From: an uncultured Bacteroidales bacterium
GTDB taxonomy: Bacteria; Bacteroidota; Bacteroidia; Bacteroidales; UBA932
DNA length: 64,000 nt
Assembly: GCA_947302175.1 (NCBI GenBank)
Contig: CAMYVB010000001.1
Coordinates: 154,397-218,396 of the forward strand
Direction of reading: 5' to 3'
In this document: positions 1 through 64,000 of the stretch, piece after piece
Position numbering within the stretch: the stretch's first letter is position 1
How the letters are laid out: each line of letters opens with the position of its first letter
Notes under the pieces: generated by a model
What the model was told of the DNA's origin: nothing
Databases searched by the model: none
The model's input: only the letters and a program-made list of their open reading frames with translations
Translations under genes and position numbers: made by a program

Positions 1-11
1 ATCAGCTTCTG

Positions 12-1169
12 ATGGAAAGGAAAAGACGAATCGCCATCCTCGGATCCACAGGATCCATAGGGCGCCAGACCCTCGACGTCGTGCGCCAGCACCCCGACCT
101 CTTTGAAGTAGAGCTGATTTCAGCCAACAATTCAGCGGACCTGCTCGCCGCCCAGGCAGTGGAGTTCGATGTGAACAACGCAGTCATCTGCAACGAGGAA
201 AAGTGGGGCGAACTGAGCGCGAAACTTTCTGCCACCCCTGTGAAAGTTTTCTCCGGCGTGGAGTCCCTGTGCGAGCTAGTCGCTTCCGACAGGGTTGATA
301 TCGTAGTCGCGGCAATGGTGGGATTCAGCGGCCTTAGACCCACGCTCGCGGCCGTCAGGGCGGGCAAAATAATCGCCCTTGCCAATAAGGAAACCCTTGT
401 CGCCGCCGGCTCCATCGTGATGGATCTCGCCAAGAAGTTCGACGCCCCCATACTGCCCGTCGACTCAGAGCATTCAGCCATCTTCCAGTGCCTTCTTGGC
501 GCGAGTGGTAATGCCCTTGAGCGCATACATCTCACTGCTTCCGGCGGTCCTTTCCGCATCTGGGACAGGGAAAGGATAGCCTCCGCCCGCAGCAGCGACG
601 CCCTCAAGCACCCCAACTGGTCCATGGGCGCAAAAATCACCATAGACTCCGCCACAATGATGAACAAGGGTTTCGAAGTCATCGAGGCCCGCTGGCTTTT
701 CGACGTCCCCGCGTCGAAAATTCATGTCGTCGTCCACCCCGAGTCCATAATCCACTCCATGGTGGAGTTTGAGGACGGCGCCGTCATCGCCCAGATGGGG
801 CACCCCGACATGCGCGAGGCCATACAGTTCGCCATGGCCTTCCCCCGCAGGCTCAGCCTCAACTCCCGCAAACTCGATTTCGCCGCGCTCGGAAGCCTCA
901 GCTTCTTCGAGCCCGACCTCGAGCGCTTCCCCTGCCTGGGACTGGCTTTCGAGGCCCTCGAAAGGGGAGGAAACGCCCCCTGCGCCCTCAATGCCGCAAA
1001 TGAGGCGGCAGTAGCGGCTTACCTTAAGGACCGTATAAAATTCTACGACATACCTGCCATACTCGAAAAGTGCCTTTCAGGCCTGAATTTTGCAGTTGAG
1101 CCTTCGCTCGAAGACATATTTGCGACCCACGAGGCCGTCTTCGCCAAGGCCAACGAATTGATATGGTAG
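12..1169 (+). CDS. dxr: 1-deoxy-D-xylulose 5-phosphate reductoisomerase
   Basis: N-terminal ILGSTGSIGRQTLDVV NADPH motif, ANKETLVAAG, LPVDSEHSAIFQCL, TASGGPFR, WSMGAKITIDSATMMNKG. Confidence 0.97.
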   Translation: MERKRRIAILGSTGSIGRQTLDVVRQHPDLFEVELISANNSADLLAAQAVEFDVNNAVICNEEKWGELSAKLSATPVKVFSGVESLCELVASDRVDIVVAAMVGFSGLRPTLAAVRAGKIIALANKETLVAAGSIVMDLAKKFDAPILPVDSEHSAIFQCLLGASGNALERIHLTASGGPFRIWDRERIASARSSDALKHPNWSMGAKITIDSATMMNKGFEVIEARWLFDVPASKIHVVVHPESIIHSMVEFEDGAVIAQMGHPDMREAIQFAMAFPRRLSLNSRKLDFAALGSLSFFEPDLERFPCLGLAFEALERGGNAPCALNAANEAAVAAYLKDRIKFYDIPAILEKCLSGLNFAVEPSLEDIFATHEAVFAKANELIW

Positions 1170-2503
1170 TTCTGATAAAGACCCTTCAGGTCATCCTCGC
1201 CCTGTCCCTGCTCATAGTCATCCATGAGCTGGGCCATTTTACCTTTGCCAAGATCTTCGGCATCAGGGTGGACAAGTTCTTCCTTTTCTTCGACGTCGGC
1301 GGCTTCAAGCTCTTCAGCACCAAGACTTCAAAGTGGTTCCTGCGCCTCTTCCCCAAGGCCGCTATTTGGGAGACCGAGTACGGAATAGGCTGGCTGCCCC
1401 TCGGCGGCTACTGCAAGATTTGCGGCATGGTGGACGAGTCCATGGACCTCGAGAGCCTGAAGGGCGAGCCTCAGAGCTGGGAGTTCCGCACAAAGCCTGC
1501 CTGGCAGCGCCTGCTGGTCATGTTCGGCGGCGTACTCTTCAATTTCCTCTCGGCCATAGTCTTTTTCACCGGCATACTTGCTTCAAGGGGCGAGTCTTAC
1601 GTGGAAAACGAAGGCAACGCCATCTATGCCAGCGAGCTTGCTGTCGAGCTGGGTTTCCGCACGGGCGACGAGATACTCCTTCTCGACGACTACGCCCCCA
1701 CCAACTTTTATTCTTTGCAGGCGGACCTCGCCCGCAGGGGAGTGAGGAAGGTGACTGTCCTTCGCGGAGGTGATACAGTGGAGTTGTATATGGACCGCTC
1801 CAAGATGGGTGAGGTGCTCTCTTCGCCCGGTATGTTCGATCTTGCCATTCCCTTTGTCATAGACTCCATTCCCCCGGAAAGCATCAACGCCGGTTGCGGC
1901 CTTCAAAAGTTCGACAAAGTGGTGGCGGTGGGCGGAGTCCCCACTCCCTACGCCCAGGATTCGCGGCCGCTGATAGCCGCAAATGCGGGCGGAAGCGCTG
2001 AACTGACCGTTTCACGCGAGGGTGAGGAGTTCCCCATTAGCGTCGAGGTTGACACACTCGGGCGCATAGGCGTATTCATGCAGATCCCCGGCCTGAAAGT
2101 GCGCAAATACGGTCCCCTGGAGGTGATTCCCGCCGGTTTACGCTACACCTGGTCCACAATACGCGACTACCTGCGCGACCTTCGCCTCGTTGCCACTCCT
2201 TCCACGGGAGCATACAAGTCCGTGGGCAGCTTCATCGCCATAGGGCAGGTTTTCCCTTCGTCGTGGAACTGGCTCGAATTCATCTACCTTATCGCCGTGC
2301 TCTCGGTCATGCTGGGCGTAATGAACCTCATACCCATCCCGGGCCTTGACGGCGGTCACATACTCTTCACCATTTATGAAATGATAACCGGACGCAAGCC
2401 AAGCGACAAGTTCATGGCCGTGGCCCAGATGGTAGGAATGGCGCTGCTTGTGCTGCTGATGTTCCTCGCGTTCGGCAACGACATAGGACGAATCATCAAA
2501 TAG
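1163..2503 (+). CDS. rseP: RseP-type site-2 protease (M50), membrane-associated zinc metallopeptidase
   Basis: HELGH zinc motif, PDZ-like centre, NLIPIPGLDGGHI C-terminal motif; overlaps dxr by 7 nt. Confidence 0.93.
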   Translation: MVVLIKTLQVILALSLLIVIHELGHFTFAKIFGIRVDKFFLFFDVGGFKLFSTKTSKWFLRLFPKAAIWETEYGIGWLPLGGYCKICGMVDESMDLESLKGEPQSWEFRTKPAWQRLLVMFGGVLFNFLSAIVFFTGILASRGESYVENEGNAIYASELAVELGFRTGDEILLLDDYAPTNFYSLQADLARRGVRKVTVLRGGDTVELYMDRSKMGEVLSSPGMFDLAIPFVIDSIPPESINAGCGLQKFDKVVAVGGVPTPYAQDSRPLIAANAGGSAELTVSREGEEFPISVEVDTLGRIGVFMQIPGLKVRKYGPLEVIPAGLRYTWSTIRDYLRDLRLVATPSTGAYKSVGSFIAIGQVFPSSWNWLEFIYLIAVLSVMLGVMNLIPIPGLDGGHILFTIYEMITGRKPSDKFMAVAQMVGMALLVLLMFLAFGNDIGRIIK

Positions 2504-2512
2504 TTACCCTAT

Positions 2513-3508
2513 ATGAAAAAGGCAATAATATGCGCTATGGCGCTTCTCGCCCTGGTCTCCTGCAAGTCCGGGAAGTCCGGGAAACTGCTCCCCTCCGTGA
2601 GCGGCAAGGCCGGTGAAGTTGTCGTTGTAATGGAAAAACCCGCATGGGAAGGTGAATGCGGCGCGGCGGTGCGCGATATCCTCGCCTCCGATACGCCTTA
2701 TCTCGCCCAGAGGGAGCCGCTCTACAACCTCGTCAACGTGACTCCTTCCAATTTTGTCAACATCTTCCAGGTCCATCGCAACATCGTAGTTTTCGTGATC
2801 GACCCCCAGGCCCCCGAGGAAGGCATCAAGTACCAGAGCGACATATGGGCCCGCCCCCAGTGCGTCATCTGGGTTAACGCCCCCACGGACGCCCGTGCCA
2901 CGGAGATGGTTAAGGAAAACGCCCGCGTGATTTCTGAGACCATTGAGCAGGCCGAGCGCGACCGTATAGTCGCCAACACCCTACGCTATGAGGAGGCCTC
3001 CATATTCCCCGCCGTTTCCGAAGTCATAGGCGGCTCGCCCCACTTCCCCTCCGGCTACAAGCTCAAGAAGCGCACTGCCGATTTCGCATGGGTGGCCGAC
3101 GAAAAGCAGTACACCATGCAGGGCGTGCTCCTTTACAAGACTCCCGCCCTCGGCGACGAGCGCGACTTCAGCCTCGAGCGCCTGGTGGAAGTGCGCAACG
3201 AAGTGCTTCGTCTCAACGTTCCCGGCATGCTGGACAATTCCTATATGACGACGAGCACTTTCCTCCCTCCTTCGGTGGAATTCCTCAAGTATAAAGACAG
3301 GAATTTCGCCCAACTGCGTGGCTTCTGGGAAGTCTCGGGCGACTTCATGGGCGGTCCTTTCGTGTCCCATTCCTTCTACAGTGCCGACGGGCAGTGGGTC
3401 ATCACCGAAGACGCTTTCGTCTATGCTCCCAAGTATGATAAGAGACAGTATCTGAGGCAGGTGGAGTCGCTTCTCTACTCGTTTGAGTGGCCCGAAAAAG
3501 GAAAGTGA
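2513..3508 (+). CDS. DUF4837-like lipoprotein
   Basis: Lipobox LALVSC; overall sequence resembles the Bacteroidota DUF4837 family; follows rseP. Confidence 0.75.
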   Translation: MKKAIICAMALLALVSCKSGKSGKLLPSVSGKAGEVVVVMEKPAWEGECGAAVRDILASDTPYLAQREPLYNLVNVTPSNFVNIFQVHRNIVVFVIDPQAPEEGIKYQSDIWARPQCVIWVNAPTDARATEMVKENARVISETIEQAERDRIVANTLRYEEASIFPAVSEVIGGSPHFPSGYKLKKRTADFAWVADEKQYTMQGVLLYKTPALGDERDFSLERLVEVRNEVLRLNVPGMLDNSYMTTSTFLPPSVEFLKYKDRNFAQLRGFWEVSGDFMGGPFVSHSFYSADGQWVITEDAFVYAPKYDKRQYLRQVESLLYSFEWPEKGK

Positions 3509-3527
3509 AAATGAATTGAAAAAATTA

Positions 3528-3559
3528 TTTGGGTTTGTAAAAATTATTCTATACCTTTG
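3528..3559 (+). promoter_or_regulatory. Bacteroidota housekeeping promoter for tRNA-Glu: TTTG-N20-TACCTTTG
   Basis: TTTG 3528-3531, 20-nt spacer, TACCTTTG 3552-3559, 15 nt before tRNA. Confidence 0.75.
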
Positions 3560-3574
3560 CAGTCCCAAAATTTT

Positions 3575-3649
3575 GGTGGGTTCGTATAACGGCTAGTACT
3601 CAAGATTTTCATTCTTGCAATAGGAGTTCGATTCTCCTACCCACTACCA
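3575..3649 (+). tRNA. tRNA-Glu (anticodon TTC), CCA encoded
   Basis: Acceptor GGTGGGT/ACCCACT, anticodon arm CAAGA-TTTTCAT-TCTTG, T-arm AGGAG-TTCGATT-CTCCT, ACCA 3' end. Confidence 0.95.
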
Positions 3650-3668
3650 AAATTAAAAAAATAGTATA

Positions 3669-3920
3669 ATGGCAAATACAGCATCCGCTAAGAAGTGCGT
3701 TCGCCAGAGCGAAAGGCACAGACTGCATAACAAGTATTATGCAAAGACAACGAGGAACGCCATCCGCGCCCTCAGGAACACAACCGACAAAGAGTCCGCA
3801 GAGGCAAACGCCCCCAAGGTCTATGCAATGATTGACAAGCTTGCAAAGATGGGCCTCATTCACAAGAACAAGGCTTCCAATCTCAAGAGCGGCCTCGCCG
3901 TTTACATCAACAAGCTTTAG
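3669..3920 (+). CDS. rpsT: 30S ribosomal protein S20
   Basis: [33 protein letters not shown]... and ...[21 protein letters not shown]. Confidence 0.96.
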
Positions 3921-3929
3921 AAATAGAAG

Positions 3930-3958
3930 AAGGCCGCCGAGATACGGCGGCCTTTCTT
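3930..3958 (+). terminator. Rho-independent terminator after rpsT
   Basis: AAGGCCGCCG-agata-CGGCGGCCTT followed by TCTTTT. Confidence 0.85.
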
Positions 3959-3960
3959 TT

Positions 3961-4034
3961 CGGGATGTAGCGCAGTTGGCTAGCGTGCCACGTTCGGGAC
4001 GTGGAGGTCGTCCGTTCGAGTCGGATCATCCCGA
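3961..4034 (+). tRNA. tRNA-Pro (anticodon CGG), CCA not encoded
   Basis: CGGGATG/CATCCCG acceptor, CCACG-TTCGGGA-CGTGG anticodon arm, TTCGAGT T-loop. Confidence 0.93.
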
Positions 4035-4040
4035 CATAAA

Positions 4041-4074
4041 AAAACCAGGCTGGAAAAATCAGCCTGGTTTTTTG
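4041..4074. terminator. Bidirectional hairpin terminator (tRNA-Pro / convergent coiled-coil gene)
   Basis: AAAACCAGGCTG-gaaaaat-CAGCCTGGTTTTTTTG. Confidence 0.85.
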
Positions 4075-4087
4075 TCTCGTTTATGCT

Positions 4088-4981
4088 CTACAGCTGGATG
4101 ATGAGGAAGGGAGTAACGCTCCAGAAGCGAACGGGGTCGCTGATTCTAAGAGTGCACTCGGATTCGCCCTTTTCGATGGTGTAGGAGTCTGAGGGCATGC
4201 CGGAGAGGATCTTGGGGTTCCTGCTGTCGAGCTGCATCTCGCTGAATTCCCTTATATCCACCTGGTGATATTTCGACGCGTCGATGCCGGCGTAATCTAT
4301 CTTTCCGGATTTGAAACCGGTGCCGAGTATGCCCATTTCCTGCAGATCCTTCTTCGTGCCGGCGATGATGTAGCCGGTGTTGGCAATCTTGTCCTGGCTC
4401 AGAAGCCTGGAAGACTGCTTTTCGATGAGTTCATTCTGCTCGCGGTTCCTCTCCTCGGCGTTTGCGAGGCTGGTGTTGAGGGAGGCGATGTTGGAATTGA
4501 GGTCGGTGATGGTCTTGTCCTTGCTGTCAAGCTCTTTTTTCATCTGCCTTATCTGGGCATCCTTTTCGTCCAGCTGGGCGTTGAGGTTGGCGATGATGAC
4601 CTTGTACTTGGCGGCGTCACGCTCGTTGGACTTAATCTTTCTTTCCAGTTCAGCAATCCTGGTGCGCTGCCTTTTGATGAGGTCCTCCATGAGGTGGAGG
4701 TTGTTCTTTATCGCGTCGGTGCGGAGCTGCTCGCCGTTGTCGTCGACATCCACGGTGATAAGCTTTTCAGCTATCCTGATGCTGTCAAGAGAGCTCGAGA
4801 TGGTCTCGATAAAAACGTTCATTTCGTCTGCTGCGGCGTCCCTCTGGGCCATTACGGCGGCAAGAGAGTCCCTCTCGGCCTCGATCTGGCGGACCTTACC
4901 GGGAGTGTATTCACATGAAATGACGGAAGCCGTGATTGCAATCACGGAGATAACTAGTGCGCTGAAACTAAGAGATTTCAT
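4088..4981 (-). CDS. Secreted coiled-coil hypothetical protein
   Basis: Signal-like N-terminus MKSLSFSALVISVIAITASVISC with lipobox-like Cys, long heptad-rich middle. The ORF-track start (5002) is a TTG inside the -7 box TATCTTTG (minus strand, 5007-5000), so ATG at 4981 is preferred. Confidence 0.8.
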   Translation of the reverse strand: MKSLSFSALVISVIAITASVISCEYTPGKVRQIEAERDSLAAVMAQRDAAADEMNVFIETISSSLDSIRIAEKLITVDVDDNGEQLRTDAIKNNLHLMEDLIKRQRTRIAELERKIKSNERDAAKYKVIIANLNAQLDEKDAQIRQMKKELDSKDKTITDLNSNIASLNTSLANAEERNREQNELIEKQSSRLLSQDKIANTGYIIAGTKKDLQEMGILGTGFKSGKIDYAGIDASKYHQVDIREFSEMQLDSRNPKILSGMPSDSYTIEKGESECTLRISDPVRFWSVTPFLIIQL

Positions 4982-5023
4982 ATCTGTCAAAAATTTGTGC
5001 AAAGATAATCATTCTTTATGATA

Positions 5024-5054
5024 TTGTTATTTTGATTGTTGTTTTATAAATTTG
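5024..5054 (+). promoter_or_regulatory. Promoter for fucI: TTG-N20-TAAATTTG
   Basis: TTG 5024-5026; TAAATTTG 5047-5054; ATG at 5105. Confidence 0.6.
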
Positions 5055-5104
5055 TTAGCTACAATAACACGGAAAGCAACAAACCAAAATAACAATACAT
5101 CACA

Positions 5105-6925
5105 ATGGCTAATTATCCCAAAATCGGCATTCGCCCGACCATTGACGGCCGTCAGGGCGGAGTGCGTGAAGCATTGGAAGACAAAACCATGGCCCTCGCC
5201 CACGCAGTGGCGGACCTCATCTCGAAGAACCTTCGCAACGGCGACGGCAGCCCCGTCGAGTGCGTAATCGCCGACTCCACCATAGGCCGCGTCGCTGAAA
5301 GCGCCGCCTGTCAGGAGAAGTTCGAGCGTGAAGGAGTGGGCAGCACCATCACAGTCACCTCCTGCTGGTGCTACGGCTCCGAGACCATGGATATGCACCC
5401 CCACTGGCCCAAGGCCGTCTGGGGCTTCAATGGCACAGAGCGCCCCGGCGCAGTGTATCTCGCCGCAGTTCTCGCGGCCCACGCCCAGAAGGGCCTTCCC
5501 GCCTTCGGCATCTACGGTCATGACGTGCAGGACCTCGCAGACAACACCATACCCGAGGACGTAGCCGAGAAGATCCTCCGCTTCGCCCGCGCAGCCCAGG
5601 CCGCAGCCACCATGCGCGGCAAGAGCTATCTCTCGATGGGCAACACCTGCATGGGCATCGCCGGCTCCATAGTCAACGCAGACTTCCTGCAGAAGTACCT
5701 CGGCATGAGGGCTGAGTATGTCTCTTTGGTCGAAATCCTTCGCCGCGTAGATTTCGGCATCTACGACCACGAGGAGTTCGAAAAGGCCATGGAATGGGTC
5801 AACAAATACTGCAAGCCCCAGGAAGGCCACGACTACAACGAGGACCGCGCCATCTTCCCCGGCACCCCCATGCACTCCTTCAACGGCAAGGGCAAGGGCA
5901 AGACCCGCGAGGAAAAAGACGCCGACTGGGAGTTCACTGTGAAGAACATGATGATCATCCGCGACCTGATGTACGGCAATCCCAAGCTCCTCGAGCTCGG
6001 TTACAAAGAGGAAGCCCTCGGCCACAACGCAATAGCCGGCGGCGTCCAGGGTCAGCGCCAGTGGACTGACTACAAGCCCAATTTCGACTTCCCCGAGTCC
6101 CTGATGTGCTCCTCCTTCGATTGGAACGGCATACGCGAAGCCTACACCCTCGCCACCGAGAACGACGCCCTCAACGGTCTGAGCATGATGTTCGGGCACC
6201 TGCTGACCAACCGCGGCGTTATGTTCAGCGACGTGCGCACTTACTGGAGCCCCGAAGCTGTCAAGAGGGTCACGGGCAAAGCCCCCGAAGGCCTCGCAGC
6301 CGGCGGCTTCATCCATCTCATCAACTCCGGCGCCACCACCCTTGACGCCACCGGTGCCATGTCCGACGCCGAAGGCAAACCCACGATCAAGGAGCCTTGG
6401 AACATGACTGAGAAAGACGTGGAAGCTTGCCTCAAGGCCACCAACTGGATGCCCGCAGACCGCGACTACTTCCGCGGCGGCGGCTACTCTGCCCATTTCG
6501 TCACCCGCGGAGGCATGCCCATGACCATGATGCGCCTGAACATGGTGGACGGCCTCGGCCCCGTACTCCAGATCGCTGAAGGCTGGACCGCAGAGCTTCC
6601 CAAGGAGCAGCACGACATACTCGACAAGAGAACCGATCCCACCTGGCCCACCACCTGGTTCGTCCCTCGTCTCGACCCCGGCAAAGACTGCTTCAAGGAT
6701 GTCTACAGCGTCATGAACAACTGGGGTGCCAACCACGGCGCCATAGCCTACGGCCATATTGGAGCCGACCTCATTTCCCTCGCTTCCATCCTCCGCATCC
6801 CCGTCTGCATGCACAACGTTCCCGAGGACAAGATCTTCCGTCCCGCTGCGTGGAACGCTTTCGGCATGGACAAGGAAGGAGCCGACTACCGCGCCTGCGC
6901 CAACTTCGGTCCCCTCTATAAGTAG
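5105..6925 (+). CDS. fucI: L-fucose isomerase
   Basis: ~600-aa protein starting [67 protein letters not shown] end; followed by fucP. Confidence 0.93.
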
Positions 6926-6930
6926 CGCTT

Positions 6931-8238
6931 ATGGCAGCTAAAGGCACAAAACTGGTTGAACGGCAGTATTTGCTGCCGTTCATCCTTATTACCACGCTCT
7001 TCGCGCTCTGGGGTTTTGCCAACGACATTACCAACCCCATGGTGGCCGGTTTCCAGACCATCATGGAGCTCTCCGCCGCGAAGGCTTCGCTCATTCAGTT
7101 TGCTTTCTACGGAGGCTATGCCACCATGGCCGTACCCGCCGCGCTCTTCATCCGCCGCTACTCCTACAAGAGCGGCATACTGCTCGGCCTGGCCCTCTAT
7201 GCCATAGGCGCATTCCTCTTCATCCCCGCAGCCGCGAGGCAGAGTTTCACCTTCTTCTGCTTCTCGCTCTATATCCTCACCTTCGGTCTCGCTTTCCTCG
7301 AGACCACGGCCAATCCTTTCATCCTCTCCCTCGGCTCAAAGGAGAATTCCACCCGCAGGCTCAACCTTTCGCAGTCTTTCAACCCCATGGGTTCGCTTAC
7401 GGGCATGGCTGTCGCTTCCTGGGTGGTGCTTCCCAACCTGCTCAGCGACCAGTGCCGCGACGGGAGCGGAAAGCTTATTTTCAACACCCTTCCCGAGGCC
7501 GACAAGGCTGCGATGAGGGTGCACGACCTCGGTGTGATCAGGGATGCCTACGTGGCTCTGGGAGTGGTCGTCGTGGTGATGCTTGTCATCATTGCCCTTA
7601 CCAGGATGCCCAAGACCGTCGGTCAGGGAGTGCGCAGCAAAGGCACTATGGGCCGCCTCTGGCACAATGTGTCGTACCGTGAGGGCGTGCTCGCCCAGGT
7701 GTTCTATGTCGGCGCCCAGATTATGGTCTGGACCTTCATCATCCAGTATGCCGACTACCTCGGCATAGACAAGGCCACGGCCCAGAAGTACAATATCATC
7801 GCCATGGGCATGTTCCTGTGCTTCCGCTTCATTGCGACCTTCCTGATGAAGTATATCAATTCGAGGAAGCTCCTTGCCATCTTCGGTGCTCTCGCCTCGC
7901 TATGCACCTTAGGCGCCATATTATTCGTCGGTCCTGTAGGACTGGGTTGCCTCGTTGCCATCAGCGCGTTCATGAGCCTGATGTTCCCCACCATTTACGG
8001 AATTGCGCTCGAGGACGTCGCTCCTGAAGACAGCCAGCTCGGCGCAGCTTTCCTCGTGATGGCGATTGTGGGCGGATCCATCCTTCCTCCTCTCCAGGGC
8101 ACCATCATCGACCTTGGCACCGTCTTCGGCCACCCCGCGGTCAATGTGAGCTACGTCCTGCCGCTCATATGCTTCAATGCAGTGATGATATACGGACTGC
8201 GCTGCTACCGCCGCTCGCTTTTGACGAAAAAATCTTAA
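6931..8238 (+). CDS. fucP: L-fucose:H+ symporter-type MFS permease
   Basis: LLPFILITTLFALWGFANDITNPMVAGFQ..., LAFLETTANPFILSLG, 12-TM MFS; 5 nt after fucI. Confidence 0.92.
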   Translation: MAAKGTKLVERQYLLPFILITTLFALWGFANDITNPMVAGFQTIMELSAAKASLIQFAFYGGYATMAVPAALFIRRYSYKSGILLGLALYAIGAFLFIPAAARQSFTFFCFSLYILTFGLAFLETTANPFILSLGSKENSTRRLNLSQSFNPMGSLTGMAVASWVVLPNLLSDQCRDGSGKLIFNTLPEADKAAMRVHDLGVIRDAYVALGVVVVVMLVIIALTRMPKTVGQGVRSKGTMGRLWHNVSYREGVLAQVFYVGAQIMVWTFIIQYADYLGIDKATAQKYNIIAMGMFLCFRFIATFLMKYINSRKLLAIFGALASLCTLGAILFVGPVGLGCLVAISAFMSLMFPTIYGIALEDVAPEDSQLGAAFLVMAIVGGSILPPLQGTIIDLGTVFGHPAVNVSYVLPLICFNAVMIYGLRCYRRSLLTKKS

Positions 8239-8266
8239 ATTTGCCTTTTATTAAGAGAATTCAGCT

Positions 8267-9058
8267 ATGAGTTTTTGGAGTAATTGGATGGTTAAGAACC
8301 TCGTGGGCGCCGTGGCGTTCGTTGCTGCCATAGTTATAGGCGTATCAATCTTGCTCAATGCCGTTACGCGCCACGGGCAGGAAGTCGCCGTCCCCGATTT
8401 CAGCAATCTTTCGGTCCCTGAGGCTCAGGAACTGGCGGCTAAGTCAGGCCTGGAAGTCGTTGTGGCGGATTCGGTCTATATACGCCGCATGCAGAAAGGT
8501 GCAGTTTTCAGCCAGAACCCCAAGGCGGGCTCCCGCGTGAAGGACGGCCGCACCATAAGGGTCAATATCAATGCCTCCAACTCCAAGAAGGTCTCCATGC
8601 CCGATCTCGTGGGCTACTCCATGCGTCAGGCCAAGGCCGAGCTTTCTTCCAAAGGTCTCTATCTCGGCAGGATAATCTACATAAGGGACATGGCGACCAA
8701 CAACGTGATAAAGCAGCTCTACCGCAATGCCGAAATCCTTCCCGGCACCATGATAGAGAGCGGAGCCAACGTGGATCTCGTCGTGGGACTGAGCGATACG
8801 GAGAACAGGACTATTGTCCCCGATGTGCGCGGAATGCGCTGCCTAAGGGCCATAGACGCCGTCCAGGACAACTCCCTCAACATAGGGCGCCTGAAGTTCG
8901 ACGCTTCCGTCAAGACCTATTCCGACTCTCTCAATGCCGTGGTGCTCAGCCAGTCTCCTGCGCCCCGCGATGCGAGCATCCTCATGGGTTCGGAAGTCTC
9001 TCTCTCCCTTTCCCTCGATCCCGAGCTTATCTCGAAGGTGATGTCTTCCAAGCCGTGA
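8267..9058 (+). CDS. PASTA-domain membrane protein
   Basis: N-terminal TM and three PASTA-like repeats (VPDFSNLSVPEAQELAAKSGLEV, MPDLVGYSMRQAKAEL, VPDVRGMRCLRAIDAV). Confidence 0.88.
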   Translation: MSFWSNWMVKNLVGAVAFVAAIVIGVSILLNAVTRHGQEVAVPDFSNLSVPEAQELAAKSGLEVVVADSVYIRRMQKGAVFSQNPKAGSRVKDGRTIRVNINASNSKKVSMPDLVGYSMRQAKAELSSKGLYLGRIIYIRDMATNNVIKQLYRNAEILPGTMIESGANVDLVVGLSDTENRTIVPDVRGMRCLRAIDAVQDNSLNIGRLKFDASVKTYSDSLNAVVLSQSPAPRDASILMGSEVSLSLSLDPELISKVMSSKP

Positions 9059-10143
9059 TAGAGGATAGCTCATATGAAGACCTGATCCTTCCGGATGATA
9101 CTCCTTCAGACGACGAGGGAGGCCTTTTCGAGCACTTCAGACTCGACGTAGACAAGGGGCAGGCTCCCATCAGGGTCGACAAATACATGGCGACCCACCT
9201 TGAGGACAGCTCCCGCAGCCGCATCCAGGATGCCATCAAGGCCGGATATGTGCTGGTCAACGGCAAGACCGCCAAGGCAAATCTCATCCTCCGCCCCGAG
9301 GACGTAATCCAGTTCGTGATGCCCTACAAGCGTCGCGGGCTTGAGATTATCCCTCAGGACATTCCTCTGGACATAGTCTATGAAGACGATGACGTGCTTA
9401 TCATAAACAAGCCGGCGGGCATGGTCGTGCATCCCGGTCACGGGCATTATGAAGGGACGCTGATCAACGCCCTGGCCCATCATCTGGGCCTGAAGCAGGG
9501 TCCTGACGCCGACGATGAGAGGATGGGCATACTAGTGCACAGGATAGACAAGGATACGAGCGGGCTTCTCGCCGTCGCAAAGAACGACGAGGCCCAGTTC
9601 AATCTCGCAGGCCAGTTTTTCAAGCACAGTATAGACCGCCGCTACGAGGCCGTCGTCTGGGGAAATATCAAGGACGACGAAGGGACGGTAGATGCCTATA
9701 TTGGCCGCGACCCTTCTGACAGGCTTCGATTTAAGGTAGTCGACGACCCTCTGAAGGGCAAGAGCGCAGTCACCCATTACAAGGTTCTGGAGCGTTTCGG
9801 TTTCGTCACTCTGGTCGAATGCAAGCTCGAGACCGGCAGGACCCACCAGATAAGGGTCCATATGAGTTCCATAGGCCATCCGCTCTTCAACGACGAGCGC
9901 TACGGCGGATCGGAAATTCGCAAGGGGACCATATATTCTAAATACCGCCAATTTATTTCGAACTGTTTCGAACTTTGCCCCCGTCAGGCGCTGCACGCCC
10001 GCACGCTGGGTTTCGTACATCCTGCGACGGGCAAGTGGATGCAGTTTGATTCCCCGCTTCCCGGTGACATGGAAGCCCTTCTGGATAAATGGAGGGCATA
10101 CACGAAGACCGGATCTAACGCTTTGCCTCCTGAAGAATTCTGA
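9055..10143 (+). CDS. rluD: RluA/RluD-family 23S rRNA pseudouridine synthase
   Basis: S4-like domain, INKPAGMVVHPGHGHYEGTLINAL, HRIDKDTSGLL catalytic motif, LETGRTHQIRVHMSSIGHPLFND. Confidence 0.93.
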   Translation: MIEDSSYEDLILPDDTPSDDEGGLFEHFRLDVDKGQAPIRVDKYMATHLEDSSRSRIQDAIKAGYVLVNGKTAKANLILRPEDVIQFVMPYKRRGLEIIPQDIPLDIVYEDDDVLIINKPAGMVVHPGHGHYEGTLINALAHHLGLKQGPDADDERMGILVHRIDKDTSGLLAVAKNDEAQFNLAGQFFKHSIDRRYEAVVWGNIKDDEGTVDAYIGRDPSDRLRFKVVDDPLKGKSAVTHYKVLERFGFVTLVECKLETGRTHQIRVHMSSIGHPLFNDERYGGSEIRKGTIYSKYRQFISNCFELCPRQALHARTLGFVHPATGKWMQFDSPLPGDMEALLDKWRAYTKTGSNALPPEEF

Positions 10144-10156
10144 CACAGCTTGACTT

Positions 10157-11797
10157 ATGAGAAATAATTTCCTGACCTTCTTTGTCCTGACTCTGATGTT
10201 CGCGGCCCTGATGTCCGTTCCCTTCCTCGTTCCGGGTGCAGGGTGGGTCGCGCTCTTCGGCCTGGTCCCGCTCCTCTTCATGGATGAGGTCGCCGACCAG
10301 TTGGAAGTGAAGCACTTTTTCTGGTGGTATTATGCGGCTTTCGTGCTTTGGAATGCCGTAACCACCTTCTGGGTGTGCAACGCGACCGTTGGCGGCGGTA
10401 TTTTCGCCGTCCTTGCCAATGCCTTCCAGATGGCGCTGGTCTGGGCCGTATTCAGATTGTCGAAAAAGCGTTTTTTCGGAGTGCTTCCTTATGTGTTCCT
10501 TGCCGTGATGTGGATAGCTTGGGAGAGAGCGTATTTCAGCGCCCAGATTTCATGGCCCTGGCTCACGCTCGGCAATTCGCTTGCAGGCACGGTCAAGCTT
10601 GCGCAGTGGTATGAGTACACCGGGACGCTCGGTGGTTCGCTCTGGATATGGGCTTGCAACATATGGTTATTCCTCATACTCAAGTCCGCCCTCGACGGGA
10701 CGCGTTTTTCGCGGCCGCTGAGTGAGCGCCTGGCCTCATGGCTCGGCGTCGCATTGTTACTGGCCTGCCCTGTCATTGTGTCACTCAAACTCTACGAAAA
10801 CAGGGGAGAGAAGGCTCCCGGAGAAGAGCTTGAAGTGGTGATAGCCCAGCCGAATTTCGACCCTTACGAGAAATTCAGCTCCATTCCCCGCGCCCAGCAG
10901 AACGTTATCCTGCTGGATCTGTTCGAAAAAGGGCTCCGCTCAGCGGGCCGGGACACTGCTTCAGGAGTGCTGCTCCTCGCCCCCGAGACCTTTACCTCGG
11001 ACATAGTGGTAGGGGATTACCCTTCCAGTCCCACGTGGTCGCGTTTCCAGTCCTTCCTGCAGAATCACCCTTCAGCTAATATCCTTTTCGGCGCGTCCTC
11101 TTTCGAGTTTATTCCATCGTCGGTCGAGTCCTACACTGCGCGCACGATGCGCGACGGCTCCAGCTATGAGTCGCACAATTCGGCGCTCATTACTGATGCG
11201 AGCTCAAGGACCGAGATTTACCACAAAAGCAAGCTTGTAGTCGGTACCGAGCTCACCCCTTACCCTCGTTTCTTTACAAAAATAGACAACATGCTCGGGG
11301 GAGTGATGGGGCGCTGCGTAGGTCAGGACAGCGTGTCCCTGCTTCGCTTCAAGACCCTTGACGCTTCAGGCAAGCTCCTTCGCGACATACCTCTCGGCAG
11401 CATCATATGCTATGAGTCCGCCTTCGGAGAATATTGCACAAAATACGTAAAGGAAGGCGCCAAGGCGCTTGTGGTCATAACGAACGACGCCTGGTGGGGC
11501 GACACCCCCGGATATAAGCAGCACCTCAGCTTCTCTTCCCTCAGGGCAATTGAGACCCGCCGCGAGATAGCCCGCTGCGCCAACACAGGCATATCAGGCT
11601 TTATCAACAGCAGGGGAGACGTTCTCAATTCCTCGCATTGGTGGGAAAGGGAGCATATGGAAGGAAGCATTCGTCTTAGCGACGAGAGGACTTTCTTCGT
11701 GCGCTACGGAGACATAACGGGCAGGATATGTACTCTTGCGTTCCTGCTGCTCCTGCTCGCGCTACTTGTGAGGCTCGTTACGATGAAAGTCAAATAA
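10157..11797 (+). CDS. lnt: Apolipoprotein N-acyltransferase
   Basis: Multi-TM N-terminus then nitrilase-like domain: LLAPETF, YHKSKLVVGTELTPYP, IICYESAFGEY, NDAWWGDTPGYKQHLSFSSLRAIETRREIARCANTGISGFI. Confidence 0.94.
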   Translation: MRNNFLTFFVLTLMFAALMSVPFLVPGAGWVALFGLVPLLFMDEVADQLEVKHFFWWYYAAFVLWNAVTTFWVCNATVGGGIFAVLANAFQMALVWAVFRLSKKRFFGVLPYVFLAVMWIAWERAYFSAQISWPWLTLGNSLAGTVKLAQWYEYTGTLGGSLWIWACNIWLFLILKSALDGTRFSRPLSERLASWLGVALLLACPVIVSLKLYENRGEKAPGEELEVVIAQPNFDPYEKFSSIPRAQQNVILLDLFEKGLRSAGRDTASGVLLLAPETFTSDIVVGDYPSSPTWSRFQSFLQNHPSANILFGASSFEFIPSSVESYTARTMRDGSSYESHNSALITDASSRTEIYHKSKLVVGTELTPYPRFFTKIDNMLGGVMGRCVGQDSVSLLRFKTLDASGKLLRDIPLGSIICYESAFGEYCTKYVKEGAKALVVITNDAWWGDTPGYKQHLSFSSLRAIETRREIARCANTGISGFINSRGDVLNSSHWWEREHMEGSIRLSDERTFFVRYGDITGRICTLAFLLLLLALLVRLVTMKVK

Positions 11798-11801
11798 AAA
11801 A

Positions 11802-11831
11802 GAAAGAGGCTCTATTGATCGAGCCTCTTTC
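11802..11831. terminator. Bidirectional terminator between lnt and rng; contains the rng stop codon in its loop
   Basis: GAAAGAGGCTC-tattgatc-GAGCCTCTTTC. Confidence 0.85.
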
Positions 11832-13383
11832 CTTTGTTGTCGTAGAGTTCATTTTGCAGGACGGAGAATTCCGTCGATTCGTCCAGTCTTAGACGTATGC
11901 CGTATTTTTTGCGCCATTTCCTGATGTAGGAGTTGAAAAGGCCGCGGCTTAGGTATGCTCCCAGCATGGGGCTTACCCTGAGATTCATTTCGCGTACTCC
12001 CTTGGAAGAAACGATTTCGGCGATTTTGCGCTCTATTTCCTCGTCGATTATTGCGCTGGAGGTGATTTTACCGGTGCCGTGGCATACGGGGCAGGTCTCC
12101 ATGGTGTCGATCTCCGTGGCGGGGCGAATGCGCTGGCGTGTAATCTGCATCAAGCCGAACTTCGTGAGGGGCAGGACGTTGTGCTTGGCTTTGTCGCCTG
12201 CCATGAGTTCTTCGACGTATTTATAGAGGGCGTTGCGGTGCTCCTGGCTCTCCATGTCTATGAAGTCCACGATGACGATGCCGCCCATATCGCGCAGACG
12301 AAGCTGGCGTACGATTTCTTCCGCGGCTATGCGATTGACCTCGTAGGTGTTTTCTTCCTGGTCTTCGGTCTTGGCCCTGATGCCGCTGTTGACGTCGATG
12401 ACATTGAGCGCTTCAGTGCTTTCAATCACTATGTATGCGCCCTGCTTGATGGGAACAACCTTGCCGAAAGAGCTCTTGATCTGGCGCGTGACTTCGAAGT
12501 GGTCGAAGATGGGCTCGCGGCCGTCGTAGAGCTTGACTATCTTTTCCTGATCGGGGGAGATGACGGATATGTATTCCCTGGTCTCTTCCCACACCTTCTC
12601 GTCGTTCACCCAGATGTTGGTGAATCCGGAGTCGAAAAGGTCCCTCAGGATGGTAGTGGTCTTGGAGTACTCGCTCAGGAGGGGTTTGATCCCCTTGTCG
12701 GCTGCAATGCTTTTCCACGATTCCTCCCATTTGGAGATTAGGGAGCGGAGCTCCCCGACGAGGACTGCCGCGTTCTTGCCTTCTGCGGCCGTGCGTATGA
12801 TTGCGCCGTAATTCTTGGGAAGTATGCTCCTGACGAGGGTCAGAAGCCTCTTTTTCTCTTCCTTGGACGAGATTTTCTGGGATACGCTCACTTTCTGTGC
12901 GAAAGGGAGGAGTACGATGTTGCGTCCTGCCAATGAAATTTCTGCAGTCAGGCGGGACCCTTTCGTGGATATGGGTTCTTTGACGATTTGGCCTATGATC
13001 ATCTGGCCCTTGCTGAGGACATCCGCGATGCGCCCCTCCTTTGCGATGGCGGGGCCGATCTGGATGCTCTCATAGAGGGCTTTGAGATCGGTGTTAGGGT
13101 TGCTCTTCTTTACAAACTCGTCAAAAGACGAAAAATAAAGGCCGAGGTCCAGATAGTGGATGAAGGCCTCTTTTTCGTCTCCTATATCGACGAATGCAGC
13201 ATTCAAAGCGGGGAGGATCTTTTTAACTCTTCCGAGAAAAACATCCCCCACGCTCGAGCTGTGACCCTGACCGGACTCTCTGTTTAGTTCTACCAGCCTG
13301 TGGTTTTCCATCAAGGCTATCCGAACTTCCGATGCCGTTACGTCGACAATCAGATCCTTAACAGAAGAAATCTCAGTCTCCAT
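11812..13383 (-). CDS. rng: Ribonuclease E/G family
   Basis: S1-like VFLGRVKKILPALNAAFVDIGDEKEAFIHYLDL, IDVNSG, DFIDME, METCPVCHGTGKI. Confidence 0.95.
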   Translation of the reverse strand: METEISSVKDLIVDVTASEVRIALMENHRLVELNRESGQGHSSSVGDVFLGRVKKILPALNAAFVDIGDEKEAFIHYLDLGLYFSSFDEFVKKSNPNTDLKALYESIQIGPAIAKEGRIADVLSKGQMIIGQIVKEPISTKGSRLTAEISLAGRNIVLLPFAQKVSVSQKISSKEEKKRLLTLVRSILPKNYGAIIRTAAEGKNAAVLVGELRSLISKWEESWKSIAADKGIKPLLSEYSKTTTILRDLFDSGFTNIWVNDEKVWEETREYISVISPDQEKIVKLYDGREPIFDHFEVTRQIKSSFGKVVPIKQGAYIVIESTEALNVIDVNSGIRAKTEDQEENTYEVNRIAAEEIVRQLRLRDMGGIVIVDFIDMESQEHRNALYKYVEELMAGDKAKHNVLPLTKFGLMQITRQRIRPATEIDTMETCPVCHGTGKITSSAIIDEEIERKIAEIVSSKGVREMNLRVSPMLGAYLSRGLFNSYIRKWRKKYGIRLRLDESTEFSVLQNELYDNKGKRLDQ

Positions 13384-13392
13384 GGGGTCGGC

Positions 13393-13482
13393 TTACTTCT
13401 TCTTGTGTCGGTTCAGGCGCAAACGCTTCTTGCGTTTGTGCGTTGACATTTTATGCCTTTTTCTCTTTTTTCCGCTGGGCAT
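13393..13482 (-). CDS. 29-aa very basic protein resembling the AURKAIP1/COX24 (mS38) C-terminal domain
   Basis: Manual translation of the minus strand: MPSGKKRKRHKMSTHKRKKRLRLNRHKKK*. Not in the supplied ORF track. 9 nt upstream of rng, 20 nt downstream of HU. Confidence 0.88.
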   Translation of the reverse strand: MPSGKKRKRHKMSTHKRKKRLRLNRHKKK

Positions 13483-13502
13483 AATGCTAGTGATTTAAAT
13501 AA

Positions 13503-13784
13503 TTATTTTGCTTCCTTGACGGCCGCGACAAATACCTTTGCGGGCTTGAAGGCGGGGATATTGTGCTCGGGGATGGTGATGGTGGTCTTCTTGGTGATAT
13601 TCCTGGCGGCCTTGGTGGCCCTGTGCTTTACGATGAAGCTGCCGAAGCCACGGAGATAGACGGGCTCGCCTGCAACGATGGAACCCTTGACGCTTTCCAT
13701 GAAAGCTTCAACTACTGCCTGAACTGCTGCCTTCTCAACGCCGGTGGTCTTTGCCACTTCGCTTACGATTTCTGCTTTTGTCAT
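13503..13784 (-). CDS. HU/IHF family DNA-binding protein
   Basis: MTKAEIVSEVAKTTGVEKAAVQAVVEAFMESVKGSIVAGEPVYLRGFGSFIVKHRATKAARNITKKTTITIPEHNIPAFKPAK. Confidence 0.95.
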   Translation of the reverse strand: MTKAEIVSEVAKTTGVEKAAVQAVVEAFMESVKGSIVAGEPVYLRGFGSFIVKHRATKAARNITKKTTITIPEHNIPAFKPAKVFVAAVKEAK

Positions 13785-13831
13785 GATGTAAAAAAAATTA
13801 TGTTTTTATAGTTCTTGTTAATTCGGGGACG

Positions 13832-13862
13832 CAAAAATAGATGTTTTTTCGCAATATTCAAA
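13832..13862 (-). promoter_or_regulatory. Promoter of the HU/mS38-like/rng operon
   Basis: Minus strand TTTG (13862-13859) - N19 - TATTTTTG (13839-13832). Confidence 0.7.
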
Positions 13863-13901
13863 ATCATTTTTCGCTGACTCATTTTGATATGCGCCATATT
13901 T

Positions 13902-13918
13902 TTGGCACGATGATTGAC
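13902..13918 (+). promoter_or_regulatory. Candidate sigma-54 (RpoN)-like -24/-12 element upstream of lon
   Basis: TTGGCACG-ATGA-TTGAC versus consensus YTGGCACGrNNNTTGCW; perfect -24 half, one mismatch in the -12 half. Confidence 0.4.
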
Positions 13919-13936
13919 CATTAAGTCCGGGCACTA

Positions 13937-13959
13937 TTGGCAGTACGGATTCCTGCCAA
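13937..13959. repeat. Inverted repeat TTGGCAG-N9-CTGCCAA in the lon 5' region
   Basis: Arms 13937-13943 and 13953-13959, 9-nt spacer TACGGATTC. Confidence 0.8.
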
Positions 13960-13984
13960 ATTGTCATATATTTTAGGAACTATT

Positions 13985-16390
13985 ATGGATAATTATACAA
14001 ATAAAGAATTCTTGTTTCCCGCGAGTACGGAAGTGAACATCATCCCCGTCATGGGCGAAGGCGGCTCCATGCGCATCGACCCCTCCGAGCTCCCGGACGT
14101 CATACCCGTGCTGGCGCTTCGCAATGCCGTGCTTTTCCCCGGCACCATATACCCCATCACGATAGGCCGCGAAAAGTCAGTTAAGCTCATACGCGACGCC
14201 GAGAAGAGCGGCTCTTTCATCGCTGCAGTGCCCCAGGTGGACATTTCGGTGGAGGACCCTGCGGCGGAAGACCTGTACCCCTACGGCACCGTGGCCAAGG
14301 TCGTCAAGACCCTTGACATGCCTGATGGCACGATAACCGCCATCATACAGTCCTTCAAGCGCCTGAGCGTGGACGCCGTGCTCTCCTACGAGCCCTACAT
14401 CACCGCCCGAGTGCATTATCTCGACGAGTACCTCCCTTCGAGGGACGACAAGGAGATGCGCATGCTCTCCGAGTCCCTCAAGGACAAGGCTTCCACCCTC
14501 ATACGCTCGTCAAATTTCGCCCCCAAGGAGGCAGTCGCCGCCCTCAAGAGCATAGACGATTTCGCCTTCCTTACCAATTTCGTCGCGACTACCATCGACG
14601 TCGAGAACTTTGCCGACAAGGTGGCTCTCCTGCAATACGACGACGTGAAGATGCGCGCCATGAAGCTCCTCACGGTGCTCGACGTCCAGCTCGAGTTCCT
14701 CAAGATCAAGCAGGAAATCAACCAGAAGGTCAAGGGCGAAATAGACCAGCAGCAGAGGGAATACTACCTCAACAACCAGCTGCGCACCATCCAGGAAGAG
14801 CTGGGCATGGACGACAGCGAGGAGCTCGCCAGGTTCCGCGAAAGGGCTGCCGCCAAGAAGTGGCCCGAAAAGGTCGCCGCCATCTTCGAAAAGGAGATGG
14901 TCAAGCTCGAGCGCTACAACACTTCCTCGCCCGACTACAGCGTCCAGTACAACTTCATCGAGTTCATGCTCGACCTCCCCTGGGGCGAGATGTCGGAGGA
15001 CAACCTCGACCTCAAGCACGCCCGCAAGGTCCTCGATCACGACCATTTCGGTCTCGACCAGGTCAAGGACCGCATAATCGAGTACCTCGCCGTGCTCAAG
15101 CTCAAGGGCAATATGAAATCCCCCATACTCTGCCTCTACGGCCCTCCCGGAGTGGGCAAAACCTCCCTTGGCAAGTCCGTCGCCAGGGCCCTCGGCCGCG
15201 AGTACGTGAGGATTTCGCTCGGCGGCATGCACGATGAGGCCGAAATACGCGGCCACCGCAAGACCTATGTCGGCGCCCTGCCCGGCAGGATCCTGAGCGG
15301 CATAGCCCGTGCCGGCAAGTCCAACCCCGTCGTCGTGCTTGACGAGATTGACAAGCTTAATTCCGACTTCAAGGGCGACCCTTCGTCCGCCCTACTCGAA
15401 GTCCTCGACCCCGAGCAGAACTCCACCTTCCACGACAACTATCTCGACATCGATTACGATTTGTCGAACGTCCTTTTCATCACCACCGCCAACGGCATTT
15501 CAAGCATACAGCCCGCCCTCAAGGACAGGATGGAAATGATCAACGTGACCGGCTATCTCGCTGAAGAGAAGGCCGAAATCGCCACCCACTTCCTCCTCCC
15601 GAAGCAGATAGAAGAGCACGGACTGCCCAAAAACGCCTTCCGCTTCGAGCCTTCCGCCCTTCGCGCCGTCATCGACGAGTACACCCACGAAAGCGGCGTC
15701 CGCGGCCTGGAGAAACGCATAGCCAAGATTGCCCGCCTTACCGCCAAGAAGATGGCAATGGAGGAGGAATACCCCACCGTCATCAAGAAAGAGCATCTCA
15801 AGGAGTACCTGGGCCTGCCGACCAATTTCCACGACCTCCAGAAGGGCAACGAAGTCCCCGGAGTCGTGACGGGCCTCGCCTGGACCGAGATGGGCGGCGA
15901 AATCCTCTTCGTAGAGAGCAGCGTCTCCAACGGCAAGGGCGTAATGACCATGACAGGCAACCTCGGCGACGTCATGAAAGAGTCCGCCACCATCGCCTAC
16001 CAGTATATCAAGGCCCACCCCGAGCTCGCCCACATGACCAGCGAGGAGTTCGCAGCCAAGGACATACACGTCCACGTGCCCGAGGGCGCCGTGCCCAAGG
16101 ATGGCCCTTCGGCCGGCATCACCATGGTGAGCTCCATGATTTCCGCCCTTCGCGGCGAAAGGATCAAGCTCCATTATGCCATGACAGGCGAAATGACCCT
16201 TCGCGGAAGGGTCCTGCCCGTCGGCGGCATCAAGGAAAAGATACTGGCCGCCAAGCGCTCCGGAGTGAAGACCATAGTCATCTCCGAAGAGAACCGCAAG
16301 GATGTAGAGGACATCAAGGAAATCTACATCAAGGGTCTCGACTTCATCTACGTCCACGACATCAACGACGTAATCAGCAATATATTCTGA
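13985..16390 (+). CDS. lon: ATP-dependent Lon protease
   Basis: N-domain [71 protein letters not shown] catalytic Ser. Start at 13985 (MDNYTNKEF) preferred over 13937, which lies in the inverted repeat. Confidence 0.96.
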
Positions 16391-17058
16391 TGGAAGTAAG
16401 GATTGAGCAAAGCTGGAAGGAGGCTCTCGCTCCGGAGTTCGAAAAACCGTATTTCGAGTCGCTGGTGCGCTTCCTCCACGGCGAAAAAGATTCCGGCCGG
16501 GTGGTTTATCCTCCCGGCGGAAGCATTTTCAAGGCTTTCGAGCTCACTCCGCTCCCGTCCGTCAAGGCAGTCATCCTCGGCCAGGATCCCTACCACAACC
16601 CCGGGCAGGCCATGGGCCTTAGTTTTTCCGTCCCCGACGGCATCCCTTCGCCGCCTTCGCTCAACAACATCTTCAAGGAGATTGAGAACGACCTCGGCGT
16701 CAGGATGTCCGGCAGGACCAATCTCGAGCCCTGGGCCAGGCAGGGAGTGCTCCTTCTGAACGCCATCCTGACGGTGAGGGCCGGAGCTGCTGCTTCGCAC
16801 AGCGGCATTGGCTGGCAGGAATTCACCGATGCCGTCATCAGGACGGTGTCCGAGCGCTGCGACGGCGTGGTTTTCCTCCTCTGGGGCAATTTCGCGCGCA
16901 GCAAGCGCGACCTCATCGACACCTCCCGCCACTACGTTCTGGAGGCGGCGCACCCCTCGCCGCTTGCCCGAGGCGCGTTTTTTGGATGCCGTCATTTTTC
17001 AAAGACCAACGAAATACTCGCCCGCGAGGGCAAAACTCCCATAAACTGGCAGTTATAA
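16390..17058 (+). CDS. ung: Uracil-DNA glycosylase family 1
   Basis: VILGQDPYHNPGQAMGLSFSVP, WARQGVLLLNAILTV, HPSPLARGAFFGCRHFSKTN. Confidence 0.97.
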   Translation: MEVRIEQSWKEALAPEFEKPYFESLVRFLHGEKDSGRVVYPPGGSIFKAFELTPLPSVKAVILGQDPYHNPGQAMGLSFSVPDGIPSPPSLNNIFKEIENDLGVRMSGRTNLEPWARQGVLLLNAILTVRAGAAASHSGIGWQEFTDAVIRTVSERCDGVVFLLWGNFARSKRDLIDTSRHYVLEAAHPSPLARGAFFGCRHFSKTNEILAREGKTPINWQL

Positions 17059-17531
17059 TGAAACGCATAGCGCTTTTCCCCGGATCTTTCGATCCTTTTA
17101 CCGCAGGCCATCTCAACATATTGAAGAGGGCCCTTACGATGTTTGACGAAGTCGTTGTCGCCGCCGGCGTCAACCAGGACAAACGCGGCTTTTTCGACAT
17201 GGACTCCAGGCTCGAAATCATACGTCAGGCCACAAAGGGCATGGAAGGCGTGTCATGCATCAAGTATGACGGCCTGACCGTAGACCTTTGCCGCGAAATG
17301 GGCATACGCCACATCGTGAGGGGCGTGCGCAACATGATTGATTTCGAGACTGAAAGGTCGGTTGCGGATGCTAACCGCCGCCTTGCTCCCGAGATTGAGA
17401 CCATCATTATCCCTACAGCCCAGGAGTTCGCCCACATCTCTTCGTCCGCCGTGCGCGACATCCTGCGCCATGGCGGCGACACGGGTCTTTTCCTTTCAGA
17501 AGGAGTAGTACTTCCTCCCCGTAATGCGTAG
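17058..17531 (+). CDS. coaD: Pantetheine-phosphate adenylyltransferase
   Basis: MKRIALFPGSFDPFTAGHLNILKRAL, RGVRNMIDFETE, ISSSAVRD; start corrected from ORF track 16986. Confidence 0.95.
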   Translation: MKRIALFPGSFDPFTAGHLNILKRALTMFDEVVVAAGVNQDKRGFFDMDSRLEIIRQATKGMEGVSCIKYDGLTVDLCREMGIRHIVRGVRNMIDFETERSVADANRRLAPEIETIIIPTAQEFAHISSSAVRDILRHGGDTGLFLSEGVVLPPRNA

Positions 17532-18702
17532 GGTCCTTCTCATATTGTCACTTTGCTGCTCGTTTGCCTTCAGTGCGGCTGCGCAGAGGGATTCGCTTTC
17601 CATGGCGAAGCTCTATTCTCTGCTCGACCAGTACGTAGCCGCCATGGAAGACCTCGACACCCCTGCAAAGGAGGCAGAGTGCGATATGATTGTTTCTTCG
17701 TGCCAGGATTCCCTGTTGAAGCAGGATGTTGCGCTAAGGCTCTACTCGCACTACATCTCTTCCACCCTGATGGGGGAGGAGGCTGTTGCCATCCATCTTT
17801 TCGACCGCTGGTTCGAAAGCGGTGAAGTGAAGTTCAAGAGCGGCAGCGACTTCTATCAGGCGCGCATTTATGCCACGTTCAACCGCAATTCGCTGGTGGG
17901 CTTGCCCTCGCCCGTCATCGAGATGCAGGACAGCTCAGGCAGTCCCATTACGGTCCCTGGAGGCTCAGGCAGGCGTACGATACTGTATTTTTATGATATA
18001 TCCTGCCCCAAGTGCAGCATGGAGTCGGTCCTGCTGCGCTATTATCTCAACGACGTGGATTCGGAGCTGGATTTTTACGCTCTGTACTGCGGCTCGGATG
18101 CTGCTGAGTGGGAGAAATACCGCTCGGAGAGACTTCCTCAGGGCAATTCCAAGGTAAGGGTTTTCCATGCCTGGGATCCGGAGGGGGAGAGCGGCTTCCA
18201 GATGCAGTTCGGAGTGCTCCAGACGCCCAGGCTTTTCCTGCTGGACAGAGATGGTACCATCATCGGGCGCGGGCTGGATATCGAGGCTTTGCGCCAGATG
18301 GTCTCCGAGGCGGCTGCCGACGATGAGCTGACTATGCGCAATCCAGAGGGGGCGAGCCTGCCCTCCATCAAGGTGCCCGGAGTTCTGAAGCGCTGCGGTA
18401 AGTCTTCGCTCAAAACGCTGAAACTCAGCTCGCTGAGGGGCTCTCCTGCGTATCTGGTCTTTTATTCGCAGACTTGCTCGCGCTGCGCCGCTGCGCTCGA
18501 TTCTCTCGATGCCGTTCTCTCCTCGAGCAAGCGCTCAAAAGCTTTTTTAGTCGATGTCGATGAGTTGATGGCAGAGAATCCCGAGCTCATGGGGCAGCTG
18601 CTCGACTCGTTCGACCTTCGCGTCCTGCCGCACGTTTTTTCCCTCGACTCCCACGGCCGCATCACGGGGCGTTATCTCGATTTGAAAGACGGGGAGAAAT
18701 GA
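17524..18702 (+). CDS. Secreted thioredoxin-fold protein (DUF5106/TlpA-like)
   Basis: Signal peptide; ILYFYDISCPKCSMES and VFYSQTCSRCAAAL CxxC motifs in two thioredoxin-like regions. Confidence 0.75.
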   Translation: MRRVLLILSLCCSFAFSAAAQRDSLSMAKLYSLLDQYVAAMEDLDTPAKEAECDMIVSSCQDSLLKQDVALRLYSHYISSTLMGEEAVAIHLFDRWFESGEVKFKSGSDFYQARIYATFNRNSLVGLPSPVIEMQDSSGSPITVPGGSGRRTILYFYDISCPKCSMESVLLRYYLNDVDSELDFYALYCGSDAAEWEKYRSERLPQGNSKVRVFHAWDPEGESGFQMQFGVLQTPRLFLLDRDGTIIGRGLDIEALRQMVSEAAADDELTMRNPEGASLPSIKVPGVLKRCGKSSLKTLKLSSLRGSPAYLVFYSQTCSRCAAALDSLDAVLSSSKRSKAFLVDVDELMAENPELMGQLLDSFDLRVLPHVFSLDSHGRITGRYLDLKDGEK

Positions 18703-18711
18703 TTATCTTTG
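18680..18711 (+). promoter_or_regulatory. Promoter TTTG-N20-TATCTTTG abutting the next start codon
   Basis: TTTG 18680-18683; TATCTTTG 18704-18711; ATG at 18716. Confidence 0.65.
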
Positions 18712-18715
18712 CATT

Positions 18716-18952
18716 ATGGCAGCAAGAAAGCGTAGAAACATCCCGAATGTCGACCCTGATTTCCTCGAGAAGCAGAAAGCTTCCCTGGTGAGGAATCACC
18801 GCCAGGTGATACTTTTCAACGAAAAGGAGATGAATGCCATCGACGAGTATTGCCGCCGCTTCAAGATAAAGTCCAAGTCCGCCATGCTCAGGCAGGCGGT
18901 TATGGAGAGGATCCTGGGCGATCTTGACGAAAACCACCCCACTCTTTTTTAG
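18716..18952 (+). CDS. Small basic protein with ribbon-helix-helix-like C-terminus
   Basis: RQVILFNEKEMNAIDEYCRRFKIKSKSAMLRQAVMERIL resembles a CopG/RHH beta-alpha-alpha unit. Confidence 0.6.
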   Translation: MAARKRRNIPNVDPDFLEKQKASLVRNHRQVILFNEKEMNAIDEYCRRFKIKSKSAMLRQAVMERILGDLDENHPTLF

Positions 18953-18961
18953 ACAATCGAA

Positions 18962-19909
18962 ATGGAAGAAGAAAAGAAACTCTACCCGCTGGTTCTCATC
19001 CCCGTCGAGGATCCTCCGGGCGAAATATGGCACCTCGCAGATATGGGATACCCCGATTCCATGATACGTGACGGCTATCTTTCCACGGATATACTCTCCG
19101 AGGTTATGGACGTGTATATGGACCGCATAGTCGGGGAAAAGGCCTTCGCCTCTTTCGGAAGGCAATTCCCGGTGATGCTTAAGACCCTGAAGAACAAGCA
19201 GGGAACGCCCCTTCTGGTGCATCCCGACGACGAGACCGCATTCCAGCGTTTCGATTTCCTTGGAAAAGCCAAGCTGTGGTATGTTCTTTCCGCTCCTGAG
19301 GGAGCTTGTCTCTACCTCGGTTTCAAGGCCGACACCGCGGCTTCCGACTTCTACAATGCCTGCAAGGATGGAAGTGTGCGGAATCTCCTCAAGGAAGTGC
19401 CGGTCAGGCCGGGCGACTGCTTCAAGATTAACCCCGGCACCGTTCATGCAGCTCCCCAAGGCGTTGAAATACTGGAGATTGCCGAGTCGTCGCCGCTCGA
19501 CTTCCGCATCTTCAACTGGGGAAAGCAGGAGGGCGAAATGGATCCTTTCGATGAGGAACTGACGCTCGAAGCCGCTTTCGACTTCATCAACTATTCAGAA
19601 AGCAAGGTGGTTAAAGCCTCAGAGGACTATTCCGCTGAAGGAGTGAGGTCCCTTTGTGACGGTCCCGAATTCAAAGCAGGGGAGATCAGCTTGTCCTCGC
19701 CGCTGAAAATTGACGCCTCCCAGTCCGGCTCATTCTCGGCATACTATTGCCTCTCGGGCGAAGCCGCAGTGCAAGTTGCAGCTCCCGGGGCTCAGGAGGA
19801 ACTTTTTGCCTTCGCAGCGGGCACAGCCGTCATAGTCCCCGCCGAAGTGGAACAGTTTGTGCTTATACCCCGCCAGGAGAACACGACACTTGTCGAATTA
19901 AGCATATAG
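18962..19909 (+). CDS. manA: Mannose-6-phosphate isomerase, class I type
   Basis: PVMLKTLKNKQGTPLLVHPDDETA, GDCFKINPGTVHA, LEIAESSPLDFRIFNW. Confidence 0.85.
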   Translation: MEEEKKLYPLVLIPVEDPPGEIWHLADMGYPDSMIRDGYLSTDILSEVMDVYMDRIVGEKAFASFGRQFPVMLKTLKNKQGTPLLVHPDDETAFQRFDFLGKAKLWYVLSAPEGACLYLGFKADTAASDFYNACKDGSVRNLLKEVPVRPGDCFKINPGTVHAAPQGVEILEIAESSPLDFRIFNWGKQEGEMDPFDEELTLEAAFDFINYSESKVVKASEDYSAEGVRSLCDGPEFKAGEISLSSPLKIDASQSGSFSAYYCLSGEAAVQVAAPGAQEELFAFAAGTAVIVPAEVEQFVLIPRQENTTLVELSI

Positions 19910-19914
19910 ACAAA

Positions 19915-20325
19915 ATGGCAGACTCGGTAAGGATAGATAAATATGTGTGGGCAATACGCCTGTACAAGACCAGGAGCGACGCTACGGACGCCTGCAACGG
20001 CAACAAGGTCCAGATAAACGGAAGCCCCGCGAAGCCCTCTAAGGCCGTTAAAATCGGCGATAGCATCTCCGTGCGCAAGGGTAGCGCCCTGATGAGTTAC
20101 AAGGTTTTGCAGCTAACGGAGAACCGCCTCGGGGCCAAGCTCGTCCCCGAATTCGCAGAGAATACTACTCCCCAGTCGGAGCTTGACAAGCTTCACGCTC
20201 CGGTCGAGACTTTCTTCGTGAGGCGCGAACGCGGTGAGGGCCGTCCCACCAAGAAGGAAAGACGCGACATGGATGCCCTCTGGGACGGATTCGTCCCTGA
20301 GGGCGACGACGATTTTGACGATTAA
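19915..20325 (+). CDS. hslR: S4-domain RNA-binding protein (Hsp15/HslR-like)
   Basis: VRIDKYVWAIRLYKTRSDATDACNGNKVQINGSPAKPSKAVKIGDSISV; start corrected from 19747. Confidence 0.85.
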   Translation: MADSVRIDKYVWAIRLYKTRSDATDACNGNKVQINGSPAKPSKAVKIGDSISVRKGSALMSYKVLQLTENRLGAKLVPEFAENTTPQSELDKLHAPVETFFVRRERGEGRPTKKERRDMDALWDGFVPEGDDDFDD

Positions 20326-20346
20326 ACATTTAAGCAACGATAGACT

Positions 20347-21012
20347 ATGGATCTTTGGTATATACTGATACTAATCACCGTCCTGAGCTTCGCGGTGCAG
20401 GCTATGCTCCAGAGGCGTTTCAGGAAATACAGCGCGGTGCGCACGGGCATTACCGGGGCGGAAGTCGCTGCCAGGATGCTTCGCGACAACGGCATCACAG
20501 ACGTCCGCATAGACAGTATTCCCGGCGAACTGACAGACCATTACGACCCCGAAACGAAAACTCTCAACCTGAGCGAGGCCGTCTATGGGCAGCGCAACAT
20601 AGCCGCAGCCGCAGTTGCGGCGCATGAGTGCGGCCATGCCGTTCAACACGCGAGCGGATACGCTCCGCTGCGCCTTCGCACTTCGCTCGTGAAGGTCGTT
20701 TCTTTTTCGAACAGGTATGTGTCCTGGGTCCTTCTCCTTGGTCTCCTGCTGATAAAAGTGACCCCCTCACTCCTGTGGCTGGGCATAGCGCTTTTCGCGG
20801 CATCCACCCTTTTCAGCATAGTCACCTTGCCTGTCGAAATTAACGCAAGCGAACGCGCAGTCGCCTGGCTTGAGAGCTCGGGCATAGCGACATACGAGAC
20901 CAAGCCCATGGCCGCCGATGCCCTTCGCTGGGCAGCTTATACTTACGTAATCGCCGCCCTGGGCTCGATTGCGACCCTTCTCTATTACATAGGAATAGCA
21001 AGAAACAGATAA
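20347..21012 (+). CDS. Zinc metallopeptidase, YugP/Zn_peptidase_2 family
   Basis: HECGHAVQHASGYAPLRLR, ALRWAAYTYVIAALGSIATLLYY C-terminus. Confidence 0.88.
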   Translation: MDLWYILILITVLSFAVQAMLQRRFRKYSAVRTGITGAEVAARMLRDNGITDVRIDSIPGELTDHYDPETKTLNLSEAVYGQRNIAAAAVAAHECGHAVQHASGYAPLRLRTSLVKVVSFSNRYVSWVLLLGLLLIKVTPSLLWLGIALFAASTLFSIVTLPVEINASERAVAWLESSGIATYETKPMAADALRWAAYTYVIAALGSIATLLYYIGIARNR

Positions 21013-21014
21013 TC

Positions 21015-21584
21015 ATGAAAGGAGCACTGATTTTCCTCGCCGACGGTTTCGAAGACATCGAAGCCCTTGCCACCAGGGACGTTTTACTAAGGGGCGGAGT
21101 CCCCGTGCAGCTGGTCGGAATTGCGGATGACCCGTTCGTCGTTTCCGCCCACAGCCTTGCGGTCGGAGTAGACTGCATGCTGGGCGATTTTGACAACGAG
21201 CCTGCAGACTCTTCAGAAGACATTATGATCTTCCCCGGCGGCATGCCCGGCGCCGCAAATCTTTCCGGGTGCAAAAAGCTTGTCAGCATGATGGACGAGC
21301 ACTATGCCACGGGAGGTACTCTTGCCGCCATTTGCGCCGCTCCCGGCCTCGTCCTTTCCAAGTTGGATAAGCTCCCTGAAGGGCTGGAGTTCACCTGCTA
21401 CGACGGTTTCCAGAGCGCCCTTGAAGAAAGGGGAGCAGAGTTCCTTGCCAAACCTGCAGTAAACTGTGAGCGCATCATCACAGGCCGCGGCCCCGGACAC
21501 ACAAAAGCTTTCGCCCTGGAGATACTGAAGGCTCTGAAGGGTGAGGCTGTCGCAGAAAAGGTGCGTCAGGGGATGGAACTCTGA
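21015..21584 (+). CDS. DJ-1/PfpI family protein
   Basis: ALIFLADGFEDIEALATRDVLLRGG, FPGGMPGAANL, LAAICAAPGLVL nucleophile-elbow Cys, GRGPGHTKAFALEIL. Confidence 0.92.
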   Translation: MKGALIFLADGFEDIEALATRDVLLRGGVPVQLVGIADDPFVVSAHSLAVGVDCMLGDFDNEPADSSEDIMIFPGGMPGAANLSGCKKLVSMMDEHYATGGTLAAICAAPGLVLSKLDKLPEGLEFTCYDGFQSALEERGAEFLAKPAVNCERIITGRGPGHTKAFALEILKALKGEAVAEKVRQGMEL

Positions 21585-21589
21585 CGTCG

Positions 21590-21608
21590 AATAAGCCGTC
21601 CGCTTATT
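21590..21608. terminator. Possible weak convergent terminator
   Basis: AATAAGC-cgtcc-GCTTATT; no strong U tract. Confidence 0.35.
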
Positions 21609-22740
21609 TCCTGATGATTACCCGCTGTATGCGGCGGGGAACGGAGGTGAGAATCTCGTAGGGGATGGTATCCAGAATCCCTGCGAGCTCCTCTGCGCTG
21701 GGATCTTTACCGAAAATAGTGACTGTGTCGCCGACGGAGGCTTCTACGCCGGTGATGTCGAGCATGGTCATATCCATGCAGATGTTCCCTATGGTGGGAA
21801 CCCTTTTGCCGTTGAGAAGGAAGGAAGCGCGGCCGCATCCCAGGTGGCGGTCCAGGCCGTCGGCATAGCCGGCGGGGATGGTGGCGATTACCGTGCCTTC
21901 GGGGGCAACTATGCCGTGACGGCCATAGCCTATGGTGCCGTCGCCCTTGTGCAATGTCTTGATTTGTAGTATTTTGACCTTTAGCGACGCAATGGGCCTG
22001 AGGCCGGCGGGGGACTTGACTCCTTCGGGCCTTATGACGGGGTCTATGCCGTAAATACCAATCCCCAGGCGCACCATGTCAAACTGGTACTCGGGGAATC
22101 TTTCTATGCCGGCGGAATTGAGCAGGTGCCAGATGGGATGATAGCCTATGCTCTGCTCTATTACTGTCGCTCCCTTGATGAAAGTATCTATCTGGAAGCG
22201 GGTGTATTCGTCCTCGGAAGGGTCGTCGGCGACGGCGAGGTGCGAATAGACGGAGCGCACCGTTATCTCGGGGGACTCTGCGAGAAAGGCGCAGAGGGCC
22301 GGGAGTTCATCGGCCATGAAGCCGAGACGGTGCATTCCGCTGTCGATCTTTAAGTGTACGGGGAATCCCTTTACGCCCCGCCGCCTGAGGACGTCCCTCA
22401 GGGCGGCGAGGGTGTAGAGATTGGGTATGCCGGGCTCGAGCTTCTTGTCGAGCATCTCGTCGAAGAAATCGGTGCCTGTGGTGAGCACCATGATGGGCAT
22501 GGAAATGCCGGCCTGGCGCAGCTCTATGCCTTCGACGGGAAGGGCCACTGCGAGATAGTCGGCTCCAGCCTGCTGGAGAAGGGATGCTACCTGAACGGCG
22601 CCGTGGCCGTAGGCGTTGGCTTTGACCAGCACCAGCATACGGGTGGAAGAGCTGAGACGCGAGCGGAAGTACCTGTAGTTGTACAGAAGGTCCGGAGCGC
22701 TCAGCTCAAGCCTTGTGAAATCTTCGGCGTGGCCGGTCAT
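21604..22740 (-). CDS. alr: Alanine racemase
   Basis: VKANAYGHGAVQVA PLP-Lys motif, HLKIDSGMHRLGF, IGYGRHGIVAPEGTVIATIPAGYADG, ICMDMTMLD. Confidence 0.95.
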   Translation of the reverse strand: MTGHAEDFTRLELSAPDLLYNYRYFRSRLSSSTRMLVLVKANAYGHGAVQVASLLQQAGADYLAVALPVEGIELRQAGISMPIMVLTTGTDFFDEMLDKKLEPGIPNLYTLAALRDVLRRRGVKGFPVHLKIDSGMHRLGFMADELPALCAFLAESPEITVRSVYSHLAVADDPSEDEYTRFQIDTFIKGATVIEQSIGYHPIWHLLNSAGIERFPEYQFDMVRLGIGIYGIDPVIRPEGVKSPAGLRPIASLKVKILQIKTLHKGDGTIGYGRHGIVAPEGTVIATIPAGYADGLDRHLGCGRASFLLNGKRVPTIGNICMDMTMLDITGVEASVGDTVTIFGKDPSAEELAGILDTIPYEILTSVPRRIQRVIIRK

Positions 22741-22749
22741 TGAAGGGGA

Positions 22750-23304
22750 TTATTCTCCGAAGTACCTCTTAAGGAGGCCCTGGAAACCGGCACCGTGACG
22801 GGCCTCGTCCTTGGCCATCTCGTGGACGGTGTCGTGGATGGCGTCGTAGCCGAGCTGCTTGGCCCTGAGGGCGATGGCGAGCTTGCCTTCGCATGCGCCG
22901 GCCTCGGCCTCAGCCCTCTTCTTGAGGTTGGTCTTGGTGTCCCATACGACCTCGCCGAGGAGCTCCGCGAACTTGGCGGCGTGCTCAGCCTCTTCGAAAG
23001 CGTAGCGCTTGAAAGCTTCGGCCACTTCGGGATAGCCTTCCCTTTCAGCCTGGCGGCTCATCGCTAGGTACATGCCCACTTCGGAGCATTCGCCGGTGAA
23101 GTGGTCGTGGAGACCCTGCATGATGATTTCGTCTTCGACCCTTCCGTCGCCGATGTGGTGCTCGCAGGCCCATTTCAGGCTGCCTGCTTCGGGTTTGACT
23201 TCAACGAACTTCTCGGCCTTGGCGTGGCAAATCGGGCACTCTGCGGGGGGATTTTCGCCTTCGTAGACATAACCGCAAACGAGGCATCTGAATTTCTTTT
23301 TCAT
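22750..23304 (-). CDS. Rubrerythrin
   Basis: [27 protein letters not shown] rubredoxin-like domain and EEAEHAAKF / DEARHGAGF diiron motifs. Confidence 0.93.
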
Positions 23305-23342
23305 AACTGTGGTTGTTGTTTAGTGATTCGTGATTATTCATA

Positions 23343-23373
23343 CAAAATTACTTTTTCTTTCCGACTATGCAAA
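23343..23373 (-). promoter_or_regulatory. Rubrerythrin promoter
   Basis: Minus strand TTTG (23373-23370) - N19 - TAATTTTG (23350-23343). Confidence 0.65.
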
Positions 23374-23405
23374 AATATTTCCCGCTTTTGAGTATCTTTG
23401 ACGCT

Positions 23406-24281
23406 ATGACAAAATACTACCAGGTGGCCCTCCACCGCTTCGCCCTTTCCATGCCTTCATCCTCCCCTTTGTGGATGATGGCGTCCCAATACAATCCTTT
23501 CGAAATACCCGAGGCCGAGGATGTTATTTTCTCCCTCGAGATAGTCCCGGAGTATAAGGAGGTGGAAAAGGAGCCCGTGTACACCGAACCACCCTCGGAG
23601 CCTGACCAGACTCGCATAGAAATATACAAGATTGCCTCGGGATGGCGCTTCGAGGCGGCTCCTTCTGCCCGCTCCCGCCGCTGCTGCGTCCTGGACACTA
23701 CTGAAGATTTTTCCAAGGCCACCCTCTGGATGGAGCCTGAAAGGCGCACCGCCCTTTTCTCGCTCAACAATGCCCTTATGGTCCTTTACGCCTTCCGCAC
23801 CGCCGGCATGGGCACCCTTGAGATGCACTCCTCCGTAGTCATGAGAGACGGCAAGGCCTATATGTTCCTTGGCAAGAGCGGCACCGGCAAGAGCACCCAC
23901 AGCCGCCAGTGGCTGGAGACCTTCCCCGGCACCGAGCTTCTCAACGACGACAACCCCATACTCAGGGTCTTCCCCGACGGGTCTGTCATTGTGTACGGCT
24001 CCCCCTGGAGCGGCAAGACCCCCTGTTACCGCAACCTTTCCGCCCCCGTGGGCGCAATAGTTCGCATACGCCAGTGCCCTGAGAACAAGGCTGAGCGCAT
24101 GTCCGTGGTTCAGGCATACGCTTCCCTGTATTCCTCCTGCTCGGGACTAAAGTTCCATAAGGAGATGGCCGACGGCCTGCATGCCGCCCTCGAAGCCGCA
24201 GCCACCCGCGTCCCCTGTTTCGTCCTTGACTGCCGTCCCGACCACGAAGCCGCAGAAGTTTGTTACCAAGCCGTGAAATGA
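23406..24281 (+). CDS. HPr kinase/phosphorylase-like P-loop kinase of an exporter cassette
   Basis: Walker A FLGKSGTGKST, LLNDDNPILRVFPDGSVIVYGSPWSGK. Start 23406 preferred: the track start 23367 lies upstream of the -7 box TATCTTTG (23393-23400). Confidence 0.75.
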   Translation: MTKYYQVALHRFALSMPSSSPLWMMASQYNPFEIPEAEDVIFSLEIVPEYKEVEKEPVYTEPPSEPDQTRIEIYKIASGWRFEAAPSARSRRCCVLDTTEDFSKATLWMEPERRTALFSLNNALMVLYAFRTAGMGTLEMHSSVVMRDGKAYMFLGKSGTGKSTHSRQWLETFPGTELLNDDNPILRVFPDGSVIVYGSPWSGKTPCYRNLSAPVGAIVRIRQCPENKAERMSVVQAYASLYSSCSGLKFHKEMADGLHAALEAAATRVPCFVLDCRPDHEAAEVCYQAVK

Positions 24282-24706
24282 AGACCCTGTCCGTCCCCAA
24301 CGATGTCCTGGCCTCGATGGCTGACGAATACCTTTCCAAAGGGAAGGAGGCCGTTCTGCGCGTCAAGGGCAGGAGCATGCGTCCCTTCCTCAGGGACGAA
24401 ATAGACAGCGTGCGTCTCGTTAAAAAGGACACAGTGGAGGTCGGAGACATGGTTTTTGCGCGCATAGGCGGTTCCCGCTTTGTGCTTCACCGGGTGATAG
24501 GGGTCGAGGGCGAGAGTCTCACCCTCATGGGAGACGGCAATATCAGGGGCACTGAGAACTGCCTTAAGGGCGACGTGCTCGGCACCGTGGTTGAAATCCT
24601 GCCTCCCGACGGCAGGGGCCACGCTCCCGGCAACGGACGCTGGTGGCGCATGCTGCTCCCGCTTAGGCGTTATATATTGTTCATTCTCAAATTTTTCGGA
24701 AGATGA
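24278..24706 (+). CDS. S24/S26-family signal-peptidase-like protein (Ser-His type)
   Basis: KGRSMRPFLRDEIDSV, VGDMVFARIGGSRFVLHRVIGVEGESLTLMGDGN; ATGA overlaps on both sides. Confidence 0.8.
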   Translation: MKTLSVPNDVLASMADEYLSKGKEAVLRVKGRSMRPFLRDEIDSVRLVKKDTVEVGDMVFARIGGSRFVLHRVIGVEGESLTLMGDGNIRGTENCLKGDVLGTVVEILPPDGRGHAPGNGRWWRMLLPLRRYILFILKFFGR

Positions 24707-24972
24707 AGATTGCCGAAGGATTCGTCCTGCGCACATTGGGCAAGGACCATATCGTAGTGGGCGAGGGTCTCGCCCAGGTCAATTTCAACAAGATGGTGTC
24801 CCTCAACGCCAGCGCCGCTTTCCTGTGGAAGGAAGTCGAGGGTAAAGAGTTTACGACTGAGCAGCTCGCCGACCTGCTCGTATCAAAGTACGAGGTGGCG
24901 AGGGAAGTGGCCTTGAAGGACGCCGCCGCCCTCGTGGACAAACTGCTCGAGGCAGGAATACTGGAGGCTTAG
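24703..24972 (+). CDS. PqqD-family protein (RRE-like fold)
   Basis: VNFNKMVSLNASAAFLWKEVEGKEFTTEQLADLLVSKYEVAREVALKDAAALVDKLLEAGIL. Confidence 0.82.
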   Translation: MKIAEGFVLRTLGKDHIVVGEGLAQVNFNKMVSLNASAAFLWKEVEGKEFTTEQLADLLVSKYEVAREVALKDAAALVDKLLEAGILEA

Positions 24973-24979
24973 CGCTGAT

Positions 24980-26611
24980 ATGAAGGATTTCCGCACATGC
25001 ATGAAGGGTCTGCACGCCCTGGTCCGCCCCATCCGGGGAAGGATTGCGCTCTCCGTGATCCTGGGCCTGGTGAGGGTAGCCGCTTCGCTCACGTTCGTGT
25101 GGCTGTGCAAGGTCCTCGTCGATATCGCCTGCGGCCAGAGCGACCGCCCGCTTGGCACCTTCACCCTGCTCCTTGTGCTCGTCATGCTCGTCCAGCTGGG
25201 CGCCAGGGTGGCCTACAATTATTGGGAAGGCCTGATTGACGTCAAGACTCGCCGGGAAGTGCGCAAAAGCCTCTTTAACAGTATTATGCGCAGTTCGTGG
25301 AACGGAGGTGACAAGTTCCATAGCGGCGATGCCGTGAACCGTCTGCAGGAGGACCTGCGCATCGTGCTCGACCTCCTGTGCAGCAGGCTCCCCGACGCCA
25401 TCATAACCTCCTGCCAGCTCCTGGCAGCCTCGTTCTTCCTTTTGAAGCTCTCGCCCAGCCTGGTTTGGGTGCTCCTTGTACTCATGGCAGTGGCAGTCTT
25501 AGGCAGCAAATTGTATTTTGGCCGCCTTCGCCGCCTCACGGCGAGCATACGCGCAAAAGACAGCGAGATTCAGAGCTACATGCAGGAAAACCTGCTGCAT
25601 CGCCCGTTGGTGTTAACTCTCTTCGGCGCCGACAAGGTCGTCGACAGCCTCGATGGTCTGCAAAAGGAATATACCGCTTTCAACGTTTCCCGCCTTGGCT
25701 ACAACGCCGTTGCCAGGGCATTCATGGGCTTCGGCTTCATGGGAGGCTATGCCGCTGCGTTCCTATGGGGCGTGTACGGTATACACAGCGGCGCCGTCAC
25801 TTTCGGCATGATGACCGCCTTCCTGCAGCTGGTGGGCCAGGTCCAGCGCCCCATTGCCGACATGAGCCGCCACATACCCGCCTTCATCAACTCCCTCACT
25901 TCCGTCGAAAGGCTCATGGAGATTAATGAGCTCCCCCGCGAGAAGGACGGTCCCGACGATAGTTTCGACACCGCTCCCGGCATAAGGGTAAGCGGCCTTG
26001 GTTTCACCTATCCCGACGGTGTGAGACCGGTCATCAGCGGTCTTAGCTACGACTTCCGTCCAGGCACCACGACTGTCATCACCGGCCGCACGGGCGCGGG
26101 CAAGAGCACGCTCGTCAAAATTATGCTGGGCCTTATGGACCCTTCGGAAGGGACGGTCGAAATATACGACGACACCCGCAGCAGCACCGTCTCAGCCCTA
26201 ACGCGCTGCAACTTCCTCTATGTTCCCCAGGGCAACAGCCTTATGAGCGGCACCATACGCGAAAACCTCCTCCTTGCCGACCCCGATGCGGACGAGGAAA
26301 GCATGAAACGCGCGCTGCACATCGCTGCGGCAGATTTCGTCTTCTCTCTGCCCGATGGGCTCAATACCCCCTGCCGCGAAGCCGGCGGAGGCCTTAGCGA
26401 AGGCCAGGCCCAGCGCATAGCCATAGCCCGCGCCCTTCTTCGCAAGGGCGGCGTACTGATACTCGACGAAGCCAGCTCCGCGCTCGACTCCGACACTGAA
26501 ATCCAGCTTCTAGACAATCTTGCAGAGGCATTCAAGGGCAAAAAGACCATAGTTTTCATCTCCCACCGCGACGCCGTGTCACGCTACGCGGACGGCTCGC
26601 TCCAATTCTGA
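24980..26611 (+). CDS. ABC transporter, fused permease and ATPase (exporter type, no C39 domain)
   Basis: Six-TM N-terminus, GRTGAGKST Walker A, LSEGQAQRIAIARALL signature, GVLILDEASSALD Walker B. Confidence 0.93.
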   Translation: MKDFRTCMKGLHALVRPIRGRIALSVILGLVRVAASLTFVWLCKVLVDIACGQSDRPLGTFTLLLVLVMLVQLGARVAYNYWEGLIDVKTRREVRKSLFNSIMRSSWNGGDKFHSGDAVNRLQEDLRIVLDLLCSRLPDAIITSCQLLAASFFLLKLSPSLVWVLLVLMAVAVLGSKLYFGRLRRLTASIRAKDSEIQSYMQENLLHRPLVLTLFGADKVVDSLDGLQKEYTAFNVSRLGYNAVARAFMGFGFMGGYAAAFLWGVYGIHSGAVTFGMMTAFLQLVGQVQRPIADMSRHIPAFINSLTSVERLMEINELPREKDGPDDSFDTAPGIRVSGLGFTYPDGVRPVISGLSYDFRPGTTTVITGRTGAGKSTLVKIMLGLMDPSEGTVEIYDDTRSSTVSALTRCNFLYVPQGNSLMSGTIRENLLLADPDADEESMKRALHIAAADFVFSLPDGLNTPCREAGGGLSEGQAQRIAIARALLRKGGVLILDEASSALDSDTEIQLLDNLAEAFKGKKTIVFISHRDAVSRYADGSLQF

Positions 26612-26615
26612 AGCC

Positions 26616-29444
26616 ATGGTCCCATTCCTAAAGCAGGTGGCCTCCCGCTACTTCGACGCTGATTTGGGAGGCGAAGATATTTGTTTCATACTGCCAAACA
26701 GGCGGTCAGTCAAGTTTTTTGAAAAGTATTGGGCATCCCTTGCCTCCGAGCGCAGGCGCCCGTCCAGGATGCCGCTTGTTTTTACCATCAGCGATTTTTT
26801 CTGCCGCATTTCCGGTAGGGTGGCAAGCGACAGGACCCACCTGCTACTCATACTCTATGAGTGCTACAAGCGTTTAGGAGCGGGCAAAGAGAGTCTCGAC
26901 GATTTCATTTTCTGGGGAGACGTCCTGCTTTCGGACTTCGACGACACCGACAAATACATGGCCGATCCCGCGAAACTGTTCACCAACGTGTCAGATTTCA
27001 AGGGCATGCAGGACAAATTCGAATACCTTTCGGAAGGGCAGAGGGAGGCCATGGAGCGTTTCATGTCCCATTTCCGCACTCCCGGGGAGGATAAGCCGGT
27101 TAAACAGAGTTTCCTGAGCATATGGGAAGTACTTCTTCCCCTGTATAATGATTTCCGCTCCGAGCTTGACTCCCGAGGTCTTGCATACGAAGGCATGATT
27201 TTCCGCTCAGTAGCTGAAGAGATTGCCCAAAGGCCCGTCTCGGACATGCTCGGGGCCGTTTTCCCCGGCACTGGGCTCTATGTCTTCGCCGGACTGAACG
27301 CCCTTAGCGCGTGCGAAGAAAAGCTTCTCTCAAGGATGAGGGATGCGGGCCTGGCGCGTTTCTGCTGGGATTTTTCTTCGGATATGATACGCGATCCCCT
27401 CAACAGGGCATCCCACTTCATGTGGGACAACGTGCGCAGGTTCCCCCAGGATTTCCGTCCCGACCCTGACGGCACTCCCGTGCCGAAAGTGAGCGTTATC
27501 AGCGTCCCTTCCTCGGTCGGTCAGGCCAAGCAGCTTCCCCGCATATTTGCCCAAAGGAGTCCCGGCTTGGAAACGGCCGTGGTGCTTCCGGACGAAAACC
27601 TGCTTCTCAGCGTTCTTAATTCCATACCTCCGGAGGTAAAGGCCGTCAACGTGACCATGGGATACTCCATGCGCCTGAGCCAGCTCTTCGCCCTCCTTTC
27701 GGAAGTGGCCGCCATGCAGCTGCATCTAAGGCAGCGCCCTGACGGATACCATTTCTACCACAAGCAGGTCTATGCCATCTTCTCGAACAGCCTTTTCAGG
27801 AGCGCTGCGTCAAGCCCGGAGGAAAAGGAGTTCGTCGCTCGCATAAAAGCCGGTGCGCGCTACTATATCCCCGAGTCCGAGCTAAGGATGGAGGGAATAT
27901 CGGGCAAGATTTTCAGGCCTGTCGTGGAGGACCCTTCCATCGAGTCCCCGGAGGTGATAAGGAAGATAACGGAGTATCTTTCCGATATAGTTTCGTCCAT
28001 TGCAATTGCAATAAAAGAAGATACTTCGCTTACCCTCGAGCTGGACTTTGCCAAGGAATACTACCTTATCCTGAGGCGCCTTTCCGCGTACGAGCTTCCC
28101 TTGAGGCCCGCGACCTTCTTCCGTATGCTGGACCGGCTTGCAGGTTCCCTTTCGGTACCCTTCAGGGGTGAGCCTCTCAAGGGCCTGCAAATTATGGGAC
28201 CGCTTGAAACCCGCGCCCTCGACTTTGAAAGGGTTATCATACTTTCCTGCAACGAAGGCACCTACCCTTCACGCTCCTTCAAGGCGTCGTTCATCCCGCC
28301 CGAGCTTCGCCGCGCTTTCGGCCTTCCCAATTCCGACCAGCGCGATGCCATAGAAAGCTATTACTTCTACAGGCTCATACAGAGGGCCTCGGAAGTCTTC
28401 CTATTGTACGATTCCAGGACAGAAGGGCTCAAATCGGGTGAGGAGAGCCGCTACATAAGGCAGCTCCAGCTGCATTTCGGGCTCGATGTCTCCAGGCAGG
28501 AAGCCAAGGCTTTCCCCTCCCTTCCAAAGGCTCCCGCCGACATAGCCAAGACTGAGGCGGACGTGGAGAAGATTCGGGCCATGGAATTTTCGCCTTCGGC
28601 GCTCAGGAATTATCTCAGGTGCCAGGTGTCCTTCTACTACTCCCGTGTCCTTGGTCTCAAGGCGGGCGACGAAGTGACCGAATCGCTCGACAGCAGCATG
28701 ACCGGAAATGTCTACCATGCCGCCATGCAAAAGCTTTACAGCGAGGCCCGGGGCACGCTGACCCGCGAGTACCTGCGTCAGACCAGGCGCGACAGGCAGC
28801 GCATAAAATCCCTCGTTCGCTCTCTCATCATGAAGGAGCTCGGCACCGCCGAAGTCTCCGGCAGGAACCTCGTTTTCGAGGAGATGGTGGTGCGTTACGT
28901 GGAAAAGACTCTGGAGCGTGACCTGGAGCTTCTTGAAAAATGGGGGACGGATTCCTTGCAAATTCTTGGCCTCGAGCGTGAAATGCGCTGGGAGTCAGGC
29001 CCCTATCGCTTCAAAGGCACGATTGACAGGCTTGATTCCATCGCTCCGGGCCGGGTGCGCATCGTGGACTACAAGACCGGAATGGTGGAAGACAAGGACT
29101 TAAGAATCGATGATACCAATGCTTCGAAGGTCATAGAGAGTCTCTTTGCCGAAGAAAACGACAAACGCCCCGACATAGCCCTTCAGTTGTTCCTCTATGA
29201 CAAATTCGTCTCGTCAGACGGGGAGTTTGCCGGGATGCGGCTCTTCAACTCCATTTACCAGCCGGCAAAGATGTTCGCGGAGCCTCCCGCGACTGTCGCC
29301 GTTAGCGAGGTGTTCTGCAATATGGCTGAGGAAAGGCTTTTCTCCATGCTGGAGAAGATTTCTGATATCAGCGTTCCTTTCCGCCACACCGCGAATCAGA
29401 AGGCATGCGAGCACTGTGACTTTAAAACCATCTGCGGGCGATGA
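26616..29444 (+). CDS. AddB/RecB-family PD-(D/E)XK exonuclease
   Basis: FSPSALRNYLRCQVSFYY, FKGTIDRLD...IVDYKTG nuclease motif, C-terminal HTANQKACEHCDFKTICGR Fe-S-like Cys cluster. Confidence 0.88.
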   Translation: MVPFLKQVASRYFDADLGGEDICFILPNRRSVKFFEKYWASLASERRRPSRMPLVFTISDFFCRISGRVASDRTHLLLILYECYKRLGAGKESLDDFIFWGDVLLSDFDDTDKYMADPAKLFTNVSDFKGMQDKFEYLSEGQREAMERFMSHFRTPGEDKPVKQSFLSIWEVLLPLYNDFRSELDSRGLAYEGMIFRSVAEEIAQRPVSDMLGAVFPGTGLYVFAGLNALSACEEKLLSRMRDAGLARFCWDFSSDMIRDPLNRASHFMWDNVRRFPQDFRPDPDGTPVPKVSVISVPSSVGQAKQLPRIFAQRSPGLETAVVLPDENLLLSVLNSIPPEVKAVNVTMGYSMRLSQLFALLSEVAAMQLHLRQRPDGYHFYHKQVYAIFSNSLFRSAASSPEEKEFVARIKAGARYYIPESELRMEGISGKIFRPVVEDPSIESPEVIRKITEYLSDIVSSIAIAIKEDTSLTLELDFAKEYYLILRRLSAYELPLRPATFFRMLDRLAGSLSVPFRGEPLKGLQIMGPLETRALDFERVIILSCNEGTYPSRSFKASFIPPELRRAFGLPNSDQRDAIESYYFYRLIQRASEVFLLYDSRTEGLKSGEESRYIRQLQLHFGLDVSRQEAKAFPSLPKAPADIAKTEADVEKIRAMEFSPSALRNYLRCQVSFYYSRVLGLKAGDEVTESLDSSMTGNVYHAAMQKLYSEARGTLTREYLRQTRRDRQRIKSLVRSLIMKELGTAEVSGRNLVFEEMVVRYVEKTLERDLELLEKWGTDSLQILGLEREMRWESGPYRFKGTIDRLDSIAPGRVRIVDYKTGMVEDKDLRIDDTNASKVIESLFAEENDKRPDIALQLFLYDKFVSSDGEFAGMRLFNSIYQPAKMFAEPPATVAVSEVFCNMAEERLFSMLEKISDISVPFRHTANQKACEHCDFKTICGR

Positions 29445-32400
29445 TACGGATAATGAAGGCCTCAGCCGGCTCAGGCAAGACATTCAAGCTGGCCCAGACG
29501 TATCTGCGCGTGCTTCTCTCCTCCAATGAGAGTTACGCCTTCCGCAGCATCCTTGCCGTTACCTTCACCAACAAGGCCACTGCCGAAATGAAGGGGCGCA
29601 TACTAGAGGAGCTCTACAAACTCGCAGTTTCTCCGGAGAAGTCGGACTATTTCGCTGAATTCGTGCCTTCGCTCTTCCCCGACGCCCATGCGTTGAAGGC
29701 AAAGGCCTCCAAGACGCTTACCGAGCTGCTCCACGACTATGGCTCGTTCAGCGTCAGCACCATAGACCGTTTCTTCCAGCAGGCCCTGAGGGCGTTTGCA
29801 AGGGAAGCCGGGCAGTTTGCCGCATACCAGATAGAGCTGGACAAGCCTTCCCTAGTCCACGAAGCCGTCGATTCCCTGCTAGATTCCCTGTCCGAAGACG
29901 ATTCTGAAATACTCGACTGGCTCACGGATTCGCTTTCAGTAAGTATGGACAAGGGCTCGCGTCCCGATTTCGAGGGGCGTCTCTATGAAATGGCTGAAAA
30001 GCTTTTCAGCACCGAGCGTCAGGATGTCATGGAGAGACTGGGCATCAAGGGTGAAGGGCAGTTCTCGCGTGAATCGCTGAAAGTAATAAGCGCCCGTTGC
30101 AGGGATGTTATTTCCGACTACGAAAAGGCAGTGCGTGACTGCGCGAAGGAGTGTCTCGATATTATTAGCGCCGCCGGCCTTTCCACGAGCGATTTCTTCC
30201 GCTCCTTCATGGAGAAGTTGCCTCACTTCGTGTATTTCCCCCTCCCTCCTTCGCCTCCCGAGCCCACGCCGGCCTTCCTCGCAAGGGCGAAGGATCCCGA
30301 CGGCTGGTTCTCCAAGGCTGCAGCGCCGAAATGCCTCCCTCTTGTGGAAGAAAGCCTGTCTCCTGCTCTCAGCCGCTTCTGCTATCTTTTTGAGGAAGGC
30401 AGAAAATTGTCTTCCAGCGCCGCGCTTATCCTTTCCCAGATTCACGGCCTTGCAGTTTCCTCGGAACTGACCCGGGAATTCGAGGGCCTTCTCAAGGAAA
30501 AGAACGTTCTCAGCCTGGACGACAGCAACGCCATCCTGAGACGCATGATCGATGGCAGCGACGCGCCTTTCGTATATGAAAAGATGGGCGTGAGGTACCG
30601 CCATTTCCTTCTTGACGAGTTCCAGGACACCTCGATGGTGCAGTGGGAAAACTTCCTTCCCCTTCTCAAGGAGAGCGATTCCACGGGAGGGAGCAATCTC
30701 GTCGTAGGTGACGTCAAACAGAGCATTTATCGCTGGCGGGACTCCCGCTGGGACCTTCTCGATAGCGGAGTTCAGCGCGACTTCCCCCTCTCGGAAATAG
30801 TTTCTCTTACGGAGAACTGGCGCAGCAGCCGTGCGGTAGTTGAGTTCAACAACGATTTTTTCAGCCACGCAGCTGCCCTTCTCGATCCCAGGCTCGATGG
30901 GGCGTCGTTCTCGATAAGCGACATTTACTCTGACGTTGAGCAGACTCCATGTGCCGATGAAGCGCAGGAAGGCTGCGTCAGGGTGAATTTCTGCTCTGAC
31001 AAGGATGAGCAGATGGAAAAAGTTATTGAGAGCATTTCCCGGGCGCGTCAGGCAGGCGCTCTCTGGAGCGATATAGCGGTGCTCGTAAGGACCAACCTCA
31101 TAGGCGGAAGGGTGGCCCAGGCCCTGCTTCAAGCCGAAATACCCGTCCTTTCCGACGATTCTCTCGACCTAAAGGGCTCAGTCACCGTGAGGAGGGTGGT
31201 AGGCCTTATGGAAAGCTTCGAAAATCCCGACGACCGGATAAGCTCCTACATCGCCTCTATGACGGGCATGAGCTTCCCCGACTGCTTCCATTCGCTTCCC
31301 GACCTTTGCGAGAGCCTCCTGCGTTCGCTAAGGGACGCCGATTCCTCACTTTTCGAGTCCGAGACCCTCTACATACAGTCCTTCATGGACACCCTTCTGG
31401 ACTGGACTTCGAGGAACGGCAACTCCATTTCCCGTTTCCTGTCATGGTGGAAGGATGCAAAGGTTAAGCTCAGCTCTCCGGCCGGGGCGGATGCGGTGCG
31501 CGTAATAACAATCCATAAGTCCAAGGGACTGGAGTTCCCCCATGTCATATATCCTTTCGCAGAAGCTGAAAGCCTCACGCCTTCCACTAAGCATCCGCCT
31601 TTCCACTGGTGCATCCCCGACGAGTCCTTAGGCGCCATTCCGGAGGCTTCGGAGACTGCCTTCCCCATCACTATGACAGGCAAGGCCGCCAATACCTGCT
31701 TCTCCAGGGACTATGCCGACGAACGTAACCTCTGCCTCGTAGATGCTCTGAACGCCTCTTACGTCGCTCTGACGAGGGCGCAAAAGAGTCTCCATGTCAT
31801 TGCAGAGAGACCTTCCGACCCGGTCATCTCTGCCATCGATAAAGGCGACGTGTCCAAATTGTCCACTCTCTCCCATCTGCTTATGGAATACACAGGCGAG
31901 GATGAATATGTTTCCGGCGAACCCTACGACTTTTCGCGCATGAAAAGGAAAGACAAGAAGGCTCCGGAAGCGGTCCCCTCGTCATATCCTTCCTATCCTG
32001 CAAGCGGCGGAGTTGCCAAGGAAGACAGTGAATCATACGACTTCTTCTCTGAAGACGGCCTCGCGGGCGCCGGAGCATCCCCCCGTCTTTCCGGCATAGC
32101 CTTGCATGAAATTCTGTCCCGGGTGGATATGGAAGGCGGTCTGGAGCGTGCAGTCTCCAGAAGCGTCGAAAAGGCTATCCTCTCTCCCGAGGAAGGGAAG
32201 AAGGCTTATGAGCTTCTGTCCCGTGCCCTGTCTTCGCCCGAAGTGAGCGAGTGGTTCAACCCGGCGTACAAGGCCGATACTGAAAGGACGCTCATAGACG
32301 CCCAAGGGGAGTGCCACATTCCCGACAGGGTGGTACGCACCCCTTCTTCCACCACAGTCATAGACTATAAGTTCGGAGAGCCGAAGCCCTCTTATCACCG

Positions 32401-32503
32401 TCAGGTAAGGCGTTATATGGAGATACTGCGCCAGCTCGGATGCGTGAAGGTATCGGGCTATCTTTGGTATGTCAGGACGGGAGAAATAGAGAAAGTAGAA
32501 TAA
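29441..32503 (+). CDS. UvrD/AddA-like helicase-nuclease (exodeoxyribonuclease V beta-like)
   Basis: KASAGSGKTFKLA Walker A, FLLDEFQDTSMVQW, VGDVKQSIYRWRDS, ITIHKSKGLEFPHVI, C-terminal TTVIDYKFGEPKPSYHRQVRRYMEIL. Confidence 0.93.
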   Translation: MIRIMKASAGSGKTFKLAQTYLRVLLSSNESYAFRSILAVTFTNKATAEMKGRILEELYKLAVSPEKSDYFAEFVPSLFPDAHALKAKASKTLTELLHDYGSFSVSTIDRFFQQALRAFAREAGQFAAYQIELDKPSLVHEAVDSLLDSLSEDDSEILDWLTDSLSVSMDKGSRPDFEGRLYEMAEKLFSTERQDVMERLGIKGEGQFSRESLKVISARCRDVISDYEKAVRDCAKECLDIISAAGLSTSDFFRSFMEKLPHFVYFPLPPSPPEPTPAFLARAKDPDGWFSKAAAPKCLPLVEESLSPALSRFCYLFEEGRKLSSSAALILSQIHGLAVSSELTREFEGLLKEKNVLSLDDSNAILRRMIDGSDAPFVYEKMGVRYRHFLLDEFQDTSMVQWENFLPLLKESDSTGGSNLVVGDVKQSIYRWRDSRWDLLDSGVQRDFPLSEIVSLTENWRSSRAVVEFNNDFFSHAAALLDPRLDGASFSISDIYSDVEQTPCADEAQEGCVRVNFCSDKDEQMEKVIESISRARQAGALWSDIAVLVRTNLIGGRVAQALLQAEIPVLSDDSLDLKGSVTVRRVVGLMESFENPDDRISSYIASMTGMSFPDCFHSLPDLCESLLRSLRDADSSLFESETLYIQSFMDTLLDWTSRNGNSISRFLSWWKDAKVKLSSPAGADAVRVITIHKSKGLEFPHVIYPFAEAESLTPSTKHPPFHWCIPDESLGAIPEASETAFPITMTGKAANTCFSRDYADERNLCLVDALNASYVALTRAQKSLHVIAERPSDPVISAIDKGDVSKLSTLSHLLMEYTGEDEYVSGEPYDFSRMKRKDKKAPEAVPSSYPSYPASGGVAKEDSESYDFFSEDGLAGAGASPRLSGIALHEILSRVDMEGGLERAVSRSVEKAILSPEEGKKAYELLSRALSSPEVSEWFNPAYKADTERTLIDAQGECHIPDRVVRTPSSTTVIDYKFGEPKPSYHRQVRRYMEILRQLGCVKVSGYLWYVRTGEIEKVE

Positions 32504-32539
32504 AAACACTATATTTGTGAGTCTAAAAAAACGTGAGAA

Positions 32540-33193
32540 ATGGAAGCCGGAGAAAACTATATCAAGCTGGAATACAATACTGAACGTGAGATTCTCGCCA
32601 TGCCTGAGTACGGGCGCAACATCCTTCAGATGGCCGAAAGCCTGAGGGACATCCCCGACCGCGAGAAGCGCAGCGCGCAGGCCCGCGCCGTCGTCAAGTC
32701 CATGGAAATCCTCAATCCAGGGGTCCATCAGCAGGACAATTATGCCCAAAAGCTCTGGGACCATCTCTATATGATAGCCGGGTACGACCTCGACATCGAT
32801 TCCCCTTACCCCGCCCCCGTCCCCGCCTTGATGCAGGAAAAGCCCCACATCATCCCCATCCAGAAAAAGCCTGTGAAGGCTACGCACTACGGGCGCAATA
32901 TCGAGAGCATAATAGAGCTCATCGCAGGTGAGCCCGACGGCGAAGTCAAGACCGCCATGATACGCTCCCTTGCCACTTACATGCGTCAGCAGTACCTCAT
33001 TTGGAACAAGGACAGTGTCGAGGACAGCACCATCTTCAGCGACATCGAAAGGCTTTCCGACAATAGAATCAAGGTCCCCGAAGGCCTGTCCCTCTCCCGC
33101 ATATCCCCCGAAGCCAATTTCGCCCGTCCCGGCATAGGCTCCGTGTCCCAGGGTTCGTCCAAGAAAAACAAGAAGCACTGGAAAAAGAAATAG
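32540..33193 (+). CDS. DUF4290-like protein
   Basis: LEYNTEREILAMPEYGRNILQMAESLRDIPDREKR..., KPVKATHYGRNIESIIELI; -7 box TATATTTG at 32510-32517. Confidence 0.8.
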   Translation: MEAGENYIKLEYNTEREILAMPEYGRNILQMAESLRDIPDREKRSAQARAVVKSMEILNPGVHQQDNYAQKLWDHLYMIAGYDLDIDSPYPAPVPALMQEKPHIIPIQKKPVKATHYGRNIESIIELIAGEPDGEVKTAMIRSLATYMRQQYLIWNKDSVEDSTIFSDIERLSDNRIKVPEGLSLSRISPEANFARPGIGSVSQGSSKKNKKHWKKK

Positions 33194-33204
33194 ATCCTTA
33201 AGCC

Positions 33205-35547
33205 ATGGACAAAAGAAAGCCAGCTGCCCTTCAATTCGACGAAGGCAGGAAGGAGAAGATTCTCAAAGTCGCAGGAATAGCGCTTGTCGCCATCGCAGCC
33301 TACGCTCTTCTCGCCTGCATCTCTTATCTTTTCTCCTGGAAGCAGGACATGAGCCTGCTTTCCGACCCTTCGATGCTCTCAGTCGACCATCCTTCCTCGG
33401 GAGCATCAGGCAAGTTCGGGTTTCTCCTCGGCCATTTTCTCGTGTGCAAGTGCTTCGGGCTTGGCAGTTTCGCGCTGGTTGTCGCCCTGCTCGCGGCCGG
33501 CCTGCGCCTGCTCTCTTTCAAGTGGTCCCAGTCCATGCTTAAGACTGCGGTGCTTGCGCTTTCCTTCGCTCTTGTGTCGTCTTTCGCCCTTGCCCTCGTG
33601 GCATCTGTCATCGGCCCCGACAACGCTTTTGGCGGAGGCCTTGGCGGGCGCATGGGTGCTTTCGCGGCCTCTTGGAGCATCAATCTTTTCGGCACTGTGC
33701 CGTCCCTGATTTTGGCCTTTGCCCTTGTCGTGCTGTGGATGTTCGCCTGCGGGTTCAGGCTTCCCGCCTTAAGGCAGCTTCGCCATGGCGACGATGGGGA
33801 AGATGATCCCGGAGAGCCTGCAGACATTATGATTGAGGATATCCCCGAGATTGAAAATACCCCTGTTCCCGCAAAGGATACAGTCGCTCCCGAGGCGGTA
33901 AAACCGGCCCCTGAAAAAGCTCCCGAAGGCGGAATCGAAGTAATCAGGGACGACAAGGGCCTTTCCACCGTAATCAAGCAGGAGCTCCCGAGGATAGACA
34001 CCCGCGACGAGCTCTCTAAATACGAATTCCCTCCTCTCGAGATCCTCGACGCCCACGCTTCTTCAAAGCAGGAAGTCTCTTCCGAGGAGCTAACCCGCAA
34101 CAACAATAAGATTCGCGCTTCACTGGCCGACTACAGGATACAGGTGGAGGACGTAAAGGCTGTCGTCGGCCCCACAGTGACCCTGTACAAGGTCTATCCC
34201 TCTCCCGGAGTCAAGATTTCCTCCATCAAGACTCTCCAGGACGACCTTGCGATGAAACTCAACGCCCATGGCGTCAGGATAGTTACTCTGAGCGATTCCG
34301 TCGGCATAGAAGTGGCCAACGACAGGCCCGCCATAGTCCCGCTCAGGGCTCTCCTGAACGATCCGGCTTTCCGCGAGAGCAAAGCGGAACTCCCCGTCGC
34401 CATAGGCTATACCATAACGCAGAAAGTCAAGGTGTTCGACCTCGCAACTGCCCCTCACCTCCTGGTCGCGGGTGCGACGCAGCAGGGTAAGTCTGTGGGT
34501 CTTAACGTGCTTGTCTCGTCCCTACTCTTCTCGAAGCATCCTTCAGAGCTGAAGTTCGTCTTCATAGACCCCAAGATGGTCGAATTCTCCTCCTACTCCT
34601 CCCTTATAAAGCACTATCTTGCAGTGCTTCCCGATGCCGGTGACGAGCAGCAGGAAAAGAACGCCTCCATCGTGAAAAAGTCGAAGGACGCCGAGAGGAT
34701 ACTCCGCTCCCTCTGCATAGAGATGGACGAGCGCTATGAGCTGATGAGCCGCGCCGGCGCGAACAATATCAAGCTCTACAACGAAAAATACAAAGACCGC
34801 CATCTCCTTCCCACAGAGGGTCACAAGTTCCTTCCTTACCTGGTGACCATCATTGACGAGTACGCCGACCTCACCATGTCCGTGGGTGCCTCTCCTGAAG
34901 TGAAGGCATCGTCGAAGAGCATACAGAGTTCCATCATACGCCTCGCACAGAAGGGCAGGGCTGCAGGCATACACGTGGTCCTTGCCACCCAGCGTCCTTC
35001 CGTGGACGTCATCTCCGGCATCATCAAGACCAACTTCCCCACTCGTATCGCCTTCAGGGTCGCTTCGAGGGTGGACTCTATGACCATTCTGGACATGCCC
35101 GGCGCCGAGAAACTCATAGGCAAGGGCGATATGCTCTACTATGCAGGCGTCGAGTGCGAGCGCATACAGTGCGGGTTCGTGAGCAATCGCGAAATCAGCG
35201 CCATAACCGGCTTCATTGGATCCCAGCAGGGCTATAAGAAGTCCTACAATACTCCATACTACCTTCCCGACCCCGCTCCCGCGGAGGGCGAAGGCGGCGG
35301 CATGGTCGACATGGGCGAGCTCGATGACCGTTTCGTTGAAGCCGCCACCATGGTGGTGACTTCCCAGAAGGGCTCCACATCAGATCTGCAGCGGCGCCTG
35401 GGTATGGGCTATGCCAAAGCCGGCCGCGTCATGGACCAGCTTGAGGCGGCAGGAATCGTAGGCCCCCAGGAGGGTTCCAAGCCCCGCCAGGTTCTGGTAC
35501 AGGATTTGGATACGCTCCAGGAGATACTTAACGCCTTTAAGAAATGA
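33205..35547 (+). CDS. ftsK: FtsK/SpoIIIE DNA translocase
   Basis: N-terminal TM region, LLVAGATQQGKSVGLNVLVSSLL, IDEYADLTMS, VLATQRPSVDVISGIIKTNFPTRIAFRV, C-terminal winged helix. Confidence 0.95.
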   Translation: MDKRKPAALQFDEGRKEKILKVAGIALVAIAAYALLACISYLFSWKQDMSLLSDPSMLSVDHPSSGASGKFGFLLGHFLVCKCFGLGSFALVVALLAAGLRLLSFKWSQSMLKTAVLALSFALVSSFALALVASVIGPDNAFGGGLGGRMGAFAASWSINLFGTVPSLILAFALVVLWMFACGFRLPALRQLRHGDDGEDDPGEPADIMIEDIPEIENTPVPAKDTVAPEAVKPAPEKAPEGGIEVIRDDKGLSTVIKQELPRIDTRDELSKYEFPPLEILDAHASSKQEVSSEELTRNNNKIRASLADYRIQVEDVKAVVGPTVTLYKVYPSPGVKISSIKTLQDDLAMKLNAHGVRIVTLSDSVGIEVANDRPAIVPLRALLNDPAFRESKAELPVAIGYTITQKVKVFDLATAPHLLVAGATQQGKSVGLNVLVSSLLFSKHPSELKFVFIDPKMVEFSSYSSLIKHYLAVLPDAGDEQQEKNASIVKKSKDAERILRSLCIEMDERYELMSRAGANNIKLYNEKYKDRHLLPTEGHKFLPYLVTIIDEYADLTMSVGASPEVKASSKSIQSSIIRLAQKGRAAGIHVVLATQRPSVDVISGIIKTNFPTRIAFRVASRVDSMTILDMPGAEKLIGKGDMLYYAGVECERIQCGFVSNREISAITGFIGSQQGYKKSYNTPYYLPDPAPAEGEGGGMVDMGELDDRFVEAATMVVTSQKGSTSDLQRRLGMGYAKAGRVMDQLEAAGIVGPQEGSKPRQVLVQDLDTLQEILNAFKK

Positions 35548-36167
35548 AACGCTTTCTCCTCATATCAGCCTACCTGGTTAGTGCTTCGCTCTTTAGTCTC
35601 AGCGCCGCATCTCCCAAGGAGGCTGAGGCTTTTGTGAAATCCATCGCCTCTGAGCCTTTTTCCTTCTCGTACGATTATGAGATTTTCACCGAAGTCCTTG
35701 TCGTGGGCAGCGGAAAGGCCTGTGTCTTTGGCAAGTCTTACAGGGTAGAGAGCGGCGATATGCTCTTCTGCTCGGACGGCAAGACCCGCTGGACAGTGGA
35801 TTCCGATTCGAAGGAAATATATATAGAGAGTGTCGATGAGGCATCGAAAGATTATCTTTCCAATCCCGCCGCCCTCCTTTCTTCCCTTTCCGAGGCCTTC
35901 ACTATAGCCGAAGAAGGCAGCCTCACTTTTTCAGGCAAGCACTATAACGGCTTCAAGCTCGTTCCTTCGGTGAAGGGCACGGGCCTCAGCTCAGTCACTC
36001 TTTATTTTTCGGGCAAGACTCCCGCCCGCGTGGAGGTCGTGCCCGTAGACGGCCCCAAAGCGGTTTTCACCCTCGCTTCCTTTGCCGAAGATAAAAAAGA
36101 CGGGACCCGCTTTACCGTGGATCCCGCCTCTTATGGGAAGTCTTTTTTGGTGACAGACCTGAGATAG
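35544..36167 (+). CDS. LolA-like outer-membrane lipoprotein carrier family protein
   Basis: Signal peptide, LolA-like beta pattern (GKTRWTVDSDSKEIYIE...), directly after ftsK. Confidence 0.7.
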   Translation: MKRFLLISAYLVSASLFSLSAASPKEAEAFVKSIASEPFSFSYDYEIFTEVLVVGSGKACVFGKSYRVESGDMLFCSDGKTRWTVDSDSKEIYIESVDEASKDYLSNPAALLSSLSEAFTIAEEGSLTFSGKHYNGFKLVPSVKGTGLSSVTLYFSGKTPARVEVVPVDGPKAVFTLASFAEDKKDGTRFTVDPASYGKSFLVTDLR

Positions 36168-36174
36168 CCTCCTG

Positions 36175-37209
36175 CTATTCGGCAGTGCGTATGCAGCGCA
36201 CGTTCATGGCCATATAATTCTTGTAACCTATCTCGCAGGTGACGCGGTCGTTGCGCTCGAAGAGGGCGCGGAAATAGGCTTTATCTTCGTCTATGGAGTC
36301 GGAAGTCCAGAGCAGGCAATATGTGAGTATGTCGTTGAATACCAGGGCGTCGCCGCCATCGGAAAGGGCTATGTAGCCCATGGGAAGAAGGGACATGCCG
36401 CTCTTGTTGGTCACGTCCACGTCGGGCCAGTACTCCCACATTACGGTATTATTGAAATACGCGGGCGCCATGTGATTGCCTGCGCCTGTGTTGAAATGGG
36501 CGTTGGGAACGGTGCTCTCGGTCTCCACGAAGGCATTGTTGAGCGAAAGGAAATCTTCGTTGGAGGGAAGCCTCCAGCCGGCAGGACATGCCGTTGAGGC
36601 CTCGGCCCAGGAGTAGTAGCGGCCGAAGAGAGGGTCCACTACGGGCATATCGTAGTATGAGTAGCCTGCGCCTTTCCAGCGGAGGTTGTCGGCCATCCAA
36701 TCGCGGCCGTCCACGGTTATGTAGTGGTACTGCACATCGTCGCGGGGGTCGGTGAAAATCTTTGTGCCCTCGGGATAGACTATGCCCTGGACGGACCTGT
36801 TATCTCCTTCAGTGCGTATGATGATGGCGCTTGAAGAGGACGAGGTGTTGTTGTATCCGTCTGCGAATATGGTGCAAGTGACCTCCATGGTCATCAGCGT
36901 ATCTGGAACGGAGAAGGAATAGCTGTAGGGGAGGGAGGAGGCGTCTTCGCGCCTTATGGTGTCCGCAACTGCCCCGGGGGTGTTCATTTTCCAATAGCAG
37001 CCCAGGCCGAGGGTGGAATCATCGTCATCGGCGCGGGTGACCGTGGAGGGGGTGAGGGTCATAAGCTCTCCCGCCTGCACGAACACGGGGAGTGAGAAGG
37101 TGGGTGAGCCGTTGAAATACAACTTGGTCTCCTCTTCGTCCTCTTTACAGGAGACGCAAAGCAGCAGGACTGAAAGAGCCATGAGGCCGGCTATTCTTCT
37201 TAAATTCAT
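36175..37209 (-). CDS. Lipoprotein with FISUMP-type domain
   Basis: Lipobox LLLCVSC; YHYITVDGRDWMADNLRW...YYSWAEASTACPAGWRLPSNEDFLSL...LLPMGY. Confidence 0.75.
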   Translation of the reverse strand: MNLRRIAGLMALSVLLLCVSCKEDEEETKLYFNGSPTFSLPVFVQAGELMTLTPSTVTRADDDDSTLGLGCYWKMNTPGAVADTIRREDASSLPYSYSFSVPDTLMTMEVTCTIFADGYNNTSSSSSAIIIRTEGDNRSVQGIVYPEGTKIFTDPRDDVQYHYITVDGRDWMADNLRWKGAGYSYYDMPVVDPLFGRYYSWAEASTACPAGWRLPSNEDFLSLNNAFVETESTVPNAHFNTGAGNHMAPAYFNNTVMWEYWPDVDVTNKSGMSLLPMGYIALSDGGDALVFNDILTYCLLWTSDSIDEDKAYFRALFERNDRVTCEIGYKNYMAMNVRCIRTAE

Positions 37210-37294
37210 TTCGACAAACATATGCTGAAGGGCAAATATCGCAATTTATCATGAAAAACCACTACCTTTGTGCAAATACTTTGCCGAAAAGCTC

Positions 37295-38374
37295 ATGTCC
37301 AGACGCATTCTGTCAACTTTTTTTCTGCTGCTTTGCCTGCTCGCCTTCCGCTCCTGCTCTCCTCAAGGACGTTACGTCCGTTTCGACGGCTATGCCCAGG
37401 GAGGAGTTTACTGCGTCAAACTCAATACGGAAGGGGTAAGCGTCCCTGCCGACAGCATCAAGGCCGGCGTGGAAGCCATCCTCAAGGAGATAGATTTCAC
37501 CCTGTCCGGCTACAACAAGGCTTCGCTCCTAAGCCGTCTCAATGCAGGTGAGCGCATTACTCCCACCCCCATGCTGGAGGAAGTATATCTCCTCTCGAGA
37601 AAGTTCTTCGATCTTTCAGAGGGGGCTTTCGACGTGTCCTGCGGCCCTCTTTTCGACGTCTGGGGCTTTGGTTTCACTTCCGAGTCCATGCCCTCGGAAG
37701 AAAAAATAGCAAAGGCGGCCTCCCGCTGCGGCATGTCCCGCCTCAAGAGCAGCATAATCGAGGCGGCGGGACCTGACGGCACCCTGTGCGCCGCAGACCT
37801 GCTCCTTAGTGGCGGCATCCCTGGCGCAGGGGAGCCTCCCATACTCAATTTCAACGCAATAGCCCAGGGCTACACTTGCGACAAAGTGGCCGCATATCTT
37901 CATTCCCTGGGAGTCAAGGACATGCTCGTCGACATAGGCGAAATATACTGCGAAGGGCTCAATCCCATGGCGCAGCCCTGGAGCATAGGTATAGACACTC
38001 CCATCGACGGCAACAACACTCCCGGCGCCGACATGCAGGGGGTATGGCACTCGAGCGGCGCCGAAGGACAGGGGGTCGTCACCTCCGGCAACTACCGCAA
38101 GTTCTATCTCGACTCCGAGGGCAACAAATTCTCGCATACCATAGACCCCAGGACCAGCAGGCCCGTGACCCACGCGCTTCTTAGCGCAACGGTCATAGCT
38201 TCCGATGCCTCAACTGCCGACGCCGTGGCCACCTGGTGCATGGTGGAGGGCCCCGACAAGGCTCTGGAACTGCTTGGCCGCCTCGGCCTCGAAGGCTGCC
38301 TTATATGCGCCTCTCCCGGCGGCGGAATGGAGACTCTGACCACTCCCGGATTCGAAATCTCTACATTGAACTGA
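37295..38374 (+). CDS. apbE: FAD:protein FMN transferase
   Basis: GAFDVSCGPLFDVWGFG, LNFNAIAQGYTCDKVAAYL, FSHTIDPRTSRPV; start moved to 37295 because -7 box TACCTTTG lies at 37263-37270; lipoprotein signal LLAFRSC. Confidence 0.92.
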   Translation: MSRRILSTFFLLLCLLAFRSCSPQGRYVRFDGYAQGGVYCVKLNTEGVSVPADSIKAGVEAILKEIDFTLSGYNKASLLSRLNAGERITPTPMLEEVYLLSRKFFDLSEGAFDVSCGPLFDVWGFGFTSESMPSEEKIAKAASRCGMSRLKSSIIEAAGPDGTLCAADLLLSGGIPGAGEPPILNFNAIAQGYTCDKVAAYLHSLGVKDMLVDIGEIYCEGLNPMAQPWSIGIDTPIDGNNTPGADMQGVWHSSGAEGQGVVTSGNYRKFYLDSEGNKFSHTIDPRTSRPVTHALLSATVIASDASTADAVATWCMVEGPDKALELLGRLGLEGCLICASPGGGMETLTTPGFEISTLN

Positions 38375-39437
38375 TAGTTTCCATTAGGAAGCACATCGCC
38401 CCTGCAAGGGCGTCAGACAGCAAAATCAGCGCCTGTGGGCATATCCCTAGCGCCGAGAGAGCCGCCGTGAACAACGAAACGCTGATGAACACGCTGCTGA
38501 GCGGCAGGACTATTATATTAGTAATCAGGAAGTAGCTGGGAAAAGTGCGAAAGCGTATCCACACCAGCGGCGCCGTAAAGGCCTGACATGCAATCGAAAG
38601 GGCGGCCCCGTTCCAAATTTTATGCATAATAGGGTAGCCCTCAGCTTCGCGCCACCACGCCCTGAGCCTGAGGTAAATAGTGGAAACGCCCGTCATCGCG
38701 AGGTACGAAAGCTGGAAGCCCAGGCTCGAGATGATGGAAGGGTTGAGACACAGCTGTAAAGTCAGGCTTGCTGCGAGTATGCGCACCGGGTCCTTGCGGC
38801 GCGATGGGTCAAGCGCGCACAACTCGCTAAGGCATATGTAGATAAATGCGCGTACAATCGAGGGCCCGGCGCCTGTCATCATGGTGTAGAACAGCGACAG
38901 GGCGATGACAATGGCGCTCCTTATACGCCGCATGGCGGGGGAGTTGCCCGCGAGCGAAAGAACACGCGAAACAAGAGTGTAAATGATGCCGAGATGCAGG
39001 CCCGAGAGCGCGAGTATGTGCGAAGCGCCGCTGCCCCGGAACGCGAGTATGGTCGCCCTGTCCAGGGAACTGCGGTCCCCGGTGAGCAGCGCCTTGGCAA
39101 GGGCTCCCGTGCCGGCCCTGTGGAAAGGAATCGAGTTTATCAGGGTCTTGAAAGCTTCAAAGGCCCTGTAGGCGAGGCCGGTTGCATTTTGAACCGAAGG
39201 GGGGAAAAGCGAATGTGAAAGCGAGCAAAACAGGCCGAGGAAGGCAAATACCATCATCCAGCGCAGATGCGAAGAACGCCGTATTGAAGCGTAGAGAAGG
39301 AGCGCGGCGGCCATGAGGGAAAGTGAGGCGAAAATAAGCGCAAGCCGGGGGGACAGGCGACCCGTCAAGGCCTCGCCGGCCGCCACTGCTGCGGCAAGCG
39401 GGACAGCGGCGCTCCTTATATCTCCCCCTCTTTCCAT
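38361..39437 (-). CDS. ComEC/Rec2-family competence domain protein (no metallo-beta-lactamase domain)
   Basis: GASHILALSGLHLGIIYTLV, MTGAGPSIVRAFIYICLSEL, SLGFQLSYLAMTGVSTIYL. Confidence 0.85.
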   Translation of the reverse strand: MERGGDIRSAAVPLAAAVAAGEALTGRLSPRLALIFASLSLMAAALLLYASIRRSSHLRWMMVFAFLGLFCSLSHSLFPPSVQNATGLAYRAFEAFKTLINSIPFHRAGTGALAKALLTGDRSSLDRATILAFRGSGASHILALSGLHLGIIYTLVSRVLSLAGNSPAMRRIRSAIVIALSLFYTMMTGAGPSIVRAFIYICLSELCALDPSRRKDPVRILAASLTLQLCLNPSIISSLGFQLSYLAMTGVSTIYLRLRAWWREAEGYPIMHKIWNGAALSIACQAFTAPLVWIRFRTFPSYFLITNIIVLPLSSVFISVSLFTAALSALGICPQALILLSDALAGAMCFLMETISSM

Positions 39438-39439
39438 CG

Positions 39440-39471
39440 TTTGCTAAAGTAATGAATTTTCAGTAATTTTG
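39440..39471 (+). promoter_or_regulatory. Promoter of ackA-pta: TTTG-N20-TAATTTTG
   Basis: TTTG 39440-39443; TAATTTTG 39464-39471; ATG at 39493. Confidence 0.7.
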
Positions 39472-39492
39472 CCGAGATTTAAACGATATTTT

Positions 39493-40710
39493 ATGATAAT
39501 CCTCGTAATCAATTGCGGCAGCTCTTCCATCAAGTACCAGCTCCTGGACATGAAGAGCGACGACGTGTACGACCTTCTCGCCAAAGGTGTTGTCGAAAAG
39601 ATAGGTCTTCCCGAAGGCATACTCACCCATAAGCCCACAGGCAAGACCCCCGTTGTGAAGAACCTCCCCATCCCCGACCACAAGGTCGGCATGCAGCTGG
39701 TCCTCGAAGAGCTCGTGGATCCCGTCAGCGGCGTCCTGAAGAGCTTCGAAGACATCGAGGCCGTCGGCCACCGCATAGTCCAGGGTGCCGATTTCTTCTC
39801 CGGTAGCGCTCTCGTTGACGACGACGTGCTCGAGAAGATAGAAATTTGCTGCGATTTCGCCCCCCTGCACAACCCGGCCCACCTTCTCGGCATACGCGCC
39901 ATGCAGAAAGTCCTTCCCGACGTTCCCCAGGTAGTCACCTTCGACACGGCCTTCCACCAGACCATGCCCGCATGCAACTATATGTACGGCTTGCCCTATA
40001 AGTATTACGAAGAGTATCGCGTCCGCAAATACGGCGCCCACGGCACGTCCCACCAGTACGTGGCCGGTAAGGCTGCCGAGCTCGCCGGCCTCGATCTCGG
40101 GAACTCCCGCATCATCACCTGCCACCTCGGCAACGGCAGCTCCATCACCGCTGTCAAGGACGGCAAGTGCCTCGACACTTCCATGGGCTTCACCCCTCTC
40201 GCCGGCATGATAATGGGCACCCGCTGCGGCAGCATCGACCCCAACATCGTTCCCTACATCATGAAAAAGGAAGGTCTCACCCCCGACCAGATGACCGAGC
40301 TCATGAATAAGAAGAGCGGTTTCCTCGGCATCTCCGGCAAGACCTCCGACGTCCGCGAGCTCAACGAGCTCGTCGCCCAGGGCGACCAGAGGGCTAAGCT
40401 CGTCTTCAAGGTGTTCACCTACGACATCATCAAGCTCATCGGCGCCTATATCGCTGAAATGCAGGGTGTAGACCTCATAGTGTTCACCGCCGGCATAGGC
40501 GAGAACAACGCCCGCCTGCGCCGCCGCATCTGCGAGAACTTCGCATACCTCGGCCTCAAGTTCGACCACGAGGCCAACGACGCAGCCTCAGGCGATACGA
40601 TTATCAGCCTCCCCGACTCCGCCGTCAAGGTGGCAATGATATGCACCAACGAGGAGCTCGTCATTGCCCGCGACACCATGCACATAGTCCAGAATCTCGA
40701 CGCAGAATAA
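39493..40710 (+). CDS. ackA: Acetate kinase
   Basis: MIILVINCGSSSIKYQLLDM, FDTAFHQTMP, YGAHGTSHQYV, TCHLGNGSSITAVKDGKCLDTSMGFTPLAGMIMGTR, FTAGIGENN. Confidence 0.97.
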   Translation: MIILVINCGSSSIKYQLLDMKSDDVYDLLAKGVVEKIGLPEGILTHKPTGKTPVVKNLPIPDHKVGMQLVLEELVDPVSGVLKSFEDIEAVGHRIVQGADFFSGSALVDDDVLEKIEICCDFAPLHNPAHLLGIRAMQKVLPDVPQVVTFDTAFHQTMPACNYMYGLPYKYYEEYRVRKYGAHGTSHQYVAGKAAELAGLDLGNSRIITCHLGNGSSITAVKDGKCLDTSMGFTPLAGMIMGTRCGSIDPNIVPYIMKKEGLTPDQMTELMNKKSGFLGISGKTSDVRELNELVAQGDQRAKLVFKVFTYDIIKLIGAYIAEMQGVDLIVFTAGIGENNARLRRRICENFAYLGLKFDHEANDAASGDTIISLPDSAVKVAMICTNEELVIARDTMHIVQNLDAE

Positions 40711-40725
40711 AAGCTATAGATTATC

Positions 40726-41733
40726 ATGTCACTCATTGAAAGCATAGTTGCGCGCGCACAGTCCTGCAAGCAGCGCATCGTCCTCCCCGAGTCTTTCGAG
40801 GAGCGCACCATCACCGCAGCCGATAAGGCCATCGCAGACGGCCTGGCCGAAATCATCCTTATCGGTAACAAGGCCAAAGTCCTCGAGTACGCCGACTCTC
40901 TCGGCCTCAAGCACATCCAGGACGCCACCATCATCGACCCCGAGACTTCGGAGAAGACCGCCCAGTATGCAGATCTTCTTTTCCAGCTCCGCCAGAAGAA
41001 GGGCATGACCCCCGAAAAAGCTAACGAGCTGGTAAAGGATCCCCTCTATTTCGGCTGCCTCATAATCAAGAGCGGCGATGCCGACGGTCAGATAAGCGGC
41101 GCTCTTTCCACCACAGGCGAGACCCTGCGTCCCGCCCTCCAGATCATCAAGTGCGCTCCCGGCATCACCTGCGTCAGCGGCGCAATGCTCCTCGTCACCA
41201 AGACCCCCCAGTTCGGTGAGGACGGAGTCCTGGTAGTGGGCGATGTGGCAGTCACCCCCGTTCCCGACGAGGACCAGCTCGCACAGATCGCAGTCTGCAC
41301 CGCGCAGACCGCCAAGAGCGTAGCAGGTTTCGCCGATCCCAGGGTGGCCATGCTTTCCTTCTCCACCAAGGGCTCTGCCAGCCACGAAGTAGTCGAGAAG
41401 GTCGTCAATGCCACGGCAAAGGCCAAGGCGCTCGCTCCCGAGCTCAAGATAGACGGCGAGCTGCAGGCCGATGCCGCCCTCGTCCCTTCCGTAGGCGCCA
41501 AGAAGGCTCCCGGCTCCGAGATTGCAGGCAAGGCCAACGTGCTCGTTTTCCCTTCCCTCGAAGTTGGCAATATAGGCTATAAGCTTGTCCAGAGGCTTGG
41601 TCAGGCAGATGCCATAGGCCCTATCCTCCAGGGTATTGCACGTCCGGTCAACGACCTCAGCCGCGGCTGCTCGGTGGACGATATTTACAAGATGATTGCC
41701 ATCACCGCCTGCCAGGCGATGGATGCGAAATAA
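40726..41733 (+). CDS. pta: Phosphate acetyltransferase
   Basis: RIVLPESFEERTITAADKA, DGQISGALSTTGETLRPALQIIK, NVLVFPSLEVGNIGYKLVQRLG, ARPVNDLSRGCSVDDI. Confidence 0.96.
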   Translation: MSLIESIVARAQSCKQRIVLPESFEERTITAADKAIADGLAEIILIGNKAKVLEYADSLGLKHIQDATIIDPETSEKTAQYADLLFQLRQKKGMTPEKANELVKDPLYFGCLIIKSGDADGQISGALSTTGETLRPALQIIKCAPGITCVSGAMLLVTKTPQFGEDGVLVVGDVAVTPVPDEDQLAQIAVCTAQTAKSVAGFADPRVAMLSFSTKGSASHEVVEKVVNATAKAKALAPELKIDGELQADAALVPSVGAKKAPGSEIAGKANVLVFPSLEVGNIGYKLVQRLGQADAIGPILQGIARPVNDLSRGCSVDDIYKMIAITACQAMDAK

Positions 41734-41734
41734 T

Positions 41735-43027
41735 TCATTCTTCCCCCTCGTCCCCTTCGGGCTCGAGGAAAAGATTTCTTGCAGGGAGCGATAGACTATA
41801 TCGCTCCCTTAACGTATCCGCAAGGTTGGATGTGATTTTGGTGAAGCGGGGACCGCGCCTCGTTCCGGTGTTGGAGATGAATACCCAGCACTCCCCGTCA
41901 GGGTAGTATTTGATAAGGGCGCTGGTGCCGGAAAGCGTGCCCGTGCGTGTCCAGACGCCTTCTTCGGAGATGTCGTTCCATCCGAGGGCATAGGTGAGGC
42001 TGTCGGTAGTGAAGGTCATCTCCTCCACGCTTTCAGGGCTGATTATATCCTTCATGCTGCCGCGCTCGTCAATTGCAGCAACCAGCCTTGCCAGTTCGGA
42101 GGCTGAACTTATCCATGCTCCCGCTCCCTGCAGGGAAGTGATGTCGCTACCTCCGTAGCAGCGGGGGACCATGGTCCCGCTGCCGTCGAAACGCTCCACG
42201 TCGGTGTCCCATGAATGGACCCAGTAGCGGCTCTCCCTTTCGTGGCGGTCTTCGTAGTAGTTGGAGGCGATGTGCATGTCAATGCATCCGGCGGGGGCGA
42301 GGACATTTTCCTGCATCCATGCCTCATAGGGCTTTCCGGTGGCCTTTTCTATGGCCATGCTGAGCAGCAGATATCCGAAATTGGAGTACTCCGACGCAGT
42401 CCCGGGGGAGAACTGGAGGGGTTTGCCAAGAACTGTGCGCACGAGGGTTTCAGCGTCCGGGGGAGTGCTCCATCCGTTGTCCTTCATCAGCTTGAGAGTG
42501 GAGAACATAGGGTCGCCCATGCGGGAGGTAAAGCCCGACTCGTGCATGAGAAGGTGCCTCAGCGTAATCTTCTTTATTCGTTTGTCCTTTATGTAAGGGC
42601 TGTATTCTGAAAGCAATCCCGTATTTGTGAACAGGCTGTCGTCGAGGCTTAGCATGCCCCTTTCCTGAAGGACCATGATGCCGGTGGCGGTGAGCAGCTT
42701 CGATACGGAAGCTATTCTCAAGAGTGTCCCGGGGCTCATGCTCTTTCCTTCGTCAGACTCGCCGTAACCCTTCGCGTATAGGAGGGAGTCGGAGCGCATT
42801 ATGCTCAGTGACATGCCGTGAAGGCCCCATTTGCCCATGTAGGCAAGGATGGTGGAGTCCATGGGCTCCAGGACGGGGATGTCGGACATCTCGTTAGTGA
42901 GATATGCATTGATGTCCTTGACGTAACGGGGCTCATCGGGACTCTGTCCGCATCCGAAAGAAGCGGCAAAGAGAAGGAACGAAGTGCATAGAACAGCTGC
43001 GAGACGCTTTCCCCGGGCCATAATCAT
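41735..43027 (-). CDS. Beta-lactamase-class-C-like serine hydrolase
   Basis: RIASVSKLLTATGIM (SxxK), EYSNFGYLLL (YSN), C-terminal strand motif. Confidence 0.87.
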   Translation of the reverse strand: MIMARGKRLAAVLCTSFLLFAASFGCGQSPDEPRYVKDINAYLTNEMSDIPVLEPMDSTILAYMGKWGLHGMSLSIMRSDSLLYAKGYGESDEGKSMSPGTLLRIASVSKLLTATGIMVLQERGMLSLDDSLFTNTGLLSEYSPYIKDKRIKKITLRHLLMHESGFTSRMGDPMFSTLKLMKDNGWSTPPDAETLVRTVLGKPLQFSPGTASEYSNFGYLLLSMAIEKATGKPYEAWMQENVLAPAGCIDMHIASNYYEDRHERESRYWVHSWDTDVERFDGSGTMVPRCYGGSDITSLQGAGAWISSASELARLVAAIDERGSMKDIISPESVEEMTFTTDSLTYALGWNDISEEGVWTRTGTLSGTSALIKYYPDGECWVFISNTGTRRGPRFTKITSNLADTLRERYSLSLPARNLFLEPEGDEGEE

Positions 43028-43029
43028 CT

Positions 43030-44514
43030 CTACAAGTCCTCAATATCCCGCCTGCGATCGTCCTGCTCTATGGTGCTTCCGAGTGTCAGGGGGTCTTCTC
43101 CGTCTTTAAGCGCGCCGAGTTTTTTCATCAGGTCGCGTATCATAAAGAAAGCGATGATGGTGGAGACGAGATCCGAGAGAGGGAAACTCATCCATACTCC
43201 TTTTTCCTGAAGCCACAGGGGCAGGAGGTAAATCATGGGCACGAGGAAGAGGAGCTGCCTCGACAGCGACAGGAATATGGATTTACCCACCATGCCGAGA
43301 CACTGGAACATGTTGCCGCTGACCATGCCGAAGCCCACGACGAAAATGGCGCTGTTCATGACCCTCATGCCCTTGGTACTCAGTTCTATAAGCGTAGGGT
43401 CGGAGGTGAAGAGCCTGATGACAAGACCGGGTATGGCCATGGACAGGACCCAGCATGCGCTCATTATCAGGGTCTCCCACTTTACCGTCAGGAAGAAAAC
43501 TTCCTTCACCCTGGAGTACAGCCGTGCACCGTAATTGAAGCCGGCTATGGGCTGCAAGCCCTGGTTGAAGCCCATGCAGACCATGAAGAATATCATGGTG
43601 ATGCGGTTGATGATGCCGTATGCCCCGATGGCCAGGTCGCCGCCGTACTTCTTGAGTTGCTGGTTGATGAAAATTGCTACTATGCATGCGGCGCTGTTCA
43701 TCAGGAAGGGACCGAGACCTATGGCGAGGGACTGCTTTGCAATCTTCCAGTCGAGCTGGAAGAGGGGCTTGGGGAAATGGAGGACCATTTCCTTGTTGGA
43801 CAGGAACTTAAGGCTGAAGGTGAGAGCCATGAGCTGGCATATGACCGTGGCTATGGCGCCTCCCTGTATGCCCAGGTCGAGACCGAATATGAAAATGGGG
43901 TCGAGTATGGCGTTGGAAATCACCGTGAAGAGCGTAAGGCCCATGGCCGTCTTGGGATGCCCTGCGACGCGTATGATTCCGTTAAAACCAAAGTAGAGAT
44001 GGGTGAGCGCATTGCCGGCGAGGATGATGATCATGTAGTCCCTGGCGAAGGGCAGAGTATTCTCGCTGGCGCCGAAAAAGAGCAGTATTTTGTCGAGGAA
44101 CAGGAGAGACGCAATACTGAATACGATGCCGATTATGAGGTTGAGTGAAAGGACGTTGGAAAGAATCTTGCGGGCTTTTTCGTAGTCCTTGCGGCCCAGC
44201 ATGACGGAAATGAGGGTCATCGCTCCGACTCCGACAAGCGTGCCCAGTGCGGCGGAAAGGTTCATCAGGGGGAAAGTCACGGCAAGGCCGGAAATGGCGT
44301 ATGCGCCCACGTCCCTGATGTGGCCTATGTAGATGCTGTCAACGATGTTGTACAGCGAAGACGCCGTCATCGCTATGATGCCGGGCACCGCATACATCCT
44401 CAGAAGCTTGCTTATACTGAGGGTTCCCAGCTCAGTGGGTGCGGTTTTCCCTTCCACTCTTTCTTCCTTATTTGAGTTAATGGACGACTTATCAGTCTTT
44501 GTCTTTGCCTTCAT
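43030..44514 (-). CDS. MATE family efflux transporter
   Basis: 12-TM, GIIAMTASSLYNIVDSIYIGHI, FNGIIRVAGHPKTAM, FNYGARLYSRVKE. Confidence 0.93.
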   Translation of the reverse strand: MKAKTKTDKSSINSNKEERVEGKTAPTELGTLSISKLLRMYAVPGIIAMTASSLYNIVDSIYIGHIRDVGAYAISGLAVTFPLMNLSAALGTLVGVGAMTLISVMLGRKDYEKARKILSNVLSLNLIIGIVFSIASLLFLDKILLFFGASENTLPFARDYMIIILAGNALTHLYFGFNGIIRVAGHPKTAMGLTLFTVISNAILDPIFIFGLDLGIQGGAIATVICQLMALTFSLKFLSNKEMVLHFPKPLFQLDWKIAKQSLAIGLGPFLMNSAACIVAIFINQQLKKYGGDLAIGAYGIINRITMIFFMVCMGFNQGLQPIAGFNYGARLYSRVKEVFFLTVKWETLIMSACWVLSMAIPGLVIRLFTSDPTLIELSTKGMRVMNSAIFVVGFGMVSGNMFQCLGMVGKSIFLSLSRQLLFLVPMIYLLPLWLQEKGVWMSFPLSDLVSTIIAFFMIRDLMKKLGALKDGEDPLTLGSTIEQDDRRRDIEDL

Positions 44515-45550
44515 CGATGGATCCGTCCTTATTCTTGCCGAGCATCTGGAGCTCGAAAATCAAGGGGGAGTAAGGCGGAATCATGGTGCTTGTAGAGCTT
44601 TCGCCGTATCCGAGGCCGGAGTAGAATACGCATATGCCCTTTTCGCCGGCCTTCATCGATTTGACAGCCTTGCCGAAGCCCTGGACAGTGGAACTGGATG
44701 AGCTGGTGATGGTTACGGTCTCAGAGCCGCTCTCGGGGAGCGTCACCTGGAGGGGGCCGTAATCTTTGGACGCTGAATAAATGCGATACTTTTTAGTGGT
44801 GTCGGCGATGGTGGAGTCGAATACGCGGCCGTTTAGAAGGCGCCCTGTGTAGTTGACATACACTTCGTCACCACCCTCGAAAGAAGTGGTGTCGAGGGGC
44901 TCCTGAGTCTGAATGTAGTAGTAGCCGAAAGACGTGGAATCCAGTCCGGGATGATGGCGGGAAATATACCTGGAGATGGAGTCTATCTCCCACTGGACTA
45001 CATCGGGGATGGCTTCGAGGACGGTGACTGTCCAGATGGCGTCGCTGCCGCTGCAATTCTCCAGATACTCCTCGGCGCTGTCGTAGCGTTCGGTGGACAG
45101 AAGCCAGCCGGGGATGACGGCGGTGCGTGACCCTCCGACGCTCATGGTCTGAAGAATTTCGTCGAGGCCTCCCGATACGCTGCTGGCGTTGCGGTTCAGG
45201 ACCTGGGGGCCGTAGTAGGTCGAGACTGCATATGAGCCGAGCTGCTTTGCCGTGGCTTCGTCGGTGTAGAGCTTGATATTCCCCTCGAGATCGGTGGATT
45301 TATAGTTGCAGTACACGTAGGGGGTGGTTTCGCTGTCGCCCAGGGTTTCGCCGCTGCCGGGGGTGTCGGCTATGATTACGGAGCCGAGCGGAGTGGGGTT
45401 GATGCCGGGGTGATGGATCTGTATCCATGCGTCGAAATAGCGCTTCGTCAGTTCGTTCTTGCCTGTGGTCTGGGGCGTTGCGCAGCTGCCGGCCAGAAGT
45501 ATGAGCAGGGTAATTGCTGCGATGGGTGAAGCTGAAATTATCTTTTTCAT
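44492..45550 (-). CDS. FKBP-type peptidyl-prolyl isomerase lipoprotein (two FKBP-like halves)
   Basis: Lipobox LLAGSC; VYVNYTGRLLNGRVFDST, GFGKAVKSMKAGEKGICVFYSGLGYGESSTSTMIPPYSPLIFELQML. Confidence 0.87.
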   Translation of the reverse strand: MKKIISASPIAAITLLILLAGSCATPQTTGKNELTKRYFDAWIQIHHPGINPTPLGSVIIADTPGSGETLGDSETTPYVYCNYKSTDLEGNIKLYTDEATAKQLGSYAVSTYYGPQVLNRNASSVSGGLDEILQTMSVGGSRTAVIPGWLLSTERYDSAEEYLENCSGSDAIWTVTVLEAIPDVVQWEIDSISRYISRHHPGLDSTSFGYYYIQTQEPLDTTSFEGGDEVYVNYTGRLLNGRVFDSTIADTTKKYRIYSASKDYGPLQVTLPESGSETVTITSSSSSTVQGFGKAVKSMKAGEKGICVFYSGLGYGESSTSTMIPPYSPLIFELQMLGKNKDGSIDEGKDKD

Positions 45551-45568
45551 TTGTCGTTTGTTTTCTTA

Positions 45569-46129
45569 TCAGTTGGCTACTTCCCTGGCGAAGACATGGT
45601 AGCACAAAGCTGCGTTTGCAGGAATCGTGCCGTTCGGCTTTTTTCCGAACCCATATTCGCCGGTAAAGATGATATAGCACTCCTCGCCGGCGGTGATGCC
45701 TTCGAGGCCTAAGGCGAGGCCGGTGACTATGTCGTCGTCTCCGAGAGTTATGGTGACGGGGGTGAATATGCTCTCGTCGCTGAGGCTCCAGCGGGCTGCG
45801 GAGGCGACTTCGCTCATGGTGGTGACGAAAAGTGTGGAGGCCGACATGGAGGCGTTGCTGAAGTCGTAGCCTGAATAGTCCATGGTGAGACGGCCTCCCT
45901 TGCGCAGGGGCTCGCCGTCGCCTTCGACCAGCACTATCTTGATGGTGCCGTCGTGGTAGACCGCGCGGTAATCTTCGTGGGCGGCGAGCTGGGCCGTCAC
46001 CCAGGCGTCAATCTTGGTGGCCTGGTTGGAGAACGCTGTCTGCTGCTCGGACTTGCCGCAGGCGCATATCAGACACGCAGCGAGCGCAAGGAGCAGAGGG
46101 AGTTTATGATTGAGCCTGAAAGAATTCAT
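45569..46129 (-). CDS. FKBP-type peptidyl-prolyl isomerase-like lipoprotein
   Basis: Lipobox LICAC; DIVTGLALGLEGITAGEECYIIFTGEYGFGKKPNGTIPANAALCYHVFA. Confidence 0.82.
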   Translation of the reverse strand: MNSFRLNHKLPLLLALAACLICACGKSEQQTAFSNQATKIDAWVTAQLAAHEDYRAVYHDGTIKIVLVEGDGEPLRKGGRLTMDYSGYDFSNASMSASTLFVTTMSEVASAARWSLSDESIFTPVTITLGDDDIVTGLALGLEGITAGEECYIIFTGEYGFGKKPNGTIPANAALCYHVFAREVAN

Positions 46130-47165
46130 CGGTGTATCGGATTATGAGGGAGAGTATCTCGTCCTTCGTCGGGACGGAGGGGCCGAAAGGGATTTTTCCG
46201 CCGGAAGCAAGCTCGTGACCGCCGCCTTGGAAATACTTGACTGCAAGGGCGTTGGCCGAGCAGCCGGGTTTGGAGCGGAGGGATATGCGGTACTCGCCGG
46301 CGTCCTGCTTTGCGAAAACGCTCAGGCGGACGCGGCCTATCCCGAGGGGAATGTTGACGAATCCTTCAGTGTCGCCCTCCTCTATGCCGAAGGCTTCGGA
46401 AGTCTCGCTGTCGAGGACCATTATCGCAGCCCCGTTTTCCGTAATGGTGAGGCCGCTGTCAAGGAGGCGGCCCATGAGCCGGAAGCGGCGCTCGGGGTAG
46501 CTGTTGTACAGGGAATAGAGTATCTCGTCGCGCCGTGCACCCCGCTTAAGAAGAAGGGAGACGGTTTCAAGCGTCGCGGGAAATACGGAGTTTGCGAAAT
46601 TGTTGGTGTCGGTGGTTATGCCGGTAAGAAGGGGGTCGCAGCACTCGAAGGGGATGTCATCGGAGCCTTGGAGGGCGCAAAGGACACCGGCGAGAAGCTC
46701 GCAGGTGGATGACAGCTCATTGGTCGAGAACATGGGGTCGAAAAGCTCCGCTTCCGGATTCATGTGGTGGTCTATCAAGACCTTGGGAGCTTTTGAGTTC
46801 CTTAAGGAAGACTCTATCTCCCCGCAGCGGGAGGGCGTGTTCATGTCGAGGACGACGAGAAGGTCGCATCCGGCTATGTATTCCCCTATCGGCTCTGCGC
46901 CGAGGACGGCTGCGACCATGATGCTGGTGCAGTCCTCTTCATGGAGTATGAACTCTATGGATGAGGGCAGGGAAGTGTCGAGCAGGATACGGCATTCTTC
47001 AACCCTGGGGTAGCGGCTGCGGATAAATCGCAGCATGGCAAGGGAGCTTCCTATAGCGTCTCCGTCGGGGCGGGTGTGGGTGATTATGCCGATGCGGCGC
47101 GCGCTTTCGAGCTGTTTCCCGAAAGCCGCTATCGCTGCGTCTTTTATGCATGTGCTGCGCACCAC
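46104..47165 (-). CDS. DHH/DHHA1 phosphoesterase, NrnA-like
   Basis: GIITHTRPDGDAIGSSLAM, VVLDMNTPSRCG, VLIDHHMNPE, YFQGGGHELASGGKIPFG. Confidence 0.92.
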   Translation of the reverse strand: MVRSTCIKDAAIAAFGKQLESARRIGIITHTRPDGDAIGSSLAMLRFIRSRYPRVEECRILLDTSLPSSIEFILHEEDCTSIMVAAVLGAEPIGEYIAGCDLLVVLDMNTPSRCGEIESSLRNSKAPKVLIDHHMNPEAELFDPMFSTNELSSTCELLAGVLCALQGSDDIPFECCDPLLTGITTDTNNFANSVFPATLETVSLLLKRGARRDEILYSLYNSYPERRFRLMGRLLDSGLTITENGAAIMVLDSETSEAFGIEEGDTEGFVNIPLGIGRVRLSVFAKQDAGEYRISLRSKPGCSANALAVKYFQGGGHELASGGKIPFGPSVPTKDEILSLIIRYTDEFFQAQS

Positions 47166-47208
47166 TTGTCGCGTCGTTTCAAAATTACCTGCAAATTTAG
47201 TAAGAATA

Positions 47209-47239
47209 TTGCATTTAATAAATCCATTTTATAACTTTG
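47209..47239 (+). promoter_or_regulatory. Promoter TTG-N20-TAACTTTG
   Basis: TTG 47209-47211; TAACTTTG 47232-47239; ATG 47273. Confidence 0.6.
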
Positions 47240-47272
47240 TCGAACTGTTGGAAAGTAAAAATCTATAGATAA

Positions 47273-47971
47273 ATGAACGACACTTTGAAAAAAATCCTCA
47301 CGTGGTGTGTTCTCCCCGTGATTATCGTCCTCCTGGTCTGGGCTGTTGTCAGCAGCATCATGAAGCCGGTTAACTTCAACAAGGAGCGTGACGCCCGCAA
47401 GGAAGTCGCCATCCAGCAGCTCAAGGATATCCGCACCCTCGAAGTTGCCTACAAGTCCGTCAAGGGCCAGTTCACCGCCAGCATCGACACCCTCGCCGAT
47501 TTCTACAACAACGGCCAGATGTCCATCATCATGCAGATCGGTTCCGCCGATGACTCCGCCGCCTGGGCCCACACCGAGGCAGTTAAGAAAGCCCGCCGCG
47601 GCAAGGTAAAGCCCGAAGAGCTCCTCGCCATGTATGAAGCCGGCGACAAGAATCTCGTTTTCTCCGTCGAGAGCAAGATTCCCGTTAAGGACACCATCTT
47701 CACTTCCCGCGAAGGTTTCGATCCCACCCAGCTCAAGTACATCCCCTTCTCCGAGGGTGACACCGTCATCATGGACGCCATCGTGAAGACCGTTTCCGGC
47801 GTGCCCGTCCCTCTCTTCGAGGCCAAGATCCCCTACAAGTCTCTCCTCAAGGGTATGGACAACCAGCTCCGCATCAATCTCGATGCAGAGTGCCGCGACA
47901 TGAACAAGTACGAAGGCCTGCAGGTCGGCAGCATCACCGCTCCCAACAACAATGCCGGCAACTGGGAGTAG
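47273..47971 (+). CDS. Single-TM conserved hypothetical protein
   Basis: N-terminal TM ILTWCVLPVIIVLLVWAVV; long ORF with good coding bias and its own promoter. Confidence 0.75.
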   Translation: MNDTLKKILTWCVLPVIIVLLVWAVVSSIMKPVNFNKERDARKEVAIQQLKDIRTLEVAYKSVKGQFTASIDTLADFYNNGQMSIIMQIGSADDSAAWAHTEAVKKARRGKVKPEELLAMYEAGDKNLVFSVESKIPVKDTIFTSREGFDPTQLKYIPFSEGDTVIMDAIVKTVSGVPVPLFEAKIPYKSLLKGMDNQLRINLDAECRDMNKYEGLQVGSITAPNNNAGNWE

Positions 47972-48443
47972 CAGCATAGTCCCCGTGTCTGAAATAAACA
48001 AATGCACCCTGGTGCCTGCCTCCTTCATGGAAGGGCAAGACCCGGGGTGCATTCTTTCTGATTTATTCCCTGATTTCCCTCAGGACGCCAAGGTGTCGGT
48101 TGAACCAATCCGTTGGCTGGATGCTTCGCTGGTCTATGTGGGGGAAGCCCTGCCGCCGCTTGGTTTTCTTTTGATGGCCCTGCCTGCAGTCGATGGGCAC
48201 AATAAGATACTTGCGGACCTGAGTGACGGAGTCCTTAGCCTTGCCATAGCCGAAGGAGACTCTCTCCTTCTGGCATCCTGCTATCCCGCTCCCGATTTTA
48301 CGACCGCCCAGTTCTTCATTTTCTCAGCGATGAAGTCCCTGCAGCTCAATCCCGAGATCAGTGCGGTGCGTTTCCGCAGCCCGCTGACTCAGGAGCAGGA
48401 GATGTCCCTTTACCGCTATTTCAAATCCGTCGAGTCTCTATGA
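47952..48443 (+). CDS. DUF3822-like protein
   Basis: Located directly upstream of rsmD (typical Bacteroidota neighbour); start uncertain (ATG 47952 or GTG about 47983). Confidence 0.6.
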   Translation: MPATGSSSIVPVSEINKCTLVPASFMEGQDPGCILSDLFPDFPQDAKVSVEPIRWLDASLVYVGEALPPLGFLLMALPAVDGHNKILADLSDGVLSLAIAEGDSLLLASCYPAPDFTTAQFFIFSAMKSLQLNPEISAVRFRSPLTQEQEMSLYRYFKSVESL

Positions 48444-48979
48444 GGATCATAGGAGGCCGCCTTAAGGGTCAGTTTCTGGATTTGCCGCGCACCTACAGCG
48501 CCAGGCCCACTACGGATTTCGCCCGCGAGGGCCTTTTCAATATCCTGGACAACGAGTATGAGTTCGAGGGCCTCCACGTCCTCGATCTTTTCGGCGGCAC
48601 CGGGGCCATTTCCTTCGAGTTTGCTTCGAGAGGAGTAGAGAAGGTCTATTGCGTGGAGATGCTTCGCGAGAATGCAACGTTCATTAAGCGCGAGGCTTCG
48701 CGCCTTGGGCTGCCCAATGTCGTGATGGTGAGGGACAATGTCTTTGATTTCATTCCCCTTTGCCGCGAGAAGTTCGATATAGTTTTCGCCGATCCGCCTT
48801 ATGCCCTGGAGGGGCTTGATGAATTCCCTGACAAGGTTCTTTCAGCGGGTCTGTTGCATCCGGGGGGCTATCTTATTCTCGAGCATTCGGACGCTCATTC
48901 ATACGGCTCGCATCCCCTCTTTGTCAAGGAGCGCCGTTACGGCAAGGTCCATTTCAGCTTTTTCACCCCCGCTCAATAG
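48440..48979 (+). CDS. rsmD: 16S rRNA (guanine966-N2)-methyltransferase
   Basis: MRIIGGRLKGQ, ARPTTDFAREGLFNIL, VLDLFGGTGAISFEFASRG, VFADPPYAL. Confidence 0.95.
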   Translation: MRIIGGRLKGQFLDLPRTYSARPTTDFAREGLFNILDNEYEFEGLHVLDLFGGTGAISFEFASRGVEKVYCVEMLRENATFIKREASRLGLPNVVMVRDNVFDFIPLCREKFDIVFADPPYALEGLDEFPDKVLSAGLLHPGGYLILEHSDAHSYGSHPLFVKERRYGKVHFSFFTPAQ

Positions 48980-48982
48980 CCT

Positions 48983-50071
48983 TTATTCGCCGGCTTCTTT
49001 GAGACGCTCGGCGTTCTCGGCTATGGTGAGCTGGTCTATGCACTCCTGGATGTCACCGTCCATGAAGGCGGGGAGGTTGTACATCGACCAGTTGATGCGG
49101 TGGTCCGTGACGCGGCCCTGAGGGTAGTTGTAGGTGCGAATCTTGGCGGAACGGTCGCCGGTGGAGACCATGGTCTTGCGCTTGGCGGCTATGCCGTCGA
49201 GGTATTTCTGGTGCTCCATATTGTAGAGACGGGTGCGGAGCTCCTCCATCGCGCGATCGAGATTCTTGAGCTGGGAGCGCTCCTCCTGGCACTGGACGAC
49301 GATGCCGGAAGGGATGTGGGTCAGACGAACGGCGCTGTAGGTCGTGTTTACGCCCTGGCCGCCGGGACCGGAAGAGCAGAAGAGGTCTTTGCGTATGTCT
49401 GCGGGATTGAGCTCTATGTCGAACTCGCCGGCCTCGGGGAAAACGGCAACTGAAGCGGCAGAAGTCTGAATCCTGCCCTGGGCTTCGGTCTGGGGAACCC
49501 TCTGGACACGGTGCACGCCGGATTCGTACTTGATGATGCCATAAACGCCGTCGCCGCCGGAGAGCTTGAAAACTATCTGCTTGTAGCCGCCCGAAGTGCC
49601 GGGAGTCCAGTCGGATATTTCGAGCTTCCAGCCGCGTTTCTCGGCGTATTTAGAATACATGCGGAAAAGATCGCCTGCGAATATGGCAGCTTCGTCACCT
49701 CCGGTGCCGCCGCGGATTTCCACCATGGCGTTCTTCGAGTCGTCGGGATCGGCCGGGATGAGAAGGAGCTTGATGTTCTGCTCCATGTCGGGGATCCTGG
49801 ATTCTATCTCGGAAATCTCCTCTCGGGCCATATCCTTGAGTTCGGGGTCTTTCTCGTTGACCAGGATGTCTTTTGCCGAAGCCAGGTCGTCAAGCATCTT
49901 CTTGTACTCCTTGCCGGCATTGATGATGGGTTCGAGCTCCTTGTAGTCCTTGTTGAGCTGGACGAAGCGTTTCATGTCGGACATCACCTCGGGACTCGAA
50001 AGCTGGTCCTGAAGAGACTGGAATTTGTCGGAAAGGGAGAGTACTTTCTCCAGCAGTGCGTTCTGCGCCAT
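48983..50071 (-). CDS. prfA: Peptide chain release factor 1
   Basis: [70 protein letters not shown]; start [11 protein letters not shown] at 50071. Confidence 0.95.
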
Positions 50072-50146
50072 ATAGTTGTATGTTTTTGTCAGTGAAAGGG
50101 GCGCCCGCAAGGGGCGCACGCGTCAATTATCCTGCAAAGATAGTAA

Positions 50147-50866
50147 TTATCGCTGAATATCTGCAAGCAGTTCGGCGATGGCGGCCTGGGCCATGACGCA
50201 GCCGAAAGCGGCCGGCATGTAGGAAATAGTGCCCACCTGGGAGCGTTTGTTGCGGCTCTCCTCGAGCATCATGGCATCCGGGTCGGGCGCTTCGAGGGAG
50301 TACACGGCCTTAAAGCCTGTTCTTATGCCCATCTTGTGGAGCCTTTTTCTCAGCATATACGCTAGAGGACATAGTTTGGTCTGGGAAATGTCGTCCACCC
50401 TTATCGCAGTGGCGTCCCTCTTGGCGCCGGCTCCCATTGCGCTGACCAGCCTTACTCCGCGGGCAAGGCAGTATGTGACAAGCGCGACTTTGGGGGAGAG
50501 TGTGTCTATGCAGTCGAGGATTACGTCGGCCCGCTGGGGGTCGAGGACGGACGCGACGTTTTCTTCATTTATGTAGTCGCTGATTATTTCTATGTCCAGG
50601 GCGGGGTTGATGTCGAGGAAGCGCTCGCGCAGGACTTCGCACTTGCTCTTACCTATGGTGGAGCGGAGGGCGGGGAGCTGGCGGTTGAGGTTGCTTTCGC
50701 TCACTGTGTCGCTGTCTATCAGCAAGATGCTTCCAAGGCCGGCACGAACGAGCATCTCGGCGGCATATGCGCCTACGCCCCCTACGCCCACGACGACGGC
50801 CCTTGCGGAGGCGACCGATGCTAGTCCCTCCTTACCAAGAAGCAGTTCAGTCCTGTCTGTCCACAT
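50147..50866 (-). CDS. tcdA: tRNA threonylcarbamoyladenosine dehydratase (ThiF/MoeB fold)
   Basis: VVGVGGVGAYAAEMLVRAGLGSILLIDSDTVSESNLNRQLPAL, DCIDTLSPKVALVTYC. Confidence 0.9.
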   Translation of the reverse strand: MWTDRTELLLGKEGLASVASARAVVVGVGGVGAYAAEMLVRAGLGSILLIDSDTVSESNLNRQLPALRSTIGKSKCEVLRERFLDINPALDIEIISDYINEENVASVLDPQRADVILDCIDTLSPKVALVTYCLARGVRLVSAMGAGAKRDATAIRVDDISQTKLCPLAYMLRKRLHKMGIRTGFKAVYSLEAPDPDAMMLEESRNKRSQVGTISYMPAAFGCVMAQAAIAELLADIQR

Positions 50867-50869
50867 AAC

Positions 50870-51661
50870 TCAGAGTCCCTTGGCTTTGGCCTCGTCCCAA
50901 AGAGCGTCCATATCCTGCAGGGTCACTTCGCCGAATCTGCGTCCCTGCCTGATGAGCATGTCTTCGACGTATCCGAAACGGCGGCGGAATTTAGAGCAGG
51001 TCCTGCTCAGGGCCGCCTCGGGGTCTACGCCGTGGAGGCGGGCGGCGTTGATGACCGCAAAGAGGAGGTCGCCGAATTCGCCTTCCATTGCGTCGGGATC
51101 GCTGCTTTCGGCCGCTTCCATAGCTTCGGAAAGCTCTTCCTCGACCTTGGGCCACACGTCTTCTTTCTTCTCCCAGTCGAAACCGCATCCGCGGGCCTTT
51201 TCCTGCATGGACATGGCCTTGAGCATCGCGGGCATGGAATCGGGGATGCCGGACATGACGGTCTTGTTCCCGTCCTTTTCCTTAGCTTTGACTATCTCCC
51301 AGGTGTCGGCTATCTCTTTGGCTGTCAACTGCCTGTCCTTTTCGTCGCCGAAAACGTGGGGGTGGCGGAAGACCATCTTGCCGCACACTTTGTCCAGGCA
51401 GTCCGCAATATCAAATGCGCCCGTTTCCTCGCCTATCTTAGCGTAAAATACCATGTGGTAGAGCAGGTCTCCGATCTCCTTCGCAATGGCGGGAGAGTCT
51501 TTTTTCAGGATGGCATCGCTAAGCTCGTAAACTTCTTCTTCCGTCATCGGGCGTATGCTTTCCATCGTCTGCGCGGCGTTCCAAGGGCATTTTTCCCTCA
51601 GGGCGTCCATTATTTCGAGCAGGCGTGCGAAACTGGCTGTCTTTTCTTCCTTTGTGTGCAT
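50870..51661 (-). CDS. mazG: Nucleoside triphosphate pyrophosphohydrolase
   Basis: ALREKCPWNAAQTMESIRPMTEEEVYELSDAI, EIGDLLYHMVFYAKIGEE, EEELSEAMEAAESSD...EFGDLLFAVINAARLHGVDPE; start MHTKEEKTAS at 51661. Confidence 0.93.
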   Translation of the reverse strand: MHTKEEKTASFARLLEIMDALREKCPWNAAQTMESIRPMTEEEVYELSDAILKKDSPAIAKEIGDLLYHMVFYAKIGEETGAFDIADCLDKVCGKMVFRHPHVFGDEKDRQLTAKEIADTWEIVKAKEKDGNKTVMSGIPDSMPAMLKAMSMQEKARGCGFDWEKKEDVWPKVEEELSEAMEAAESSDPDAMEGEFGDLLFAVINAARLHGVDPEAALSRTCSKFRRRFGYVEDMLIRQGRRFGEVTLQDMDALWDEAKAKGL

Positions 51662-51695
51662 CGGAATTATTCTTATTTTTGCGGTGCAAAAATAA
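51651..51695. promoter_or_regulatory. Divergent overlapping promoters at a 10-3-10 palindrome
   Basis: TTATTTTTGC-GGT-GCAAAAATAA at 51673-51695, giving TATTTTTG -7 boxes on both strands; + strand -33 TTTG at 51651-51654, spacer 19 nt. Confidence 0.65.
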
Positions 51696-51716
51696 CAAAT
51701 TAAGCGATACATCCCT

Positions 51717-53018
51717 ATGGAAGATATACGTTTCGTGTCGGCCGACGAGGCCGTTAGCCACATCCCGTCCAACTGTCACGTCCATCTCAGCAGCGTTGCC
51801 AGCGTGCCCCACATCCTCATCCAGGCGCTTTGCCGCAGGGCGGATGCCGGCGACGTGCGCGGCCTCCAGTTCCACCATTTCCACACCGAGGGTCCTGCGC
51901 CCTACTCGGAGCCCAAGTATGAAGGCATTTTCTTCGAGCAGGGCTTCTTCGTGGGCCCCAACGTGCGCGCAAACGTGAACGCCGGCTATGCAGACTATCT
52001 TCCCGTCCATCTCGGCGAGAGCCAGAAGCTCTACCGTGAAGGCTTCATCAAGCTCGGCGCCGCTCTCGTGCAGGTCTCTCGTCCCGACAAAAACGGATAT
52101 GTTTCGCTCGGCACCTCTGTCGACTGCTCTGTTGCGGCCATAGAATCCGCGGCGCTCAGGATAGGCGTCGTCAACCCCAACGTTCCCTACGCCCACGGCG
52201 ACCTTGTCCACATAAGCAGCTTTGACTACCTCGTTGAGGACGACACTCCGCTCGTTACCAAAGATTTCGCCGAGCCCACCCCCACCGAGGTGGAAATAGG
52301 CAAAAATTGCGCGGCCCTCGTCGAAGACGGCGACTGCATACAGATGGGCATAGGAGCCCTCCCCAACGCCCTGGCAGCCCAGCTGGGAGGTCACAAGAAC
52401 CTTGGCCTTCACACCGAGATGTTCGCCGACGGTCTTCTGCGCCTCATCAAGAAGGGCGTCATCAACGGCGAAAACAAGGCTATAGACAAGGGCAAGGTTG
52501 TCGCCTCGTTCCTCCTCGGCTCGCAGGAGGTTTACGACTTCATCAATGACAATCCTTCAGTCCTTATGAAGGATATAGGCTACACCAACGACCCCATGGT
52601 CATAGCCCAAAACCCTCATATGAAGGCCATCAACTCCGCCACCGAGGTGGACCTGACAGGACAGATCAGCGCCGACTCCATAGGCATGCGCATCTTCAGC
52701 GGCACCGGCGGTCAGCTCGAGTTCGTGCGCGGAGCCACCATGTCCAAAGGCGGCAAATCCATCACCGCCTTCGCGTCCCGCACCAACAAAGGCAAAAACA
52801 AGATTGTCGGCGCGCTCAACACAGGCGCCGGCGTCGTTACCCCCCGCGCAGATGCCCACTGGGTCGTGACCGAGTACGGTGCGGTGGACCTCTACGGCAA
52901 GTCGCTGCAGGAAAGGGCCAAGCTACTTATCAGCATAGCCCATCCCGACGACCGCGACGCCCTCGAAAAGGAAGCCTTCGAGCGCTTCGGCATGCATTTC
53001 CTGCATCTCGGAATCTGA
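51717..53018 (+). CDS. Acetyl-CoA hydrolase/transferase family protein (4-hydroxybutyrate CoA-transferase-like)
   Basis: VQVSRPDKNGYVSLGTSVD, IQMGIGALPNALAAQLGGHKNLGLHTEMFADG, GTGGQLEFVRGA, VVTEYGAVDLYGKS. Confidence 0.93.
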   Translation: MEDIRFVSADEAVSHIPSNCHVHLSSVASVPHILIQALCRRADAGDVRGLQFHHFHTEGPAPYSEPKYEGIFFEQGFFVGPNVRANVNAGYADYLPVHLGESQKLYREGFIKLGAALVQVSRPDKNGYVSLGTSVDCSVAAIESAALRIGVVNPNVPYAHGDLVHISSFDYLVEDDTPLVTKDFAEPTPTEVEIGKNCAALVEDGDCIQMGIGALPNALAAQLGGHKNLGLHTEMFADGLLRLIKKGVINGENKAIDKGKVVASFLLGSQEVYDFINDNPSVLMKDIGYTNDPMVIAQNPHMKAINSATEVDLTGQISADSIGMRIFSGTGGQLEFVRGATMSKGGKSITAFASRTNKGKNKIVGALNTGAGVVTPRADAHWVVTEYGAVDLYGKSLQERAKLLISIAHPDDRDALEKEAFERFGMHFLHLGI

Positions 53019-53047
53019 TTTGCAGGGCCTTTCCCCGGCGTTTTGTC

Positions 53048-53926
53048 ATGTTGTCACTTAGAGATAAAGCTCCATCCTATCTGCTCGGCAAGAGCCAGAT
53101 GGTATATATGGTGACGTTAGCCGCCTTCTTTTCCATCTTTTTCCTTGCCGTGACCCTGTCCTTATCGACTGGGCCCTGGACAGGGATGCCTGCGATCGAA
53201 GTGTTCAATTTCTGCGTGACTTTCTTTATCATAGCCCTTTGCGCGGTAATCGTCGATAAGAGGCTGCAGTATCTCGCGGGCAAGAAAGGGACCCTGACGC
53301 TCGGCGGCTATGTCGCATGGAACGTTGCTGAAGCGCTCCTCGTTGCCCTGCTATACTGCCTCTATCTCTATATCCTCCCCCTTACGGGGCGCAGTGTGCC
53401 GGACGAAATCACCCCTGTGTTCCTCGTGCAGGCATTCGCCTTCTGCCTCATCGCCCTTGGCATACCTTACCTCGTGGCCGGAATGTTCTTCGCCCTCCAG
53501 GAAAAGGACAACATAATACGCATGACCAACTACGCCGACGTTGTCTCCGACGAGTCCCTCCCCATCCAGGACGAGCAGAAAATCACCCTTTTCGACAACA
53601 ACGGCACGCTCAAGCTCTCCGTCAGCCAGAACAATCTCTACTACATCGAGTCCGACGACAACTATATAAAGGTATGGTACATGGATGCGGCGGGAGTGCT
53701 GAAGCAGTACATGCTGCGCTGCCGGCTCAAAACCGTCGAGGACAGTTTCCGGGACAGCAGCCTGATGCGCTGCAACCGCAAGTACATAGTCAATATGACG
53801 AAGGTAAAAGTCCTCTCGAAAGAAAAGGGCGGCTACTATCTGGACCTCGGGACCGAAGCCATCGATCCCATCCCCGTAACTAAGACATACGAGGAGGCCA
53901 TACTTACGAGATTCAACTCCCGCTGA
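53048..53926 (+). CDS. Membrane-anchored LytTR-domain transcription factor
   Basis: Four or so TM helices, then LytTR domain: LYYIESDDNYIKVWYMDAAGVLKQYMLRCRLKTVEDSF...LMRCNRKYIVNMTKV. Confidence 0.88.
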   Translation: MLSLRDKAPSYLLGKSQMVYMVTLAAFFSIFFLAVTLSLSTGPWTGMPAIEVFNFCVTFFIIALCAVIVDKRLQYLAGKKGTLTLGGYVAWNVAEALLVALLYCLYLYILPLTGRSVPDEITPVFLVQAFAFCLIALGIPYLVAGMFFALQEKDNIIRMTNYADVVSDESLPIQDEQKITLFDNNGTLKLSVSQNNLYYIESDDNYIKVWYMDAAGVLKQYMLRCRLKTVEDSFRDSSLMRCNRKYIVNMTKVKVLSKEKGGYYLDLGTEAIDPIPVTKTYEEAILTRFNSR

Positions 53927-54361
53927 TTATTTTTTCCTGCTTTTGCGGGGCTTGCCTGAGCGCAGGCGCGAAAAACTCTCCACCATCATCTGGTCCGAGA
54001 GTATGCCTCTGGCTGCCAGAATGTCGAGAATGACGCAGATTATGGGGAAAATGGACGTGAGCTTGAAAATCATCACATCCCTGGTGGCGAACCAGTCCAC
54101 CACGAGCCATACCTGCAGGGCGAGGGTTATGATGGCTGCAAGCACCGCGGTGCGCATCTGGAATACTCTGAACTTATAGGAAGTAAGCGCGAGGAAGTCC
54201 AGCAGGGAGATTATTATAAGTAGTATAAGGTAGGGGAGATAAGCGCTGTATTTAATTGCCTCGGGTTCTGCGCCGGGCATGACGGCCTTGACTGAAAAAA
54301 TCATCGCCACCATAAGGGCGGTGGCTATTGCAAGGTAAAGGGTCTGTATTCTCTGCCACAT
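53927..54361 (-). CDS. DUF4293-like membrane protein
   Basis: MWQRIQTLYLAIATALMVAMIF, four TM helices. Confidence 0.8.
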   Translation of the reverse strand: MWQRIQTLYLAIATALMVAMIFSVKAVMPGAEPEAIKYSAYLPYLILLIIISLLDFLALTSYKFRVFQMRTAVLAAIITLALQVWLVVDWFATRDVMIFKLTSIFPIICVILDILAARGILSDQMMVESFSRLRSGKPRKSRKK

Positions 54362-54453
54362 TGTGATTGGTCAATTACTTTTGCAAAAATAGGATTAATT
54401 CAAGAATAATGCTTACTTTTGAGCATTGCAATACTTTTTAATACAGTTTTATC

Positions 54454-54864
54454 ATGAAAAAACTCATTGTTACCATCGTTGCACTGCTTTCCATGGCAGC
54501 ATTTGCTTCAGCAGCGAACTACACCGTAAATGAGGAAGCCGTCGACGCCCTCATCGAGAATTCCGCCGCCATCACCTCTGTTGATGTTTGCGCCCAGGCC
54601 GTCGCCACTTCTTCCTCGACCGCAGTTGCTGCAAAGGCAATCCAGCCTGTCGTTGCCCTCATTCTCGACTTCTTCCTCGGAGGTTTCGGCGTCCATCGTC
54701 ACTACATGGGCACTTCCAAAGCCATGTGGGCCCTCTACACCTTCACCCTGGGCGGCATATTCGGCATCGTCCCTCTGGTCGACCTTATCATGCTTATCAT
54801 AGGCACGGTCAACGACGACATCTCCCGCTACATAGGGAACACCAGCTTCTTCATGTGGGCATAG
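54454..54864 (+). CDS. TM2-domain protein with signal peptide
   Basis: VALILDFFLGGFGVHRHYMGTSKAMWALYTFTLGGIFGIVPLVDLIMLIIG. Confidence 0.88.
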   Translation: MKKLIVTIVALLSMAAFASAANYTVNEEAVDALIENSAAITSVDVCAQAVATSSSTAVAAKAIQPVVALILDFFLGGFGVHRHYMGTSKAMWALYTFTLGGIFGIVPLVDLIMLIIGTVNDDISRYIGNTSFFMWA

Positions 54865-54868
54865 GGCT

Positions 54869-55579
54869 TTGACTCCCTTTCGCCGCATACTGATCCTCCT
54901 TGCCGTCGGACTTCTAACTCTCCCGGCCTCTGCCCAGCGCAGGGCGTCAGCGGATGTTGAAGTAAAAACGGTAATGGACGGGAAAGTGAGCACCGTCACC
55001 AAAACCGTCTACGTTTCAAGCAACGGACGTGCGGTGACGGTGTTTCGCCGTCCCGACTTCTACTATGCACTTACCAACCCCAAGGGAGAGCTGAAGCTTT
55101 ATTTCCCCTCTTCCAATGAGGTTTTTTCAAGGACTGACCCTGCCCTCGCCTCCGGCGAAGAGCTCCTGATGCTTTTCCTTCTCGGGCGCGCCTCCGACCT
55201 CGGTCTGTCCAATTTCGGCTACAAAGGCTCAGTGTCGGTTCGTGAAGAAGGCTTTATTAAGCGCACTTTCACGTCACCCGAGGCCGCCCGCCCTACCGTT
55301 GAGATAGTCTACGACAACTATCTTCCCATCTATTGCTGCTACACCGACCCTTCCGGCAGGGTCCTGAGCAAAAAATACTTCTCCCACTACATAAGGGAGA
55401 GCCGTTTCGTCTTCCCCGGCCGCGTCGACGACATTACCTACAACGCTCATAAGAAGGATTCCACCGTCGTCCGCACCCTCTACTCCAATCTGCAGATAGA
55501 TTCTTCAGCTCCCGAGTTTGATTTTGAAATCCCCGCGGGAGCAAAGCCGGTCCAAATCGATCCCACAACGCTCAAATGA
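54869..55579 (+). CDS. Secreted LolA-like beta-rich hypothetical protein
   Basis: Signal peptide LLAVGLLTLPASAQ; LolA-like strand pattern (weak). Confidence 0.6.
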   Translation: MTPFRRILILLAVGLLTLPASAQRRASADVEVKTVMDGKVSTVTKTVYVSSNGRAVTVFRRPDFYYALTNPKGELKLYFPSSNEVFSRTDPALASGEELLMLFLLGRASDLGLSNFGYKGSVSVREEGFIKRTFTSPEAARPTVEIVYDNYLPIYCCYTDPSGRVLSKKYFSHYIRESRFVFPGRVDDITYNAHKKDSTVVRTLYSNLQIDSSAPEFDFEIPAGAKPVQIDPTTLK

Positions 55580-55950
55580 GGCGCTTCCTACTGCTGGTTT
55601 TCCTTCTGCTCCCTGCCGTTTTGAAGGCAGGAGAGCCGGACAGGGACTTGATTCTCGGAGCCGATTTTTCTTCAAAAGTAATTAAGGAGGAAGCCCCCAA
55701 AGACATCTCTAAGGTCGAAGAGGCCCTGTACAAAGTGGATAAGCAGCTCACCGGGCGCTGCTACTTCAATCCTCCCTGCTACCTTTTCTTCGGGCAGGCC
55801 GTACGCGAGCTGGGCTTTGTCCCTGCCGTTTTCGCCACTTCAGACCGCATCCTCCGCTGCACGAGGATAGGCATGGTCCTGGAAAAGTTCGACGAAGACC
55901 ACAGACATATAGACGAGGGTCCCGAGGCCTACAGACTTTCGAAAAAATGA
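55576..55950 (+). CDS. Secreted YidD-like protein (membrane protein insertion efficiency factor family)
   Basis: Signal peptide plus GRCYFNPPCYLFFGQAVRELGFVPAVFATSDRILRC matching YidD C-x-[FY]-x-P-x-C ... RILRC. Confidence 0.78.
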   Translation: MRRFLLLVFLLLPAVLKAGEPDRDLILGADFSSKVIKEEAPKDISKVEEALYKVDKQLTGRCYFNPPCYLFFGQAVRELGFVPAVFATSDRILRCTRIGMVLEKFDEDHRHIDEGPEAYRLSKK

Positions 55951-56792
55951 AGAAGGTCTTCCTGACTCTGGTATTATCCTTTATTTCGCTTTGCTGCGTT
56001 GCCCAGGGAGAAAGGAAATGGGCTTCGTCAGACTACGATTTCGTCCTGTATCTCATAGACAACGACCTTAAGCAGGACGCCCTTTTCCTGCTTAACAATT
56101 CTTCCTACCATCCGTCCGACACCCTCGATTTTCTTCGCGGATGGACAGATTACTTTCTTAAGGACCTCCCCGGAGCGTTGGAGTCCTTCTCAAAGCTGGA
56201 CGCCTGCTCTCCATTCTATGAGAAGGCGCTTTTCTATAGCGTCGCCATGGATGCTCATCTGGGAAGATACGATAGCGCCTTGTCGAGGCTATCTTCTTAC
56301 AAGGGCCCTAAAAAGGAGCTTGAAAGCCTCCAGGGGGCGGGTCTTGCCTTGCTGCGCAACGATCCGGAGGGTTTCTCCCGGTCTTCTCAGAACTTCACTT
56401 TCTCAGACCAGGCCCTCTACGAACCGGAGAAAATACTCTCCGACATCTACAAGAAAAGGTACGAAACTCCCCAAAAGAGTCCGCTGCTTGCCGCAGCCGC
56501 TTCAGCCGTTGTCCCCGGACTTGGGAAAATATACGCCGGGCGCACGGGAGAGGGCGTTTCGTCATTCCTTATAACCGGCGCCCTCGGCGCCATCACCGCC
56601 GAACATTGGATAAAGGACGGCCCCAAAGACTGGAAAACCATAGTGTCCGGTCTTGCCTGCGCCGTATTCTATATAGGTAATATATACGGCAGCTACGTCT
56701 CCGTGAGCATAAGCAACCAGAACTTACGCGATGCGCAAGAAACTGTTATTCTGTATAATATCCATATTCCTCTGCGCTCCGTTTTCAACTAG
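55947..56792 (+). CDS. TPR-like protein with C-terminal TM2/DUF5683-like membrane domain
   Basis: Signal peptide; helical repeats; SAVVPGLGKIYAGRTGEGVSSFLITGALGA. Confidence 0.72.
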   Translation: MKKVFLTLVLSFISLCCVAQGERKWASSDYDFVLYLIDNDLKQDALFLLNNSSYHPSDTLDFLRGWTDYFLKDLPGALESFSKLDACSPFYEKALFYSVAMDAHLGRYDSALSRLSSYKGPKKELESLQGAGLALLRNDPEGFSRSSQNFTFSDQALYEPEKILSDIYKKRYETPQKSPLLAAAASAVVPGLGKIYAGRTGEGVSSFLITGALGAITAEHWIKDGPKDWKTIVSGLACAVFYIGNIYGSYVSVSISNQNLRDAQETVILYNIHIPLRSVFN

Positions 56793-57507
56793 CGGGAAGT
56801 CTCCCGGGCAGCTTGCGCTGGAATGTGAAAGAGTGGTTTTCGAAGGAGGATCGCTCGAGGAGATTAACGCTGCGCTCATGCTCAAGGCAAATTGCTATAA
56901 GGAGCTCGGAAGATACGAAGATGCTTACCTGACTCTTGAAAGGGTTAGGATGTACGCTCTCGACCCTCTCGAGCAGCAGGACGTGTTGTATAACGAGCAG
57001 TTGTGCGCTTTCCTGTCAGGCGATTTTACAAGGGCCTGCGCCCTTGCCGAAGAAGTCAGCCCCTGGAATGAGGAAACGCTTCTGATCGACGCCCTTTCTT
57101 ATTGCTACGCAGGTAATTACGAGAAGGCGGAGCATTATGCTGCGGTGTATATGCGTTTCATAGGAAAGGACAGCAGGGAGGTCCGCGACTTTTTCAGGGA
57201 TGCTCCGAAGCGTAAGAATTCCACCACGGCTATGATCCTTTCTTTCCTTCCCCCTGCCGGTCATTTCTATACCGGGGAATATGGTGAGGGTATGCTATCC
57301 ATGGGGCTTAATGCCGCTGCCGCTGCTTTCACAGCCCTTAATCTGGCGTACGGGTATTGGATTACCGGCTTTGTCGGCGGCGGAATCGCCCTCGACCACA
57401 CTTTCATGGGCAATCAGGAGCGCACCGCAGCCCTGGTCGAGCGATATAACACCAATTCCGCCATTGCTTTCGGTGATTCATTAAAAGCATTCCTTGCTGC
57501 ACAATAG
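56731..57507 (+). CDS. Paralogous TPR-like protein with C-terminal TM2/DUF5683-like domain
   Basis: Signal peptide; ECERVVFEGGSLEEINAALMLKANCYKELGRYEDAYLTLERV; SFLPPAGHFYTGEYGEGMLSMGLNAAAAA; 62-nt overlap with upstream gene. Confidence 0.72.
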   Translation: MRKKLLFCIISIFLCAPFSTSGKSPGQLALECERVVFEGGSLEEINAALMLKANCYKELGRYEDAYLTLERVRMYALDPLEQQDVLYNEQLCAFLSGDFTRACALAEEVSPWNEETLLIDALSYCYAGNYEKAEHYAAVYMRFIGKDSREVRDFFRDAPKRKNSTTAMILSFLPPAGHFYTGEYGEGMLSMGLNAAAAAFTALNLAYGYWITGFVGGGIALDHTFMGNQERTAALVERYNTNSAIAFGDSLKAFLAAQ

Positions 57508-57545
57508 AAACATTTTTTCTTATATTTGTGAAAATTGATATAACT

Positions 57546-58415
57546 ATGCGCATACCTGAATCAGAACTTATAATCAACGCAGACGGCTCCGTATTCCATC
57601 TCCACGTAAAGCCGGAGCAGCTTGCAGACAAAGTCATACTTGTCGGCGACCCCGGCCGAGTCGAGCTCTTCGTCCCCTATATGGAAAAAATCGAGAGCCG
57701 CACGGCCTCCCGTGAATTCGTTTCCATGACAGGATGGTACAAAGGCACCCGCTTCACCATTCTCTCCACCGGCATAGGCTGCGACAATATCGACATCGTC
57801 ATGACCGAGCTGGACGCCCTTGCCAACGTCGACTTCAAGACCCGCGAGGTTCTTCCTGTCCACAGGACCCTCGACGTGCTGCGCATCGGCACCTGTGGCG
57901 CCATCCAGCCTGATGTCCCCCTCGGATCATTCATCTTCTCCCACATTTCCATCGGCTGCGACGGCCTTCTCAACTGGTACAACGACAGGGATTCCATCGC
58001 CCTGACAGACTTCGAGGAAGCCTTCAAGAAGCATGTCAATTGGAACAAGCACCTTCCCGATCCTTATTTCGTGCGTGCATCCGACAAGCTCATCAAAGCT
58101 TTCGAAAAAGACACCGTCCGTGGCATGACCATAGCAGCATCCGGCTTCTACGGCCCTCAGGGACGCGTTGTCCGTCAGGGTCTTGCCATGCCCGACATGC
58201 TCAGGGACTTCGAGAGTTTCGAGTACCAGGGCTGGAGGATCACCAATTTCGAGATGGAAGGTTCCGCAGTCGCAGGCATGGCCGCAAAGCTCGGACACAA
58301 CGCCGGCACGGTCTGCTGCGCCATAGCCCACCGTCACCACAAAGCTGCCAACACCAACTACGCTCCCAGGATCAACGAGCTCATCGCCCTCAGCCTTGAG
58401 CGCATGTCGCAGTAG
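57546..58415 (+). CDS. Nucleoside phosphorylase (uridine phosphorylase-like)
   Basis: VILVGDPGRVELFVPYMEKIE, GIGCDNIDIVMTELDALANVD, RIGTCGAIQPDVPLGSFI, NFEMEGSAVAGMAAKLGHNAGTVCCAIA; start corrected to 57546 (-7 box TATATTTG 57521-57528). Confidence 0.92.
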   Translation: MRIPESELIINADGSVFHLHVKPEQLADKVILVGDPGRVELFVPYMEKIESRTASREFVSMTGWYKGTRFTILSTGIGCDNIDIVMTELDALANVDFKTREVLPVHRTLDVLRIGTCGAIQPDVPLGSFIFSHISIGCDGLLNWYNDRDSIALTDFEEAFKKHVNWNKHLPDPYFVRASDKLIKAFEKDTVRGMTIAASGFYGPQGRVVRQGLAMPDMLRDFESFEYQGWRITNFEMEGSAVAGMAAKLGHNAGTVCCAIAHRHHKAANTNYAPRINELIALSLERMSQ

Positions 58416-58422
58416 TTTTGCC

Positions 58423-60348
58423 ATGATTTCAAAGTTCTCAATAATATCAGCCCTGTGCGTTGCCACGGGGCTGTTTTTGTCTTCCCCGGCGCTCGCCAGG
58501 AAAGTGAAAGTAAGCGATGTGCCCTCGCTTCGCGCTGCAGTTGAAAATGCGCAGAGCGGCGACACGCTTCTTCTCAAGAGGGGCGTCTACAGACTCGACT
58601 CTCCCATAAGGATAGAAGGTAAATCAGGGATTGCCATAATGCCGGCTTCGCCGAGGCATAAAGTGAAGATCACGGGCAGCAAGAAGATTCGCAGGTCCGA
58701 ATTCAAGCGCCTCAAAGGCGTCCCGAGGGGCGTCAGAGTCCTCGATATTACCGCTCTTGGAGTGAAAGGGCCTACGATTAACGGTCACGGTCATCCCAGC
58801 GTCCCGGCCTGGTCCTTCCTTTTTGCCGGAAATCGTCTATTTCATCTTGCTTCCTGGCCCGAAGATGGCTTCCTGCCCATAGATTCCGTCCTCGTTACCG
58901 GCATTTCCCTAAGATTCGACGGCAGCATGATGTCGAGGGTTGCCCCCAGCGCCGACATGTCGCTACGCACATCAGCCACTGCTAATGCCGGAATAGACCC
59001 AAGAGGGGATAGCAGCCATGGCCCGGGCTTCGGGACCATCCGCTTCCGGGAAGACCGTCCCCTCGAATGGAGCGATCCGACCGTTGGTTTTGTAAACGGC
59101 GTTTTCCGCTACGGCTGGGCCGAGGAAATCGTCCCCATCAAGTCCGTAAATCCCGACAGGACGCTGGAAGTGGAGGATACTACCATGTACGGCTTTGAGG
59201 TTAAGCCAGGAGAGCGCTTCCAGAAATGGCGTGTTCTAAATATTCCCGAGGAGGTGGATAAGACGATGGAGTATTCCATCGACGAAATGGGCAGCCGTCT
59301 TGTCGCTGCGCTCCCGAGATGGACAAGGAGCTTCGAAGTGAGCGTCTTGGAGGAGCCCCTTCTCGTGCTTGACGGCTGCGAGAGGGTAAGTGTCTCATCC
59401 ATTGAGTTTTTCGCCTCCAGGGGCGATGGCGTGGTCCTTTCGTCATGCAGCGACGTGGGGATGCACGGCTGCGTTTTTCATGGCCTTGGCCACAAGGCGG
59501 TCACGATAGATGCCGCATGCCGCCGCTGCGGCTTGTCTTCCTGCACGGTTTTCGACGTGGCTGCAGGCGGAGTAATACTTGACGGCGGTGACAGGAAAAA
59601 CATAGTCCGAGGCGACAACTTCGTTTCCGACTGCGTCCTTCACGATTTCAACCTGGTGGAGAAATCATCCTGCCCGGCAGTTAGCATGAAGGGCCTCGGC
59701 AACAGGGTGTCCCGCTGCGAAATCTTCAATTCGGCGACCCAGGCCATCCTGATGAACGGCAACGATCAGGTCATTGAATGGTGCGACATTCACCACGTCT
59801 GCCAGGACGTGGAGGACTGCGGCGCAATATACTATGGAAGGAACCCTTCCGAGAGGGGCGGCATCATCCGTGGAAATCATTTTCATGACATAGACGTACC
59901 CTGGAATGTAAGGGCGGTCTATCATGACGACGGTGCCTGCGCCTGCCTCGTGGAAGGCAATCTTTTCGAGCGCATCAGCTCTCCTCCCGTACAGATAGGA
60001 GGCGGCAGCGATATAATATACAGGAACAATGTATTTCGCGACCTGCCCTGCGCCGCCATCAAGATAGACGCCAGGCTCCTCACATGGGGACGCGACAGGT
60101 ACTTCGATTTTCCTGACAAAGTCGCCCTGGTGGACGGCCCTGCCTTCAGGGAGCACTATCCCGAGTTCGCTTCCTATTGGGAGGAAGATCCCTGCACTCC
60201 GAGGCGCAACGTTCTCGAAGACAATACTTTCATCAACGTAAAGTGGGTATTTGACAAGGTGGTCTGGGCGGACCACGATTACAACGATATCATAGAAGGA
60301 GAAGCGAATTTCTTCTCTTCGATGCACGGCAACAGCATCTCCCGCTAA
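58423..60348 (+). CDS. Secreted right-handed parallel beta-helix protein
   Basis: Signal peptide; repeated beta-helix rungs (GNRVSRCEIFNSATQAILMNGNDQVIEWCDIHHVC...GGIIRGNHFHDI...CLVEGNLFERI...IIYRNNVFRDL). Confidence 0.85.
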   Translation: MISKFSIISALCVATGLFLSSPALARKVKVSDVPSLRAAVENAQSGDTLLLKRGVYRLDSPIRIEGKSGIAIMPASPRHKVKITGSKKIRRSEFKRLKGVPRGVRVLDITALGVKGPTINGHGHPSVPAWSFLFAGNRLFHLASWPEDGFLPIDSVLVTGISLRFDGSMMSRVAPSADMSLRTSATANAGIDPRGDSSHGPGFGTIRFREDRPLEWSDPTVGFVNGVFRYGWAEEIVPIKSVNPDRTLEVEDTTMYGFEVKPGERFQKWRVLNIPEEVDKTMEYSIDEMGSRLVAALPRWTRSFEVSVLEEPLLVLDGCERVSVSSIEFFASRGDGVVLSSCSDVGMHGCVFHGLGHKAVTIDAACRRCGLSSCTVFDVAAGGVILDGGDRKNIVRGDNFVSDCVLHDFNLVEKSSCPAVSMKGLGNRVSRCEIFNSATQAILMNGNDQVIEWCDIHHVCQDVEDCGAIYYGRNPSERGGIIRGNHFHDIDVPWNVRAVYHDDGACACLVEGNLFERISSPPVQIGGGSDIIYRNNVFRDLPCAAIKIDARLLTWGRDRYFDFPDKVALVDGPAFREHYPEFASYWEEDPCTPRRNVLEDNTFINVKWVFDKVVWADHDYNDIIEGEANFFSSMHGNSISR

Positions 60349-60374
60349 AGCTACTTGACTATACGGACACAAAA

Positions 60375-60402
60375 AAACCGGCCCTCATGCGGGGGCCGGT
60401 TT
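60375..60402. terminator. Bidirectional terminator between convergent genes
   Basis: AAACCGGCCC-tcatgcgg-GGGCCGGTTT preceded by an A tract. Confidence 0.8.
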
Positions 60403-60422
60403 CAGTATGCATCGAGTGACGC

Positions 60423-61739
60423 TTAGTCGACGCGACCTTCGGCGACGATCTTGGCGTACCTGTCGTAGGCGGCCTTGTAGCTCTCGTCTTCGGAAGCGAA
60501 GCGATAGCAGGCGTTCTTGAGATACTCGGCGATGCTGACCTTGAGGCTGTTGTCCTTAGTGAGGTCGAATGCAGTCTGGAAGGGCTTGATGCAATTCTTC
60601 AGGCTCTCTTCAAACTGCTTGGCGAGGACTTCGTACTTGGCGTCGTCCATCTCGTTGGCAGCCTTTTCCTGGAGGTCGATGGCGTTGTTGTACCAGAGTA
60701 TGCCTTCACCGATGTAGCCATATTCGTAGTCGGGGCTGATTTCGGAGCACTTCCTGTAGGCTGCGACAGCTTCGTCGACCTTGCCGAGCTCTTTGAAGAC
60801 ATTGCCTTCGACATACCAGAGGGATGCGTTGTTGGGCTCGTTCTGCTTTGCGGACTCGAGGAGCTGGAAAAGACGGCTGGTGTCTTCGTTGTTGACGATG
60901 TAGTAGTTAATCAGGCCGATGAGGACTGCCTGGCTCTGGGGATACTCGGAGAAGCCGCGCTCGAGGATGGCTTTCACTTTGTCTTTCTGCTCCGTCTTCT
61001 CATAGATGTCGGCGAGCTTGGCATAGACGTCACCGTCGTTGCCGGAGTACTTGAACTCGTCGAGGCAGAAGTTGAAGATCCTGTCTGCCTTGTCGTAATC
61101 CTTTGCCATCCAGGCGGTAAGGGCGGCGTTGTAGAACGAGTTGGTGTCTACTGCAGGGCTGGGAGCCGTGGCGGAGACGTTGGCAGCGTTCTCGAAATAC
61201 TCGCTGGCCTTGGCGTAATCGCCGAAGGTGTAGGCGTTGTAGCCCTGGTCGACGTATTTCTGGCTGATGGTCTCGAAAGCCTTGGCGATATCAGCGGTCT
61301 TGGCTTTCTTGGTGTCCACCTTGTAGGCTTCCTTGAAGGCTTCGAATGCGCCGCCGAGGGGATTGTCTACAACGGGACTCGTGACCTCGATAATGTTGAG
61401 GACGTCGTTCTTGAAGTAGTAGTTGCAGGTGGGATAGACTTCCTTGATGTAGGTCTCGCCGCCGATGGTCACTTCCTCGGGAGTGCCGGGCTTGACGCCG
61501 ACGAGAGCGAGATCCTGCTTGGAGGCGCCGACCCATGCTTCGCCCTGGGGAGCGTTGTATGCGTCGAGGTAGCTCTGTCCGAGTTTGAGCCAAGTGTTGA
61601 CGTTGCCGGCCTTCTTGGGGTTCAGGGAGACTTCCTTAGCTTTGTCCACTGCAGCCTTGGCCTGGCTGACGGACTTGACCTGTGCGTTGAGGGACAGGAC
61701 GGAGGCCGCGAGGGCCAGTGCTAATGCGATTTTCTTCAT
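60423..61739 (-). CDS. TPR-repeat secreted protein
   Basis: Signal peptide MKKIALALALAASVLSLNAQ; several TPR-like units (NAASLWYVEGNVFKELGKVDEAVAAYRKCSEISPDYEYGY). Confidence 0.82.
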   Translation of the reverse strand: MKKIALALALAASVLSLNAQVKSVSQAKAAVDKAKEVSLNPKKAGNVNTWLKLGQSYLDAYNAPQGEAWVGASKQDLALVGVKPGTPEEVTIGGETYIKEVYPTCNYYFKNDVLNIIEVTSPVVDNPLGGAFEAFKEAYKVDTKKAKTADIAKAFETISQKYVDQGYNAYTFGDYAKASEYFENAANVSATAPSPAVDTNSFYNAALTAWMAKDYDKADRIFNFCLDEFKYSGNDGDVYAKLADIYEKTEQKDKVKAILERGFSEYPQSQAVLIGLINYYIVNNEDTSRLFQLLESAKQNEPNNASLWYVEGNVFKELGKVDEAVAAYRKCSEISPDYEYGYIGEGILWYNNAIDLQEKAANEMDDAKYEVLAKQFEESLKNCIKPFQTAFDLTKDNSLKVSIAEYLKNACYRFASEDESYKAAYDRYAKIVAEGRVD

Positions 61740-61757
61740 AATAATGTGGTTTAGTTA

Positions 61758-64000
61758 TTATTCGTTATCTGTGGCGGGGACTTCATCCCCGGCTTGCTGT
61801 TCTTCTTCGGGAGTGGAGCCGGCTACGGGCGAAACCGCCGCGATGCTGTCTCCTTCCCTGATGTTGATGAGCTTGACGCCCTGGGTGGCCCTGCCGGCTA
61901 CGCGTATGTCGCTTACGCTCATCCTGATTACGAGACCGGACTTGTTGATTATCATCAGGTCGTTGTCTTCGCTGACGGACTTGATGGCGACCAGCTTGCC
62001 GGTTTTCTCGGTAATGTTGATGGTCTTGACACCCTTGGCGCCGCGGTTGCTCAGGCGGTACTCGTCCACTTCGGAGCGCTTGCCGAAACCGTTTTCGCTC
62101 ACGACGAGCACGGTCTTGCCGGCTTCCTCGGGGGAGTCTCCGTTGCAGGAAATCATGCCCACCACTTCGTTGTCACCTTCAATATTGATGCCACGCACGC
62201 CCATAGAGGTCCTGCCCTGGGCGCGGACCTTCTTCTCGTCGAACCTGACGCACAGGCCTTCGCGGGCTGCAATCATGATCTGGGAACTGCCGTCGGTGAG
62301 GATAGCCTCGAGAAGGCCGTCGTCTTCCTTGAAGTTGATGGCCCTCAGGCCCATGTTGCGGCTTCTTGCGTTGGCGAAGTCGGTCAGCGAGCAGCGCTTG
62401 ATGATGCCCTTGCGGGTCACGAGGGTGACGAAGTGGGAATCGGTGTATTCGCGGCTTTCGATGGACTTGGCGTTGAGATAAGTCTTAACCTTGTCGTCGG
62501 ATTCTATGGTGATGAGGTTCTGGATGGCGCGGCCCTTGGAGGTGCGGGTGCCTTCGGGGATCTCATAGACCTTCATGCGGTAGCATATGCCCTTTTCGGT
62601 AAAGAAGAGCATGGTGGAGTGCATGTTGGCAACGTAGATGTGCTCGATGAAGTCTTCGTCGCGGGTGGCGCTGGCCTTCTTGCCGGTGCCGCCGCGGCTC
62701 TGGGTGCGGAACTCCGTGAGGGCGGTGCGCTTGATGTAGCCGAGGTGGGAGATAGTTATGACCACGTCCTCGTCGGCATAGAAGTCCTCGGGGTTGAATT
62801 CCTCGGAGGAGAGGGTTATCTCGGTGCGGCGCTTGTCGCCGTATTTGCGCTTGAGCTCGGCTGTCTCGTCCTTTACGATGGCGAGCTGCTCGTCAACGCT
62901 TGAGAGAATCTCCTGGCAGCGGGCGATGAACTTCTCGAGCTCGTCGTATTCGGCCTGGAGCTTGGTCTTTTCGAGGCCTGTGAGCTGCCTCAGGCGCATA
63001 TCCACGATGGCTCCGGCCTGGATTTCGGAGAATCCGAAGCTGGACATGAGGGTGGACTTGGCCTCGTCGATATTGGCTGAAGACTTGATTATCTGGACGA
63101 TTTCGTCGATGATGTCGATGGCCTTGAGGAGACCTTCGAGTATGTGCGCCCTCTTCTGGGCCTTGTCCAGCTCGAAGCGTGTCCTGCGCACCACGACCTC
63201 GTGACGGAAGTCGACGAAGTTGGCGATGAGCTCCTTGAGGGAGAGGGTGCGGGGACGGCCGCCGACCAGGGCCACGTTGTTGATGGCGAAACTGGACTGG
63301 AGGGGGGTGTATTTGTAGAGGGTGTTGAGGACGACGTTCGCGTTGGCGTCTTTCTTGACGAGGAACTCGATGCGTATGCCTTCGCGGCTCGTGAGCTCGC
63401 GTATGTCGGCTATGCCTTCGATCTTCTTGTCCTCGACCATCTCGCCTATGCGCTTGATCATCTCGGCCTTGTTGACCATGTAGGGGATCTCGGTCACGAC
63501 TATGGCCTCGCGGCCGCTAGCCGTCTCCTCGATCTCGGCCCTGGCGCGCATGACGACGCGGCCGCGGCCGGTGTTATAGGCGTCGATGATGCCCTGACGG
63601 CCCTGGATTATGCCTCCGGTGGGGAAGTCAGGACCCTGGATGTGCTCCATCAGGCCTTCGGTCGTTATGTCGGGATTGTCGATATAGGCGCAGATGGCGT
63701 CGCAGACCTCACCGAGGTTGTGGGGAGCCATGTTGGTCGCCATGCCGACGGCGATGCCGGAAGAACCGTTGAGAAGCAGCAGGGGAGCTTTCGTGGGAAG
63801 GACGGTGGGCTCGAGGATGGTGTCGTCGAAATTGTACTGGAAGTCGACGGTGTCTTTATCGAGGTCTGCCAGGACGTCTTCCGTCATCTTTTCGAGCTTG
63901 GCCTCGGTGTATCGCATGGCGGCGACGGGGTCGCCGTCCATCGAACCGAAGTTGCCCTGGCCGAAAACGAGGGGATAGCGCTGGTTCCAGTTCTGGGCGA
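61758..64000 (-). CDS. gyrA: DNA gyrase subunit A, partial (N-terminus beyond right edge)
   Basis: [35 protein letters not shown] (frame continues to the window end), [25 protein letters not shown], GyrA-box QSRGGTGKK. Confidence 0.96.

Follow-up and report, generated by a model that had tools for sequence, protein, structure and literature searches.

Previously, lasso peptide leaders of the form YxxPxL have been shown to bind a PqqD-type B1 protein, and an HprK-like kinase phosphorylates a serine of the precursor in a reaction that B1 speeds (PMC10368454). In pseudomycoidin, a nucleotidyltransferase, N, attaches hexoses to this phosphate group (PMC8498205). The SynChlorMet (ScmC/ScmD) and HPr-rel-A systems of NCBIfam likewise pair an HprK-related with a PqqD-related protein. 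The present study concerns a cassette of related genes in a 64,000-nucleotide stretch of DNA from an uncultured Bacteroidales bacterium (hereafter the window). In our reading, which we hold at a probability of about two in three, the cassette is a RiPP-like machine that matures and exports, in common, scattered small peptides (PEPs) encoded upstream of large lipoproteins.

Results

Organization of the cassette

A sequence-only reading had described four tightly coupled genes, and rereading the window gave the same coordinates.

23406..24281, + strand: KIN, an HprK/PEPCK-fold protein kinase-like protein (fold model, PDB fold search, weak family matches)
24278..24706, + strand: S24/S26-type peptidase of the Ser-His-Asp type, S26 in the gene orders below (Pfam, invariant triad, fold model)
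24703..24972, + strand: stand-alone PqqD-type RRE, leader-binding (PF05402; PDB match, the lasso RRE TfuB1)
24980..26611, + strand: ABC exporter with membrane and ATPase domains, without a peptidase domain (Pfam/NCBIfam)

Also as that reading had it, ATGA overlaps join KIN to the peptidase (24278-24281) and the peptidase to PqqD (24703-24706), PqqD and ABC are 7 nt apart, and 101 bp separate KIN from the rubrerythrin gene. A longer KIN frame from ATG 23367 is possible; the start was assigned to ATG 23406 because homologues begin there. The octamer TATCTTTG at 23392-23399 resembles the Bacteroidetes -7 box TAnnTTTG and ends about 6 nt before this ATG; therefore, the mRNA might be nearly leaderless.

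The neighbors are ordinary genes upstream (alanine racemase, rubrerythrin) and, downstream of ABC, genes for a PD-(D/E)XK protein and a UvrD-like helicase (AddB/AddA-like), DUF4290, a protein that we take by eye from the window sequence to be FtsK-like, and LolA. The AddB/AddA-like genes (26616-32503) begin 5 nt after the ABC gene. By position only, the cassette may be cotranscribed with these DNA-repair genes; most relatives lack the adjacency. No radical SAM gene adjoins the cassette, unlike in SynChlorMet.

The four proteins

KIN carries a P-loop, GKSGTGKST (Lys162, codon 23889-23891), together with invariant NDD, GSPWSGK, and His141. Its family matches in Pfam/NCBIfam are weak (ScmC TIGR04249, 3e-6; HprK_rel_A, 2e-3) and far below the NCBIfam curated cut-offs (26.9 against 125 bits and 17.2 against 200, respectively). 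Since a search of the KIN profile against PDB sequences returned nothing useful, folds were compared instead. The predicted fold (pLDDT 94.5) retrieved only PEPCK and HprK/P among the top 50 PDB matches, which agrees with the earlier label of an HPrK-like kinase. KIN shares with HPr kinase/phosphorylase and PEPCK the fold and the P-loop/DD active-site region; it differs from them in its low identity (about 11-15%), an extra N-terminal region of about 140 residues, and the lack of an HPr gene nearby. The HprK/PEPCK fold, P-loop, and DD motif are present as in the lasso kinase K.

The peptidase matches Peptidase_S24 (PF00717, 5e-6). A Ser-His rather than Ser-Lys dyad had been suggested for it; this can now be widened to a Ser-His-Asp triad, as Ser33 (24374-24376), His71 (24488-24490), and Asp86 (24533-24535) are invariant in sets of 21 and of 32 homologues. 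The model matches the LexA, UmuD, and SpsB folds in the PDB. The fold is that of SipW/Sec11-type signal peptidases (S26B) and of LexA/UmuD (S24), the Ser ... HR ... GDGN spacing is that of Ser-His-Asp signal peptidases, and weak sequence matches reach SpsB and SEC11A/C. In contrast to lysine-type signal peptidases and LexA, which are Ser-Lys enzymes, the cassette peptidase is of the Ser-His-Asp type; unlike S26B signal peptidases, it is a soluble protein of 142 aa. Sequence and model show a polar N-terminal helix (8-20) and no N-terminal membrane anchor, and the model ends in amphipathic helices (120-140).

PqqD matches PF05402 at 4e-16, and its sole PDB match is the lasso RRE TfuB1 (6jx3, E 0.04); it falls far below the ScmD curated cut-off (19.4 against 100). 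An orphan second paralogue lies among housekeeping genes of the window's genome (L060 8584-8853, G000:C19), with no PEP or cassette gene nearby, and genome G032 has a similar orphan (L047). The ABC protein combines ABC_membrane and ABC_tran (Pfam/NCBIfam).

Conservation of the cassette and a fifth gene

A scan of genome contigs found kinase relatives in at least 595 genome stretches. The best 80 of these loci are all from Bacteroidales-type MAGs, mostly uncultured gut Bacteroidales, and mostly hold cassette variants. Failure of the genes to co-occur in relatives had been named in the sequence-only reading as evidence against it; co-occurrence was found instead, with the exact order KIN-S26-PqqD-ABC in 38 of the best 80 loci and a variant in most others. 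Such counts are not due to chance. Across the Bacteroidales, hundreds of species carry the kinase together with its partners, with changing gene order. Same-genus relatives repeat KIN-S26-PqqD-ABC, often beside the same DUF4290/FtsK genes. Gene orders were read by profile searches, since antisense frames in the crude gene calls frequently masked S26 or PqqD. In the order sample, weak kinase matches (E 1e-8 to 1e-25) resemble other HprK-related systems, and the strong set was analyzed separately.

A fifth gene, absent from the earlier description but often found with the others, encodes a nucleotidyltransferase (NTase; NTP_transf_5, PF14907) and lies between PqqD and ABC in some genus relatives. 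Other families show PqqD-ABC-NTase-KIN-S26 and PqqD-NTase-ABC-KIN-S26. Because the five genes cluster in differing orders across families, these arrangements support KIN, S26, PqqD, NTase, and ABC being one functional unit. Most Cryptobacteroides cassettes lack NTase, which counts against a shared machine; the window's genome has a single NTase gene, on another contig. That gene (L065 6770-9965, G000:C30) adjoins a SIS-domain GmhA-like gene and a capsule-assembly-like gene, which we take by eye to be Wzi-like and which has no Pfam match. Besides, one Bacteroidales family encodes a conserved putative membrane protein of about 250 aa, unassigned to a family, between PqqD and KIN (L224 7788-8540; L226 8021-8761).

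A dispersed peptide family

As the sequence-only reading had stated, the upstream region and the junctions hold no precursor ORF, nor did we find a leader-type ORF anywhere in the window. A small-ORF search uncovered the PEPs elsewhere in the genome. When intergenic small ORFs from about 110 loci were clustered, one meaningful group emerged, MKKMNKMYEAPKAEVVELNVNKDFM..., directly behind NTase in eight loci; with the profile searches included, PEPs follow NTase in 9 loci. The remaining small ORFs that recur around cassettes proved to be tRNA-like or spurious frames, or YidD-type or ribbon-helix-like housekeeping genes.

PEPs are ORFs of 40-70 aa with a leader K..Y-E-[AS]-P-x-x-E-V-V-E-V-x-x-E..hh.xS(G), for example MRKTIYEAPLAEVVETLPEQVIAS, and an acidic, Gly-rich, Cys-free tail. 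A leader HMM cleanly separates the family from noise. In 69 leaders, Tyr is found in 100%, Pro(+3) in 98%, Glu(+6) in 65%, Glu(+9) in 52%, and Glu(+13) in 63%, with hydrophobic residues at +7, +8, +10, +16, and +17; Ser at +18 to +20 likely marks the leader/tail junction. In the same 69 peptides, Gly, Asp, Glu, Ser, and Asn abound in the tails; an aromatic residue usually stands close to the C terminus, and Cys is almost absent. Seven PEPs queried against Pfam and NCBIfam matched no family in either. Profile and genome searches found dispersed copies, up to 15 per genome. In the window's own genome, they yielded three PEPs, to which a tandem fourth can be added; none lies in the window.

L146: PEP, MRKTIYEAPLAEVVETLPEQVIASSTGSTDDYNQPGGVWNW
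L147: PEP, MLKKEHYSAPKAETLLLAAEEALLAVSGDIAPGQWTGGNDDWWDDDE
L148: two PEPs

Pairing of PEPs with lipoproteins

A lipobox protein starts -20 to +60 nt after 49 of 64 distinct PEPs, compared with 55 of 1174 background genes (4.7%; p 5e-45). The partners measure 300 to 2231 aa and typically start '...SC-K-E...TRT...W..GD.I'; their C-terminal parts vary (Endonuclease_NS, BspA LRR, GLUG, InlB B-repeats, fimbrillin-like, a weak FISUMP match). Judging from lipobox and domain types, they probably reside at the surface. The pairs occur in ordinary gene clusters as well as in EPS clusters. At L234 4858-9932 (G000:C13), two tandem PEPs precede a 315-aa and then a 1263-aa lipoprotein, the latter ending in a DNA/RNA non-specific endonuclease domain. 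At L248, three very similar PEPs (..KELYKSPSxKVI..ICTS..) alternate with lipoprotein genes, an arrangement that suggests that PEP-lipoprotein units were duplicated locally.

Association of PEPs with the kinase

In a sample of 295 Bacteroidales genomes, all except the window's own at least 90% complete, leader PEPs (E<=0.01) were present in 14 of 21 strong-kinase genomes and 2 of 274 others (p 4e-17). Collapsing by genus, which was the only correction for kinship, left 12 of 16 against 2 of 161 (p 1e-13). PEP matches in kinase-negative genomes were no more than expected by chance. Counting against the link, 7 of the 21 strong-kinase genomes had no PEP at this threshold. In a phylum sample of 248 genomes, G340, which lies outside the order, was, besides the window's own genome, the sole strong-kinase genome and also the sole one with convincing PEPs.

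A weaker association is seen among genomes of the genus (29 of 32 kinase-positive against 4 of 9 kinase-negative genomes, p 0.007), partly because assemblies are incomplete. The four kinase-negative genomes with PEPs, which also count against the link, are mostly incomplete assemblies. G032 (91% complete) is a real exception, with 15 PEPs and PqqD and no kinase or S26 found.

Some PEPs lie close to cassette genes. G340 has one run of genes for a Wzc-like protein, a PEP, a fimbrillin-like lipoprotein (Mfa_like_1), PqqD, and NTase; a second run of Wzc-like, PEP, lipoprotein, PqqD, and KIN; and a third, S26-PqqD-NTase-ABC-KIN, with polysaccharide-export genes. In G054 (L231), the kinase gene immediately follows a PEP, and in G266 (L217), a PEP lies inside the gene cluster. 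The placement of PEPs near cassettes of the KIN-S26-PqqD-NTase subclade may reflect a single evolutionary event.

Discussion

The sequence-only reading had proposed a module for recognition, phosphorylation, processing, and export whose substrate is encoded elsewhere or is an ordinary cellular molecule. The module and the distant substrate are now well supported, whereas an ordinary cellular molecule has become unlikely; the substrate family and the lipoprotein pairing go beyond that reading. One cassette per genome would serve several substrates. By analogy with lasso systems, PqqD would recognize PEPs through the YxxP leader, the HprK-like kinase would phosphorylate a PEP Ser/Thr as lasso K does, and NTase, where present, would further decorate the phosphate as lasso N does. 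The Ser-His-Asp peptidase would then cut off the leader near the conserved hh.xS(G) junction, leaving a linear acidic peptide for the ABC protein to export. In the weakest step, the mature peptide and the lipoprotein encoded in the same operon might work together at the cell envelope.

The lipoprotein pairing could alternatively be read as the peptide serving lipoprotein translation or regulation. In its full form, this explanation makes PEPs cis-acting upstream ORFs that regulate the lipoprotein by translational coupling, unrelated to the cassette, with shared lineage behind the co-occurrence. The distance of about 5-25 nt from PEP stop to lipoprotein start in most pairs suits coupling, and so does the dispersal of PEPs far from the cassette. 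We consider it unlikely, however, as the leader is conserved at the amino-acid level across families (Y 100%, P 98%, E at +6/+9/+13), the PEP adjoining the kinase at L231 has no adjacent lipoprotein, PqqD, NTase, and KIN share the PEP operon in another order in G340, and co-occurrence persists when genomes are collapsed by genus, with about a dozen families represented.

It is similarly improbable that the cassette acts on a polysaccharide pathway, in which the kinase, NTase, and ABC protein would modify and export a sugar or lipid-linked carrier, PqqD and S26 would tune EPS proteins, and the peptides would be secondary. Most cassettes, including that of the window, sit among housekeeping genes without an EPS gene, PqqD-type proteins are peptide binders, and PEPs co-occur with the cassette. 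What speaks for a polysaccharide role is the location of the G266 and G340 genes in EPS operons, which also encode Poly_export/SLBB and Wzc/GNVR proteins, the SIS (GmhA-like) gene beside the NTase of the window's own genome, and the ManC-like and UDP-sugar dehydrogenase-like neighbors of KIN in L041. A degenerate or split lasso cluster, with B2 and C elsewhere and a lasso peptide as product, would account for the B1, K, N, and D homologues and the YxxP leader, a set known from lasso clusters, but is very improbable, given that a B2/C-type gene recurs near none of the loci examined, the Gly/Asp-rich PEP tails do not show the fixed Gly1...Asp/Glu7-9 spacing, and a dedicated S26-type protease replaces B2.

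Returning to a shared maturation machine for PEPs, the system is of the RiPP kind, and a plausible case can be made for a new class. Searches of the open-access full-text literature turned up no paper on such a cassette other than in lasso clusters, on the PEP family, or on the peptide-lipoprotein pairing. A more specific proposal, to which we give somewhat less than even odds, is a new RiPP-like class in which one cassette per genome matures a multi-copy set of peptides that are linear, acidic, phosphorylated, and possibly also glycosylated. Each of them would belong to one lipoprotein and would decorate, tether, or switch that surface protein. The lipoproteins served would be those encoded right behind each peptide, namely fimbrillin-like, LRR, nuclease, and other types.

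An orphan cassette present in at least 595 genome stretches thus gains a concrete candidate substrate family that is open to bench testing. If the proposal is true, peptides decorated by kinases and nucleotidyltransferases reach beyond lasso peptides, and a signal-peptidase-like enzyme serves as a RiPP leader protease. Furthermore, peptide modification would be tied to envelope lipoproteins, through which gut Bacteroidales may contact the host and neighbors. Because the precursor genes are scattered, cluster-based genome mining would miss such a system.

Among described systems, the lasso clusters with K and N (paeninodin, pseudomycoidin, Bradymonas bsf) likewise combine a B1 RRE, K, N, D, and a precursor with a YxxP leader. 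The sequence-only reading had reported no transglutaminase-like or Asn-synthetase-like partner; indeed, neither a B2 nor a C gene of these types was found in the window neighborhood or among the recurrent neighbors of the 80 loci. With B2 and C absent locally, the cassette resembles part of the lasso pathway and is not a member of it. The present set corresponds to lasso B1, K, D, and sometimes N; C is missing, and an S24/S26-type protease stands where lasso clusters have B2. Also unlike in lasso clusters, there are several precursors, which are dispersed and each come with a lipoprotein partner.
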